Below are positions 1-64,000 of a stretch of DNA of 64,000 nt, one piece after another. Position 1 is the stretch's first letter; the number at the start of each line of letters is the position of its first letter. The DNA is from Pseudovirgaria hyperparasitica. Lineage: Eukaryota; Ascomycota; Dothideomycetes; Acrospermales; Acrospermaceae. The DNA lies in NCBI RefSeq assembly GCF_010093815.1, contig NW_022985557.1:434001-498000 (forward strand), read 5' to 3'. The notes beneath the pieces were generated by a model. That model was not told the DNA's origin and ran no database searches. It saw nothing but the letters and a program-made list of their open reading frames with translations. A program made the position numbers and the translations under genes.

Positions 1-434
1 CATCGTCACAGTCTCATCCATCACTGCTCACTGTGTCTTGCCCGGCTATCGCATGACGGGATATAACGCAAGTAAAGGAGGCGTGAAGATGCTCACCTCA
101 GCTCTCGCTGTTGAACTTGGGCCCAAGAACATTCGTGTCAATGCCATAGCTCCAGCATTTACTGACACGGCTCAGACAAAGGTAAGAAACATTAAATCCA
201 CATCGGAACAACATCATTGATGAACTACAGGCTGCTCGTGATGTTGCTCATCCAGAGGCAGTACATCACATGTACAATGCAGCGCCCCTGAAGCGGATTG
301 GAACAGTAAACGACATTGTTGGTGCAGCCATTTATCTGCTGAGCGATGCATCTGCATATACAACGGGATGCGAGCTTACTGTTACGGGAGGCATCCACCT
401 GGGCAGATCTACGGATCATGCAATGTACGAATAG
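1..434 (+). CDS. Short-chain dehydrogenase/reductase, 3' part (5' end outside window)
   Basis: NAD(P)-dependent oxidoreductase of the classical SDR family; the substrate cannot be told. Reading in the frame that starts at base 2, the protein shows the catalytic serine strand (IVTVSSI), the catalytic Y-x-x-x-K as YNASK at about 62-76, the helix typical of SDRs after it (GGVKMLTSALAVELG) and RVNAIAPAF, where the usual PG is AP. An intron lies at 182-230 (GTAAGA..CTACAG). After it the exon gives the family C-terminus, with PLKRIGTVNDIVGAAIYLLS and a TVTGGIHLG cofactor-pocket end, stopping at TAG 432-434. Seen: motifs and intron. Inferred: it is an intact gene running in from the left edge. Confidence 0.9.
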
Positions 435-1427
435 ATACCTCGAGATGTGGAAATGAAAGGTTATGCAACTGCGTCCGACTCCGCCCATACTATTGAAACT
501 AGCCCACAAAGCTGACACCGTTCTGAGCCTGGTGTGTACTTTTTCGTGAATTACATTCATCAAGGGGCATGCTCCGATCTACAGAACGAACCTCGTGTAA
601 AAATCTTCATGTTTTCTCTGCATAACTACCGCTGAAGCCTGAACGACCGCTAATGCTCAAGGTCTACAGCTTTACTTTTTTAGCATTTGCTTGTTTCGAT
701 CAAGCAGCCCCACATAAGACATCGATATGCAAGTAATGTTGATTAACAAATGTAACCCCTTTCTCTCTCTATCTCACGGAACGACCGAACACCAACTCCA
801 TACCGAAGCCGCATCGGATCAAGACCCAAGCCCTATCATCGCGACGGCGGACTCTCTAACAACAAACGTCTCCTACTTCGGCACGCGACAGGCGCAGTCT
901 AACCCCGCTTCGGCAAACACTCAAAAATACCCGGTCCCAAACTCTTCAGTCGCGGGCTGGCCCAACCCTTATTTAGACTAACAACACTTAGTGCGCGTAC
1001 GACTCCGCCTCGGGCGATCTCCTTCTAATCTTGATATTATCTATTCTTCGAGCGAGCCATTGCCCGAAGAACGTTTGAAGCCATGATAGCAGTGCCTCGG
1101 TCCGTGAGCGTTGTGGTGTGCCCTTGATCCGAGCCTATGTTTTGGCCATGGCCTGGGATGTCGTGGCTGAGTGAAAGATGCCGTTCCCTGCTATCAAGTA
1201 AACTCTCCTCCCCTATCGAGATAAGCTATACGCGGAGCGTTATGCTCATTAGCTTTTAACGGCCCGTATGCCCTGAGGAAAAGGGTGGAGACAAGGCAAT
1301 TGATGAAACGACTCCTCTTTTTGTAGCAATACTGGATCACTGAGTACGTGTGTTACAGCTTGTGCGACTGTGTGGGGTCATTGTTAGAGTATACAACATA
1401 CACACCAGGCCTCTATCCTAGAACAAC
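435..1427. other. Intergenic, no supported gene
   Basis: About 1 kb between the SDR stop and the monooxygenase start. An 84-codon open frame at 727-981 (+) has no recognisable domain, no introns with family continuity and a composition like its surroundings; I do not call it a gene. The last few hundred bases should hold the promoter of the downstream monooxygenase, but I see no clear motif. Confidence 0.5.
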
Positions 1428-3155
1428 ATGGCAGGCGAACGCGACATGGTAGTCGTCGGCGCCGGTAAGTCCCCTCGTACTCCCTTCAACATGCAATCTA
1501 ACAAACCAAAAGGCTGGTTCGGTCTCGCCGCTGCAAAAGCCTACATCGAACTGCACCCGGACGAGGACATCCAAGTCCTCGAATCCGCCGCGACATGCGG
1601 CGGCACATGGGGTCGCGACCGCCTCTATCCAGGCCTCAAAAGCAACAACCTGCACGGCACATACGAGTATCCCGACTACCCGATGAGCGAAGCCCTCTAC
1701 GGCGTCGCACCCGGCCAACACATCCCAGGCGCCGTCCTCCACGCCTATCTCACCGACTACGCAAAGAAGTTCGGCGTCTACAAACGCACGCAGTTCAACA
1801 CAAAGGTCACCTCGCTCGCGCCCTCTGCCGCCGGCGGCTGGACCATCACCACAACCTCCGACACGAAAGGCCCGGAGACCATCCAGACGAAGAAAATCAT
1901 CCTCGCGACGGGGCTTACGTCGACGCCCAATTTCCCGACGTATCCGGGCGTGGAAGCGCTCAATGTGCCAATTTTTCATGCTAAAGACTTTTGCATCAAT
2001 GGCGACACCACCAAAACTGCGAAGCACGCGGTTGTGATAGGAGGTGCGAAATCTGCATATGACGTTGCGTACGCCTATGTCGACGCCGGCGCTACCGTCG
2101 ACCTCGTCATCCGGCCCTCTGGCAACGGACCCGTATGGATCTCGCATCCGTGGGTGATGGGCGGCAAGAAGCGGCTCGAGAAGCTGCTGCATATCAGATG
2201 GATGTCATGGTTCAGCCCTTGTCCATGGGAAGGCGAAGACGGGTTTTCGTGGCCACGGCGATTCCTGCACGGCACGCGTGTAGGCCGATTCATCGTGGAC
2301 AAGTTCTGGGCTGCGCTGGCGGCGGATGTGGTAGAGTTGAACGGGTACAACTCGCATGAGGAGACGAAGAAACTGTTGCCGTGGAATACGACGTTCTGGA
2401 TTGGAAGCGGGCTGAGTATTCATAACTACGATCAGAATTTCTTTGATATGATTAAAGATGGAAGAATAAGGGTGCACATCGCGGATGTCGAGAGGCTCTC
2501 GGATCATACAGTACATCTAACAACGGGCGAGACTTGCGCGGCTGATGTAGTTGTGTGTTCGACGGGGTGGAAGAAGGAGCCGAGCTTCAGCTTCAGCGGC
2601 TTTGGGACAACAGGTATCGGCTTGCCACTGCCACTAGAAGACCAAAAGAAGCTGGCAGCACAGGCCGATAAGGATATTCTGACAATGTTCCCCAGGCTTG
2701 CAAATCAGCCGAAGTTGAACTTCACTCCGAAGAACGATCCTTTCCGCCTTTACCGCTTCATCGTTCCCCCGGCGCGGATCAAGGACCGCAATATTGCGTT
2801 TGCTGGGCTTGTCTCGTCTGTTAGCACGGCCATCTGTGCAGCTACACAAGGGCTGTGGATTTCTGCATTCCTGGACGGAAGATTGGATAGGCTGGCTAGC
2901 TCGGATGAAGAAGTTACAAAGGAGGTCATGCTGCATACGCAATGGGGCAAGTGGAGATATCCGACTGGGTATGGTGCCAGTTTGCCCGATTTTGTGTTTG
3001 ATGCGATTCCGTATGTGGACCTGATGCTGAATGATCTGGGGTTGAAGGTACGTAGGAAGGGAGGGTGGTTCAAGGAAATTACGGAGCCGTATGGGCCGGA
3101 GGACTATGTCGATCTGGTTGATGAGTGGAGTGCGGCGCATATCAAGAGCGGGTAA
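1428..3155 (+). CDS. Flavin-containing monooxygenase-like protein
   Basis: Probable FAD/NADPH-dependent monooxygenase of the FMO/Baeyer-Villiger superfamily, about 559 residues after splicing; substrate unknown. An intron at 1465-1512 (48 nt, GTAAGT..AAAAG) is a multiple of three and has no stop, so the open frame runs through it. Family knowledge demands its removal: only then is the FAD dinucleotide motif GAGWFGLAAAK restored near residue 12. Further on come CGGTWG (FAD fold), a second Rossmann motif VVIGGAKSAYDVA (NADPH site) and CSTGWKKEPSF. The catalytic-type signature FxGxxxHxxx is only loosely present (PIFHAKDFC). Neighbours do not form an obvious biosynthetic cluster. Fungal secondary-metabolism FMOs are the closest type I can suggest. 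Confidence 0.85.
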   Translation: MAGERDMVVVGAGKSPRTPFNMQSNKPKGWFGLAAAKAYIELHPDEDIQVLESAATCGGTWGRDRLYPGLKSNNLHGTYEYPDYPMSEALYGVAPGQHIPGAVLHAYLTDYAKKFGVYKRTQFNTKVTSLAPSAAGGWTITTTSDTKGPETIQTKKIILATGLTSTPNFPTYPGVEALNVPIFHAKDFCINGDTTKTAKHAVVIGGAKSAYDVAYAYVDAGATVDLVIRPSGNGPVWISHPWVMGGKKRLEKLLHIRWMSWFSPCPWEGEDGFSWPRRFLHGTRVGRFIVDKFWAALAADVVELNGYNSHEETKKLLPWNTTFWIGSGLSIHNYDQNFFDMIKDGRIRVHIADVERLSDHTVHLTTGETCAADVVVCSTGWKKEPSFSFSGFGTTGIGLPLPLEDQKKLAAQADKDILTMFPRLANQPKLNFTPKNDPFRLYRFIVPPARIKDRNIAFAGLVSSVSTAICAATQGLWISAFLDGRLDRLASSDEEVTKEVMLHTQWGKWRYPTGYGASLPDFVFDAIPYVDLMLNDLGLKVRRKGGWFKEITEPYGPEDYVDLVDEWSAAHIKSG

Positions 3156-3842
3156 ATGTTTGATGAGCGAGTCGAAAGATTGGATTTTCTGTCCCCGTTG
3201 AGCTTATGTATGTGTGTGATGTTGCAAATGAACAACATCACAGGCACTGCAATCGGTAGCAATTTGTGTTATTCCGGTGACAGGGTTGTTGAATCGTGCT
3301 CAAGTGTTGCGATAGGCATGTCAGCCATATCTTCATCTGAACTGAAAGGTCAGTATCATAAACATTGATATCTTGAATTCGATATACTACAGAGACTAGT
3401 ATATTCTACATGGAGGGCAAGTTTCATACAATCTGTATAGATCTTCAACCAATGAAATGTTAGTTCTTCCAAAACCATCCCGTCCAAGTACCCTGCCAGA
3501 CATGGATGGTTGATCCCGAGACAAATAAACCCCCCAAGCTAAGCAGAAAAAGATTTCAGCACGAATGAGAACATCCCATACCTTCGACCCTACAACATCA
3601 ACAGGCATCAACAGGTAATAACAGCCCGGCTCCAACATCATCGCAGCCGTTCATTGGACATTCGTGGGAAGCCTCCATGACAGCTTGCATAGTCGTCTTC
3701 AGTGTGGTCGGCCATTTCATGCCTGCTGACAGCCTCTCTACATACACACATCCATACACTTGAAAGCTCATAAGCAACGATCAGCCCTGATATATCGTCT
3801 TTCATCCGACATTCAAGAGACAATTTTTGGTTTCTTTCGGAT
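3156..3842. other. Intergenic, 3' UTR and promoter
   Basis: The stretch between two co-directional genes. I see no coding signal beyond short shadow frames. It should contain the monooxygenase 3' UTR and the promoter of the M61-like gene. Confidence 0.5.
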
Positions 3843-5708
3843 ATGTGGTCTACATTCGCCTCTGATTCACTCATGGTCCACATGAATATCTGGCTTATAC
3901 TGCTTACTCTCCTAGCCGTCATCTTGTATATCGTGTTGCACGACCGCATGTCTCCACCCGAGTATAAGCCCGTCGCAGATAACGGTGTCTTCATCAAGAT
4001 TACTCCTTTTCCATACTCCAACAACAACAACGACACCTCCAAGAAACAGGCGCCACATCTAGACATAACCATGATCCTAGACAGCGCAGCCCTCACCACA
4101 TTCCCCTATGCTCTCGCCATCCCCGTCGAGGAAAACGGCATCAAACTACCTACATTCGACAAGAACCCCATCTTCGCATACGACGACAAAGGAAACCTGC
4201 CTCTCCACACACACATCAACACACACGCCTCCCCACCCAGACGAGAATGGTTCTTCCTCCAACGACACCCCCACGGCAACATCCGATTCCAGCTCCGCGT
4301 CGCCGCCCACGACACCAACCACACCGACCCCCGAACCTTCCCACACCTCCGCTACGACGCCAAAGGAGCATTCACCGGCGCGCTCAACACCTTCATCCCC
4401 CAGCCCCCGTCCCACCAACCCTTCACCTGGACCCTCACATTCGACCTGCGCAACATGCCACCCAACGCCCTCGCAGCATGGACATGGGGCGAGTACCACC
4501 CTGCTCTCAGTCCCGTCCTCACCACACGCGGCACACCCGCCGCCGCACTCAACACCGTCCTCGCCATCGGCGCCCTGCACAAATACCCACCTGGCGTAAA
4601 CGCCGCAGAGAGCTTCGGCGCCTACAGCACGCAGCACACGCCTCCCGCCAATATCACGCAGTGGACCGCCGAGCTAGCCGCGAAAACAGCCTCCTTCTTC
4701 CACGAGCCGCACCGCGCATACAGGCTCTTCTTCGTGCGCAACCCGTACCGCGGCGGCGCAGGCATGTGCGCGTTTGCGCAATCGCTTGTGCTCGCGTACA
4801 CGGACGGAATGTCCGGTCCGGATCCCGGCGTTACGCGGGACTTGGTCGCGCGGAGGCTCGTCCAGAGCTGGCTGCGGCTGGTAGAAACGGCGGCGGATGT
4901 GCGGGGCTCGGCGCGCTGGTTTAATGGGGGTGTGGGCTTGTACTATGGTGCTTTGCTGCCGTGTGGGTTTGGGATGATGTCGTGGTCGGGCGTGCTTGTG
5001 CTGCTGAATCGCTTTGCGGCGGCGTATTATACGTCTGAAGCGATAGCCTGGACTAACGATGAACTTACTGCGGCACCTGCGTCCCGTGAGACGATCCATA
5101 TGCAGGCCGAGTTTCGCGGATTCATGTATTTCGTCGGTCTGGCATATGAGTTGCGCAACACGCCCAACGCGCCCGATCTTGATAGTTTAATGGTGCAGAT
5201 TGTTGCGAATGAGCGCGCGGGACTGCATGATCATGTGCAGACATGGAAGAATACGGTGGCGCTGTATCTGGGACAGAAAGGCTGGGATGGCTTCGAGGCG
5301 ATGATGGATGGGGCGTTCATGATGCCTCACCCGGATAGCTTCGCGTATCTGGGCATGAGGTGTGTTAGGCAAGATCTGTATGGCTTTGAGCTCGGGTTTG
5401 CGGAAGAGTGCCTTGATGGGTCTGAAGAGGAGCGCGTGGTGTACGGTCTTGTCGTGGGGTCGAGGGCGGAGAAGGCGGGCGTGAGGAATGGCGATGTGGT
5501 GGTGGAGCATAAGTCGTCGACGTTTCGGCCGTTGGTGGAGGACTATGAGGCGAGGATGGTTTTGAGGGTCAGGCAGGGTGAGAAGGAAGTGGAGATAGAG
5601 TACTGGCCGAGGAGTTGGGAGGAGGTGGAGGCGTATCAATGGATTCTTGCGGACGCTGAGAAGGAGATGAGGAAGGGGCCGGGTCAAATCGTTGTTGGAG
5701 ATGCTTGA
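3843..5708 (+). CDS. M61-like (glycyl aminopeptidase fold) membrane-anchored protein, probable pseudoenzyme
   Basis: Single-exon protein of 621 residues. A hydrophobic segment at about 15-32 (IWLILLTLLAVILYIVL) looks like a signal anchor. The middle and end resemble the M61 peptidase layout: beta domain, helical catalytic domain and a C-terminal PDZ-like domain (SRAEKAGVRNGDVVV, about 540-560). Where gluzincins carry HExxH the protein reads ARRLVQSW (about 336-343), and where they carry W-x-N-E-G it reads WFNGGVGLYYG (359-369), so both histidines and the third zinc ligand Glu are missing. Seen: the sequence and lost ligands. Inferred: the family assignment, from the order of motifs and the PDZ end, without a search. 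An alternative is a fungus-specific family that only resembles M61. GC is higher than in the flanks. Confidence 0.6.
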   Translation: MWSTFASDSLMVHMNIWLILLTLLAVILYIVLHDRMSPPEYKPVADNGVFIKITPFPYSNNNNDTSKKQAPHLDITMILDSAALTTFPYALAIPVEENGIKLPTFDKNPIFAYDDKGNLPLHTHINTHASPPRREWFFLQRHPHGNIRFQLRVAAHDTNHTDPRTFPHLRYDAKGAFTGALNTFIPQPPSHQPFTWTLTFDLRNMPPNALAAWTWGEYHPALSPVLTTRGTPAAALNTVLAIGALHKYPPGVNAAESFGAYSTQHTPPANITQWTAELAAKTASFFHEPHRAYRLFFVRNPYRGGAGMCAFAQSLVLAYTDGMSGPDPGVTRDLVARRLVQSWLRLVETAADVRGSARWFNGGVGLYYGALLPCGFGMMSWSGVLVLLNRFAAAYYTSEAIAWTNDELTAAPASRETIHMQAEFRGFMYFVGLAYELRNTPNAPDLDSLMVQIVANERAGLHDHVQTWKNTVALYLGQKGWDGFEAMMDGAFMMPHPDSFAYLGMRCVRQDLYGFELGFAEECLDGSEEERVVYGLVVGSRAEKAGVRNGDVVVEHKSSTFRPLVEDYEARMVLRVRQGEKEVEIEYWPRSWEEVEAYQWILADAEKEMRKGPGQIVVGDA

Positions 5709-5859
5709 GCTATGTGTAGCCAGTCATGCTTTCGGCTCTTATTCTCTTGAACTCTGTTGATTCATATTTCTGCCATCATGCCGGGCTTTGCGATCCCCAC
5801 AGCCTCCTACATCTTCCTAGCTGGCTCCAGAACAATTCATCACCACGACAAAACCCACA

Positions 5860-5940
5860 TCACACCACATCCTCTTCACCAACCCTCACCACCCCCTCCA
5901 CCCCAATCCTCCGCGCCACCTCCTCGACCAAAACCCCCGC

Positions 5941-5976
<36 letters not shown>

Positions 5977-6492
5977 ACCCCCCTCCCCCCCATGACTCGT
6001 CACAAACCGCCGCATATGCACGCCCACCGCCGCAATCTTCCGCTCTCCCTCCCCCTCACCCACCCCCACCCACACGCCCGTATGCTCCGTCGTGCCCGCG
6101 CACACCCCGTACCGCGCACACGTCGCTATCAGCGCCTGCTCCAGCATACACACGTAGCGCCTCGGCGTCAGGCCGTGCGAGCGCAGGTCCAGGATCGGGT
6201 AGGCGACTAGTTGGCCCGGGCCGTGGAAGGTGGTTTGGCCGCCGCGGAGGGCGTAGTGGACTTCGGCGGCGCCGTTGTGGGAGAGGGTTGTCTTTTGCGC
6301 GGGGGTCAGGGTGTCTTTGTCGCGGCGGCCGAGGGTGTAGACGGGGTGGAATTGCGCGGTTATGATTGCTGGGGGTGGGAGGGGGGTGTGGGTGGCTTTG
6401 GCGGAGAGGAAGGATGCGACGAGGGTTTCTTGGAGGGCGGAGGCGCGGAGGTAGGGGATTGGGTTGGGGATGTGGATGTGTCGGAGGATCAT
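5860..6492 (-). CDS. LIPB: Octanoyl/lipoyl-protein transferase with damaged catalytic half
   Basis: LipB-type transferase, which moves octanoate from acyl carrier protein to lipoyl domains in mitochondria (known for the family). Residues 83-104 hold the signature RGGQTTFHGPGQLVAYPI and residues 151-168 hold RKIAAVGVHMRRFVTSHG, with the conserved catalytic lysine K152. After that the normal protein continues through G-L-x-x-N to the catalytic cysteine (PCG) and TSL; here these are absent. A run of glycines (168-183), encoded by a 34-base C tract on the plus strand, leads straight into VAGVLVEEVARRIGV, which looks like the far C-terminus. At 210 residues the protein is shorter than the usual 240-290. 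Either the gene is truly deleted or the assembly collapsed at the homopolymer. It is divergent from POP7. Confidence 0.82.
5943..5976. repeat. 34-base poly-C homopolymer inside LIPB
   Basis: Uninterrupted run of 34 C on the plus strand, followed by A and more C blocks to 5991. It encodes poly-glycine in the LIPB frame at exactly the place where the catalytic cysteine region should be. Such long G/C runs are prone to sequencing and assembly error. Confidence 0.95.
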
Positions 6493-6849
6493 GGTGATGG
6501 TTGTGATGAGGGAGTGGTGATTCGAGGCTTGGGGTTATTGCGAGAGCATGTTGCTGGCTGGCTGGCTGGTTGGCGAGAGTTTGAGACGGAGATGGAAGTT
6601 TTGTATAAGTGAAGCGGATAGATGTTAAAAGTGACGACGTTAAACACGGGCCGTGCTCAGCCCTACCCGCACGGTCTGTGCGCTACCGTCAGTGGGGAAA
6701 GATCTTGAGCTGCTAGCTAATTAATCCATACTCGAAAACTCTCATCCTCACTCATATCCAACTTCATACACACCTCACACACCTCAACCACACCCACCAA
6801 CCTCCAAACACGCAACACCCAATCCACAGAACCAACTCAATCACCCACA
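6493..6849. promoter_or_regulatory. Divergent promoter region LIPB / POP7
   Basis: The 357 bases between the divergent starts of LIPB (6492) and POP7 (6850). It includes a TAATTAATCC stretch near 6717 and a C/A-rich pyrimidine leader before the POP7 ATG. No specific factor site is recognised with confidence. Confidence 0.5.
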
Positions 6850-7537
6850 ATGGCACCCACACCACGACAACCACCACACACCCGCAAACCCAACCCCCAC
6901 AAACGCGCCAAACTCCCAACCAGTACCTCCCCCCTCCCTCCCCCTCCCTTTCCCTTACCACACAACCTCCACTAACACACCTCTCTCCAAAGCAACGAAA
7001 ATCACAAAACGCCCCCTCCCGCACCCCCCCCTTCCCACCCCACACTCCACCGCCCGACAAACAATCTACCTCCGCCCCACCACCCCCTTCATCCCAACCA
7101 TCAAACGCATCCGCACCCTCCTCGCCCACATCGCCGCGCGGCGCACACAAGCCCTGATCCCCCGCCGCGGCACCGAGAGCCTGACGGCTGCACACGTCGA
7201 GACGGTTACGCTGGAGGAATTGAGGCGGGGGAGGAGCGGTGGTGGTGGTGGTAGTGGTAGTGGTGGTGCAGGGACCAGGGCGGACGAGGCGGTGTATGTG
7301 AGGGCGAGTGGGAGGGCGATTGAGCGGGCGTTGGGGCTGGCGAGGTGGTTTTTGGAGAGGGGGGAGGGGGTGAGGGTGCGGACGGGGACGGTGGGGGCGG
7401 TGGATGATTTGGTTGTTTGTGAGGAGGGAGAGGGGGATGGGGATGGGGATGGGGATGGGGATGGTGGTGGAGAGGGGGGAGAGGAGGCGAGGGTGAGGTA
7501 TATTAATTTTGTGGAGGTGGCGGTTAGTGCGCGGTGA
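6850..7537 (+). CDS. POP7: RNase P/MRP protein subunit POP7 (Rpp20, Alba-like)
   Basis: Protein subunit of nuclear ribonucleases P and MRP, which mature tRNA and rRNA precursors. Two exons, 6850-6922 and 6993-7537, with a 70-nt pyrimidine-rich intron (GTACCT..CAAAG), give 205 residues. Recognition rests on the Pop7 core: TIYLRPTTPFIPTIKRIRTL, then VYVRASGRAIERALGLARWF, then RVRTGTVGAVDDLVV and a final RYINFVEVAVSAR. Two low-complexity loops interrupt the core: glycine/serine (GGT-type codons, about 7235-7275) and a glycine-aspartate run (GGGGAT units, 7433-7464). The minus strand has a longer open frame through the same bases, but it is a shadow. The lysine/proline-rich N-terminus is usual for fungal Pop7. 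Confidence 0.85.
7433..7464 (+). repeat. GGGGAT hexanucleotide repeat in POP7
   Basis: About five tandem GGGGAT units in frame, encoding alternating Gly-Asp in an acidic loop of POP7. Likely length-polymorphic. Confidence 0.85.
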
Positions 7538-7915
7538 GTGGAGGGCTGCTGGGGGTGGTGGTGTAGAGTGTATTAAACAAAGGCTGCCTTGAAAATAATT
7601 GCTCATCAACAATGGGTGCTTCTTAGCTTAGAGCACGCAGAAACGATGCATGGAACATGAATGGGTACAACGGGGGCTCTCCAACCCTGTCCAGTCTATA
7701 GTTACATGAACAATGCGCAAGGCGTACGCCATAGACTACTAAACATAATACAAATTCCCACCCTCGAGGTGAGATATCCCCAACGGAGGAGCGTTGCCGT
7801 GTCTATCGTACAACATAATAATACAACTGGCGCCCGAAGCCATGCCGACCATTCTTTTTTTAGATATATAATCTTACAGTTTCCCAATGATCCCTCCCCA
7901 TCCCCCAGCCATCAC
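7538..7915. other. Convergent 3' region of POP7 and RSM22
   Basis: Tail-to-tail spacer holding both 3' UTRs. No gene seen. Confidence 0.6.
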
Positions 7916-10462
7916 TCAAGACAAGTCCTTCCTCAAATCCTCAATCTCCTCCGCACTCAAGTCCTCCGCAACACCCTCCAACTCCCTATACGCATCCTCA
8001 TTCGCCCGGGCCATCGCCGCCGTCCCCGCGATTTCCCGCTCCTTATTCCGCACATCTCTGCGCTCGCGCCTGCTCGCCTTCCGGCCCAGCACGATCGGAT
8101 TCTCCAGCCTGACTGAACCGTCCTCGTTGATCTCGTAGTAGTCCGTCTTCCTCGCGCCCTTGTCGCCCCCGCGCTTCGCTTGCCTGCCCTTGCCCCGCAC
8201 GTCGTTGTGCCCGAAGCCCTTCTTCGGACGGCCGGTGCGCACGTTCTTCGGGACGCGCGTTTTGGCGCCGAGGGCCCAGAGGTCGCCCCATTGGGATTTG
8301 CGGGCGTCGCGGTAGGCTTGCTTGCTGTAGCTTTGTGGGACGGTCCAGCGGTCGAGGGTGCCGGCGGGCGTGCAGACGTCGATGATGACGTGGCCGCGGC
8401 GCTTTAGAGGCTGCAGAATCATGCGTGGTAGGCTTAGAGTGTTGATTGCGGGGGGTTTACGGGCCTCTTGTCTGATCTCGTCGGAGATTGTGATGTCCTC
8501 GAATTCTTCCTCTGCGTCCTCGAGGTCGTAGGGCGAGTAGACGACGTCGTGATCGGGTCCGCGGTTTTGGGCGGGCGAAGGCGCGAGAGGCTCATAGCCG
8601 GCGAATGCGGCGTCGGTGGCATGTGCGCCTTGGGAGACGCCTTGGGCATGAGTGTCGAATTCTGCGCGACGCTGGTCGCGACCGCGCTGCACCGCAATGT
8701 AGCTGAACTGTATATCTTCGTGATTGGAGTGGGCGATACCGACAATGTTTTGGAGGTAGGCTGGGCGGGTAAAGCGTTGACTGAAGTAGCAGAAATCTTT
8801 GCGACCGACCATTTCGCCTGGGATGGTGTACATTGGGCATTGGACGTGGTTGGTGCAAGGAGCTACGATCATGCCGGTTTCTTTCTTCCATGTCGGTCTG
8901 TCTCTGTTCTCGTATTCTGGCTCGACAATGGGTACAGAAGGATCTTGGATATGTCGATTGAGAAGCATTTCTCGAGCTGCACCTATAGCTTCGAAACCTC
9001 GTGGAAGCCCCTTCTCCATGAGGATGAGAACTCCCCCGTTGGGATCTAGAAGTGACCACAGGCGCTGAACGTGTCGCTTTCGAACATGCTCCTCTCTTAT
9101 GCCCAGCAGGTTGTGAGGGGCAATAATTACATCATACAACTTTCGTGGTTCCGGGCCGACTTCTGGTGCCCAAGGAAAGACTGTTTCGGGTAAGCGAGGG
9201 AGGAATTGGGTATTCTCCAATATGCGACTGATCCTATGTCGGAGAGTGTCAGACCCAATAATGACAGATTGTCTGGAAGGGGGAATCTCGTCCATGGCGG
9301 CAATGTCATCGTGCTCTTCCCTGAGTCTACTAAACTCAGCTCTCAAGATCTCTTGCCAGGCCATGATACCTGCACCACCAGCTCCAGCGTCCAGAACTAA
9401 TGGGCCGCCTGGCTTCCTCACCAAGCGTTCGATCCAGCCCGATCCAAGTCGCTTGCGCACCTCAACCAACACCGACAAAGCTGAAGCATGTAGGCCAGGA
9501 GTCATCGTCGCCAAGTAGACATCCGCATCGACATTAGACATGGATGACTCTCCGGCATCCATGGCGACTGGCATGTGGATCTGATGTGACGGTATATGAG
9601 ATGGGGTGGCCACAGAAAGGGGGAGATTCTTTCCACCAAATGTTTCATGTGCCCTCTCAGACAGATGCTTATTGCCTTGTCTCTTCAGAATGATTGACGA
9701 GGGCTCCTCCCACGCGACAGACATTCTGGCAGTCGAAGGCCACGTTCTCATACGACCAGCCTCGGTCAATGGATGCGTGCGCGCAAAGTCTGAACTGGGT
9801 CGTAGAGGGTCGGATGAGACACCTTTGTTCCGCATGGCCTCCAGCTCTTCCAATCCTTGCAGACCTTCTTCAGATCCGAAGTCGTACATGCTAGCTGAAT
9901 CCTCTTTCTCTTCCGCACCCTCTTCGGCCTCTTCCATGTCTTCCGTATGTTCCACTTCTTCCAGCTCCCCCTCGTCATTCTGCCGCAGGAGTATCTGTTT
10001 TCCATCTCTTTCGACCTCCGCTACTAGCTCGCCTCTCGCACTAAGCTGCTCTTTCCAATCCGACGCCATGAAGGTTGCCTTCCCATATAGTCGCTCATAT
10101 GATCTCTCTTCCCCTTGTGACAAGAGACCTGGTGGTAATTCGTCTCCGAATCTTTGCCTCGCACTCCGTGCAGCGGTCTCATTCTGCTCTGCCGTTCTCT
10201 CGACAATAAGTGATTGTAGAGTCGGATCCGCGCTATTCCCGGATATCTCCTCTGTTCGAACACCTCCCGTGAGATTAACCCCCGCATACAGCGTACGTCG
10301 TGATGGAGCGTTGCGCTTTGGTAGAGGCGTCGCGCGCCGTCCATGCGAGCTGAAACTCGTCAAATATCGCGGAGAGCTATTGATGCCACGGACGTGTGCT
10401 CGCGCCAGGAAGCGCAGTCTGCATGTTATACATACTGGGCTCAACGAGCGACCCGAAAGCAT
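7916..10462 (-). CDS. RSM22: Mitochondrial small-subunit ribosome assembly protein Rsm22 (METTL17-like)
   Basis: Methyltransferase-fold protein of the mitochondrial 37S/small subunit, an assembly factor in the METTL17 family. Single exon, 848 residues. The N-terminus is basic and rich in Arg/Ser, as expected for a mitochondrial presequence (LRFLARAHVRGINSSPRYLT). The SAM-type motif is PLVLDAGAGGAGIMAW near 354-369. A cysteine cluster, C536-x5-C542-x15-C558 (PCTNHVQCP and KDFCYFSQR), with a later cysteine in HVIIDVCTPAG, matches the iron-sulfur site known for METTL17/Rsm22. The C-terminus (about 725-848) is Lys/Arg-rich, fitting rRNA contact. An acidic low-complexity stretch sits at about 163-190. 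The opposite-strand frames over it are shadows. Confidence 0.93.
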   Translation of the reverse strand: MLSGRSLSPVCITCRLRFLARAHVRGINSSPRYLTSFSSHGRRATPLPKRNAPSRRTLYAGVNLTGGVRTEEISGNSADPTLQSLIVERTAEQNETAARSARQRFGDELPPGLLSQGEERSYERLYGKATFMASDWKEQLSARGELVAEVERDGKQILLRQNDEGELEEVEHTEDMEEAEEGAEEKEDSASMYDFGSEEGLQGLEELEAMRNKGVSSDPLRPSSDFARTHPLTEAGRMRTWPSTARMSVAWEEPSSIILKRQGNKHLSERAHETFGGKNLPLSVATPSHIPSHQIHMPVAMDAGESSMSNVDADVYLATMTPGLHASALSVLVEVRKRLGSGWIERLVRKPGGPLVLDAGAGGAGIMAWQEILRAEFSRLREEHDDIAAMDEIPPSRQSVIIGSDTLRHRISRILENTQFLPRLPETVFPWAPEVGPEPRKLYDVIIAPHNLLGIREEHVRKRHVQRLWSLLDPNGGVLILMEKGLPRGFEAIGAAREMLLNRHIQDPSVPIVEPEYENRDRPTWKKETGMIVAPCTNHVQCPMYTIPGEMVGRKDFCYFSQRFTRPAYLQNIVGIAHSNHEDIQFSYIAVQRGRDQRRAEFDTHAQGVSQGAHATDAAFAGYEPLAPSPAQNRGPDHDVVYSPYDLEDAEEEFEDITISDEIRQEARKPPAINTLSLPRMILQPLKRRGHVIIDVCTPAGTLDRWTVPQSYSKQAYRDARKSQWGDLWALGAKTRVPKNVRTGRPKKGFGHNDVRGKGRQAKRGGDKGARKTDYYEINEDGSVRLENPIVLGRKASRRERRDVRNKEREIAGTAAMARANEDAYRELEGVAEDLSAEEIEDLRKDLS

Positions 10463-11523
10463 GACTACGTTGGCGAGAAGATGAGGAGGATTGGCACACT
10501 ACATTGAACCTGCAATGTTCAAAAAGTTTTGGGTTGCAGGTTGCTGCTGACTAGCCCGCTGCTGATTGGACGCCACTAGTCTAAAAACTAGGGGCACCCG
10601 GCTTGGAGATCCTAGCCAAGACACGATTGGATGCGGAGCCCAAAACTTAGAGCCATTAGCTGTGACAAGTCAGAGACACAGTAATTAACAGCAGTATTTT
10701 GGAGTGTTGCAGTAAAGAGAGAAGATATTGAATTTAGGAAAGTACGAGCGATTTGAACTATTTCTTCCCCTTCACCTGGCAGACCACTCCGACAGCCTGA
10801 TTACCACTCCGGAAGCCGCCCTTCAGATCCATCCCATAGAATCTCCCAACCATTTGAGATTCTACGCCCCTACAAAAAGCATGCCAAAGTGATCTGCCTC
10901 ATTAATGTCTTGCCATTGGCCCACACATGATGATGATGATGGTGCGTGTTTTGTGATTTTCGATTTCGTCCCCGGTTTTTAGTGCAACCTCCCCAGACAT
11001 GATCCAGACGTGCCGAATACTCGCAAAGAAAGCAAAGAAGAGACATGAAGTAACACGATTTGGGGGGAGTGAAGTTTAAGTTGAGTAGGATAGCAGCAAT
11101 ATTGAGAAACCGAGACATTGCTCAATCCTCTACATCTCTGGTCGAGCGCGTCCCTCCAAACCGTCTTCGAGGCGAAAATCCCGGGAGTCGACGAGACAAG
11201 AGCAGACCAAAGGTCCAAAAGTCCGAAAAGTGTCGCCCATCGAAGAATTGACGCTGACGAGGAACCTGGAATAAGAGCGTATGGATTACCGAGAGATCTG
11301 TTGAGGAGAGATGTGTAGTCTTTGCCTGTGCCATGGAAGTTGAAGCCATAGAAAAGGACTCATATGCTGATAAGATGCAGGCCAGCCGTCTGGGTAAAGA
11401 AAAGACGGCGAGGCCGCATTTCCCACATGAGAGAGAGATGCCACATTCCAGAGAATACGGACATCTTCGAGTAAAGTGCATGAGTAGAGAGAATTTGACG
11501 TGGACTACTCCGCTTCAGTTGTA
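10463..11523. other. Gap between RSM22 and CK1 with an unresolved minus-strand coding signal
   Basis: No gene can be named. On the minus strand, bases 10853-10762 read an open tail SQMVGRFYGMDLKGGFRS..QVKGKK and stop, preceded by a plausible acceptor (GGCGTAG). Farther upstream, 11330-10979 holds open frames in two phases with hydrophobic stretches (LFGLLDLWSALV). A small multi-exon gene of unknown family is possible between about 11345 and 10762. I could not join the parts with confidence. Confidence 0.3.
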
Positions 11524-12930
11524 TCAATAGCCTCCCTGCTGGTATTGATCCCCACCGCGTTTGTTGGCAGAGCGGAGTTGCCTATGGGAAAACAGGAAAT
11601 TAGCAACTCTGTCCACGGCACTCCCCCCGCGCCAAGCGTCATCATCGAGCACTAAACGCAGAGGAGAGGAGGATCTTACAGGGACCAATAAATCGCACTC
11701 ACATTCCAGTACCCCCTTCGCGGGCATTCACGGGACCACGGCGTTTGTCGTTGACAGCACCAGCAGCCGGTGTTGGGGCTCCGGTGGCAGCACCAGTTCC
11801 AGTGACGTGACGGGCACGCCCCTTGTCATCATCGTCGGCTTGGCCCTGGTTCCCGGCAGCCTGAGCAATGGCCTGGGCATTCTTCTGGTACTTGTATACG
11901 GTCCAGTCAAAGACGTAGTCGTACTGGAATCCTTCACGGACGAAGAGGTCACGGAAGATCTTACGGAGGTATGAGTAGTCGGGCTTGTCGTCGAAGCGAA
12001 GGGAACGCGTGTAGTTGAGGTAGATGGCAAACTCGTTGGGGAATCCACGGCAGAGAACTTCGGTAGGAGTGGTCATCTTCTTCTCCATGATACGGTCGTA
12101 CTTTTGCTTCTTCGTGGCAGCCTTGAGTCCTTGCCACGGAAGGGATCCACGGCAGAAGTAGAGCATCACATATCCGAGGGATTCCATATCGTCACGACGG
12201 GATTGTTCTATCAATGTAAGCAATACGAACGCGGGATAAAAGGATGGAAGTGTACGTACCGACGCCCAAATGGGTGTTGATACTGGCATAACGGGCAGTT
12301 CCAGTCAGGTTCTTGTTCTCTCTGTAGGGGATGTGGAAGTGAGTCTTTGGATCTCTGTACTTCTTGGCAAGACCAAAGTCGATCACGTTGACCTGGTTGC
12401 CCCGTTTCCCAATGCCCATGAGGAAATTGTCCGGTTTGATATCACGGTGGATGAAGGACTTGGCGTGGATGTATTCGATACGCGAGATGAGCTGGTCGGC
12501 GAGTAACAGGACGGTCTTCAAGGAGAATTTACGGTTGCAAAAGTTGAACAGGTCTTCCAAACTGGGGCCGAGGAGATCGAGCACCATGGCGTTGTAGTCA
12601 CACTCAGTACCGAACCAGCGTACGAAGGGAATTCCGACACCACCAGCAAGGGACTTGTATACACGGGCCTCATACTCGAGTTGTGGATGCTTGGCCTTGA
12701 CAGACTCAAGCTTGATGGCAATTTCCTCGCCAGAGATAATGTTGGTGCCTATTGAGATTAACCTTCAGCTTGATAAAGAGATTTGTGCTGACTGACCGAG
12801 GTAGATGTCACCAAAAGAACCACTACCAATCTTACGACCGATTCGGTATTTGTTTCCGACACGGAGATCCTATACTGGAGTTAGAAGGTCTGTTATAAAG
12901 CTCTAGTAGGACGCGTACCATTGTCGTCAT
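11524..12930 (-). CDS. Casein kinase I (Hhp1/Hrr25/CkiA type)
   Basis: Ser/Thr kinase of the CK1 delta/epsilon class, acting in DNA repair, meiosis, endocytosis and clock control in fungi (family knowledge). Five exons: 12930-12919, 12869-12797, 12748-12260, 12207-11703 and 11581-11524, giving 378 residues. The start MTTM is followed by [20 protein letters not shown] (glycine loop), AIKLE (ATP lysine), [12 protein letters not shown] (catalytic loop), DFGLAKKY (DFG) and the CK1 signature [18 protein letters not shown]. The tail is Gly/Ala-rich and, if the 121-nt last intron is used, ends [18 protein letters not shown]. Without that splice the protein would stop six bases into the intron, at GGTGM. 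All exon lengths sum to whole codons. A long pyrimidine-rich leader lies upstream. Confidence 0.93.
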
Positions 12931-13704
12931 GTTTGAGGGGCTGTCGTCGAGGGGACGAAGGCCTTGAGGATATGTATTGGACGGGTTGGATAAGAGGATG
13001 AGCTGCTCGTTATCGAGGGGGTGAAGTGAGGATGGAGTATTTCAAGAGGTCAGCCTGCGTAGGAGGTTCCGGTCAGTATAAAGTGGAGTAAGAGTAGGTG
13101 AGGAGGTTGGCGTGTCAAGCGAGGCGGTGTGTTCGAGGCTGAGAGAACAGGTGACTTGGGCAGCCGGAAAGGCAGGATGGTATATGGCTGCTGAAGGAAA
13201 GAATACAAGGAATGGAAGAGGATTGAAGGTGATGATGACGAAGAATTGATGAAGAGTAGGGTGCAGGGACAAGGTGGTGGTGTACGTACTTATTATGAAG
13301 TATGGTGCCGAGCCTTGGGAGTGAAGTGGGCGAGGGCGGTGGAGACGCTTGAAGCCCGAGCGGAGAAGAGCAAAGAGCAAGCCGCGAACAGAAGGCGAGT
13401 GTGGCAAAGAGGAAGCACACAAAGGCAGAGCTGAAACAGAGTGGCAAGCAAACCGGGATGTTGATATGAAGCCTTCGAGGAATGTTGGTCTCGAAGGAGA
13501 AGAGGAGAGTGAGTTGTTGGGAGGTGAGAGTGAGAAGCAGGAAGGCCGAAGTGAGGTGGTGGTGGTGGTGGTAGTGGTGGTGGTAGAGTGGTTAATAGTG
13601 GAGGTGAAGGGTAGCGCGGCTGGGTGGGTGCTACTAACCTTCAAGGTTAATTTAGGTATTCAGGCTTAGTTAGCAGTCAGTCACTTTACAAGCAAGGAAG
13701 GCGA

Positions 13705-13727
13705 GCAACCAAGCAACCAAGCAACCA
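13705..13727. repeat. GCAACCAA octamer, three copies
   Basis: Three tandem 8-base units (the last one cut short by a base change) just upstream of the CK1 leader. Minor microsatellite. Confidence 0.85.
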
Positions 13728-14172
13728 GGCCAGCTATTATTACAGTGTTGCAGTATTACTTAGACAACGGACAGTGGACAGTGGACAGTGCGCCCTGCAA
13801 AAAGACTCTCTTCTTGTTCCGAATGTTCCAATGGCCTCGAAGCTGGACGCGCGCGAGACGACGACCACCTACACACTCACGCACTCTCTGTCTGACAAGC
13901 TTTCTGGTCACTGTCGACGACCGGTGGACAAACGCGCCCTTTTGCTGGGAAAACCCCACTTTGCCTGAGTTGTGAAAAAAGGTAAATTTGGAAATGTGGT
14001 CGGTTCAATGTCACTGTGTCACGTGTGAACCCGCCCAAACAGTGAAGAGGACAAGAATAGAAACTCACGTTATATGAATGAAGCCGGTCCGGAAAAGGGT
14101 TCAAAGAAAGCAAAGCGGCAGCCCAAGTCCGCCCAACAAGCTACGTGTGTGTGCGGTGTGTGGCGCCCTTGC

Positions 14173-14204
14173 TGTCAGTGTGTCAGTGTGTCAGTGTGTC
14201 AGTG
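14173..14204. repeat. TGTCAGTG octamer, four perfect copies
   Basis: Four identical head-to-tail 8-base units followed by TGT. Lies in non-coding DNA between CK1 and SPC19. Confidence 0.95.
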
Positions 14205-15376
14205 TGTATCTTGTCGGCCAACTTCCACTTGACACGCTTTGTGCCACACCCTTATTACTGGTGATGATATTATATGCCCGACCTTGCATCGATACCCCCG
14301 ACTATCCCTCTCACCATCAATCCAACCTCTTTTGTGTCTCGCTCTTCTGCTTACTGTCACGTCACTGGTCTTACGCTCCAGTGCCCTTCTGACAAATGCC
14401 TCATCAATGCCTCACTTCCTCGACGCGAGTTTCATCAACATTTACCTACTAATTACCCATAACAATCCTGATTTCACGCTTGCGAACCCTGCTCGCTTAT
14501 CGCAATACCACACCGCCGGATTGTTACTTGGTCCACATCGACGTGTTGTTTTCCTTTTGTCCCAAAAATGTCCGAGACGGTTTGCATTTGCGGGAAACTC
14601 GATTCTCTACTGTACTGTACTGTGCTGCACTCGTTTCGTTGGCTCGCTATTATCCTGTTGACGAGCTCAAGCCCGAGCTAGCCGCTGATTACTCCTCTAG
14701 ACGCTGACCGGACAGGCGACAGGGGTGCGGAGCGACGGTCAGCAGGCCTCCTGACTGTTCGCCTTCCACACAGCACTGCTATTCCAGAACACCGGCCTAA
14801 CATTCCTAGACCCATGGTAATGCTGAATGCATGCTGACAACTGACCACCTCTCAACAATGGTACAGCAAGCTTTTAGGCTTCCCCTCATCTGCGCGACCT
14901 TCCACCACTCCGCCTTCAATGAACCTTATGCATGGCCCTTGGCTTGTATTCGTAGATTAACAAAAACCTTGCAAACGATTGTCTTGCCATCGTCAACAGT
15001 CGACGTGTCTGTCGTCCAGAACGTACACTGCGGCATTCTATTGGCTTGACGTGTCACAATCTTGTTGACCTTGAGCATAAGGCCGGCCTGTATGATATAG
15101 TCTCCGAAACGTCGTCCATGCTTTGCACAAATCCGATGTTAGTTCTCCAGCGCCTTGGTTGGTAGCTAGTGTTATCTCCTTAATACCATGGGTGTGTTGT
15201 AAATACTTCTTTCATATACCGTAGCCGTGTATATCATCTTCGGACTCCTACTGTACCCTTGTTCTTGAAGCCCAAGACTCTGCAAACATGTGGCTCGCCG
15301 ACCGGGTATAATCCAACCACAAAACTCCGTGTTATGTAAAGCCCCCTATGTCCCGATCCGTTTCTTTCAAAAGTCA

Positions 15377-15975
15377 TCATCCAACAGTTTGCTGTGGCGC
15401 CGCCATGCTCATTCTCAGCTGCCTTTCTCGCTGATTCGCTTGTAGCGTGAGTCGATCCACAGCATAGCTCAGTCTCTCCTTCTTCAATCTCATCTGCTTC
15501 AGCTTCATCACTTCCGACGGGCCCAGCTTCTCTCCATTTCCACCCGCCACACTTCTTCTCCCCGACACAGTCGAGTTTGGTCGTGTTGGCTTGCTGGCCG
15601 AAGATTCGCTACCTAGACGGCCCTCATTCAGATCGAATTTGGCCATGAGAGACTTCTCGCGCCGCTCGAGTCTGTCCAGATAATTTGAGACCCGGTTGAG
15701 GAGAGAGTCAACTTCGGGGTGTATTTCGGAGACGAGGGAGGATTGAGCGGTTTGGAGGTCTGGTTCCGATATGAGTTCAAAGTGCTAGTCGCTTGTCAAT
15801 TTCTAGGCAAGTAAATCGCGTAAGAGCTCGCGCCTACTCTCGTCGTTTGCAGCACTTTGGCCAACCGTGGGAAGTCCTGGACCCCGCTGTCGAGTACCGA
15901 GATAGAGTTATCTAGCAAGCGTCGCGATGTCTCGAGAGAGTGCACGCAGCCCTCGAGGGAGGCTGCAAGAGACAT
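15377..15975 (-). CDS. SPC19: DASH/Dam1 complex subunit Spc19
   Basis: Subunit of the DASH ring that couples kinetochores to microtubules. Two exons, 15975-15838 and 15784-15377, with a 53-nt intron, give 181 residues. The N-terminal exon reads MSLAASLEGCVHSLETSRRL and continues to FPRLAKVLQTTR; the second exon begins HFELISEPDLQTAQ and goes on to RVSNYLDRLERREKSLMAKF. The block KVLQTTRHFELISEPDL joined across the intron is the family hallmark. The C-terminal part is a charged predicted helix (LKQMRLKKERLSYAVDRLTL). It is divergent from ATP18 with 240 bases between starts. Confidence 0.9.
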
Positions 15976-16215
15976 GTTGTGTGGACTGGATGCAATGGTA
16001 GAGGTTGTGCTTGCAAATCACTTGAAACGAGTAGCCGATAGATGTTGTGCCAAGCCAAACACTTATGTCATCATTTGTTACTTGCCAAGCCACTGTAATT
16101 AATCCAATAGCTTCTTTGACTTTGACTCCGGATCAGGTCCATCGACGACCTTTCCACCACGACTTCATCACTCGACCCCTCAGAAACTGTCCAATTCGCA
16201 AAATCCAATCACACA
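15976..16215. promoter_or_regulatory. Shared divergent promoter SPC19 / ATP18
   Basis: Only 240 bases separate the two start codons. Plus-strand CCAAT boxes are visible at about 16191 and 16205, close to the ATP18 start, and an ATCCAATAG site near 16101. Both 5' UTRs must lie here. Confidence 0.6.
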
Positions 16216-16658
16216 ATGTCATACCTCGGAAGAAAGTGGCCGGCGCCCGTCGGTACGTTATTCAATGAGCACCCACTGTCCATGTTCCAAAGCTAACGAA
16301 GCTGCTACAGCCCGACCCATGATCCCCTTCTACGCTGCCGGTACGTACTGAGTGATTTCATCTTTCACGAAGGCTCAATTAGGCAAACACATATGCAAAA
16401 TATACCATCAGCGAAAAAATAGAAGATCGCAACCTTGCCGACTTTACGGCGCACCCACAAGATATCAATGCACTTACACTCGACCAGGTCTCATCGTCAT
16501 GTACGGTGTCAACTCCTTCGCTGGCGCTCTCGCTCAATGTGCGTAATCATACTCTCGTCCTTGCGTTTTATTGTCGTCCCATATCTGACCCCATTCTAGC
16601 CGACGAGTACAAGAACGACCCGCGCAACCCGGCGTCCAAGAGCTCTGATGCCCACTAG
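16216..16658 (+). CDS. ATP18: ATP synthase subunit J (Atp18)
   Basis: Small inner-membrane subunit of the mitochondrial F1Fo ATP synthase. The gene is split into four tiny exons, 16216-16252, 16311-16340, 16488-16538 and 16600-16658, which together encode 58 residues. The protein begins MSYLGRKWPAPVARPMIPFY, has one membrane segment (AAGLIVMYGVNSFAGALA) and ends DEYKNDPRNPASKSSDAH, matching the family along its whole length. Exon phases agree at every junction and total 177 nt. Each exon is under 60 nt, so the gene would be missed by open-frame scanning. Confidence 0.93.
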
Positions 16659-16975
16659 AGTGTGACAAGGACTGAGTAGTGGATGATACGGTGGGCGTGT
16701 CCGCTATACAAGCACAGGCGGACCAAGCAGATGTACATATGCTATAGACAAGAAGCGATCACAAGCATCAAGAGTTGCGGATGTCACAGTATCTCGTTGA
16801 TAAGGCCGAACATACCATGATATGATATTACCAAATACTTCCACCAACGCCATGCATTTAAAAGTGCCGCAGACACCTTTACAGTTTTCCGCAAGACCGA
16901 AGCGATAATTGAGATAACCCAAACCTAGGCTTACAAAGGTATTTGACGAACATGGCTGGTACTACACAAAAGGTA
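16659..16975. other. Convergent 3' region of ATP18 and the DUF6536 gene
   Basis: 317 bases holding two 3' UTRs. No gene seen. Confidence 0.6.
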
Positions 16976-19322
16976 TTATTCATACATGTCACCTTCCACA
17001 GGGACTCCAACTTCCCGACTCGAGAAACCCAGGTGCCCCTTCCCCATGACGCCCCACATGACCTCTCCCGTCCAGTCTTCCCTTCTGTCTGTGTTCTTCT
17101 CTGGGTGGCACGCCGCCGCGATAGCTATACTACAGCTTGCAGCAACCGGCATCGCCACTCTGAACTTCTTCGCCCCGACCGCCAGTATCCCAACAATCAA
17201 GAGGCCCGTAGCACAGATAACAAGCACGATAGCAAGGGGCGAGTATCCACAGCTCATAAAGTTGTCAACGGGAAGCTGCTGCGCGGACGAGGCGTCCTGC
17301 GAACTCGTTGTATTCCCACCTGACACCTGCTGTGAGGCATACGAATACGTCTCGACATTGACCAGAAAAATGCTCTGCGAAACCAGCCAGTGCAAGAATC
17401 CCGACGCTCCCATCAACGGCAGCGCAATCCGATACGGCAGTTGCAGAAAATACGTATCGCGCTGCGCGCCCCTGGGCACGGTCGACACACGGAGACTCTT
17501 GCGCACGCGGGCGTACGAGTTCCACTCCTGGCTCAGGAACATGGACGTGAACAGGCCGTTGTAGGTGAAGTACATGAATGAGAGGATGGGCTGGGCGGCA
17601 TTGGCGACGAGCACGTTTGCGAGCAGACCGCTGGCGCCCGACGAGGGGATCTCCCAGCTGATCATCGTCATCGGGTTGATTTCGCCGAGGCCGAGTTTGG
17701 CGAGACTGCCTATGTCGCTGGGGCCCGTGATGGCGCGGCGGCCGAAATCGAACAGGAATGTTACGAGGGCAAAGGCAAAGGAAAACATCGACATGCATGC
17801 GATCCAGCGTTTGACGGATGCTGCGGTGTACCAGCGCCGGTGTAGCAGCTGGAATCGCCGGGGACCGGTATGCCAGATGTATTTCGAGTTGGTGATGTCG
17901 GTCTTGGAGGTGAGACACATGTCTCTGCTGAACATATCCTCTGACGATAGAAACGAAGCAACACCGTCTCCCATGGTCATCAGCGGATTCTCCTTGACGC
18001 CGTAAGCCAGATAAAACATTATTGATGCTTTTAGAGCGTTGAGGATAATGACCACAATGGCAAGTATGAGGGAAAATTGGATTTTGCAGTACTCGTTGGT
18101 TTTTTCCGAGTAGCACTCGTTGATATCGTAGTAGAATGGCCGCCAGCCTGAGGAGTTTGTGTAAATCCCGGAAATGCGGTCTCGGCAAGGATCATCATAC
18201 ACTGGATACGAGGAGCAGGTGGAATACCGCACATTCTGTTGGTTGCAAATCCATCCGTAGGGATCTACTTGGTACTCGCCAACAACTGCGGAGGAGGAAT
18301 GACAGATTACTTCGATCTCAGTTGAGGAGTTATAATCGGTTGCGGGCATGATAAGGGATGCGCGGTTAGTGACAAAGTCCTGGGCGTAGGCTCTGATACA
18401 GTCGTCCCTACTCAATGCTTCAACATTCGGCGAACCCTCCTTGATCATGCGATGGAGGTTCAAAAGATCGGCTTCATAGAGATTTACGTGGTCGAGCACC
18501 CAGGTTTGATTGTCTGCAGGTGGGTTCAAAAATGCTTCCGAAACTGTGTATATCGAATACTCATTGGCGGCGATGGAGCTGTACACGGCAGAGTTGTAAC
18601 TACTGCTTGTCAGCGAGGTGAATAACACGTACGACGACAACTGACAATAGATGTAATGGTAACGATGAGAAGCCGAGAGCCACCCAAAGAATGGTTCGAA
18701 GGGGGCTTATATGTCGCAGATTCCGAAAACTTGGCACTCCAATATCCAGCCAAACTCCCTTTGCATGCGCACTGTCTATTTCAGCTCGCGTTGGAGCAGA
18801 TAGACACTGCATACAGTAGTTACTTGAGCTCAGGAGCACAGTGCTTAGAATGTTGATGAGGAGATGGAGAAAGGTGTTCAGCGGCCGCATCTTGTCGCAG
18901 CTCCCATTGAACAACGTAGACCGGCCCTCCACAACATCGTACTTCGCCGTCGCCCATATCGTCACCACAAGATTGACCACAAAGACAACGGAACTGCCTA
19001 CCGCACAGGACATCGCGCCCGCCCGCCAGCCCAGAAACTGCCGGTTCCACCATCGCATGAATCGTCCATGTCTGCTCGGTGGTTGTGGTGTTGACGACGA
19101 CGGCTTCAATCCGGAGTCGAGCATATCAGTTCCATGGTCACCGTGCGCTGTAATGTCCCGTAGAGGGATGTACATGGTGTCTTCATCGTTGGTGTAGATA
19201 CTCGATCCGTAGAGCGATGGTTTCGAAGACGTTATCGAGGGCGCGGGTAGTTGCAGTGCGTGCTGCTCTGTCACATCGTCGAGCCTGTGATATCCCTGCG
19301 GACTCCAGACGTCACGACGCGA
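16976..19322 (-). CDS. DUF6536 family multi-pass membrane protein
   Basis: Fungus-specific membrane protein of unknown function. Two exons, 19322-18646 and 18599-16976, with a 46-nt intron (GTCAGT..AGTAG), give 766 residues. I took the second Met (MSRRDVW) as start; an upstream in-frame ATG at 19346 would add eight residues. The DUF6536 core is clear: WNRQFLGWRAGAMSCAVGSS, FNGSCDKMRPLNTFLHLLIN, SSNYCMQCLSAPTRAEIDSA and VWLDIGVPSFRNLRHISP, followed across the intron by LPLHLFYNSAVYSSIAANEY. About seven membrane segments follow, to a hydrophobic stretch near residue 720. A large hydrophilic loop with many cysteines (about 270-420) suggests a disulfide-stabilised outside domain. The function is not known. 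Confidence 0.85.
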
Positions 19323-20611
19323 CATCGTGCAGCAATCGCATAGCAATATTTGGAGGAGGGTGGTAAGAGTCGCGTGGTCCTCTGAGACTGCTCAAAACAA
19401 AAGACAAGTTTGCAAATTAAACACACACGCAGCGGGGGGTCGATGTCGATGTCGATGTCGACTAAAGAATTAAAGATGAAGTCAGCCTCCAAGTCTAAGC
19501 CCGCATCGAAGAACAGATAGCCAATCTACGCTGTGGCGCTGCCAATGATCCTGTGTAGCCTTCGTTTAAAATAAGTTCGGGGGCAGGTCAGAGGGAAGCG
19601 CCACAAGTTCCCCGATTCCAATTCGTTAATTGTTCATGGCGATTTTTAGGCCGATCTTGAAACGCATCCATGGATGCATTAATGCGTTGGGGGCTGAAAA
19701 GGAAAGGAGAGATTTGTTGGCCGACCAACGCCACACAGTTGGCTAGACATATATTTTGTGGCAGGACTGAGTGAGGGTGATGGCTCAATATATCGTGAAG
19801 CGTAGGTAGGTAGGTGATTACTGGTTACAGAGCGACATTTGTATTCGTGGGAAAAGGAGCTTGAGTGAACCTAGCTTTGCTGTTGGTGTTGGTGTTGGTG
19901 TTGGGTTCGTTGCCTAAGGCAGCAATCCATACCCACCTGTACCTTTCTCGCTAAGCTTCTTTTATCTACCGTATACGATCTCGCGGCCTCATAACATGAC
20001 TCTCCTTCCTTACCCGCCGAGTCGCCGTCTTCAACTGTTGACTCCTCATGCACGGCGAAGACTCTGCTCAGCAGCGAGAAGGCCAGAAAGCCAAAGCAGA
20101 ATCCCTATATAGACATACCCGAGGCTGCAAATATCGACCGCTCCCTTTCGATAACAGAAAGCAATCTACTCGTCTTCACCAAGATCAGCAGGTATCTCGC
20201 TCATACAGGCGGAGCCACTCACTCTAGACGCCAAAACCCAGGAATCAGCGGCACGGAACCGGACTGCCAGGCTGCTACGGTGCCCAATCCATCTGTTGTA
20301 CCTGGATTTACCATTCGGGGTGTATATCTTGTGGGTGTCGTATACTTGGCCATGTACAACGTAATAGTCTATTAGTCTGCGAGTAAGACACCAGTTATGG
20401 GCGCGAGCTAGACGTATGTGATCAGGAATGTAAATGAACGGGAGTCGGTGGAGCAACATACCCATATGATATAACCGTCCCATAGAGTTGAGTAGGGCCG
20501 AGGCAGATGGTAGGATTTTCCAGGAGGTCAATGCCTAGGCTCCAACAGATGCGAGGATGTAAGATCCACGATGCAGATTGACATGCTGTCTGATATCAAC
20601 CAAAGGACTTA
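19323..20611. other. Intergenic / decayed DNA
   Basis: No supported gene. Contains small simple repeats such as GGTGTT x4 near 19878-19900 and GATGTC x4 near 19440-19460. The right half (20160-20600) precedes the transcription-factor remnant and may be its decayed 5' part, but I see no zinc-cluster cysteines. Confidence 0.4.
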
Positions 20612-21456
20612 GAACTACACCGCATTCCAGACGAGCCTGGAACTTGCTGGGAGGAGACGGTTCAAAGGGAAATCGGTCGGCGGGTATGGTGGGAATTGGT
20701 TGAGTGGGAATTTCATTATAGCCCCTATACTGGTACTAGTGTTGTCATTATCGACCTGAGACAATTCACAATACGACTTCCTTGGAATTGTAACGACGAT
20801 GACCTGTGTGGTCAAGACGAGGCCTGCGTAACGAGCAGTACATATACTATTACCACATCCCGTATGTCGCTCCTGATACCTACTTGACTAGACGGGCCAG
20901 ACGATAAAGCTGATATAATGTCGCGCTACGAACATGTCATCAATGTGGATCGACAAATGAGGCGACTCGTGGCTAATATACCTACCACCAGCCATCCTGC
21001 AGAGTCAAGACGAAGTCTAGACAGGGACCGAATCGCTCGACCTCGCTCGGCGTACCCTGGCAATCGCAGCTGCAGACAAGATAAGCATGATACGCCGATC
21101 TTTCACAATTAGAAGCCTACAATCGCCTGCATATACCTGTTTACTAGGTAGACAGACATGTATTTCTGCAGCCATGACGATACTCCGCGAGCACGAACAT
21201 CTCTTCAAAGCCGTTCCACGCTCCCCATCCCTGTGGCTGCACTCTGCTTTCCGTGTGACCGCGGTCGTAGTACTCTGCATAGAGCTTTTATACTATCACT
21301 CGTCAATGACGACTGACCAGCAACAATATCGTATGAATCTGGTCCGGGAGGCCAGTGCTCGCCTCAACCAATCTATGAACGATACCATGGCGCTCAGAGG
21401 CGTCAATTTGGTGCAGATTGTATTAGATGATAATCTCCTCTCTCTCCTACAATAAG
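20612..21456 (+). pseudogene. Remnant of a fungal-specific transcription factor (Fungal_trans domain)
   Basis: Three consecutive blocks match the middle homology region of Zn2Cys6 regulators. Block 1 (20612-20887) has EETVQREIGRRVWWELVEW and FTIRLPWNCNDDDL. Block 2 (20888-21030, same frame after a stop) has YEHVINVDRQMRRLVANIP. Block 3 (about 21033-21456, another frame) has TLAIAAADKISMIRRSF and SAAMTILREHEHLFKAVPRS, then a helix WLHSAFRVTAVVVLCIELL, ending at a stop. The order is that of an intact regulator, but there is an in-frame stop and a frame change without a good intron, and no DNA-binding cysteine cluster upstream. I therefore call it broken. It could have regulated the neighbouring dioxygenase-like gene, which is also decayed. 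Confidence 0.7.
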
Positions 21457-21779
21457 CACCAATGTACAGACGGATCTAGCGAGAGATAAAAATCTCAAAC
21501 AGATTATGCATTGCTTTCGACAGCGAGAATAGCATAGTGTATTATAATGGCTGACTATAGGCACGATGAGCTGTCCTAGCCAAGCAAGCACAGAACCTCG
21601 AGGATTTTGATACATGGTTTATTGGTGCTTTTGGATGAATGGTGGGTAGGATGTCACGGATAGGACTTGCTCGTCTCGGATACCCCATGTGTCGATGGAT
21701 ATTGGGAGAGATCCATAGAAACTCGACTGAGAATTCTACTTGTTTGTTCATTTTAAATTCACTATATCAGCAGCTCATC

Positions 21780-22839
21780 ATTCAGCATTCAGGAGGCGAG
21801 AAACAAGTCACAGGTACTCGCAACATTCTATCGCAAAACAACTGCTCGCGGATTCCACGTGCCCCGCAAGTGACCGTCATCGGCTCAGGGCGTTTTGAAA
21901 ATCACGAAGGCATCTCTGAGCTTGACCTCAAGCATCTGGTGGCATACAGTCAATGGAGACGCTACTGATGCTTGTTGCTCACCAGTACCAATCCAGTTTC
22001 CATGAAGATCCATTGTCTCCAGAAGACATAGCGAATGACCTTACCCAGCCGTATAGATGGCACATGGATGCCGCGCTATATGCGACTTCTCCCCGGTGTT
22101 GTCACATCGCTCCATACCATCGACATCCCCCACAGCAACTCCATTTCCCTGAATCACGCACCATGAGCGTGGCAGCAGGAGCCACTCTATGTGAGTCAAA
22201 GAGTATACATGTATCCTAGACAACGAACCCCTACAGTCTTCTCCAGTGCGCGAAATTTCGAAGGTCTGTCCGACAAAGACAAAGACTTCGACGTGAACAC
22301 GACTGTCCAGTATGCACCACTACCATACGAATACATGCACAACTACAAGGCATCAGCTGATCGACCATCAATCCACAAGACCGGCAGAGAACAGGTCCTG
22401 CACACACTTCTAGACTGGACATGGGATGAAGTCCAGTCCGACCCTGTAAATCCATCCCCCCAAAACTTCGTCCCTTTCCTCGCAAGTCCTCATTAACAAC
22501 AACAGGTAGTCTGGAAAAAATCCCTCTAATGGCCAACCTCACACACAAATTGCCGGGTGCTGCGTATACTCCCTCACGACGACCAATCCCGAAACGGGCC
22601 ATAAGTCGCTCATCTCGAATCTTCAGGAGGTCCGAGACATCTGCCATCGACTCCAGATGCCTGTCTATTCACCTGAGAGTGTGTATGCACATGCATGGCA
22701 GAGGGGCGGTCTGGTTTTGCTCCACAACCGAGGCGTGATGCACAGCGTATCTGGCAAGATATCCCGGTATGGTGAAGGACGGTTATTGTGGCAATGTAAT
22801 TTAGCTAGTGGGACGGCGCCGTCAGCATGGAAGAACTAA
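21780..22839 (+). pseudogene. TauD/TfdA dioxygenase, xanthine dioxygenase (XanA)-like, apparently broken
   Basis: Remains of an Fe(II)/2-oxoglutarate dioxygenase. XanA of fungi converts xanthine to urate. Recognisable parts: RIPRAPQVTVIGSGRFENHE, YRWHMDAALY (the HxD iron motif), VAAGATLFFSSARNFEGLS, QYAPLPYEYMHNY, and a C-terminal block SPESVYAHAWQRGGLVLLHN with RGVMHSVSG containing the distal His. Three introns are plausible (21939-21985, 22191-22236, 22446-22505). The frame nevertheless changes at three places, each in a homopolymer: C4 at 22091 (one base too many), C5 at 22127 (one too few, restoring frame) and A6 at 22515 (one too many). The N-terminal part is not recognisable. It is either a young pseudogene or carries sequencing errors in homopolymers. 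Confidence 0.7.
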
Positions 22840-23181
22840 ACTTTGCCTGTATACAAGTCCTTGGCGGATGACATGAATGGGTATATCCCAGTTAAAGGAG
22901 ACCTGTCAGTCATGACAAAAGCACTAGGCAGAAGTGTGGTATTCGAAATATGAAAGAATAAACATGAAAAACCAGGATCTGGCCTGGAGAAGGCAGTATT
23001 ACCAGCGAGTCCACTACTACTATACTCACTCTCACGCCATACATATTTGAACTCGAGATCAAGTACACCTCTAACATCTCTCTGATTATACTTACATAGC
23101 CTATAATGATACATCCGAGAGAAAACAAACCTATATATAGGATCCCAGCCCCTATTCACCGAGGGGTACGACCTGACGCCC

Positions 23182-23234
23182 AAAAAAAGGGGGGAAAAAG
23201 GGGGAAAAAAAAGGAAAAAAAAAGGAAAAAAAAG
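23182..23234. repeat. 53-base uninterrupted purine tract (A/G)
   Basis: Alternating blocks of A and G with no pyrimidine. On the minus strand it is a T/C tract directly after the tRNA-like element and contains several runs of seven or more T, which would stop RNA polymerase III. Confidence 0.95.
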
Positions 23235-23243
23235 CCAAAACTC

Positions 23244-23342
23244 TGCGGGCCAAGGGTCGAACCCAGGCGATTATGCAGGCGAAAACCAGACGAACTGAGT
23301 TTTTTGGAAATCCACGTTGTGGGACCACTAGACCATGGCCCC
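23244..23342 (-). other. tRNA-like element with A and B boxes (degenerate tRNA gene or SINE-like)
   Basis: Read on the minus strand, the ends can pair (GGGGCCA with TGGCCC). An A-box TGGTCTAGTGG lies at 23335-23325 and a B-box GGTTCGACCC at 23263-23254, followed after about 15 bases by T runs. These are the internal promoter parts of a polymerase III gene. The A-to-B spacing of about 60 bases is longer than in an intronless tRNA. I cannot fold a clean cloverleaf: the D stem fails and the T stem relies on G-T pairs. It could be an intron-bearing or decayed tRNA gene, or a tRNA-derived SINE head. Confidence 0.45.
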
Positions 23343-23664
23343 GAAGTGTGGGAACTGAAAGCTACTGTTCTAGAATTGTTTATAAAGGACGTGTGGTCAA
23401 GTGAAGGGGGCTTGGGTGGTTGTTGGGGCGTGTTCTTTGGGTCATTTCTTGTCGGGCAAGGGAGATGACGACACTGTTTCTGTGAGCAGAGTGGAGCGTT
23501 CCTCACAGGGCGGAGCGTTCCGGTGAACATTACGAAGAAGGTGAACAGTGATGATAGTTTCGTGATGAGTGTCTTTTGGTGCGCGCAACATCAACATGCA
23601 TAGAGAGCACGCGTTTCACAAACATTTGGCACACGTTCATACAGCACAACTCGTCTTTGTATAA

Positions 23665-23672
23665 ACACGCAC

Positions 23673-23717
<45 letters not shown>

Positions 23718-23752
23718 NNNNNNNNNNNNNNNNNNNNNNNNNNNNNNNNNNN

Positions 23753-23831
<79 letters not shown>
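23665..23831. repeat. CA/TG dinucleotide microsatellite
   Basis: Long run of CA units on both sides of an assembly gap; true length unknown. Open frames of alternating His/Thr or Val/Cys across it are artefacts. Confidence 0.97.
23718..23752. other. Assembly gap (35 N)
   Basis: Thirty-five N inside the CA repeat; the assembler stopped in the microsatellite. The size is probably an estimate. Confidence 0.99.
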
Positions 23832-24256
23832 CAAAAAAAGCTCAAGCCATTCAGTCCTCTCGTTAGCTGCATAAGAAAACTCCTGGGTCATCACATTATC
23901 AACGCCGCTCCCACAAAGCCTTCCAGACAACCGACAACATCACTAGAAGGTAGTAGCTAAATAGAAACACCCACTCATCCAAAAGACGCGCCCCAAGATA
24001 TCAAATAAGGAGCAAGAAACGCAAGCAGAATATACTCAGACAATAGCAATCGTGAACAGCACATCGGCAAAAGTGCAGTATATATTCCAGGGTCGTGGTA
24101 CAAAGCCCATGGGCCAAAAAACAAGCTAGCTATTTCAGCCACTCTCGAATTTTGTCAGACGAAGAAAAGAAGAGGGAGGAAACGAGAGTAGGACGCTAAA
24201 AGCTTGAACACAAACTACTTTTCCCTTTTTGTGAAGGTCTCTCATCCTCGATAATA

Positions 24257-27200
24257 CTATATCATGTTTGTAGATTTGAGACCCAGGCCTGTCGCCTGCG
24301 ACATGGACGCCTTCGACTCGCCATCACCGTGAGCTAAACCTTTGTTCCACCCACCGAGACTTTCGCTGAAGTCTTTCTCAGTTGTTGGGGTTCGTTCAAA
24401 GTCGAAGCGATCGCTCAGGCGGTAATTCTTGTTTGTTGTCTCCCATTGCGACCGTAATGCGTCCAATTCTGTGGCGAGACTGTCTAGAGCTAAAGAGTTC
24501 CGGTCCGCGGCGTGCTCCGCTGTTGCCGTGCCTTCACTGTGTGCATCATCGTTACTGTATAGACTCTCGCCTGCGATGCTGTCGTGGGGATTATGTTGGC
24601 GCATGCCATTGGCAGCTCCAGGTGGGAGCGTTGATTGTCGACGGTAGTTGTCAACCGAATTCTCGAATTGATCGAGGAAACGCTGAACGCGCGACTCGGC
24701 GTCCTTCGCCCGTTCGTCCAAGAGAGCATTATCGCGGCGCAAGTTCTCAAGATCGATTTTTGATTGAGCAGTAAAGGCCTCGAGAGACGACATTTGTGCC
24801 GTGGCGGCATCACGAGCCTTCCTAGCTTCTTGCAACTCGTTTTGCACTGTTGACAAACGTGTCTCTAGGTCGCCGACATTCTGTTTGAGTGAGTCTTGTA
24901 GAGCGGACACTTCTCTCCGCAAGGCATCGCGTTCGCCTTCCCATGCAGCGGATTCTGTGGCAGAAGCAGTGCCACTCTTTTGGCGGACCTCGACGAGTTG
25001 CTCCTCTAGCTTGGTGTTGGCTGCTTTGTAACGGTCGAGTTCCTGCTTCATCTTCGCTAGCATCTTCTCAGTACCACGTAAATATTTGACTGCAGCTTGG
25101 TGGTCATTCGACAGCGCAGACACTCTATCTTCCCATTCCTTGTTCACTGCGCTCTGCTGTTGCTCAAAAGTTGAACGCATCTCGTCATGAGCCTTGAGTG
25201 ATGCATCGAGTTGCTGTTCGAGTTCGCGCATGCGTCCTAGTTCTGGCGTGCCAAAGCGGGAATTTGGGCTGTCCAAGCCGCGAGATCTTCTCGCATCACT
25301 TGGATTTATTCCCCTTTCCTCCAAAAGGCCCTTCAACGTTTTAAGCTGAATCTCGAGAGCGTTGCTCTCCAGTCGCTGTTTTTCGTACCCTAGAAGCATC
25401 TCATCCCGATCTCTCTGGACATTTTGGCACTCTTTCATAGTGACTTGAAGCTGCTTCCGAATGGTCAGGCTTTCACGGCTTGTCTGTTCCTGATAGGCCT
25501 CGAGGCCAGCAATGCGCTCTTCCGCCCGTCTCAACTTATCAGAAGCAACGTCAGCCGCGTTTTGGTTGTTCCGTACGAGTATGTTCGCAGCTTCCACCTG
25601 TTGCTGTAATATAGTAACTCGTTCATCGATGACATCTTGGTCGTTGTTTTCCATATCGATAGATTTTCCTAAACCTATTAGGACTGCTGATCGGTGCGTC
25701 TCGGCCTCCGCAGCATGCTTTTGGGCCAGTTCTTCAGCATCGCGCAGACGAGCAGTGGTAGAATCCAGTTCTCTCATTTGGCTCTCTTGCTCTGATCTAA
25801 TCTGCGCGAACTTTTGCTCGATGACCACTCGCTGCTGTCGTTCCTCCTCGAATTTGCGTTCAAACATGGAGGCTCTGTCAGATGAGGCTGCTACCGCATC
25901 TCGAAGTGACTGTAACAGCGATGAATGGTTGTGTGTATCACCCACAGCCCTCGTAAGCTTCGTCTCAATCTCTTGCTTGTCAACCGTCAGGAGTCTAGCG
26001 GTGGCTTTGGCTTCAGCTGCATTAGCAGCCTCTTCCCTTGCCGCGCGCTGAACTTCATGCAGCTCCGCACGAAGAGACTCAACTTCTGAAGCATTGCGCT
26101 GTCTGTACGTGTCAAGCTCAGAAACACGTGTTTGCGCTGCTTCGGCAGTCTCTTCGGCTAGCTGTTTAGCTCTGCGTTCGGCCTCGACTTCTGTAGTCAA
26201 GGCTTCAATCTTGTTTGACAGCTCTGTCTGAAAAGCGAGCGAGTTTGCTAATTTTCGGCTTATGTCGTGGACACGATCTATGTCAGGCGTATTCACTCCT
26301 CTACCACCGTCAGGTTGGGGTGTACCTGCTTGACTTCCACCGCCGTGTGCGGCCAACTTTGCCTTTGCGTAGACTGCTTCATTGACTGCCGCGTCGCGCT
26401 GCTTTTCGACCTCTGCAATCTTACCTGCAGCCGATCTAGCTTGGTCGTCAATAGTTTCTTGCACTCTTTTAAGCTCTGCCTTCATGCGTAATAGGGCCTC
26501 GACAAGCGGTCGATCTTCATCGCCGAACGTGTCGGGAGATCTCTCTTCAAAGACTGGGCTGTTGGACGTATTCGCATTGTATCCGGCTTTCCGAGCTAGA
26601 GCAAGCTCGGAAGCAAACCAGGCATTCTTGCTGCGAGCAGCATCAAGTTCCTTGATCAAGTCATCATTTTGCTGTTGGAAGAGCGCTGGAGACGATCCAA
26701 CGCCGCTATCTATCGGTCTTTCTGCCTCCCGACTGAGTCCTCTGACCTGATCTGCAGATGGTCGTGGTGTACCCTGCTCTACGCTATCAATGGAATACTG
26801 TTGTCGTTGTGCTCGTGATCCGCTCCGCGAGGAAAGACTGCCTGAGCGCGTTGTATCCATAGAAGCTTTGGCAGACTGGCTGTGCATCTTGGACTGACCG
26901 CTTGGACTTTGGTCTCTTCTGGAGCCGGACGACTCTACGAAGCCTGTAACCGGGCTACTTTTAAGCGTAGGCGATGCATTATCTAGACGATCAATCTCTT
27001 TCAAGTTTTCCACGCCAGGTCCATAGCCTCTACTGTCTTTTGTTGGAGTCCTACTGCGAGCGTTGTAGCTCACGGCAGTCCCATTTGCTCTAGGCTGCGG
27101 CGGTTGCTGTTGCGGAGGCGGTCCAGGGGGGGCTTGGTTACCTGCTGCGCGTGGCAATCTTGAGCCTGCAGGAGCCGGAATGCCACTCGACTGAGGCTCC

Positions 27201-28886
27201 GTATTCCTTGGCCCACCAATAACACTTTGTCGGGCCGCTGCTACGCTGCCTTGCCCTTGCAGAACCACACTTTTCTCGTTGCTTATCTTACGACCATTAG
27301 GTGCCTGAATTCTGGAGTCATTTAGAGTAGGTGGTGCAGCTACTGGAGGTCCTGTTTGAGGAGCGACAGTATCACTTGCCGGGTAACGGATTTTAGAAGT
27401 GTCCAGGACGTAGGAACAGCTTAGTTCCTCTCGATTGCTTGGTGATGAGCTGGGTTCGCCAGCGAGAACAACGATATGCCTTCCGAAAGCAGTCATACTA
27501 TGCCCTGATCGTGGTGACGGCGCAGGCCCCATGTTTTGAAACATATACCACCTGCGCGACGGGATGCGGAAAGCGGCCAAATCTCCCAAATCGTTCCCGT
27601 CTTTCGTACGACCACCAAAAACGTACATTGTATCATTTACCAAGGCCGCGGCATGGCCTTCTCGAGGTGTAGGAATGTAGCCAATACAATCGAGTTCTGT
27701 CCAAGCATTTACTCGTGGGTCGTAAGTCCAAACGTCGTTGAACCATGTGTTGCCATCGGTCCCGCCGAATCTAGCAATCATTTCGTCAGTCGCATTGAAC
27801 AGTCATCATCGGAAGAACATAGGGCTTACAGATAGAGTTTATCATTATATGTTATGATGGTATGATTTGTCCGGGCAGGCGGTGAGAGTCCTTGTGGTAA
27901 TGGCTCGTCGCCACTGTTGGGGATCAGAGTCTCCCACGTACTGTTTGTCGACTGAAGAGCGTTGAGATCGAAGGCTACCAAGTCGTTGAAGAAAAACCCT
28001 TCGACCTGACCACCAAAGATGAAGATCCTGGACCCGAGCAGATTTAATGTATGTCCGTATCGTCCAGTGGGGCGATTACCAGAGGGCACCGCTTTGGACC
28101 AATGTTTCGTTGCTACTCTCAGTAAGCTCATGACAATGGCAGGACCGAAGCTGGTCGCTACTCACATGTGTTGAGGAGGTACAAATTGTCGTCGAGTTGG
28201 TCACCTTCGTCCATCTTCGTGTCTCCTCCGAAGACAATGAAAGCGTTACCAACTAGTAGACTTGAATGTCCTACTCTGGGCCCGGGACCATCGCCCGTCG
28301 CAGGGACAGGATAACATGGCATATTTGCGTTTCCCGCCTCGCACATCCAGAGGTCACCCTTGACTGTGGTGCCGTTCACAAGACCTCCCATAAGATATAC
28401 GATACCGTCTTTAGAAGCAGACGAGTTGACGGCAGGCCCATACCGGGGAAAGGGATTGGCATTGGCAGAGAAATTGATCCTTCGCTGAGACCATGGGTAT
28501 GGCGAATCGCCAGGAGGTCTTTGAGGACCTTGCGCGCCACGTACGAGTTGCTGCAAACTACGTGTTAACAATGCGCTCTGGGAAAACGTTACCTCTAGAA
28601 ACACTCAACATACCTGTGATTCACCATCTGGTCGCACCGCCAGGGACTTTGGTTCTTGGCCCTGAAGTTGACTTTGCATGCTTCCTGACAGCGAGTTCTG
28701 GGAGTTGTTCACACTTGCGCCTTGGGTGGGGGTATTTCTTCCATTGTCAACATTACGAGGACCGACTAAGCCCCCATTGGCGACGGGTATAGAGGAATTT
28801 TGACCATGAGAGGAGCCCAAGTCTCTCGTCGCCGCAGGCAGGGCGCTATTCTGGTTCTTCTTCGATTTGCCGAAAAGGAAAGACAT
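24257..28886 (-). CDS. teaA: Kelch-repeat cell-end marker TeaA (Tea1-like)
   Basis: Polarity landmark delivered by microtubule plus ends to growing tips in fission yeast and Aspergillus. Four exons, 28886-28614, 28550-28166, 28112-27830 and 27770-24257, give 1484 residues. Each junction restores a kelch element: LLNTSTKHWSKA across intron 2 and KLYLFGGTDGN across intron 3. Kelch repeats run from about residue 105 to 440, with typical GRYGHTLNLLGSRIFIFGGQ and REGHAAALVNDTMYVFGGRT. A disordered Ser/Pro-rich linker (about 440-690) is followed by a long coiled coil (about 690-1370) of the Tea1 type. The N-terminus MSFLFGKSKKNQNS is typical of the family. Intron lengths are 63, 53 and 59 nt. An upstream ATG at 28951 opens a 61-codon frame that overlaps the start and could dampen translation. 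Confidence 0.95.
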
Positions 28887-31072
28887 GACCGGCGGCGCGC
28901 CTCGTCAGCAGGAGGTACAATCGCTGGAGATAATGTCTTTGTGAGGGTCAAGAGAGCATCCGGACGAAGTGTCGGTAGAAGAGATCACTGGATTGATGTT
29001 TCGAGGCGTATGAGGGTGGGTCTTTGGTATCGTAGGAGCGGACTTGAGGAACGGGAGGAGGTATGAGGCTTGCGCAACCGGGGCAGGTCAGGCACATACG
29101 CCACGAGGTAATCAAGGGATCCCGACGAGATGCGGCGGACGGGAATGAGACAGTAAAAGAAACCGGACGTGATACTGTTGCTGGCGGCCTCGTAGGTGAG
29201 ATGCATAGAAATTATTCTTTGGGGAGGCTGGTTTCGTTCGAGAGCGACTCCAGGGCAAAATGACGCTAAGCCGGATTAGACAAATAACCCTGGTCCAGGG
29301 GGCGCGCGATGGACTTTGCGCCATAAATTGCCGTTGCTGTAATATCTCAAGAGCTATATTTTACAATGTCTTTCTACATGGTTGTAGAGAGTTTCCAATT
29401 GTATAAAACTCGGTGTATAGGTATCTTGGTAGCAGCATGACGACATACCCAATTTTCTTGTGGCGGCTGCGTCGTTGTGTGGTACCTGTCATGCTTTCCC
29501 CTGACCTGAGCTTTGTTCTAACGTTAATAATGTCTGGGCAGCTGCACCCTGAACCTGCGGGTGGATACTGTGGGCATGTACATAGTATCAGTATCCCAAG
29601 AACCTGCGCCAACTACTGGGCCAAACCTTGACCTGTCCCAGAATCCCTTATATCCATTGGAGCATAATAGAATGTAGTTCGGAAGAACAAGCTATTAGTC
29701 GCTTGCCATTTGTTGTCTGTATTTTGCTGACCGTCGCTCGCAGTATAGCCTGCATTGACAAGACTGCCAATGGAGCAACTTGGGCTGAACGAACCAAGTA
29801 CATGGATGCGCTCCTCGTTCCGTAATTCGCTCTGCATGTTTTTCTAGTGTCACATCAATCCAATACACCTCAACAAGCCTTCATATGAATGGATTTCGTG
29901 GGGTTGAGCGACGCGAAGGATGCGAAATTACGGAAACCCATCCCTGCATCCGATCAATTATATCTCCCCACGAAACCTACTACATTGCAGAGCCTATATC
30001 TAGCATTCTTCATATATTCTAGTATAGGCTCTTTCTCAGTATACGGTCTGTAAGAGTCCAGATGTTGGTCTATCCTAAGTCATATGATAGATGGCGAATC
30101 GTTCTCGATCCACGATGCAAATTCTCTAGAGCCTGCTGCTAGGCGCATGCACAACAACCTCAATATTGAATCTCATGTGCACCACCACCTAGAGCTCGTA
30201 GATCTAAATCCTAAGGATGCACACATTGCACACGCCTGAAGGAGCAGGAGGGCCGTCGTAGAGGTGGTCGATCAAGTCAGTGGGCTGATGAAGATGGCAC
30301 ATAGATAGTTCACTTCCAGGAATGTAAAATTCGAGAAAAGCCACTTCTCATACGGTGTCTATCCTACCGATTTTGCTCGTAGCGAAGCGTACTGCCTAAG
30401 TAATGATTGGCATTGTATCCTATACTTATACCATTGTTGGTCAAAGCTAGCCGACATATCCATGGATAGACGTCCTGGCACCAACAGCTCTCTTGTTTCG
30501 GGATAAGAATCAAATATGCGAATATCTCGAACCGCCGTGCTATGTTCAGGCTTCTGCGCAAAGCAGAAGATTATAAGCAAATGAGTCACAACACTGTTGA
30601 GTAAGCATGAAGTCGAATTTCAAGGTGTTGAGCGAATGTCAGAAGTGCAGTGAAGGCGAGAATTGTTGTTGTATGCCACTAGACTATTCCTTCCGTTGAG
30701 GGTTGTGGAGGACGAAACAAAGAAGAAGCGGTCAAGTGAATAATAAATTGATAGCATTCCAGAACGGCAGCCTGAGGCCTCATCGGATAGATGATGAATC
30801 CAAATCTGTTTACATGTGTAATATTAGTGCCGCGCGCTAACCATGCACCCGGGGTCAAGACTAGCAGCTGGCCCAAGTACCTACGTACTTTAAGACTGGG
30901 CATGCGTTTTCACCTTCAACGTCAAAGTTCACGTCGCAGTTCGCAATTTTCCCCTGGTCACGCCTCTCAGCCGGCTTTAAACACCTTGTAAGAATCGTCT
31001 TCCTTTCGCCATGGGCGCTCCGCGAAAGCCTCCCTCAAAAATATAGTCGCGTGAAGCGTGACAATATTCAAG
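28887..31072. other. Long divergent intergenic region TeaA / KOG1
   Basis: About 2.2 kb between the divergent starts of TeaA and KOG1. I find no supported gene. A 76-codon minus frame (30589-30359) and a 72-codon plus frame (29413-29631) have no recognisable domain. The first 400 bases include the TeaA leader. Confidence 0.5.
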
Positions 31073-34000
31073 ATGGCGATGCGACCAAAGCATGCTTCGC
31101 AAATACTGGAGCTCGAAACACCTTCAACACCGGACGAATACGATCAGCAGCCGTACAGCTCGTCAAGTCCGCATGCAAACTCAGATTCGCGAACGTCGTC
31201 CTCGCGGATGACCAATGGTGGTTCGAATATGCGTCGAGACGGACGGGCGGAAAGACCGCAAATGCTGCGAGCAAAGAGTGATTTCGGACCTCGGAGAGAG
31301 GATGCTACAGAAAATCATGACGATGAGTCAAAGAGTAGCGCGGAAGGAGACTTCAAGATCAGGCATGGCTTTGAGTCGCAACTGACTTCTGAGGAATATA
31401 ACACCATACTCAACTCTGTATGTGGAGCTTTTACTTGCTTTGGTCTCTTTAGCGGCAGGCTGCTGACCCTCAAACACAGACGTTTTTCATGTACTTTACC
31501 GACAAGAAGCACGAGACCGGCGGTCACCCTAAAGAATACGACGAATCATACCCATTACAAGAATGGCGCACGAAGGACAGGTTGAAGACCGTGTCTGCAG
31601 TTTTGGCACTCTGCCTTAACATCGGTGTCGATCCGCCAGACGTTATCAAGACGAATCCTTGCGCGAAGTTAGAATGCTGGATTGACCCTACTGCGTCAAG
31701 TGGCGCCTCCGGACACACTCCCATGAACCAGATCGGTAAAGACCTCCAACAACAATATGAACAACTCAGCATGCGCACGCGTTACAAGCTATGTCTAGAC
31801 CCGACCGTCGACGAAACTAGAAGATATTGTCAGACCCTTCGGAGGAATGCGAGAAACGAGCGCGTCCTGTTCCACTACAATGGACACGGTGTGCCCCGAC
31901 CTACATCCTCAGGCGAGATTTGGGTCTTCAATCGAAATTACACGCAATATATCCCCATCTCTTTGTATGATCTTCAGACATGGATTGGCGCACCTAGTCT
32001 CTTCGTGTACGACTGCTCAGATGCTGGTACCATTATCTCGAATTTTAATCGTTTCGCCGAAAAACATGAGAGCGAGAACCTTGAAGCACGCCGCAGAGAT
32101 CCCAACATCGAATCGGTCGATTTCAGCGACTGCATACATCTTGCAGCGTGTAGGGAAAGGGAAACATTGCCTGTCAACCCTGACCTTCCTGCCGATGTCT
32201 TTACGGCTTGTTTGACCACTCCAATAGAGATGGCTGTTCGATTCTTCATATTGCAAAATCCGTTACCTTCAGGCATCACGTTAGCTGATGCTCAATACTT
32301 CTCCCATTCTGCAGAGAAACTGGGCCGTGCTTCGGAACGAAGGACACCAATCGGAGAACTGAACTGGATTTTTACCGCCATAACTGATACCATTGCCTGG
32401 AACTCACTGTCGAAGCCCTTATTCAAAAAGCTTTTTCGTCAAGACTTGATGGTGGCCGCCCTTTTTCGAAACTTCCTCCTCGCACAGCGTATCATGCGGG
32501 TATATCACTGCCATCCCGTGTGCCATCCTGAGATTCCTCAAACCCACGACCATCCTTTATGGCGCAGCTGGGATCTTGCTGTGGAGATGATTCTAGCGCA
32601 ACTGCCTGATCTTTTGGCGAAGAACAATGGCGAAAAGGCATACGAGTATCAGCATTCAAATTTCTTCGCTGAACAACTCACTGCATTTCAGGTATATCTT
32701 GACCGAGATGCACAGGAAGGCAAGGTGCCAGAACAACTCCCGATTGTCTTGCAGGTTCTACTGAGTCAGGTTCATCGATTGCGTGCATTGGTCCTACTCT
32801 CGAGATTCTTGGACCAAGGTCCATGGGCAGTGCTGCTCGCCCTCAGCATTGGCATTTTCCCCTATGTCTTGAAATTGCTGCAATCTCAGGCTATAGAATT
32901 GAAACCTGTCATGGTCTTCATATGGGCACGTATCTTGGCGGTTGATCAATCCTGTCAGGCGGACTTACTGAAGGACAACGGATATCAGTACTTTATCAGT
33001 ATTCTCCATCCCTCGTCTGGTAAGTACTCGGGAAAAGTATAAGTCATCGATGATGCTAACTCGCGGGTAGCGCTGCCTGTGGTGAATCAGGTTGAACATA
33101 GAGCCATGTGTGCATTCATCATTGCAATGTTTTGCAAAGACTATCACCAAGGACAGACGGTTTCACTTAGTCCTGAGCTGATCGAAAACTGTATTACACA
33201 CATGGCTGACGTTCATAATCCACTAATTCGACAATGGTCATGCTTATGCCTTGCCAAACTCTGGGTCGGCTTTCCCGAGGCCAAATGGGCTGGCATTCGC
33301 TGTCTCGCGCACCAAAGGCTCTGTGAGCTCGTTTTAGATGCTGTATCCGAAGTTCGCGCAGCAATGTTGTATGCGTTAACCGCATTTCTTGGTATACCAG
33401 ACCTCACACCTCAAGTCGCACAAATCGAAGAGTCCATTGCATCAATGGTTCTGGTATTGTCATCAGACGGTAATAGTATGGTACGCAAGGAGCTGTTAGT
33501 ATTCTTCTCGACATTCATCGTCCGATATAGAACGCGATTCAACGTGGCTGCATACGATCAGCTGGTCGAAGAACGAGATGAGTTCCTACGCCCAAGCCTC
33601 GGCAAGCCGGATAACTCACAGGGTGGTCAGTCCACGAAACAGGACAATGATGCCACCAAATCTGAAGGCGCAAGATTTCAGTCTGTGTCCTCCAATACCG
33701 TCTTTTCCGCCATCTGGAAGCAAGTACTAGTCATGTCGGTAGACCCTCACCCTGATATAGCTCAAAGTGCAGGTATAATCGTGGATAACGTTATACAATC
33801 GCTTCTTGACTCACCCCTGGGTCCATTCGCTGAGCCTATTCTCAAAGAAGTTGAACACCATAATCGTCAGAAGCCACGGGTAAACACGACTGCTGCAGAG
33901 GTTCCTCCCGCGCCACAGCCGTCAGCTCCACCGAGCCCAACAAGACAAGACGGGTACTTTTTTGCAGGAATCAGACGCACGGCAAGCGTAGCTGCCTCTC

Positions 34001-35501
34001 TGAAGAATCTAGCTTGGGGTTCAACGAGTCAAAACACTTCGCCAAGTACCACCATCAAGATTGCACCACGAGGTACTCCAGACCGTCCTGGCCGTTCGAA
34101 GCTTCCCAGCGATTGGAACCGGCCACCGGATGAGAGAGATCGTCCCCATACACCGCATTCCCACATGCCTGCTAAAACACCAGAAACCCGCTATTTTCGA
34201 CCCAGAGACCTCAGTCAACCTGCAGAGTTACCTCTTCCAAGCACATTTTTTGAATGGTCTGTGGAATACTTCCGCGAACCCCAGATGAAGTCAAGTGAGG
34301 CCGACGAACCAGGAAGCGTTGACTATAATGAGCGCCTGTGGAGAAGGAATCGCAATGACAAGATCATTGCTGAAACGCAACCTCAAAAGGCTATCGCCGG
34401 CAGCAACAAGTGGGACCGGTCTAAAGCATTCTTCAATAATGTCTCGCAGCCGACCAAGATGTGCTTTCATCAATTCGAGAACCACCTGGTCGTAGCCGAC
34501 AATCGTGACACACTGTGTATCTGGGATTGGGACAGACAGCAGCGACTCAATAGGTTCTCGAATGGCAACCCGTTCGACTCAAAGATTACCGAAGCACGAT
34601 TTATCAACGAAGATGACCAGGCGCTATTAATGACAGGTGCATCTGACGGTGTTATAAAGCTATTCCGCAACTATGATTCTGCAAAAGAAGTCGAACTTGT
34701 TACAGCATTCCGGGCGTTGACTGATTTGGTCCCCAGTAATAAGAATGCTGGGCTAGTCTTTGATTGGCAGCAAAGTCGAGGTTCGATACTTGTCGCTGGT
34801 GACGTCAAAGTGATCCGTGTCTGGAACGCAGGGAGCGAGCTATGCTCAACTGTAGGTCCTTAGGGTAAACAGATATGAGCAGATTTAATGACTAGATTTA
34901 GGATATACCAGCTCGATCGGGGTCTTGCGTCACTTCACTCACTTCTGATCAGGTTGAAGGCGAAGTTTTCATTGCTGGCTTTGGCGATGGAGCCGTCCGC
35001 GTATACGACCAACGAGAAAAGCCAGCCACGGCGATGGTTAAAGTATGGAAGGAGCACAAGCAATGGATCACCAACGTTCATCTTCAGCGAGGTGGGCAAA
35101 GAGAGTTAGTCAGTGGCTGCAGGAGCGGGGAAGTCAAACTATGGGATATCAGGATGGACAAAAGTGTCAAAACGATTCGAGCGACTCGTGATACTTTGAG
35201 GAGCTTAAGCGTGCATGAACATGCTCCGGTCTTCGCTGTGTATGTTGCTCCTCTTTGCTCTGTCATAACCGCTAATCTAGGACTCACTAGTGGCTCTGAG
35301 CGACATACTGTCAGGTTGTACAACCTTAACACGGGGAGCCCACTCTCGTCCTTCGAGCCGTATTCTGGAGTTCTCAATCGGAATCGATCCTCGCCTATCT
35401 CATGCACCGCGTTTCATCCTCATCGAATGATGATTGCTGGGGCTGCACTACACGACACGCATGTTAATATTTACGCAGGAAACTGGGAAGGCGCTGTATG
35501 A
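31073..35501 (+). CDS. KOG1: TORC1 subunit KOG1/Mip1 (raptor homologue)
   Basis: Scaffold subunit of TOR complex 1 that presents substrates to the TOR kinase. Five exons, 31073-31417, 31480-33019, 33071-34851, 34902-35239 and 35291-35501, give 1404 residues. After a disordered start, the raptor N-terminal caspase-like domain (about 115-310) reads FFMYFTDKKHETGGHPKEYD, VLFHYNGHGVPRPT and FVYDCSDAGTII, with the His and Cys at the caspase-like dyad positions. HEAT-like helices follow to about 900, then a Ser/Pro-rich linker, then WD40 repeats (about 1080-1400), for example VKVWKEHKQWITNVHLQRGG and LVSGCRSGEVKLWDIRM. The fourth intron (35240-35290) is 51 nt, a multiple of three without a stop; its removal restores FAVGSERHTVRLYN. 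The start was chosen at the first ATG; a second lies two codons on. Confidence 0.95.
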
Positions 35502-35980
35502 AAGCCATAAGGCAACTTTATTCCCCTATCAACCCGGCCACAGCGACGGAGCATCGAATCTTCCTCTGCATTGTAAGATATGGGAATATGGAGTCATTTG
35601 TGATACGCATGGCTTCGGGCAACTTTGCAAAGGCGCATGGACTTTGGATTACGGATTTAAGATAGTCTAGTGGCTTTGACATAAGTTCAGACTCACAATG
35701 TCGAAATACCTTGTACGCGTGTGGATTATTTTATGATGAATTCTTGATCTCGCTACTCGCAAAGATAAATATGTTAGCCGACACTATGAAATTCGTTGCC
35801 CTGACTTCGCTCCGATGTCTCTAGCCGCGTTGATGCGATTGTGTAGACACTTACCTATAGGTAAGGTTGCCACCCGGTAAGTATCCATGAAGCTTCGGAC
35901 CGACCCCACCGTTCCCTTCCTCCACGCTTGTCATCACCAACGATTCCACTCGATTACTCTGTTCAAGTGTATAAGTCGAC
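35502..35980. other. Intergenic, KOG1 3' UTR and kinase-like promoter
   Basis: 479 bases between co-directional genes. A minus frame covering 35851-36189 is a shadow. No gene seen. Confidence 0.55.
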
Positions 35981-37097
35981 ATGAGGCCGGATCCTGCTGT
36001 GCTGGAAGTTCTATCTCTATCTGAAGGGAATGTGACCGTGGAAGACCATGGTGGTGGTGGTGGCTCTTCCTCCGCGTCAACATCGAAGATTATCTCAAAA
36101 CAAGACGACGGCACTAAGCTGGAATACTTCATGAAAACAGGGTCCGGCAAAGATGCAGAAATAATGTTCCAAGGTCTGCACCGCGACAACGAGCGATCTT
36201 CTAGGTTCCCCGTTGATGCCTTCTAGGTGAACACGCATCCCTCAACGCAATCAACGCCGTGGTCCCGTCTCTGTGCCCTAAATCCCACGGGAGCGGCCCA
36301 TTCTCCTCCGACGCAAATACTTTCTTCCTCGTAACGGATTTCCTGAATCTTTCTGCTCGCAGCAATCTTTCGGCAGACGATGAACCGGCCTCTCTCGCGG
36401 AGAAACTTGCTCAGCTACATACTACCCCGGCGCCCATTCCTGACGGCTACGACAGTCCTATGTTTGGCTTCCCCGTGCCCACATGCTGCGGTGATACTCC
36501 GCAGGACAACACCTTCAACGCCTCCTGGGCTGATTTCTACGCCAACAGCCGGCTGAGGTTCATTCTTGAGCGGGCAGAAAGTGCGAATGGTGTTGATGAC
36601 GAGTTGAGGCGTATGCTCGAGACGGTTGCTTCCATTGTCGTACCACGGCTGATTGGCGACGAGCATTTGAACGGTGGCAGGGGCGTAACTCCAGTCGTTG
36701 TACACGGCGATCTATGGTCGGGTAACGCCGGGAGAGGGAGGATAGGAGACGATGATGTGGTGCAAGAGGTTGTGTATGATCCCTCTGCGTGCTATGCACA
36801 CAGCGAGTATGAATTGGGAATCATGAAGATGTTTGGGGGTTTTGGGGACGTGTTTTTGAGGGAGTATCATAGGGCGTGCGCGAAGACGGAGCCGGTGGGC
36901 GAGTATGAGGATCGGGTAGAGTTGTATGGATTGTAAGTGCAGTTGTGTAGAGATGGAGGACTAGTGTAGAGGAGAGAGCTGATATGTGCAGGTATCATCA
37001 TCTGAACCATTATGCGTTGTTTGGAGGTGGCTATAAGGCTGGGGCAAAGGCGATCATGAAGAGGCTTATTAGGACCTATGTGCATGATAAAGCGTGA
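35981..37097 (+). CDS. Fructosamine/ketosamine-3-kinase family protein
   Basis: Kinase of the FN3K family, which phosphorylates ketoamines formed by glycation so that they fall off proteins (family role). Three exons, 35981-36173, 36227-36932 and 36992-37097, give 334 residues. Features: a substrate/ATP region LEYFMKTGSGKDAEIMFQGE, where the kinase lysine is K in FMKTG, then HASLNAINAVVP, the catalytic HGD in TPVVVHGDLWSGNAG, and the metal-binding DPS in VYDPSACYAHSEYELGIMKM followed by FGGF. The end YHHLNHYALFGGGYKAGAKA is typical. The first exon carries a glycine/serine run (GGGGGSSSAST). The acceptor of intron 1 could also be the upstream TTCTAG at 36212, but only the chosen one keeps frame with the family. 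Confidence 0.9.
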
Positions 37098-37554
37098 GTG
37101 AACTTCGGCAATAGGAACTAGGTTACCGGAGCTACTGTCGAGTATGCACGAGGCACTGGCGTACTTGTTTAGAGGGTTGTGACTAATTTTATAGGTAGGT
37201 CAGCTTGAAGAGTTTGGTGAAGTCGATACCAGGTGCGCACCGCCTGTCGAAGAAACAGGAATAGCTCCAATACGAAAGGTCTCTGACTGTTTTCATAATA
37301 AAGAGATGACAGGATGCAGTGGGTGTTCGAGTATGAATATATGGTCGACGAAGAGAGATCTTGATGGCTATTGGTATTCAGGAGAGAAGGCTAGACCTCA
37401 ATTATGTCCTGCCGTCAAAATCGGACCCTTGCTCCTCCATATTAACACTGATCCATACAGACGACTAAACATTAATATTTTATTGACTTATAAATCCCAT
37501 GCTCGTACAACTACCACAGCAAACGACATTAAGCCATAAACCAATCACTGATTT
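37098..37554. other. Convergent 3' region
   Basis: Spacer between the kinase-like gene and the SLATT gene, tail to tail. No gene seen. Confidence 0.55.
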
Positions 37555-38943
37555 TCAATCGTGATCCCTCTTTACGACGTCGGTATTGGTGGTATCATCA
37601 TCCTTCCGCTCAAGACGAATTTGCCGGAGTCCCTTATCCAACATGTCGAGCTTCTCGTGAACTTCTGCTAATCCCTGCTGCATGCTCACATCTAGTCCCT
37701 GATGTCCACGTTCCGTACTGCCCTCATAGCTGCTTCTCGTTCTGTCCAGCCCACCATGATGTAAACTCTGAGATCTCTCCAGCCCAGAATAGTGGCTATT
37801 ACCCATCCGTTCCAGGGCTGCATGACGGCTGCTGTTCGCCCTCTCAAACGCTCCATCAACAGTCCGCTGGCCCCTCGTAAACGTCGATTCAAGCGCACTC
37901 TGACTACGCGACAAGCGTTCGTGAATTGCCTGCTGCCCTCTTCCAAGCCCCTCTTGCAACTCCTGCTGCCCGTGATCCGCATGATGGTGCATCTTCTCAT
38001 TAATCCTCTCGATACCCCTATGTACCGCATCTAATCCCCTTGCAAGCCCATGATGCCCTCCCTCAGCCACTTTTTCACCAAACCCCCCTGCCGTACTAGC
38101 TATTGTCCTGTGCGACTCCCCGATCGCCGGTAAAGGCGCGACACGCGCTGTATCTAACCGGCCCGCACGTGTCACAGATGTATAAGAATCCGGCACATTT
38201 GCTTCGACATCGGCGCGCACGTTCTCGTACATCAGCTCTATGATGCGTGCTTCTTCCTCGACAACGAGGGTGCATGTCTCGACGCCGAATTCGCGCTCAC
38301 GTTGCTCGATGTATTCGCGCACTTTGCGCCACTCGGACTCGAAGTATGTGAAGCGGTTGGGCAGTCCGGAGCCCTTGAGGTAGGTCAGGAAGCCGGCAAT
38401 TATGGTGTTCACGGCGCCGAAGAAGGTCACAGCACTGCGGCCGCCACCGGCGGCACCTGTGATAGTTAGTCTACACAGAAGGATGGTCTATGGAGGGACA
38501 GAAAGCATACCAAGGGCGGTCAATGTCGCCGCTACGACAATTTGTAGGCCCAAACATCCGTTGATCGCTATCGAGAAGAACTTGAAAAGCTTCCCGCAGT
38601 TCTTTTCTGCCGAGACCGTTCGTGTGTATATACCCACGTTTGGGGCTTTCCGTTGCAGATATGTAGTATCTGTTAACGTAGACACTGAGTCGATTCCCAC
38701 CAATCTACGGAAATGGGCCAGCCGGTCGTGTGTTCCAACAAATTCATGGACTGCAGATCCGATGGGGGCGGGCGGGCGACTTGTTCCTGCGTAGATCCGT
38801 TGTGGTTGAGAGGGAATGCCTTCAGACTGTGACATGGTCTGGGGAGCATGTGTGTTGTCAGGCGCGTTCGCGAAATTGGCCTTTTCTACATCGCCTTGCA
38901 TGCTTCGCTTGAGCAGAGAAGAGACGAAAGGTATCTTCTTCAT
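37555..38943 (-). CDS. Fungal SLATT-domain (2TM) protein with a hendecad-repeat tail
   Basis: Two exons, 38943-38511 and 38456-37555, joined by a 54-nt intron, give 444 residues. The fungal SLATT domain (about 95-240) has FRRLVGIDSVSTLTD, then NVGIYTRTVSAEKNCGKLFK, a first membrane segment FFSIAINGCLGLQIVVAAT, a glycine turn (LGAAGGG), a second segment AVTFFGAVNTIIAGFLTYLK, and the following GSGLPNRFTYFESEWRKVRE and YIEQREREF helix. SLATT domains are known as membrane-perturbing effectors next to SMODS/SLOG in bacterial defence; the role of fungal members is unknown. The tail (about 279-421) is thirteen eleven-residue repeats (see separate entry), then an acidic end. The position in the membrane and the tail's role are inferred. 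It is divergent from the GST gene, 1.3 kb away. Confidence 0.85.
37627..38055 (-). repeat. Thirteen tandem 11-residue (hendecad) repeats in the SLATT protein
   Basis: Residues about 279-421 divide without gaps into 13 units of 11, for example HAALERMGNSH, YSGLERSQSLH and HGGLDRTRSSY. Position 4 is hydrophobic in 12 of 13 units (L, I, F, A or M), position 6 is Arg in 10 of 13, and position 1 is mostly His or acidic. An 11-residue period is three helical turns, which gives a straight amphipathic or right-handed coiled helix as in perilipin-like and LEA-type proteins. The DNA itself is not obviously repeated, so the array is old and kept by selection on the protein (inference). Confidence 0.9.
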
Positions 38944-40230
38944 GATGATCCCGTCGCGTAAAGAGGAACTCCCAACTCCCGGGGCAAAGACACAAAAAAC
39001 CAGTCCGCAGCGCGCTCAGAACAAGAGGGAAACGCTCCAACAAAACTCTCACACGACAGCCCCCCAACGCGCACCTGGAAGTCTCTCGCTTTTGAAGACC
39101 GGAATCCACCCGCAACAATATCAGCGGTAGGATGGTCGATCCCAAGCTAGGCTCCTTGCGATGGCCCGTAGACCAATCATCGAGTGTGATTGTACATGTC
39201 CGCGCGCACCAGCCAGCCACATACTGCATGGGCTTTCAGGATCGTCTTTGCTCGAATCACAGGATTTGCTCTACTTGGAACTGGTGCCGATCATTGTTTA
39301 AAGACGGTGATACGCGGGCGACTTCTGCTTGGCAAACGTATCTCAACTAACGATGTCTTGTATTCTCCCATCACTAATTATGTGCAGGACATGTGAGCCT
39401 TCCACCGGGACAGCTTTTGTGTTGTTCTAGGTATATCTCGGAGCGGAGATTGGGCGGATTGGTCCTTCATGCGGCCCGCGGCCCCGTTGCGGGAGCGTAC
39501 CCTAATCCGGCAATCGAAGAGTGGTGTCTGGAGGCAGTAAACAGTAGTGTGAATTCTCAATAGACTATCGCAAATCGTCCAACCTTTTACCCCAGGGCGC
39601 TGTTTATGTTTCGAGTAGTGCATAGAACCTCCTCGAGATCGTGATTCTACACTATTTGATCATCTATGCCTTCAGACTATACATTATTAGTATGATATTC
39701 TCGCATCAAGTGATAGCGATGGGGCATTCTTTACAGTATTGTGATGATACTACATATCCAAACGCGTCTATTGCAGGCCAGTCCAGAAGTACAGTATCTA
39801 AAAAGCATTGAATTTTCTAGAAAGAAGGGTGAGAATCTCGGGCTAAAGGGCACTAGTCTTCTTCAAGTAGTAATCGACATCCAAGTCAAAAAAGTAAACA
39901 CTGCTTTGTAATCATCGCCCTGCTCCACCAGACACTGGGAACCTATGTATAGGTGTTCAATCGGGGAGACATCACGGTATAGCCGAAAACTGCTAATTTG
40001 AGGAACCCTGAAAGACGCACTAATCACTAGCCAACAACCTCAATGGCCGCCCTTGATCGATGACGTGGGATCGCGATGTCGGATGTGGGGTTGGCTTCAT
40101 TTCTAATCCATGCTTTTTAATATAGCTGTGCCGGCCTTGTCAGAGGTATATATAGTCCACTGGTTGCAACTGATCTTCTGCAATTGTATATGATATCTTC
40201 CTTGCTAAAGCAACAACAATCAGAATCAAA
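38944..40230. other. Divergent intergenic region SLATT / GST
   Basis: 1.3 kb without a supported gene. The GST proximal part has TTTAATATAGC near 40120 and a TATATATAG motif at 40147-40155, about 75 bases before the ATG, a likely TATA element. Confidence 0.5.
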
Positions 40231-40994
40231 ATGTCAAAGCCAATTACCTTGTATGGCCATGCCGGCGGCCCAAACCCGTGGAAAGTTGTCATCTTCCTCG
40301 AGGAGCTCGGCATCGCCTACGACATGAAGATAATGGACTTCGGGGATCTCAAGAAGGAGCCCTATGAGTCCATTAACCCTAACGGTCGTGTGCCAGCGAT
40401 CGAAGATCCCAACACCGGTATCCAGGTCTGGGAGGTAATTATGCACCGTGATAACGCGACACCTTCTGCTTAACTAACTGGTATTATCAGTCTGGTGCCA
40501 TCATCGACTATCTCATCGAGACATATGACAAGAGTGGCAAGTTCGCTACCAAGTCTTCACAAGATAAATGGACCGCGCGAGCTCTCCGTGATTTCCAGAT
40601 GAGTGGACAAGGTCCATACACAGGCCAAAAAGGTGTGTTACATCTCCGCTCATCCTGGCATCCAGCCACTAACATATAGCTAGTATGGTTTACGAAGTTC
40701 CATCCTGAGAAAGTTCCTTCGGCAGTTGAGCGTTACGGCAAGGAGACCGTGCGCAACATCGGCGTCATTGAGAAGCAACTCAAGAAGAGCGGTGGTAGCT
40801 ACTTGCTGGGTAACGACATTAGTTATGCCGATTTGATGTTTGTGCCTTGGTACTGGTATAACGCAATTACGGTGCCAGAGGGAACCGACTTGGACAAGGA
40901 ATTCCCGTCGTGGTCGGCTTGGTATCAGAAGTTGAGTGAGAGGCCGTCGGTCAAGAAGGCGGCGGCCGATCGGACGAAGGCTATGGGTGGATAG
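40231..40994 (+). CDS. Glutathione S-transferase
   Basis: Cytosolic-type GST, conjugating glutathione to electrophiles or acting as a glutathione-dependent reductase. Three exons, 40231-40434, 40491-40632 and 40684-40994, give 218 residues. The N-terminal thioredoxin-fold domain reads ITLYGHAGGPNPWKVVIFLE, followed by NGRVPAIEDPN (cis-proline, glutathione site) and WESGAIIDYLIETYD (the E-S glutathione-binding pair, formed across intron 1). The C-terminal helical domain has LLGNDISYADLMFVPWYWY, the usual N-capping motif. It resembles fungal Ure2p-like GSTs. The second intron acceptor is the second of two nearby AG sites; only that one gives QKVWFTKFHPEKVP in frame. A TATA-like element lies upstream. 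Confidence 0.93.
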
Positions 40995-41640
40995 ATATCA
41001 AATTATTGACCTTGAATACACGCAAGCGATGTAATAAACCATTGATGGAGCATTACCACTGGAGCTCTTTTTATTCGGAGTGATGTCTTCATCGCGCGTG
41101 GATGTTTTATTGAGAAATATCATTTACTTTAGACAATCACGCTAACCTTGGGACATATGCGCCATGCATTTACGGTAGCACATGATAGGTGATTTGCCAT
41201 GGAATAGTTTTATTGTGCTACGTAAATGCAGCAAGTGGTTTAGCTGATCTATCCAAGATTAGCGAGGCATACAAAGAAGGTTTAAATCCTCATGCAGGTG
41301 CATCGTCCAACAAGTGAAGCGCTGTGCTGTCGGAGGATGCTCCTAATCTTCCGTCTCATCTCATCAACGGTCTCGCCCAAGAGCGACATCAGGCTATGGA
41401 TTGCGCTGAAATATCATTGACATCGATAGCCTAGAGCTACAGGGGTTCGGTGTGGGTGTTGTGACCTTCCCTATCTATCAAGGCTCGGGTGATCGCTGCG
41501 TGATGTACAGCGTCCCGGCTCGTCTGCTATTGTGCGGAAGCTCGAATTAGTTCAACTTTGCCTCTTGGGCAGCTTTCAAGGTTCAATCGCTTTTTAGTCC
41601 AGTAGACATCTACTCCTGACTGTAGGGATGCGGATGAGCA
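40995..41640. other. Convergent 3' region GST / LRP1
   Basis: 646 bases, tail to tail, no gene seen. Confidence 0.55.
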
Positions 41641-42587
41641 TCAAGTGTCGGCTTTAGACTTCTTCGATTTCTTCTTGTGTGTCTTCACGCCATCAGAGCT
41701 CTTCATTTTGTGCGTTTTGCCATCGGAATCTTGCTTAGGTGCTGTTGCATTCGATTCAGGCTTGGGCACTACTGGTCTATTCAGAAGAGCCTGAAAAGCT
41801 TCACTGCGTCCCCTTGGCGCTTTGTTCGATTTCTGTTTCTTAGCAACGGGCTTTCCATCGCGCGGTGCATAGTGTTTGTCGCGAGTCGCTTCAACTCCCT
41901 TGTTACTCTGTTTCCTGTTGGGCTTGTGGGAAGCCTGTTTTGGTTCTTTCTCCTCTATTTTCAGCTTCATATCCTCAGTCTCTGACTCCTCAGAACTTGA
42001 ATCAGATGAACTACTATCTTCGTCCGCGCCGCCCTGTCGCTCCGCAAGCTCTTGCGCCTTCCTCTTCTTTTCTAGTCTTTCCATCTCGACCTTTTCCGTC
42101 AATTGATCGAATTTAATCTTAGCCGATGCTTTCTCTCGCTCCTGTCGCACTGTGCGATCTTTGTCGTACTGCTCGTTGCCGGATAAGCCGTGCTTTATGA
42201 AACGGTTCGCCGCCGAGGTGTCGAGCGTTCGATGCCCAGGACGTTTGACTGGTCCTTCTTCTGCAAGTTTGATCTTCGCGAAGTATTGTTTAACTCTACT
42301 GAGCTCCTCAAAGATAGGATGTGCCTTGGCATCGACGGAGGAGAGGTTGAGGTATGCTGGTGGAAGTGTTAGTCGATGTTTATTATCTGATCGAGAACTA
42401 CCATACAAAATATTACTGATTCGATAGCATATGTCGTGAGCACATGGAGCTTCGCCTTGTCAAGCAAAGGTAGCTTGCTAGACGTGTCGCGCAATGAGGT
42501 CTTCAAAAGTGGCTCGAGAGCATCTTCAAGTTCATCGATGTTCGCGGACAAATTCTCGATTAGCGGGTTGAGATCTGTTGAATCCAT
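41641..42587 (-). CDS. LRP1: Nuclear exosome cofactor Lrp1/Rrp47 (C1D, Sas10/Utp3 family)
   Basis: Partner of the nuclear exosome nuclease Rrp6 in 3' processing of small structured RNAs. Two exons, 42587-42407 and 42356-41641, with a 50-nt intron, give 298 residues. The C1D helical domain (about 8-110) reads LIENLSANIDELEDALEPLL, LLDKAKLHVLTTYAIESVIF, then across the intron SYLNLSSVDAKAHPIFEELS and RVKQYFAKIKLAEEG. The rest is charged and disordered: a coil (KVEMERLEKKRKAQELAERQ), a serine/acidic patch (SSSSDSSSEESETED) and a lysine-rich end (HKKKSKKSKADT) likely to bind RNA and act as a nuclear signal. Fungal members are usually 200-300 residues, so the length is normal. Confidence 0.92.
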
Positions 42588-43068
42588 GGTAGTTCAAATA
42601 TAAGCGTTATTTCGATTTCGACTTTAGACCTAGCTATATCGAATACCTGTAATTGTTATGTAAAGATATGTAGAATTTATGTTATTCCGAAGATCCTCCG
42701 ACCGGTTTCAATGACGAAGGTCGTGGCGAGAACACCGCGATTCAGCGCTCAATACTGAAGGAGTACGATGATTAACTTTTCTCGTATATTATAACCCCAT
42801 ACGAATGCTGTCAAGCTGTCTTCCATAACGCTTCCAATCCTTTTACCCAGGCTCCGGCCTCGAAGACTCCCGCGCTCCGGATGGTTCTCCGGTAACATTG
42901 ACTGCGGCCGGGCGGCCTTGTCATGTTCTCAAAGAAAGAGGACCCCAATGGAAACACAAAGGGAAGCTGGGGTAGCTCGGGAAGATGAAATAATGTTTGT
43001 AGCCTCTACAGAATGCATTGATAGCTATTAATGATACACATAGCTCCTCGAACCGTACATCTAGCAAT
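42588..43068. promoter_or_regulatory. Divergent promoter LRP1 / ketopantoate-reductase-like gene
   Basis: 481 bases between divergent starts. No specific site recognised. Confidence 0.5.
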
Positions 43069-44853
43069 ATGATGTCGCGCAAGCGCTCTTCTGATCCGAG
43101 GCCAGAGAGGACAGGACGACCGCCTCAAGATAAAATACACGTTGTTGGACTTGGGTCTATTGGATTATTCATAGCACACTCTCTGAAAGCTGTACCTTGG
43201 GAGGGGACGCCCGACGTGATCCTCGTTTCACACAAAAAGTCAACAAGAGATAAATGGTTACGGTCTCCGCAACGGATCACCTGTACAGTCGATGGAGACG
43301 TTCTCAATAGTGGCCACTACTGGATGCAGTTCGCAACACCCAATCGAAGATATCATGGGTCTGAGATCTTACCTGGTAATCCTCTACCGAAGAGTGGTAT
43401 ACGGAAAGCCAAGGACGATGCAACCTACCATGTGACACCTGAGGAGTTTGCTGAGCGCGAGAAGTCAGACTCTAGCAGTCGGAATGTTGGTAAAAGGGTC
43501 CATACAGACACTGGTCGACCGGACCTCGCAGAGAAATCCACCCAAGAGGCAGTACAACAAAGCGTTGCAGGAGCTGTCGAAAATAGAAAGTCAGGACAGT
43601 CTATCGAAAGCAGCCAAGAGGAGTCCACACCCAAAGCACACAGAAGTCCAGATAGGATCGAGGCAGTATCCGGAAGCGGCACGCAAAGTGGAACTTGGTC
43701 CAAAGAAGATGAAGAAGCATTCAACGATGAGCTCACCCCTGAGCAACGCAGAACGCTCGATCAGGTGGACCAGATGATGGCCGAAGCAGAGGCGTCTCGA
43801 ACACGCAAGACTCCCCTTGAAGACAGATCACTCCCCGACATCAATAAAGTAGGCCAACAAATAGCCCGGAGCTCAGACGACGACCCCATTCTCCATCTAA
43901 TCCTCTGTGTCAAAGCCCCCGACACAGTTTCCGCTCTTTCTGCCGTCGCCGGACGCCTCTCTGCCGCCAGCAGCATCCTCTTCCTCCACAACGGCATCGG
44001 CATCATCGAAGAAGTCAACACCAAAATCTTCCCCGATCCCGCCACCCGCCCTACATATCTCCTCGGAGTCAACTCGCACGGCGTCAACAAACAACCAGAT
44101 CACCCATTCGCCATCGAATGGGCCGGTCAAGGCACCATCGCCATCGGGCCATACCCCGAAATCCCCGACCCAACCTCTCCTCGCGCCCACACTCTACCCC
44201 CATTCGACCCATCCCCATCCGCCCGCTGCCTCATGAACCACATCAAGCGCGTCCCCCAGCTCCAAGCCGCCGTCCACCCACCCGACCAACTCCTCGCCCT
44301 ACAACTCGAGAAACTCGCCATAAACTGCGTCATCAACCCGCTGACCGCCCTGCTCGACGTCCGCAACGGCTACCTGCCCTATTCCTACTCCCTCCTCCGC
44401 GTCGCCCGCCTCATCATCTCAGAGGTCTCCCTCGTCCTGCGCAACCTGCCCGCGCTCTCCCATCTCTACAACACCGAACGCCGCTTTTCCCCGCGCCGTC
44501 TCGAGGCGCTGTGGGTCGGCGTCGCGACACGCACCGGGCAGAATGTTAGTAGTATGCTTGCGGACGTGCGCTTTGGGCGTGGTAAGACTGAGGTCGAGTA
44601 TATGAATGGCTGGGTGCATCGCATGGGCGAGAAGCTCGGCGTGACGTGCGTGACGAATTACGGGCTCGAGAAGCTGGTCAAGGGCAAGGCGACGATTGTG
44701 CAATGGGAGAAGCAGATGGATTTGCCGTTTAGTGAGGAGACGGAGGTTAAGTTGAGGGATCAGGAGGAGTGGGTTAGGGCGGAAAGGGAGGAGCAGAGGG
44801 TGAGGAGGAAGGAGAAGCAGAAGGAGAAGGGGAACAGGTCTGTACAAAAATGA
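43069..44853 (+). CDS. Ketopantoate reductase family protein with a long disordered insert
   Basis: PanE/ApbA-type NADPH-dependent reductase (2-dehydropantoate 2-reductase in pantothenate synthesis is the family archetype). Single exon; from the first ATG at 43069 it has 594 residues. The Rossmann start is IHVVGLGSIGLFIAHSLKAV. The core resumes near 285 with LHLILCVKAPDTVSALSAVA, ILFLHNGIGIIEEVN, YLLGVNSHGV and, in the C-terminal domain, KLAINCVINPLTALLDVRNG, including the asparagine typical of the active site. Between them (about 115-280) lies a polar, low-complexity stretch absent from bacterial enzymes. A second ATG follows the first directly. The highly charged end (about 565-594) is Lys/Glu-rich. 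Function as pantothenate enzyme is not certain; fungi have several paralogues. Confidence 0.85.
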   Translation: MMSRKRSSDPRPERTGRPPQDKIHVVGLGSIGLFIAHSLKAVPWEGTPDVILVSHKKSTRDKWLRSPQRITCTVDGDVLNSGHYWMQFATPNRRYHGSEILPGNPLPKSGIRKAKDDATYHVTPEEFAEREKSDSSSRNVGKRVHTDTGRPDLAEKSTQEAVQQSVAGAVENRKSGQSIESSQEESTPKAHRSPDRIEAVSGSGTQSGTWSKEDEEAFNDELTPEQRRTLDQVDQMMAEAEASRTRKTPLEDRSLPDINKVGQQIARSSDDDPILHLILCVKAPDTVSALSAVAGRLSAASSILFLHNGIGIIEEVNTKIFPDPATRPTYLLGVNSHGVNKQPDHPFAIEWAGQGTIAIGPYPEIPDPTSPRAHTLPPFDPSPSARCLMNHIKRVPQLQAAVHPPDQLLALQLEKLAINCVINPLTALLDVRNGYLPYSYSLLRVARLIISEVSLVLRNLPALSHLYNTERRFSPRRLEALWVGVATRTGQNVSSMLADVRFGRGKTEVEYMNGWVHRMGEKLGVTCVTNYGLEKLVKGKATIVQWEKQMDLPFSEETEVKLRDQEEWVRAEREEQRVRRKEKQKEKGNRSVQK

Positions 44854-45047
44854 TTGGCTATGAAGTTAGGCGACGTTTTGAGGTGTGTTATGATGGAGAT
44901 ATGGCGGGATTTATTTGTAGTCGCGGATTGTAAGTGCATGACATCCGGCCACTGTAGCAGGTCTGGTGCTGCATGCTCAATACAGGCATTTTCTATCTGA
45001 TCTATATAATTACGCAAAGGGAACTATGTTGGTTCGATATTCGAGAT

Positions 45048-47119
<2,072 letters not shown>

Positions 47120-48066
47120 GATGAAATGAGATGAGGTATGATATAGGAGTGGAGGAGGGAGAAGATGGAGAGAGGTCAAAAGCAAGCAATTGGAGACTGT
47201 ACAGAGAGAGAATGGAGGATAGGAAGAGGGGAGAAAGAATATGAAGGCTAGGACAGGTAAGCTAAAGGAAATTTTTTGTATACAGATTATGGCGGAGTGG
47301 AAAGGTAAGGCCTTTTGGGGGGAACTGCCGACCGACGTAATGTTGTTTCGGCTGCGGGGCAGAGCACGGACGGCGTAGTCCAAAGCACGCAACCTTGTTA
47401 CTACAGGGGGTCCCGGTCGGGTGGAGTCGGTTTACGAGCACTGCTGCCCGTGCGACGAAGTGGTGAGGGGCTTCGGGGAGACTTTAATCCAACACCAAGT
47501 CTTGATCTATTCACAGCTTCGGGGGCCATGGTCTATATACTATCTCACGACCTCGAATGCCAGCTGTCACAAACAAGCAATTCTCAGCAAACAGGGTACG
47601 TGCGATGATGACAAACGGCAATGATAACACACCAATGCGTGTCAATCAAAGAGGAAAAGCTTGGTACGATGGTGTGATCGGTCGCACACGAGGCGTGTTC
47701 CAAACTTCCTTTTGGCTGTCCGGCCTGGAATGAGACATACATTCACGGGGTGCGGAGACGCCTCATATACACACAAGGCGATCTTACACAAGATAAGGAT
47801 TGCAGAGATCATAGCGTCTGATGGGCCTTTAGAGGTTGAATGCTGCTTCACTGTGATATCGCGATAACTATGTAATTTTGCCGGCGGCTCTCATCCGAGA
47901 GATTCGCATCCTTCCACTTCTTTTGTATCTTTTTGTCTTCTATCTCTTACGAGATGCTGACCGCTGTATAGTCCCCAGCACTCATAAATGCTCACTGCCG
48001 AACGCCAATATGCTGTGGTATACGCTAAAAATCGCACGAAAGAAATGTACAGACTATGGGAGACTA
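47120..48066. other. Spacer between PAPS reductase and ATP sulfurylase genes
   Basis: 947 bases; contains the ATP sulfurylase promoter (minus strand, pyrimidine-rich near 47150-47230 on that strand). No further gene seen. A GATC/CATG survey for a sulfur-regulator (MetR/CYS3) palindrome by eye found none I would defend. Confidence 0.5.
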
Positions 48067-49050
48067 TTACACCGAGATGGAGGTCTGATTGAGCTGCTCG
48101 ATAGTCTGCTCCATGCCTTCTTGTTGTAAAGTTCGCTTACGCTCTTGATCCATGAGAAACTGAGCGTAGCGGGACTTCTTGTTGTGGATGCCACACTCGG
48201 TTTTGTTGCGGCCTTTCCAACGTCCAGAACGCTCGTCCTCACCGGCAGCGACAGGCTGCGTGGAGTGCCAGTCACCGACGCTCTTGTAGCCGCGCTGGAG
48301 AAGTTCATTGGAGGGAACGTCATTTTCCTTGATGTAGGTGTTGACTTGATCAAAGGTCCAATTGGCTAGTGGATTGACCTTGATCATACCGGTGTCGTCA
48401 ATCTCGACAATGTCAAGCTCGCTGCGTTTCCCGCCTTGGGTGCTGCGGCGACCGGTGATGACAGCCTTGACCTGAAGTTCGGCGTAGGAACGTTGGGCAG
48501 GCTCCACTTTGGCCACCCAGTCGTAGAGTTCCTCATTGGACTCCCACAGCTTTTCGCCGTGCTTAGTGGCGAATTCTTCAGCGGTTTCGCAACCTTCAGG
48601 CTTGTAGATGTGCATATGGAACTTCGGATAGGTCTTCCTCACGCGGTTGGCCAGGTCAAGAGTCTCGGAGAAGTGGTGCAAGGTATCGAGGAAGATGAGG
48701 TCAATGCGAGAGCTTAGTGGTCCAGAGATCTTGGACAGCTTATCGAGAATGACGAGGCCTGAAGGTCCAAGAGCGGTGGTTTGGTATAACGATGGCAATG
48801 AGATCAGGCACCATTGCAGGATTTCTGCAACATGTTAGCCCTCGAGTTCGACACGTGATCATGGGGAAAGAGTTTACGCACCATCTGGCGACAATTTGGA
48901 CAACTGCTGGTTGATGTGCTTCAGGTGTGTCTTGGTAAAGAGTACTTCAGGCTGTGGGGAATCGTTTGATTCGCCAGAACCATATCCAGACTCTACATCT
49001 CTCAGTGACGCGGTATCCTTGTCGTCGTAGGTGGTTGAATTGCCCGACAT
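48067..49050 (-). CDS. MET16: PAPS reductase (phosphoadenosine phosphosulfate reductase)
   Basis: Reduces PAPS to sulfite with thioredoxin. Two exons, 49050-48882 and 48824-48067, with a 57-nt intron, give 308 residues. Junction: LSPDEILQWCLISLPSLYQT, then ALGPSGLVILDKLSKI, LIFLDTLHHFSETLDLANRV (PP-loop-type fold), VKAVITGRRSTQGGKRSELD (phosphosulfate site) and the catalytic KTECGIH near the end. I chose the Met that gives MSGNSTTYDDKD; an in-frame ATG 93 bases upstream (49143) would add 31 basic residues. Same strand as ATP sulfurylase 0.95 kb downstream. The APS kinase that links the two reactions is not in this window. Confidence 0.96.
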
Positions 49051-50964
49051 GTCGAAACGAGCAAGAGTCGCGCGTACTCTGTCAAGTATACTACAGAAAC
49101 GTGACTGAGACGCTTGGGGCAGTTTGTGCAGGGAGAAAGGCAAAGAGTTGTTACGGCTGAAGAGGATGATGCGGAAAAGAGAAGCAATGGACAGCAGAAG
49201 AGACTGACATATGAAGAGAGAGGGTCATGACTACGACAAACGGCAATACTGGAGATTACGAAGGCTGCTTAGGAATTGCGTGCTTGATGTGTCCGCTACC
49301 GGTGTCGTAGTTTGTCAATACTATGTAATTACTGTCTATTAATCATCCCCTTCGGCCAAATCTCTCAACCTTCCAGAAGAAATTTCGCAATCAGCACGAT
49401 TGAGCACGCAATTGCACGAGATAGGCTACACCGCATCCGGTAGTCTATACTAACTGTCCACCACTTACAACGGCGTAAAATAGCGGATTGAGGCTGGATG
49501 CTTATTGTGGAGAAGATCAGGTTCGGGGGAATCGGGGCATCGGGGATCTGCTCTCGTGTCCTATGTGCATCATACATAATAGCAGAATTTTGTTGGCCGC
49601 CGCATCCGTCATTACACTCACACTGAGCACACACTTTCTCAGACTACACATGCGTTTCAGCAATGATGCATTAGAAGCTGTTTACTTATCATCTATCTCC
49701 CTCTGCGTCTGCTCTGGACAATCAAGCGATGGCTTACCTAAGTATTACACCATCAGCATGACGATGTGCCAGGTGGATCCAGCACGCCATAATCCTCCAA
49801 TACATGAGGCCTGGACCTTGCAGCTGTGGCGTTCGTCTTAATGCGGTATAGACCCGCATGAATATCGGGATCCTGCGTAAGGCTGTTGTGGCTAAGTACC
49901 CACCTTGCTCGTAGTCACGATGTGGAGTTGCTTTACCGATCCCAGTTGCCCTTCGTTCAGCCTTTTGATGCTAACTTCCATCTTGAATTGATCCAGGACA
50001 TTGGCTGCATCCTCGCAAGATAGAGCCTCGGCTATTTTTTTTTTTCATGAATTGTGCTAGCTTGGCTTTGGAATTGTTTTGGTGACCCAACGGCTGGTCT
50101 TTGACAGCTGGTTGAAACGCGGAGACGTTGTAACTGCTTTATTGCTTTATTTCTTGCTTACTAATCTTCGGTCAAAGACCTCGTTGCCTCTGCAACTTTG
50201 TATCGTTAAGTGCTTCCACGTCAAGTTAAAAGAGCAGCTATCGACCCAAAATATGTCCAAACCGGCTCTGTCCAATGAGTGTCTCGCTCTGTTAAGGCTG
50301 CAATGCTGCGCCTGAACATTGCTGTTTTATACATTATGAAGTATGCTGACAGCTTTATCACATTTCAGGATCCTTAAGCAACAATCTCATTGACAACATT
50401 ATCATCGCTGTAAACTTGTATGTGCCGATCGATGTTGATAACCTGGGGATGCGGTGTTGCACACCCTTCAAATTACACCGTTCAGCTGTCTCTAAAGATA
50501 TACACCTGCGTCTGTCAAGAAGGCTCGAACCTCTGTGATACACTCCTGAGCTTTGCTGTCGAGAACTTTTACAAGCTTGATCTTTTGGTTCCTGGAGATA
50601 TTCAACGCAACATTGATGATCAGGTCCCATTTTTGCATACTGCGAAACTATTGTTCGTTTATCGCCTGTTGGTATGACAGGACAGGTATCGCCGTTGACA
50701 GTCCCCAACAAAGCCTAGGTTGATATTCAGTCATCCGGCAGAGCTGTTAAATTGATATCCCAGCATAGTCTGCTCAAGCGGTCAGCTAATAGGATATTCC
50801 ACACAACTTGACTCAGCCTATATGTCGTGCTGCCAAGACATTAGTCATCAGCATTGCCACGCCCGCCATCAAGAGACGGGCACGTTCATGTACAAGATAG
50901 AACCTTTGGAAGGCGCCATTTTGAATCGTGTCTCCCGAAGTCTCTCACTGCGACCTTGTTCATC
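49051..50964. other. Intergenic, no supported gene
   Basis: 1.9 kb between divergent genes. Short frames at 49650-49841 (+) and a 48-codon minus frame around 50653-50507 look protein-like but match nothing I know. An 11-base T run sits near 50035. Confidence 0.45.
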
Positions 50965-51430
50965 ATGGCGCAATTCAGGTCAAAGACATTGGACATCAGC
51001 TGTTTCATTAACGCGAGAAATATTCGCGACCATACCAAACGGAAAGTCTTTGCAGAATACGAATCGGAGAGGTACGAGAGCATTGGAATCCCGTATCTCG
51101 ACGGAGATCGTCTGAATAACATCTGACACAGGCAAGCCCTCCGATACATCACACGAAATACCACCCTTCCTCAAAGAATGCGAGCCCAGGCACATCTCCA
51201 ACTCTCACAAATGCACTGCTACACAAGGTTCACACAGATCAAGAATCGTTGCATCATGGGCGGAAGAGGTCGTGGTGTATTCAGTGACTTTAAGATGGCA
51301 AGGGTAGGCTTGCAGATGCTCTTACTCATTCGTCAAGGACAATTGCTAATTTACATTCACTCGGTAGTATCAATTCAGGGTTCAAGCTCTAGCTGGAAAT
51401 GTTCCAGGCGTAAAGAAAGCCAGTTGGTAG
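50965..51430 (+). CDS. MRP2: Mitochondrial small-subunit ribosomal protein uS14m (Mrp2)
   Basis: S14 protein of the mitochondrial small ribosomal subunit. Three exons, 50965-51071, 51132-51303 and 51368-51430, give 113 residues. Exon 1: MAQFRSKTLDISCFINARNI, RDHTKRKVFAEYESER. Exon 2: QALRYITRNTTLPQRMRAQA, QLSQMHCYTRFTQIKNRCIM, then GGRGRGVFSDFKMAR. Exon 3: YQFRVQALAGNVPGVKKASW and stop. The GRGRGVFSDFKMARYQFR block across intron 2 is the S14 signature. Introns are 60 and 64 nt and all phases agree. The start has no long presequence, as in yeast Mrp2. Because each exon is short the gene is easily missed. Confidence 0.94.
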
Positions 51431-51924
51431 TCACCTTAAGGCCGTCATGCGGAGCACTGCTCGAGAACTGGAAACCTCATCCCGCCGATGTACAATATGC
51501 ATAGATGGAAGCATGGAAGGCGTTTTTGTACATACGAAACCTTTACGCCTTTTGACGCCTCAGCAAGGTACTGGAAGTTTCCTGTATTTCCATAAGTTTC
51601 ATTTCTCTCGTGTCAACAGTGCTTTTCGTGTTCTGTTTCGCCTTTGGGGACTGTTGTGTCGCACGTTCCTCATAAGTCTCTCACACGCGATAAACACGCG
51701 GGTCGTTTCCGGGTTGGCCCACAAGGTAGCAAGTGAACGCAAACAGTGCAACTGCAACCACGTGATGAGGTCCTACCCAGCTCATCGACCACCAGGTTGC
51801 TTCACTCTATCTCAATCACCTTTGGCTGAAGGTAGGTAGTCCACATCTCGTCTGAGATTGTTCTTCTTCTTTACAGCTTTTTGATAAGACTCCCAACTCT
51901 CCTGTCTTCGTCATTGAATTCGCC
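51431..51924. other. Intergenic, MRP2 3' UTR and Arb2-protein promoter
   Basis: 494 bases between co-directional genes; no gene seen. Confidence 0.55.
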
Positions 51925-53892
51925 ATGTTTCGCCGCCTTGAAGATGGCCTGGTCAAGGATCATCCTGACCCGCATTGGCCTGATGATATGAACAAACTTG
52001 GGTATGTACAAACTCAGATCTGGACTGTGGCTTGCTTACTGACATGTGATTCCAGATGCTTCATCACTGAGGATGGCCTCCTGCGAAGGAAGGACAAACC
52101 TGATCAGAGGTTTGATTACTGGGTCACAAACCACGAGCGTTACAATGAAGTCCATCGCGAGGCAATGCAGAGTAGTGACAAGCCAATTTTGACAGATTCA
52201 GGCTAATTTGGACTAGAATGCATTCGCCGTGAAATTGACTCTCGAATGGCACAGCTTGGTATCGAGAAGCTGTACATGCCACAACTCATCTACGAAGAGC
52301 CTCGGGACGAGCCCCATATACCAATCTATGCACCGCCGGTGGAGATATTGAGAGCGAGGAAGCGAGTGATCATACTCATCAACGATGATTTTCAAGATCT
52401 TGGAGTGCTAGCATACCGCCATCTCTACGAACAGGGAGGTTTTGAGCATGGCTCCTGCGTAAGCACTGTCAAGGACCTCATTGCAAGATCTCCGCCTCTA
52501 GGTGTTGACGGCGATGTTAACCCTGAGACTGCAGCTCAAAGCCGCGGTGCACCGGCTTTGATTGTCTTGAATCCGGGTCAGCTGCGCTATTCGCACAAAT
52601 ATAACTGTGCTATGACGCGTATTTCGTGGCTGGCGATGCCGCGAAAATCGATTGCCCATCCTGCAACGGCCTTCGATGGAGACGAGAACACCGTACCGGG
52701 CCATCGGACCATAGAAGATCACATAAAGACAGTATTTGAGCAAGTCGTTGGCGACACTCGATTCGTTTCTCCAGAAGCTGAGGTATATGTAATTGCAGTC
52801 AGCGAAGGAGCTCGTGCGACCCTTGACATTCTTGACGAAAACTGGCCAAAGTACTCTCAAAGATTGACTGGTCTAGCTCTCATGGACCCTCCCGGCAATT
52901 ACAAAGTTTGGGACGTGAACTTTAGGTCGTTCCTCAAGTACAGAACCCGTGCTTGGATCAAGTCTGAAAGGTCATCTAATACTCTCTTGGAGACTCATTT
53001 CACGGCCCTACCCGATAACTTTAAGGTGTATGACATCGCCAACGCCGACCAAGAGCATTATCCACCCGAAGAGAACCGGTCCGGAGTTCCCTTAGTCAAG
53101 CATGAAACCAACTGGCTCGAAAATGTTACGCAAGGCGTCTCCCGTCAACAGATCAAAGAGATCATTGGCTTCAACGATACGAAAGCTTACCTTGACCACG
53201 TCAAGAATATTGGTGCAGAAAGCGTCCTCACCAGCGCTGGAAATAGTATGATAAACCTGCCTAAAGCTGCGGCATCGGCCCAGAGTTCCACAAGCGGTCA
53301 TGCTTCAAAGATTGTACAGTCTGCAACGGCTGAGACAGGTGCAAACGCAAAGAATCTTGAATCACGCATTGATCAGCTCGTCAAAGACAGCTTCAGTCAA
53401 GCCCTCTACCCTACTTTTTCCGGAGGAGATCCTGTCATAGCAGAAATGTTATTCCCGCAGGTGAAGGGATCTGTACTTGATTTCTTCGAAGAGATCGCCC
53501 AAGACCCGACGGCGTATCGTAATCCTGAATTTGCCCTTACACCTAGAACTGCTGCAGCCGAGATAGCAGATGCTGTCGACGCATTGGACCTGATGGATCC
53601 TGACGAAGCAGGAAGACTCTATGACGGAGATACACCCCTTCAGCTCGATGGCGCTACCTCTGAGGTTCAGAAAGTGCCTTTTGCTGGGACAATGGTTGAC
53701 TCGCAGCTGTTGAACAAAGCAGGCTTGAGTGATGTCAGCCGTGAGAGGAGCACCAGCGTAACACTTGTCAATACCGACTGTGTCGAGCAATGTCATGAGC
53801 AAGAGAGCGAGGCCAAGGTTGGGAAGCTTGGAGAATGCAAGGGCGGTGATGATAAGTCAGGTCAGGATCTCAGAAAGGACTCTGGGGCGTGA
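51925..53892 (+). CDS. Arb2-domain protein (alpha/beta-hydrolase-like)
   Basis: Three exons, 51925-52001, 52056-52171 and 52217-53892, give 622 residues. The N-terminus MFRRLEDGLVKDHPDPHWPD and, across introns, KLGCFITEDGLLRRKDKPDQ and HREAMQKCIRREIDSRMAQL match fungal Arb2-domain proteins. Arb2 is known in fission yeast as part of the Argonaute siRNA chaperone complex, but many fungal members have other or unknown roles. The core (about 80-320) has RKRVIILINDDFQDLGVLAY, ALIVLNPGQLRYSHKYNCAM and YVIAVSEGARATLDILDENW, where SEG stands at the nucleophile-elbow position (G-x-S-x-G is not kept). The tail (about 345-622) is polar and low complexity with no known domain. Removal of the 45-nt second intron is needed to bypass a stop. 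Confidence 0.85.
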
Positions 53893-54179
53893 GCACCATA
53901 TGATGTCCTACCCTTCGCCGCCCAATAATCTCGACCAGACCGTAGTTTCATGGGCATACTAAAGAACTCAAATGATAAGAATAATTATAAAACGCCTCAT
54001 AGCTTAAGATGAGTTATTATTCTCATAGATAGTGATGAGTTAATAATTCAAGAATAACGAGCCGACACTTGCGCGATTTATACGTTCGTAGTGACCTGAC
54101 TCTCTAGGTATATATACCCCCCCTTAATTAGCATTAAGCTCGTAGTATCAGCCTTATAATATACTTCTTCCTAGGCACT
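53893..54179. other. AT-rich spacer
   Basis: Markedly AT-rich (for example TAAGAATAATTATAAAA near 53976), in contrast with the gene before it. Contains a CCCCCCTTAATTAGC stretch near 54117 and a likely promoter for the secreted protein. Confidence 0.7.
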
Positions 54180-55128
54180 ATGTTCTTCCTTCTACCCTCT
54201 CTTGCGCTTCTTACAGCACTCTTTACTTCTTCTCTAGCGGAATTTGATTATGCCTTTCATCCATCGTGTGGGCAGTATCGTTCAATCCGTTCTCATGCCG
54301 AGGAAGCTATAACAGCGGCGACTCTAGCCATGAGGGTTTTACAAAACTTCGACCAGCTCGACGACGACGACGTCCGTAGAATATATTTTGAGCTAGATAT
54401 CGTCAGAGACACCGGGCGACCTGATATGGAGGTTCGAAACGTATTCATTCGAGCGTATGATGTAGTCAGGATGTATGGAGAGATGCCACCCGAGGACAGC
54501 GCGAGGAACTGGCGAAGCGCAGAGCTTCTTATCTTCTGCGATGATGAACGCTGGATACGGGAGAGCAGAACAAAATGGCATGATACTGTGACTGGTCTGG
54601 ATATAAACACTTGGCCGGATTGTCATGAGGATACAATTTTCCCTGGACGGGAGACATATGTGATGTACGGGCCGCATAACAACAATCGTGCGAGCCGATC
54701 AGCCTCATGGTGCGGACAGCAATGGCCCTCAACAGGCTACAAACTCATCGCCAAAAAAAAAGGTCGGGAAGAACTGGAACCTCGATAGGGACTACTTCTA
54801 TAGAAAGTACATAAGCCCTTCATTACTAAGTATGTTTTTAGACATGCCGCGTACTCAGTGTAAGTTCTTGAACTTTTCTCTTTCTTTTATGTTTATGCTT
54901 ATAATGGTACCGTGTATACTAACAGAGTAAAAGCTGTCATACCACATGAACCTGGTCGTGATGGTGGTCTAGTACGGGTTTTTGACTATGATATGGATCA
55001 ATTTGGTAGGTCTTTAATAATGTAAGAAGGCGAGCAATAACTAAAGTCGTACAGCAAGATTTGCCCTTCTCATCCTTGTTTTACAGAAAAACCCTGGGTA
55101 TAACCCAAATCCGTCGTTTTTCGAATAG
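54180..55128 (+). CDS. Secreted protein of unknown function, reading frame broken at an A9 run
   Basis: The first open frame (54180-54788, 202 residues) starts with a clear signal peptide MFFLLPSLALLTALFTSSLA, followed by a soluble acidic domain with several cysteines (HPSCGQYRS, IFCDDERW, WPDCHED, SWCGQQWPS). No known domain is recognised. At nine A (about 54753-54761) the frame seems shifted by one: the next frame continues as VGKNWNLDRDYFYRKYISPS and through two plausible introns (54860-54927, 55006-55054) into HEPGRDGGLVRVFDYDMDQF and ALLILVLQKNPGYNPNPSFF with a stop at 55126-55128. The gene is therefore either broken, mis-sequenced at the homopolymer, or ends at 54788. The flanks are AT-rich. 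The secretion, cysteines and setting resemble a small secreted or effector-like protein, but this is inference. Confidence 0.6.
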
Positions 55129-56333
55129 TCTACAAGAGACGGATTAAGTATATAACGCACCTCCGATTCGGACAGTGACATAGACTTAGACGATACTCTA
55201 TGAGTCACTTAGAGGCAGATAGCGAAAGGTAGTAACGCAAATGGAAATAGAAGAAGAAAGCATACACTATAAGGAAGAGTCATAATTCGAGAATTCCGTA
55301 GTCGTAAGTAACATAGATGGGTTCTTCTCTAAGATATCTACTATTACATAGTATTCTTAGAATAACTTACTTATCTACTCTTATATTGTTATTTGTATAT
55401 ACTTAAGAACTTTCTAGAGTCTTGACTCTAGAGTTATCAAGTTGTGTGATATATGATATGGATTTGGATGCGTGCGCTCGGTAAAGGCTTGGTCCACATT
55501 AAGTGCTATTGCTGTTGATGCGTATTGGTAGCCAGTGTCAGATGAGCCAGCCGTCGCGTGCAATGTAGATAACGCGCGAGACGCGGGAAGATACTGGCAG
55601 AAGAAATACGAACGAGTGAAATGGTAAAGTCCGCACGTAGTGAGGCCATTGGTCGGGCACTGGTCGCGGCGGCGGCTAAAAAGAATGAATGGACGGCTCC
55701 GAAAGAGGCGAAGCTCCTCGTGGTTACAAGCTGTATCAAACGTGTTTGAGCAGGACGGTCGACCTCACATTTGAGTCTGCTGCTGCCTTGGATTTGCTAC
55801 ACTACCATCCCACGAATTTGCCTTCTTTCGACTGTGTTGCAGTTTGGTCGTGCGTTGAAAAGGGTGCTGAAAGAGCTTACTTTGGCTTGGTCGATCGCTT
55901 GTCCGGCCTAATTATTAACTTCGAGATACGCTCCACCAAGTCTGTGCTGGACACTGCTCTCTTAACAACCAACAACATCAACATCAACAACCTCACTTCC
56001 ACCACAAAACTATACGATTCACTACACGTACCCGACTTTAAATCCCTCTTCTCTCTCGAGATTTCACGTCAATATAAACGTTGGCAAGCCGCCTTACCGC
56101 TACTAATACTTGGCCCTCCTTTCTTCACTCACCGACACGCCGCAGTTTCGCGCATATTCCGCAAGTCTAAGTTAATTCTCGTCATCAGTCAGTAGTCAAG
56201 ATCTAGCAAGAAACTGCAATGCGACTGCAAGCTAATTCTCTCTCTATCAGCATAATATTACTGCAATCTCACCGAACCTGTGCGACCGCAAACGCTCTAT
56301 ACCCACGCAACACTACTTGATATTCTTGGAAAG
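55129..56333. other. AT-rich DNA and RacA promoter/leader
   Basis: 55129-55480 is AT-rich and non-coding. From about 55680 to 56330 a 168-codon frame (55689-56195) runs without stop, but it has no domain, many Asn/Thr/Ile repeats (NNININNL) and sits where the RacA 5' UTR is expected; I do not call it a gene. Confidence 0.5.
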
Positions 56334-57222
56334 ATGGCCTCAGCTCCCGCAACACAGTCCTTGAAGGTATGCAAGAGAGACAGGCTATATACTATCTCGG
56401 AAGATCTGTACTAACTATAGCTTGCAGTGCGTCGTCACTGGAGATGGTGCTGTAGGCAAGGTCAGTACACCGCTGCAAGTTTCTTGAAGCAATAGTTAAC
56501 TAATTCCGAACTAGACGTGCTTGCTCATCTCTTACACAACGAACGCTTTCCCTGGAGAATACATCCCTACCGTGTATGCGATCATTCCCGTCGATCGAGA
56601 CAATGCGGACGCTAACTTTGGAGCAAAGCTTTGACAATTACTCTGCTAATGTAATGGTCGACGGAAAGCCCATTAGCCTTGGACTGTGGGATACTGCCGG
56701 CCAGGAAGATTACGATAGACTGCGTCCTTTGTCGTATCCCCAGACCGATGTCTTCTTGATCTGCTTCTCAATCGTCAGCCCACCCTCTTTTGACAACGTC
56801 AAGGCGAAAGTAAGTCAATCGATGAAATACCATCACAAATCAGTCCTGACTCCTGCATAGTGGTACCCAGAGATCGAGCATCATGCACCCAATGTCCCAA
56901 TCATACTCGTCGGTACGAAGTTGGATTTACGAGATGACGAGGCCACCCGTGAGAGCCTGCGCCAGAAAAAGATGGCACCTATCCAGTACGAGCAGGCCGT
57001 TATGGTTGCGAAGGAGATCAAGGCGCAGAAATACCTCGAGTGCTCAGCATTGACCCAACGTAACCTCAAGAGCGTGTTTGACGAAGCTATCAGGTCTGAA
57101 TTCACTCTCGTATCGTTGTATCGTTTACACTGGAACCTGCTAACCATTCCTCGTACAGAGCGGTCCTTAGCCCACGTCCAGCCATTGGCTACAAGAAGAA
57201 ATCAAAGTGTGTTGTGCTGTAA
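56334..57222 (+). CDS. racA: Rho-family GTPase Rac (RacA/Rac1)
   Basis: Small GTPase controlling hyphal polarity, actin and NADPH oxidase in filamentous fungi. Six exons, 56334-56366, 56428-56460, 56515-56573, 56629-56809, 56861-57093 and 57159-57222, give 200 residues. P-loop GDGAVGK joins [20 protein letters not shown] across an intron; switch I is completed as [11 protein letters not shown]; switch [20 protein letters not shown]; base-binding TKLD and CSALTQ. The text [20 protein letters not shown] and WDTAGQE (Trp in place of Cdc42 Phe) mark Rac rather than Cdc42. The end is polybasic KKKSK with CaaX box CVVL, predicted to be geranylgeranylated. Confidence 0.96.
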
Positions 57223-58418
57223 ATGATGTGACAGGCGATATGAAGATCAATTTTAGACGCAACATTCCAAGAGCTATGCCATACTTCGACCGAATGAAGC
57301 TGTTTGATGACCTTAATACCATACTTTTCACCGGCGGCGTTACTTGCGATTCAGAAATGCGACACTACAACTCTCACCTCGCGCCGTAGGCGTTGCGTGA
57401 AGGATGCACTGCCTGAGACTGTACCATGCGCGGTGTCAATGGCCCCGCCTCCATGGAATTTTTTCTGAGTACCAGCATTTTTCGCACATTGGCAGTTCGA
57501 ATTTCTCGCAGTCTTGGCAGAAACCTCTGACTTTTCTCCTTCACTGTCATTTGTCTTTAAGGCATTCTCCCAGAGATCCATCTGATACTTTGCGGGAATG
57601 TGGTTTGTGATACCTGGTGACAGTTGTAGATAGCGTAGAGCAATCATCTTAATGTTTCATCTCTGTCTCTTCATTGTGCTCCTCCTACATACGCTCGGAT
57701 TCACTAAATAGTGCGTGATCATCTACCCCTGCGACGTACTTTAGATAAACTTGTGACTGAGGTCATCGTCGTTGTACCCTGTTAGTCCTAATCATGGATT
57801 ACCACTGTGATAGCGTTTGCTGCCGGTGTCCAAGCTATACGATTTAGCTGTCTGAATCCTACCCACTCTAAGCACTTGAGCACAAGTGTCGTTACTCTGC
57901 TTTAAGCTATAGCTCTTCATACACACATACTCTATCATCATACACATGAATACAAATATGTAAAAAGATCTAAAGAGAGGAAGATGAAAGTATCTTATGA
58001 TGGAAAGTGATTCTTCAAAAGATAGTCTATATGAATATATACAACTATTTATAGAATCTATTTCTACTCTCTTTACTCTCTTACTCAAGTTTTTTCCGTT
58101 TCAAGAAATAACTCTTTATATAATACACTAATCAAAGAACTTCGATTTACTATACTTGATTTATCATCTTATTATACTATCTATATAAGTCTATATAAAT
58201 ATTATAATATATATAGTCTAAAGATAGAGAAACTTAATGGAATAGAGAAGAGAGAGTGACTATAATATATACTAAGAGTGGTAGAATTTGTTAGGCATCC
58301 ATTGTCCATTATATTTGTTGCCTTGTTGCCTATCCGCCCCACCAGAAATCCAACAACAGAAACGCATGTCGCAGGCACTTTCGCCGCGGTACTCACATGT
58401 ATTCCTCAAGCGTACGCT
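57223..58418. other. Intergenic with an AT-rich tract (about 57.9-58.28 kb)
   Basis: No supported gene. The segment 57900-58275 is strongly AT-rich (TATATAA-type runs) beside GC-richer coding DNA. It could be a decayed, RIP-affected repeat or a replication/matrix region; the sequence alone does not decide. Confidence 0.5.
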
Positions 58419-60293
58419 ATGTTTCATACGGGTGACTTGAACAGCGGCATTACGCTTGCGCTCCAGAGCCGAAAGTCCGTTGCGTGCTTCGTTCGAGGTA
58501 AGGCTTCCGCTTCTACATTATCCCCTGAGCATGGAAGCTCCAAGCTCCGCAGCAGGAAAGCTACCCAGCGTCGTACCACCAGGGTAGACCTGGTCTTTCA
58601 GAGAAGTGTGGGCTAATGGGTAACGGCAGATACGAACGAAGAAAGCCAGAAATGGGAAGAGAGTTGGCTTCAGGACGAGGAGGTATGAGACTGGGTATAC
58701 GCCGTGGCAGCAATAGGAGAGAAAGAGCTAACGAGCGCGTAGCTTGCGAGGTTACTGAGTCAAAGAGCTGTGGTGTTGAGGTTGGAAGAGGGATCTCAGG
58801 AGGCGGGCTTTCTGGGTGCATTTTGCCCGCTCAAGGAGGTTCCGGCTTTGGTGGTCATACAGTATGCTTCATACTATCAGGAAAAGGAAGATATGCTGAT
58901 CTGATTTGGTAGTAATGGACAGTTGAAAGAGCACATCGCGAGTCCGGTCGATGAAGATCAATTCAGAAAGAGGCTGAAGGCGGCGTTGGATCCAGGAGAG
59001 AGCATACCCAATTCCGCGAGTGCACAAGGCCCTACACCCTCGATCACAACACCAGCTTCTACCACTACTCCTACCGCTTCCACCACTACAACAACCCCTA
59101 CCTCCCCGCCCACAACCTCCCCACCATCCCGCACCCCAGAGCAGATCCTCGCCGAGCACCAAGCCCGCGTCGAACACGAACGCATCGCCCGCGAAGCCCG
59201 CCAAAAGCAAGAAGCCGCACAAGCCAAACAACGCGCCCGCGAAGAAGCCGCCGCCCGCCAATCCCAACCACAAATCTCGCCCGCAGAGTCCAGCCGCGCC
59301 AAAGGCAAGCAGAAAGTCGAGCCCCCAGGCCTCTCCGAGCGCGAGCGCCAATCTGCTGAGGCGAAACGCATTCAGCAGACTGCGGCCGAAGAAGCACGCA
59401 AGCATAAGCTTGCGCGCGAGAAGGATCTCGAGCGCGTTCAGGCTCGCTTACGGCAGGACCAAGAAGAGCGGCGTGCGCATCAGCGGGCGCGCGAGCGCGA
59501 GCGCGAGGCTGTGGGTGTGGGTGTAGGTGCGGGTGCGAGTGCAGGTGCAGGGGCAGCGAGGAGCACACCTAGTCCGCGGCCGCAGACGAGTCGGACGACG
59601 AGTGCGGTGGGGAAGAATGTGAGCTTACAGGTCAGACTGTTTGACGGGAGTACGGTGCGGAAGAGTTTCCCGTCGGCGGAGAATCTGACGACAGCCGTGA
59701 GGCCGTGGGTGGATGGGCAATTGGAAGAAGCACCGCCACCGTACACGTTCCGGCATATCCAGGCGCCGCTGCCGAGTCGGGAGATATCGATGTCGGAAGA
59801 GGCGTCGCCGCTGGCTGAGCTGGGGTTGTTCCCGTCTGCTACGCTTGTGCTTGTTCCTGTTGCGGGATACACGAGTGCGTATGCTTCGGGACAGGGCGAT
59901 GGGTATCTGGGTACGGTTCAAAGAGGTACGACGGGGGTGTTTGGGCTGGTTGGTAGTGCAATAGGGGCTGTTGTGGGTACCATGAGGGCTGTACCTGGGC
60001 TTAGGCTTCTTGTGTCGCCCGGCACAGATGGTTCACAGGATGGGAGGGCATCGGCGCCCCAGCAAGGACGTACTATGGACCAGTCGAGTTCAAGTGGTGC
60101 GCAGGGTACGCAAAACAACTCATCTGGTTCTGGACTGAAGATTAGGACATTGGCAGATCAGAGGAGGGAAGCGGGCAGGGATGATACGGAGCTGTATAAT
60201 GGTAACCAGGTCAGTGGACTTTGAGTACACGATGAGTGAGTGCTAACCAGGTCTCAGCTCAACTTTGAGCCCAGAGATGACGACAATAAGTAG
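58419..60293 (+). CDS. UBX-domain protein (UBXD4/Ubx7-like, p97/Cdc48 cofactor)
   Basis: Adaptor of the Cdc48/p97 segregase, probably ER-associated. Five exons, 58419-58497, 58630-58682, 58743-58861, 58913-60209 and 60258-60293, give 527 residues. The N-terminal thioredoxin-like domain reads MFHTGDLNSGITLALQSRKS, VACFVRDTNEESQKWEESWL, LARLLSQRAVVLRLEEGSQE and KEVPALVVIHNGQLKEHIAS across three introns. A long Arg/Glu/Ala-rich coil (about 145-260) follows. The UBX domain (about 275-375) has VSLQVRLFDGSTVRKSFPSA and TFRHIQAPLPSREISMSEEA. A hydrophobic hairpin-like segment (GVFGLVGSAIGAVVGTMRAV, near 400) may anchor it to membranes. The last exon gives LNFEPRDDDNK, a usual C-terminus. Exon 2 is 53 nt. 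Confidence 0.92.
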
Positions 60294-60554
60294 TCAGTCA
60301 TGCTCGCATAGTCCAGTTTCGTCTTAATAGCACGATATGCGGAGATTAATGCCATATATATGAGCAGAGAGGGTTTATGATTGAGATGCTATGCTTTAGT
60401 GATTTGCCCCCCAACGTACATATTGGAAGACAGCATGCAAGTCGAGTTTTATACACATTTATAAATAACGGCTGTCTTGATTTCCGTACTGTCCGTATGC
60501 ACATGCTTGCTCCATTTCCAACCCCACGCTATCATACACCGTTTGCTACCTTGT

Positions 60555-61161
60555 CTACCACGTCGAGGAGCTGTTGCTAGACGGTCCCTTGAAGCAATTC
60601 ATCAGGGTGTCCATAGGAAACTTGCAAGCTGGCTGGTCGCCCCCGTACGCTGCGGCGCATTCCTTGAACATGCGAAGCTCAGTCGCACACTCGCCATTCT
60701 GTGCCATCTGGTCGAACTGTTGAGCCTGGGCGGGTGAGGCGGCCATCTGCTGAACTTCTTGGGGAGCGGCACTGCTGCTGCCACCGCTGAACCAGCCACC
60801 GACGGCGTGGCCGATGGACGATCCGACTGCTACACCACTGGTACACGTTAGTTATTCTCTTTATAGTATCAGGGGGGTGGAAACGGGGGGTCGAAGGTAG
60901 GGTTTTTCTTCCCCGAAAGTGGCGTTGGTAGGGCAAGAAAGCTACATACGCAGCGGTGGAAGCCATCTGGCCGAAAAGACCTGGGCCAGCGCTCTGCTGG
61001 GCCGCTGGTGCTGGTGGAGGAGGAGCCTGCTGTTGCATCGGGGGGCGAGCAGTGGCGGTAGAGGAGCTGCGAGTTTGCTGCTGCGATGGAGCTGCAGGCC
61101 GGGCTGGCGGAGGGGCCGGGCGACGTGCCGGAGCGGATCTGCCACCACCTTGACGAGGCAT
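60555..61161 (-). CDS. MIX17: CHCH-domain protein MIX17 (CHCHD2/10 homologue)
   Basis: Mitochondrial intermembrane-space protein of the twin CX9C class, related to human CHCHD2/CHCHD10. Two exons, 61161-60950 and 60837-60555, with a 112-nt intron, give 164 residues. The N-terminus is Arg/Pro/Ala/Gln-rich (APARRPAPPPARPAAPSQQQ), then GLFGQMASTAAGVAVGSSIG and HAVGGWFSGGSSS (the conserved hydrophobic helix, joined across the intron). The CHCH domain has CATELRMFKEC and CKFPMDTLMNC, two exact C-x9-C pairs. Import by Mia40 disulfide relay is the family route. Confidence 0.95.
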
Positions 61162-62642
61162 TTTTGATATATGTTTGGTGTTTTGGGGGGTTGTTTGTGT
61201 TTTGGATGAGAGTTGAGTTTGAGGTTTGAGAAGAAGAGGTTGTTGATGGACGACTGTAGAAGATGCGAGGTGGCTTGGCGAATCAGAGGTCTGTGCTACA
61301 TTTCACGTAATCAACAGACTAGTACTATAACTCTCTGACCTCACTCCTTTTTATAGTATTGAAGAACATCAGCGTTGGTTCTATGTGCTCAGGCATCGTC
61401 TGCCTTGCTTGCTGGCAATATAACATATCATAGTTGCGCCGCATCATCGAAACCGTATAGCACACGCAGCTCGACAATTATGTAAACCAACTAGCAGACT
61501 CCGAAGATATTGAAATTGTCAATTATATTGACCTTCCTGTTCAAAGCACTCTGTGGTGAACGGCTGGAGAGTCAGTTTGCTGTCTATGAGTCTCCGAACA
61601 GACTATTCATCTTTAAGCCGATCGTCAAAGGGTAGCTTTAGTCGCGTATACAGCAGTAAGTGCCACAATCTAGGATGACTTCAATTACCCTGGTATTTGT
61701 AAATGTCGAGGCTGTGGCTCTGTATACCTCTCTAGTAAGACGTCATATTTTTGCTTGTACTCGATTCTTTCATCATAGGATATGCTGAGCTTGTATATTT
61801 GCAGTGGTCCACCGATGTACTATCGAGAGCTTTGAACGATCGTCATGGCGCTTGAAGTCGAAATAGCGCATCATGTTCAGATGTATCGCTGAAATGGATC
61901 GGGGGCCTGGATTATAACCTTGGAACGCTCTCTAGATCTGGAATAGGCTGGTATATCAAGCTGTATAGTGCACCTGTCCTCAATCTAAGGTTTATATATT
62001 TGGCTATTGATTTCGAATTGTCCGACTATGTCTCAATGCAGTTTGATCTGTTCTCCACAGAACACTTGTCCGATGTATGCACTCATCTTCTCAATCATAC
62101 ACTCTACCAGTATGTCTACGACCAAGAAAGTAAAAGACTGGCACGTGGGAGTCCATGCCAATCGACCGAACGCACCGGAGCACTGTTTGTGCCCCTGATT
62201 TCCAAAGGAGAAGATCTCTATGATCATGAACTTAGGTATGCCGACAGCATAAATCTATGGGAGCGTTTAAGGAGCCTGGGAGCAAACCAGTATAGAAGTC
62301 TATCTATCTGAGTAGTTTCTATAGAGTCGTCTTATGCGAAGAGCTTAGGGCAGGACCAGCAAGATGTAATCCTGCCACATGAGGAAGACATCAGGAGAAA
62401 GCATGTTCGATAATAAATTCGATGTTGCCTGATCCTGAAGAGGAAGAAAGAGGTACTATAATCGCAGCTGCCATATTTTAAATTATCTCGAACATTCCCA
62501 CGGCTGAACTTGTCCTACTTCCCGTAAACACACTTCATGAATCACCGCCGACATCCTTAACATCTCTGACTTCGAACATCCTTATTCATCTCATCCTACG
62601 CAAATCACCTTCTGGGAAAACTACAGGTTTCCCTTCTCTATC
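61162..62642. other. Intergenic, no supported gene
   Basis: 1.5 kb between divergent genes. A 103-codon plus frame at 62000-62311 has no recognisable domain. The last 150 bases are the likely promoter and leader of the metalloprotease. Confidence 0.45.
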
Positions 62643-63755
62643 ATGAAGTCTTCCATCACTCTCGTTCTCGCCGCTCTGCTACACAGCAGTTCAGTAATCG
62701 CTCTGAGTCGATGTGCGACCACAGGCAGCTCAGGTGGCTTGGCTTTGGCCGCACAGATGCGCGAAGATGAGATGTTTGGTCGAGTCAATGACTCCGTAAT
62801 GGACGCAAAAATTACTATTCCGACGGTGTTCCACGTTATTTATGACACTGATGAGCCGTCTTCACCAAATGTGAGTCCTTTTCCGTCCTTGTTCCATCAG
62901 CATTTCTTTGTCTTTCGGGTTTTGTCAACATTTGTGTGCACGGAGCCATTTTGCCTATTCTGCCCTCGAAGTCTTTCTCAATTGGCTCTCCATGTGACCA
63001 TACTAAACCGAAAGTTGATTATTTGACTGTACAGGATAAGCGCCTCAAAGACCAACTGAAGGTCCTGAATGACGAGTACGAGCCCGCGGGATTTTCATTT
63101 GACCTCATCAATACAACGCGAACGAAAAATTCCAGATGGGCCAAATGGTCAGACCGAACTGACCGTGATATGAAAGAAGCCTTGAGGCAGGGTGTCCAAA
63201 ACACTCTTAATGTCTTCTTTGTCCCGTCGATGTCTGTTGGGCTTGGTGGAGGGGTTCTAGGGGTATGTGCTATTCCTTTCACTTCTGTGGCATACGGTCA
63301 AAGGCTAAGGCTCTGATGCAGTATTGCGGGAATATAATTCAATCCCCGGAACTGGACTTGATCGAAGATGGCTGCGTCATCTTGAACTCAGCAATGACTG
63401 GTCCAGGTAGCAAAGCGCCATTCAATGAAGGAAAGACCGCCGTGCATGAAGTAGGCCATTGGCTCGGCCTCTGGCATGTCTTTGATATCACATGCCTCGG
63501 AGCCGGTGACCTGATTGACGACACAACTCCCCAGTCCATGGCAACCCTTGGTTGCAATACGACCCAAGATAGCTGTGAAGGTGGCCTGAAAGACAACATT
63601 CACAACTTTCTTGACTACTCCGATGATGCATGCATGAATGAGTTCACACCTGGTCAGGTGAAGCGGATGCACAGTTGTGAGTACTTCTCTCTGCTGTATG
63701 AGTAGCTTTGCTGACTACTTCAGCATGGGATAAGTTTAGAGCCCAAGATGAATAG
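62643..63755 (+). CDS. Secreted metalloprotease, M43 (pappalysin-like) family
   Basis: Zinc endopeptidase released outside the cell. Four exons, 62643-62870, 63035-63262, 63322-63676 and 63724-63755, give 280 residues, normal for fungal M43B enzymes. A signal peptide covers about 1-20 (SSITLVLAALLHSSSVIALS). The pro/early domain has TIPTVFHVIYD. Exon 2 reads QLKVLNDEYEPAGFSFDLIN and NTLNVFFVPSMSVGLGGGVL. The zinc site HEVGHWLGLWHVF is the complete HExxHxxGxxH of metzincins, with NFLDYSDDACMNEFTPGQVK as Met-turn region, although the turn here reads D-A-C-M. Cysteines around it are conserved for disulfides. All residues needed for catalysis appear present. Confidence 0.94.
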
Positions 63756-64000
63756 ATCGCAAGGTTTCATCGGCAAGAGCCAATTCGGTAGTAGATTAGT
63801 AATGCATTGATACTGTTTGCTCCCGTCTTTTAGCATTTCGAGTGAGCTTGAGATCGCCATGAATGAGGAAGAGGACGGTGTCTTGACACAGGAGACTTTG
63901 GTGTACCAGTATCCATCGGTAGACAAGATATGTACCTCATTGGGTCTCAGGTGTCCGTTCAAGTGTTCCTCCTTTACGGGACAACAGATCTCAAGGACAC
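63756..64000. other. Window end, possible partial gene
   Basis: On the minus strand an open frame enters from the right edge and reads RPNEVHILSTDGYWYTKVSC before stopping at 63720-63722; the plus strand is also open over part of it. Too little to assign. Confidence 0.25.

Follow-up and report, generated by a model that had tools for sequence, protein, structure and literature searches.

A fungal SLATT protein with a long, regular array of 11-residue units, possibly a membrane-tethered surface helix

SLATT domains are known from the conflict systems of bacteria and from viruses that infect eukaryotes; in the accessible parts of that literature, the pores ascribed to them are predicted or hinted at. 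In one E. coli strain, a reverse transcriptase associated with a SLATT protein makes SbcB essential, according to the available sections of PMC9122126. Those accessible texts that join SLATT, fungi and pore formation concern conflict systems mainly of multicellular prokaryotes and polinton-like viruses of algae. Searches of the open-access literature found no paper by the name SLATT_fungal or the accession PF18142, and none describing a SLATT hairpin and an apolipoprotein-like helix together. Long amphipathic helices provide a second point of reference. Mean hydrophobic moments of 0.30 (alpha-synuclein), 0.35 (Plin3), 0.257 (Plin4) and 0.39 (ApoA-I) are given in the available part of PMC5889406, and the available part of PMC8064757 describes Plin4 helices as forming stable layers via polar contacts.

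The window considered here is a stretch of 64,000 nucleotides in contig C9 of Pseudovirgaria hyperparasitica, a Dothideomycete (Acrospermales) with a genome of 35 Mb in 59 contigs. It contains a SLATT gene whose product ends in an array of 11-residue units. A fungal SLATT protein with a long, regular helix of membrane type would offer a concrete handle on the family.

Gene structure and genome setting

The gene lies at 37555-38943, as an earlier note on this DNA had it; the minus strand and the splicing were absent from that note. The unspliced reading frame is interrupted by a stop inside a 54-nt intron (38457-38510), which has the usual fungal borders and a branch-site-like CTAAC. Its removal gives a protein of 444 residues, and this protein matches the deposited hypothetical protein EJ05DRAFT_389251 (P0001) with 100% identity over 100% of its length. 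The features of the locus are:

37555..38943, minus strand: SLATT_fungal gene EJ05DRAFT_389251, 444 aa, one intron (from open frames, splice signals and identity with the deposited protein)
38511..38943, minus strand: exon 1, residues 1-145 (codon 145 is split), with a low-confidence N-terminus, a conserved motif before the transmembrane (TM) region and the first TM helix
38457..38510, minus strand: 54-nt intron, GTATGC ... CTAAC ... CACAG, containing the in-frame stop; agrees with the deposited protein
37555..38456, minus strand: exon 2, residue 145 to the stop (included), with the second TM helix, more helices and the 11-residue array
38209..38619, minus strand: SLATT_fungal domain, residues 109-227, spanning the intron (PF18142, E 2.2e-35; AlphaFold2 helices)
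37630..38058, minus strand: 13 consecutive 11-residue units, residues 278-420 (register with positions 1 and 5 hydrophobic)

In the same genome there is one other SLATT_fungal gene, L001 (336 aa), along with L002, a damaged partial copy of it. By eye, the tail of the L001 product is acidic, of low complexity and without hendecads; a second 11-residue array was looked for in the genome and not found. L002 1499-1833 and 2249-2409 (G000:C26) is a partial copy of L001 1326-1814 (G000:C16), with identities of 98.2% and 96.9% over 335 and 161 nt. Its two segments are split by about 415 nt of other sequence, and the translated ends of this insert look alike by eye. L002 looks like a duplicated gene fragment struck by an insertion.

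The window has 58 long frames, of which 20 were scanned and 14 matched a Pfam family. Neighbouring frames match a Raptor-type protein, fructosamine kinase, an ApbA-type reductase, ATP sulfurylase with APS kinase, PAPS reductase, an Arb2-domain protein and a Kelch protein; four of ten further frames match an FMO-like protein, Rsm22, DUF6536 and a UBX protein. The ATP sulfurylase/APS kinase and PAPS reductase frames (window 45048-48834) are about 1.8 kb apart and are perhaps a small sulphate-assimilation pair.

The SLATT hairpin and a possible defence role

PF18142 (SLATT_fungal) matches residues 109-227, profile positions 2-121 of 121, at E 2.2e-35 and 121.8 bits (cut-off 26.5). The assignment to SLATT made earlier, which had been tied to the finding of a significant profile hit, is borne out by this strong match. 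All 45 rows of alignment A1 (44 distinct, since P0058 was entered twice) match SLATT_fungal at E 1 or better; seven of the 45 also match the SLATT_1 profile at that level, the best at 0.0039. A scan of prokaryote genomes with A1 gave 72 pattern matches, none of them confirmed.

The SLATT part is well supported as a predicted two-TM hairpin. Hydropathy averaged over 19 residues exceeds 1.4 only at residues 119-149 and 153-171, and AlphaFold2 places helices at 105-147, 151-174, 176-201 and 210-231, with block-mean pLDDT of 85-97 up to residue 230. Conservation was surveyed in 123 proteins: of 7,997 candidates scored in the first homologue search, the best 120 of 405 hits were used, and three more came from a search with the tail of P0053 (Neophaeococcomyces mojaviensis). 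The conserved motifs of the window protein are common to its 122 relatives in this set (best 120 of 405 plus three), and polar or small residues of both TM helices are at least 97% conserved across it: N128, Q134 and T142 in the first helix, and T155, G158, N161, T162 and A165 in the second. Such a polar stripe would suit a lumen or tight helix packing equally.

A search of solved structures with the window protein itself had no match at E 1, and Foldseek against the PDB returned 414 matches to E 10, none of them at 0.001. Among the 50 matches listed for the P0053 model in a viral structure search are five giant-virus "SMODS and SLOG-associating 2TM effector proteins" and one protein named SLATT domain-containing. 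The giant-virus matches with SLATT-type names have probabilities of 0.93-1.00 and E values of 0.0038-0.05, and none of the 50 matches listed reached E 0.001; for the SMODS/SLOG 2TM proteins, query TM-scores are 0.21-0.25 and identities 8-13%. BAR domains, ESCRT-III, NINJ1, a designed TM hairpin and others were compared by VIA-align, and their scores are below the level that the tool treats as meaningful for helical bundles. NINJ1 (9bia) falls below this level (about 13), is tied with unrelated rows and shares 3-6% identity.

A stress or non-self response had been proposed earlier. It would make the protein a SLATT pore effector, with the tail as its sensor or autoinhibitory arm. Bacterial SLATT domains are predicted to form pores in conflict systems in the available text of PMC7159879 and PMC12483538, and near-invariant polar residues in both TM helices would suit a lumen. 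However, those residues could equally serve helix packing, and even the bacterial pore is termed a prediction in the accessible part of PMC12483538. The 14 Pfam-matched frames among the 20 scanned (58 long frames in the window) include no recognised defence family, and no SMODS domain was found in the 20. The SMODS profile, searched with introns ignored, has no match in the P. hyperparasitica genome; among the controls it matched in two of 14 genomes (E. coli and M. jannaschii). NLR, HET and NACHT domains are absent from the families listed for the scanned proteins (for alignment A1, 25 of 80 families). With its housekeeping neighbours, the neighbourhood gives no sign of a defence or incompatibility cluster among the 20 frames scanned. 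The proposed role is not borne out, and a pore effector is an unlikely explanation of the locus. What stands of the earlier interpretation is the SLATT membership and the long amphipathic 11-residue array.

The 11-residue array and its relatives

The array had been described as 13 unbroken units in perfect register, beginning at residue 279, with a hydrophobic position 4 and Arg at position 6 in ten units. That register (279-421) is the same set of units as 278-420, one residue later. In it, 11 of the 13 units have I, L, M or F at position 4 (12 if Ala is counted) and ten have Arg at position 6; the most Arg that any one register had in 20,000 shuffles was 8 of 13. From residue 240 on, the tail has BLOSUM62 autocorrelation maxima at lags 11, 22 and 33 (z 8.2, 6.5 and 5.7); at each lag, none of 5,000 shuffles reached the observed value. 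Among 139 segments of 150 residues taken from open frames of the window, whether real genes or not, only the two that overlap the array reach a lag-11 z of at least 5. Shuffles and autocorrelation thus uphold the 13 units and their pattern. Of the perfect register, the unit spacing holds; the units themselves differ considerably in sequence.

In the register 278-420, positions 1 and 5 are hydrophobic, 4 and 8 are mostly small, 6 is often acidic and 7 is Arg. On an 11/3 helical wheel, positions 8, 1 and 5 fall within 66 degrees, and positions 6 and 7 are each some 131 degrees away from position 1, one to either side. The hydrophobic moment of residues 278-431 is 0.312 at 98.18 degrees (shuffle maximum 0.225 in 20,000) and 0.017 at the heptad value of 102.86 degrees. 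By sequence it is well supported that the hydrophobic residues of the proline-free tail line up along a single narrow stripe, at 98.2 degrees per residue or 11 residues per three turns. With an unbroken 11-residue period, a hydrophobic stripe at 98 degrees and no proline, the tail has the sequence properties that define a 3-11 helix. The array is 27% hydrophobic (A, I, L, M, V, F, W, Y) and 29% charged, with a net charge of -1; its basic residues are 18 Arg and 4 Lys. There is no TM stretch in the tail, where 19-residue hydropathy is at most 0.32. AlphaFold2 predicts long helices with moderate confidence: the monomer model has tail helices at 308-376 (69 residues) and 383-443 (61 residues), with block-mean pLDDT from 43 to 90. 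The monomer model of P0053 has them at 245-334 (90 residues) and 343-459 (117 residues), with block-mean pLDDT from 50 to 84.

Periodicity and a domain tree were examined in the same 123 proteins; 44 of the first 120 relatives have fewer than 60 residues after the domain and were left unscored for periodicity. A strict array, defined by a lag-11 z of at least 7, is present in 5 of the 123 (best 120 of 405 plus three), and these include a second group. The window tail alone, used as a query, finds only itself at E 0.01 or better, while the P0053 tail finds itself and P0121, P0122 and P0123, all of them fronted by a SLATT domain. Lag-11 z values for P0053, P0121, P0122 and P0123 are 14.9, 13.9, 7.5 and 8.5; lag 22 is slightly above lag 11 in P0122 (7.8 vs 7.5) and P0123 (9.0 vs 8.5). 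The four proteins form one group on the SLATT tree (SH-aLRT 99). By eye, their unit consensus is roughly R-x-G-L-E-S-R-L-x-x-T, unlike that of the window array. P0053 domain matches include PF28217. In P0050 (Aspergillus leporis), a SLATT_fungal and a GNAT acetyltransferase domain occur in one predicted protein, which may be a true fusion or a merged annotation.

The window protein and P0053 have in common two strong hydrophobic positions 33 degrees apart with a weaker third beside them; the charges are placed elsewhere. Local alignment scores of the window array with P0053, P0121, P0122 and P0123 were reached by 0, 0, 5 and 1 of 200 shuffles, and by 96, 75, 130 and 46 of 500 controls in which the 11 columns were permuted. 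Since the column-permuted controls often match the score, similarity beyond composition and a shared period is not clear, and descent of both kinds from a single ancestral array is unsupported. On the domain tree (a quick tree without bootstrap, in which P0001 has a long branch and its join with P0019 is possibly false) the strict array needs two changes and any amphipathic tail eight. Strict arrays probably arose separately, unless a single origin lies so far back that nothing but the geometry persists. If they did arise twice on one domain, selection probably keeps the geometry of a straight helix.

Tails that are long and free of proline are more common. A proline-free stretch of at least 70 residues occurs in 30 of the 123 proteins (best 120 of 405 plus three; the other 93 were unscored), and 28 of these 30 have significant amphipathic periodicity (0.027 or below) with peaks at 98-100.5 degrees. 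The 28 include all five strict arrays. P0026 (0.063) and P0019 (0.293, with its peak at 80 degrees) are the exceptions; none of the 30 peaks at the heptad value. As peaks near 100 degrees fit an ordinary alpha-helix, the survey disfavours heptads without proving hendecads. Long amphipathic tails, with ordinary or 11/3 twist, appear to recur in the family, and the window array would be a regular form of them. Because most of the surveyed proteins do not have a strict array, it is ill-suited as a family hallmark; the survey is also biased, being drawn from the best 120 of 405 for one query, plus three. Other periods are found in the SLATT tails of P0020, P0114, P0119 and P0120 (7, 7, 18 and 25 residues; z 10.6, 6.8, 7.9 and 10.8), and repeat-bearing tails of several unit lengths seem to recur on this domain.

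The earlier note held that homologues without the 11-residue period would mark the array as chance or lineage noise. Most homologues do lack the strict period, but this does not make the array chance or noise, because there is a second strict-array group, amphipathic tails are many and the array is maintained at the protein level. A functionless period left by recent expansion of a 33-nt unit would account for a tail search that returns only itself and for the rarity of the strict array (5 of 123; best 120 of 405 plus three). However, Tandem Repeats Finder reports no DNA tandem repeat at the array locus, and DNA identity at lag 33 is 0.429, compared with 0.414 +/- 0.015 after random synonymous recoding (181 of 1,000 recodings reach the observed value). 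The recurrent Arg is encoded by four codons (AGG, AGA, CGT and CGG), and similar hydrophobic geometry recurs in the second array group. As lag-33 identity is within that of synonymous recoding, the 33-nt period is imposed by the amino acids, and any duplication that built the array is therefore old. A recent DNA expansion is ruled out by these two tests. Maintenance of the array at the protein level, not the DNA level, is well supported; lineage noise is largely refuted by the DNA-repeat and recoding tests and is the least probable of the explanations considered.

Surface helix, coiled coil and comparison with known helices

It had been suggested that the tail either lies on membranes or coils together with others of its kind. 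This sums up the two leading options fairly, and an amphipathic 11-residue array, common to both, is supported. The reading favoured here, with a probability of roughly 0.4, is a membrane-anchored two-TM hairpin followed by a long, weak helix, similar to those of perilipins and apolipoproteins, on the cytosolic face of a membrane. Its moment at 98.18 degrees, above that of every shuffle, is a point in its favour. Further points are the profile similarity to apolipoproteins, the periodicity of 28 of 30 long proline-free tails (best 120 of 405 plus three), the upkeep of the array at the protein level and a tail with no TM stretch. Against it, the tail has few hydrophobic residues, positions 1, 5, 4 and 8 also fit a hendecad core, periods near 100 degrees fit any ordinary alpha-helix, strict arrays are few (5 of 123; best 120 of 405 plus three) and every apolipoprotein match falls short of the Pfam cut-off. 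With a net charge of -1, the array does not have the basic excess that is used for acidic membranes.

The alternative is a hendecad coiled coil with its core at positions 1, 4, 5 and 8; this is possible, and the surface helix is favoured over it. Parallel or antiparallel pairing of the helices would oligomerise the hairpins, giving a channel or an intermembrane scaffold. The core of a hendecad comprises positions a, d, e and h, and the hydrophobic 1 and 5 and small 4 and 8 may correspond to these. A net charge near zero, with acidic 6 adjoining Arg 7, is also in keeping with a coiled coil, as are the long, continuous tail helices modelled for the window protein and P0053. However, these models are monomers of moderate confidence and cannot separate a coiled coil from a surface helix, and the 98-100.5 degree peaks of the other tails fit a plain alpha-helix equally. 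At each of the putative core positions 4 and 8, 9 of 13 units have Gly, Ala or Ser. Coiled coils generally contain little Gly, but the window array has 1.36 Gly per 11 residues; the other four arrays have 0.50-1.18 (1.06 in P0053, 1.18 in P0121, 0.60 in P0122 and 0.50 in P0123). The Gly content and the absence of proline would be less fitting for a coiled coil formed beforehand than for a helix that takes shape on a surface.

Group 3 LEA proteins also contain 11-residue repeats, and Neophaeococcomyces mojaviensis, the species of P0053, is a desert-dwelling fungus. A dehydration protectant of LEA type would have a tail that is disordered when wet and folds on membranes upon drying. LEA repeats are Lys-rich, whereas the basic residues of the window array are 18 Arg to 4 Lys. 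No LEA family is among the Pfam matches of the window protein up to E 10 (HMMER filters drop most weak matches) or of ten relatives up to E 0.1. This explanation is very improbable.

The favoured surface helix can be set out as a mechanism. Since basic residues flank the TM pair on both sides (by eye), both ends of the hairpin would face the cytosol; the tail would then lie on the cytosolic side of a membrane, either that of the hairpin or one nearby, or on a lipid droplet. It would be about 215 angstrom long if fully helical (143 residues x 1.5). On contact it would fold into a weak 3-11 helix of perilipin, apolipoprotein or synuclein type with balanced charge. As a single unit would bind poorly, the length and the TM tether would supply affinity. 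Neighbouring helices may align through acidic 6 and Arg 7 to form a coat, and these two positions could make polar contacts similar to those of Plin4. Most speculatively, the tail might read lipid packing or curvature, and thereby cluster or gate the SLATT hairpins. A full eukaryotic membrane switch, in which a SLATT hairpin whose polar TM residues resemble those of a channel is gated by a tethered, apolipoprotein-like helix of about 200 angstrom that senses lipid packing, curvature or tension, is unlikely; on that view, the commoner amphipathic-tail form would have given rise to strict hendecads on two or more occasions in fungi.

SLATT_fungal (PF18142) is the described family to which the window protein belongs; it shares the domain, but the strict array is present in only 5 of 123 members surveyed (best 120 of 405 plus three). 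The exchangeable apolipoproteins (A-I, A-IV and E) have profile similarity to SLATT tails, which is best for P0053. The Apolipoprotein A1/A4/E profile (PF01442) gives E values of 1.2e-12 for P0053, 4.3e-8 for P0123, 1.7e-7 for P0121, 1.1e-4 for P0122 and 0.048 for the window protein, and 12 of the 45 A1 rows match it at E 1 or better. None reaches the cut-off of 90 bits (P0053 has 48.3 and the window protein 13.8), so the tail is not filed as an apolipoprotein. When the family profile was compared with the PDB, the best sequence matches were apolipoproteins A-IV and A-I; these are weak, at E 0.013-0.054 over the best eight rows. The ApoA-I helix is broken by seven prolines, according to the available part of PMC5889406; the window array has none and is joined to a TM hairpin. 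The window moment of 0.312 falls within the range in the accessible text of that paper, a rough comparison as the published values are means over consecutive helices. The hydrophobic fraction of the array, 0.27, is below every entry in Table 1 of PMC5889406 (0.32 and up).

Perilipin (PF03036) is not among the three Pfam matches of the window protein up to E 10, a search in which HMMER filters drop most weak matches. A perilipin profile has no match in the P. hyperparasitica genome, which says nothing either way, since the control genomes gave none either. Plin4 and Plin3 are nevertheless comparable with the window tail in form: all have a long amphipathic helix of 11-mers with a weak moment and few aromatics. 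The window array is more charged (29% vs 15-23%) and less hydrophobic (27% vs 35-37%). Perilipins bind lipid droplets without a known TM anchor, whereas the window helix is preceded by a TM hairpin. If the tail does recruit or gate that hairpin, a transmembrane protein would here carry an apolipoprotein-like helix as one of its own parts, an unusual arrangement.
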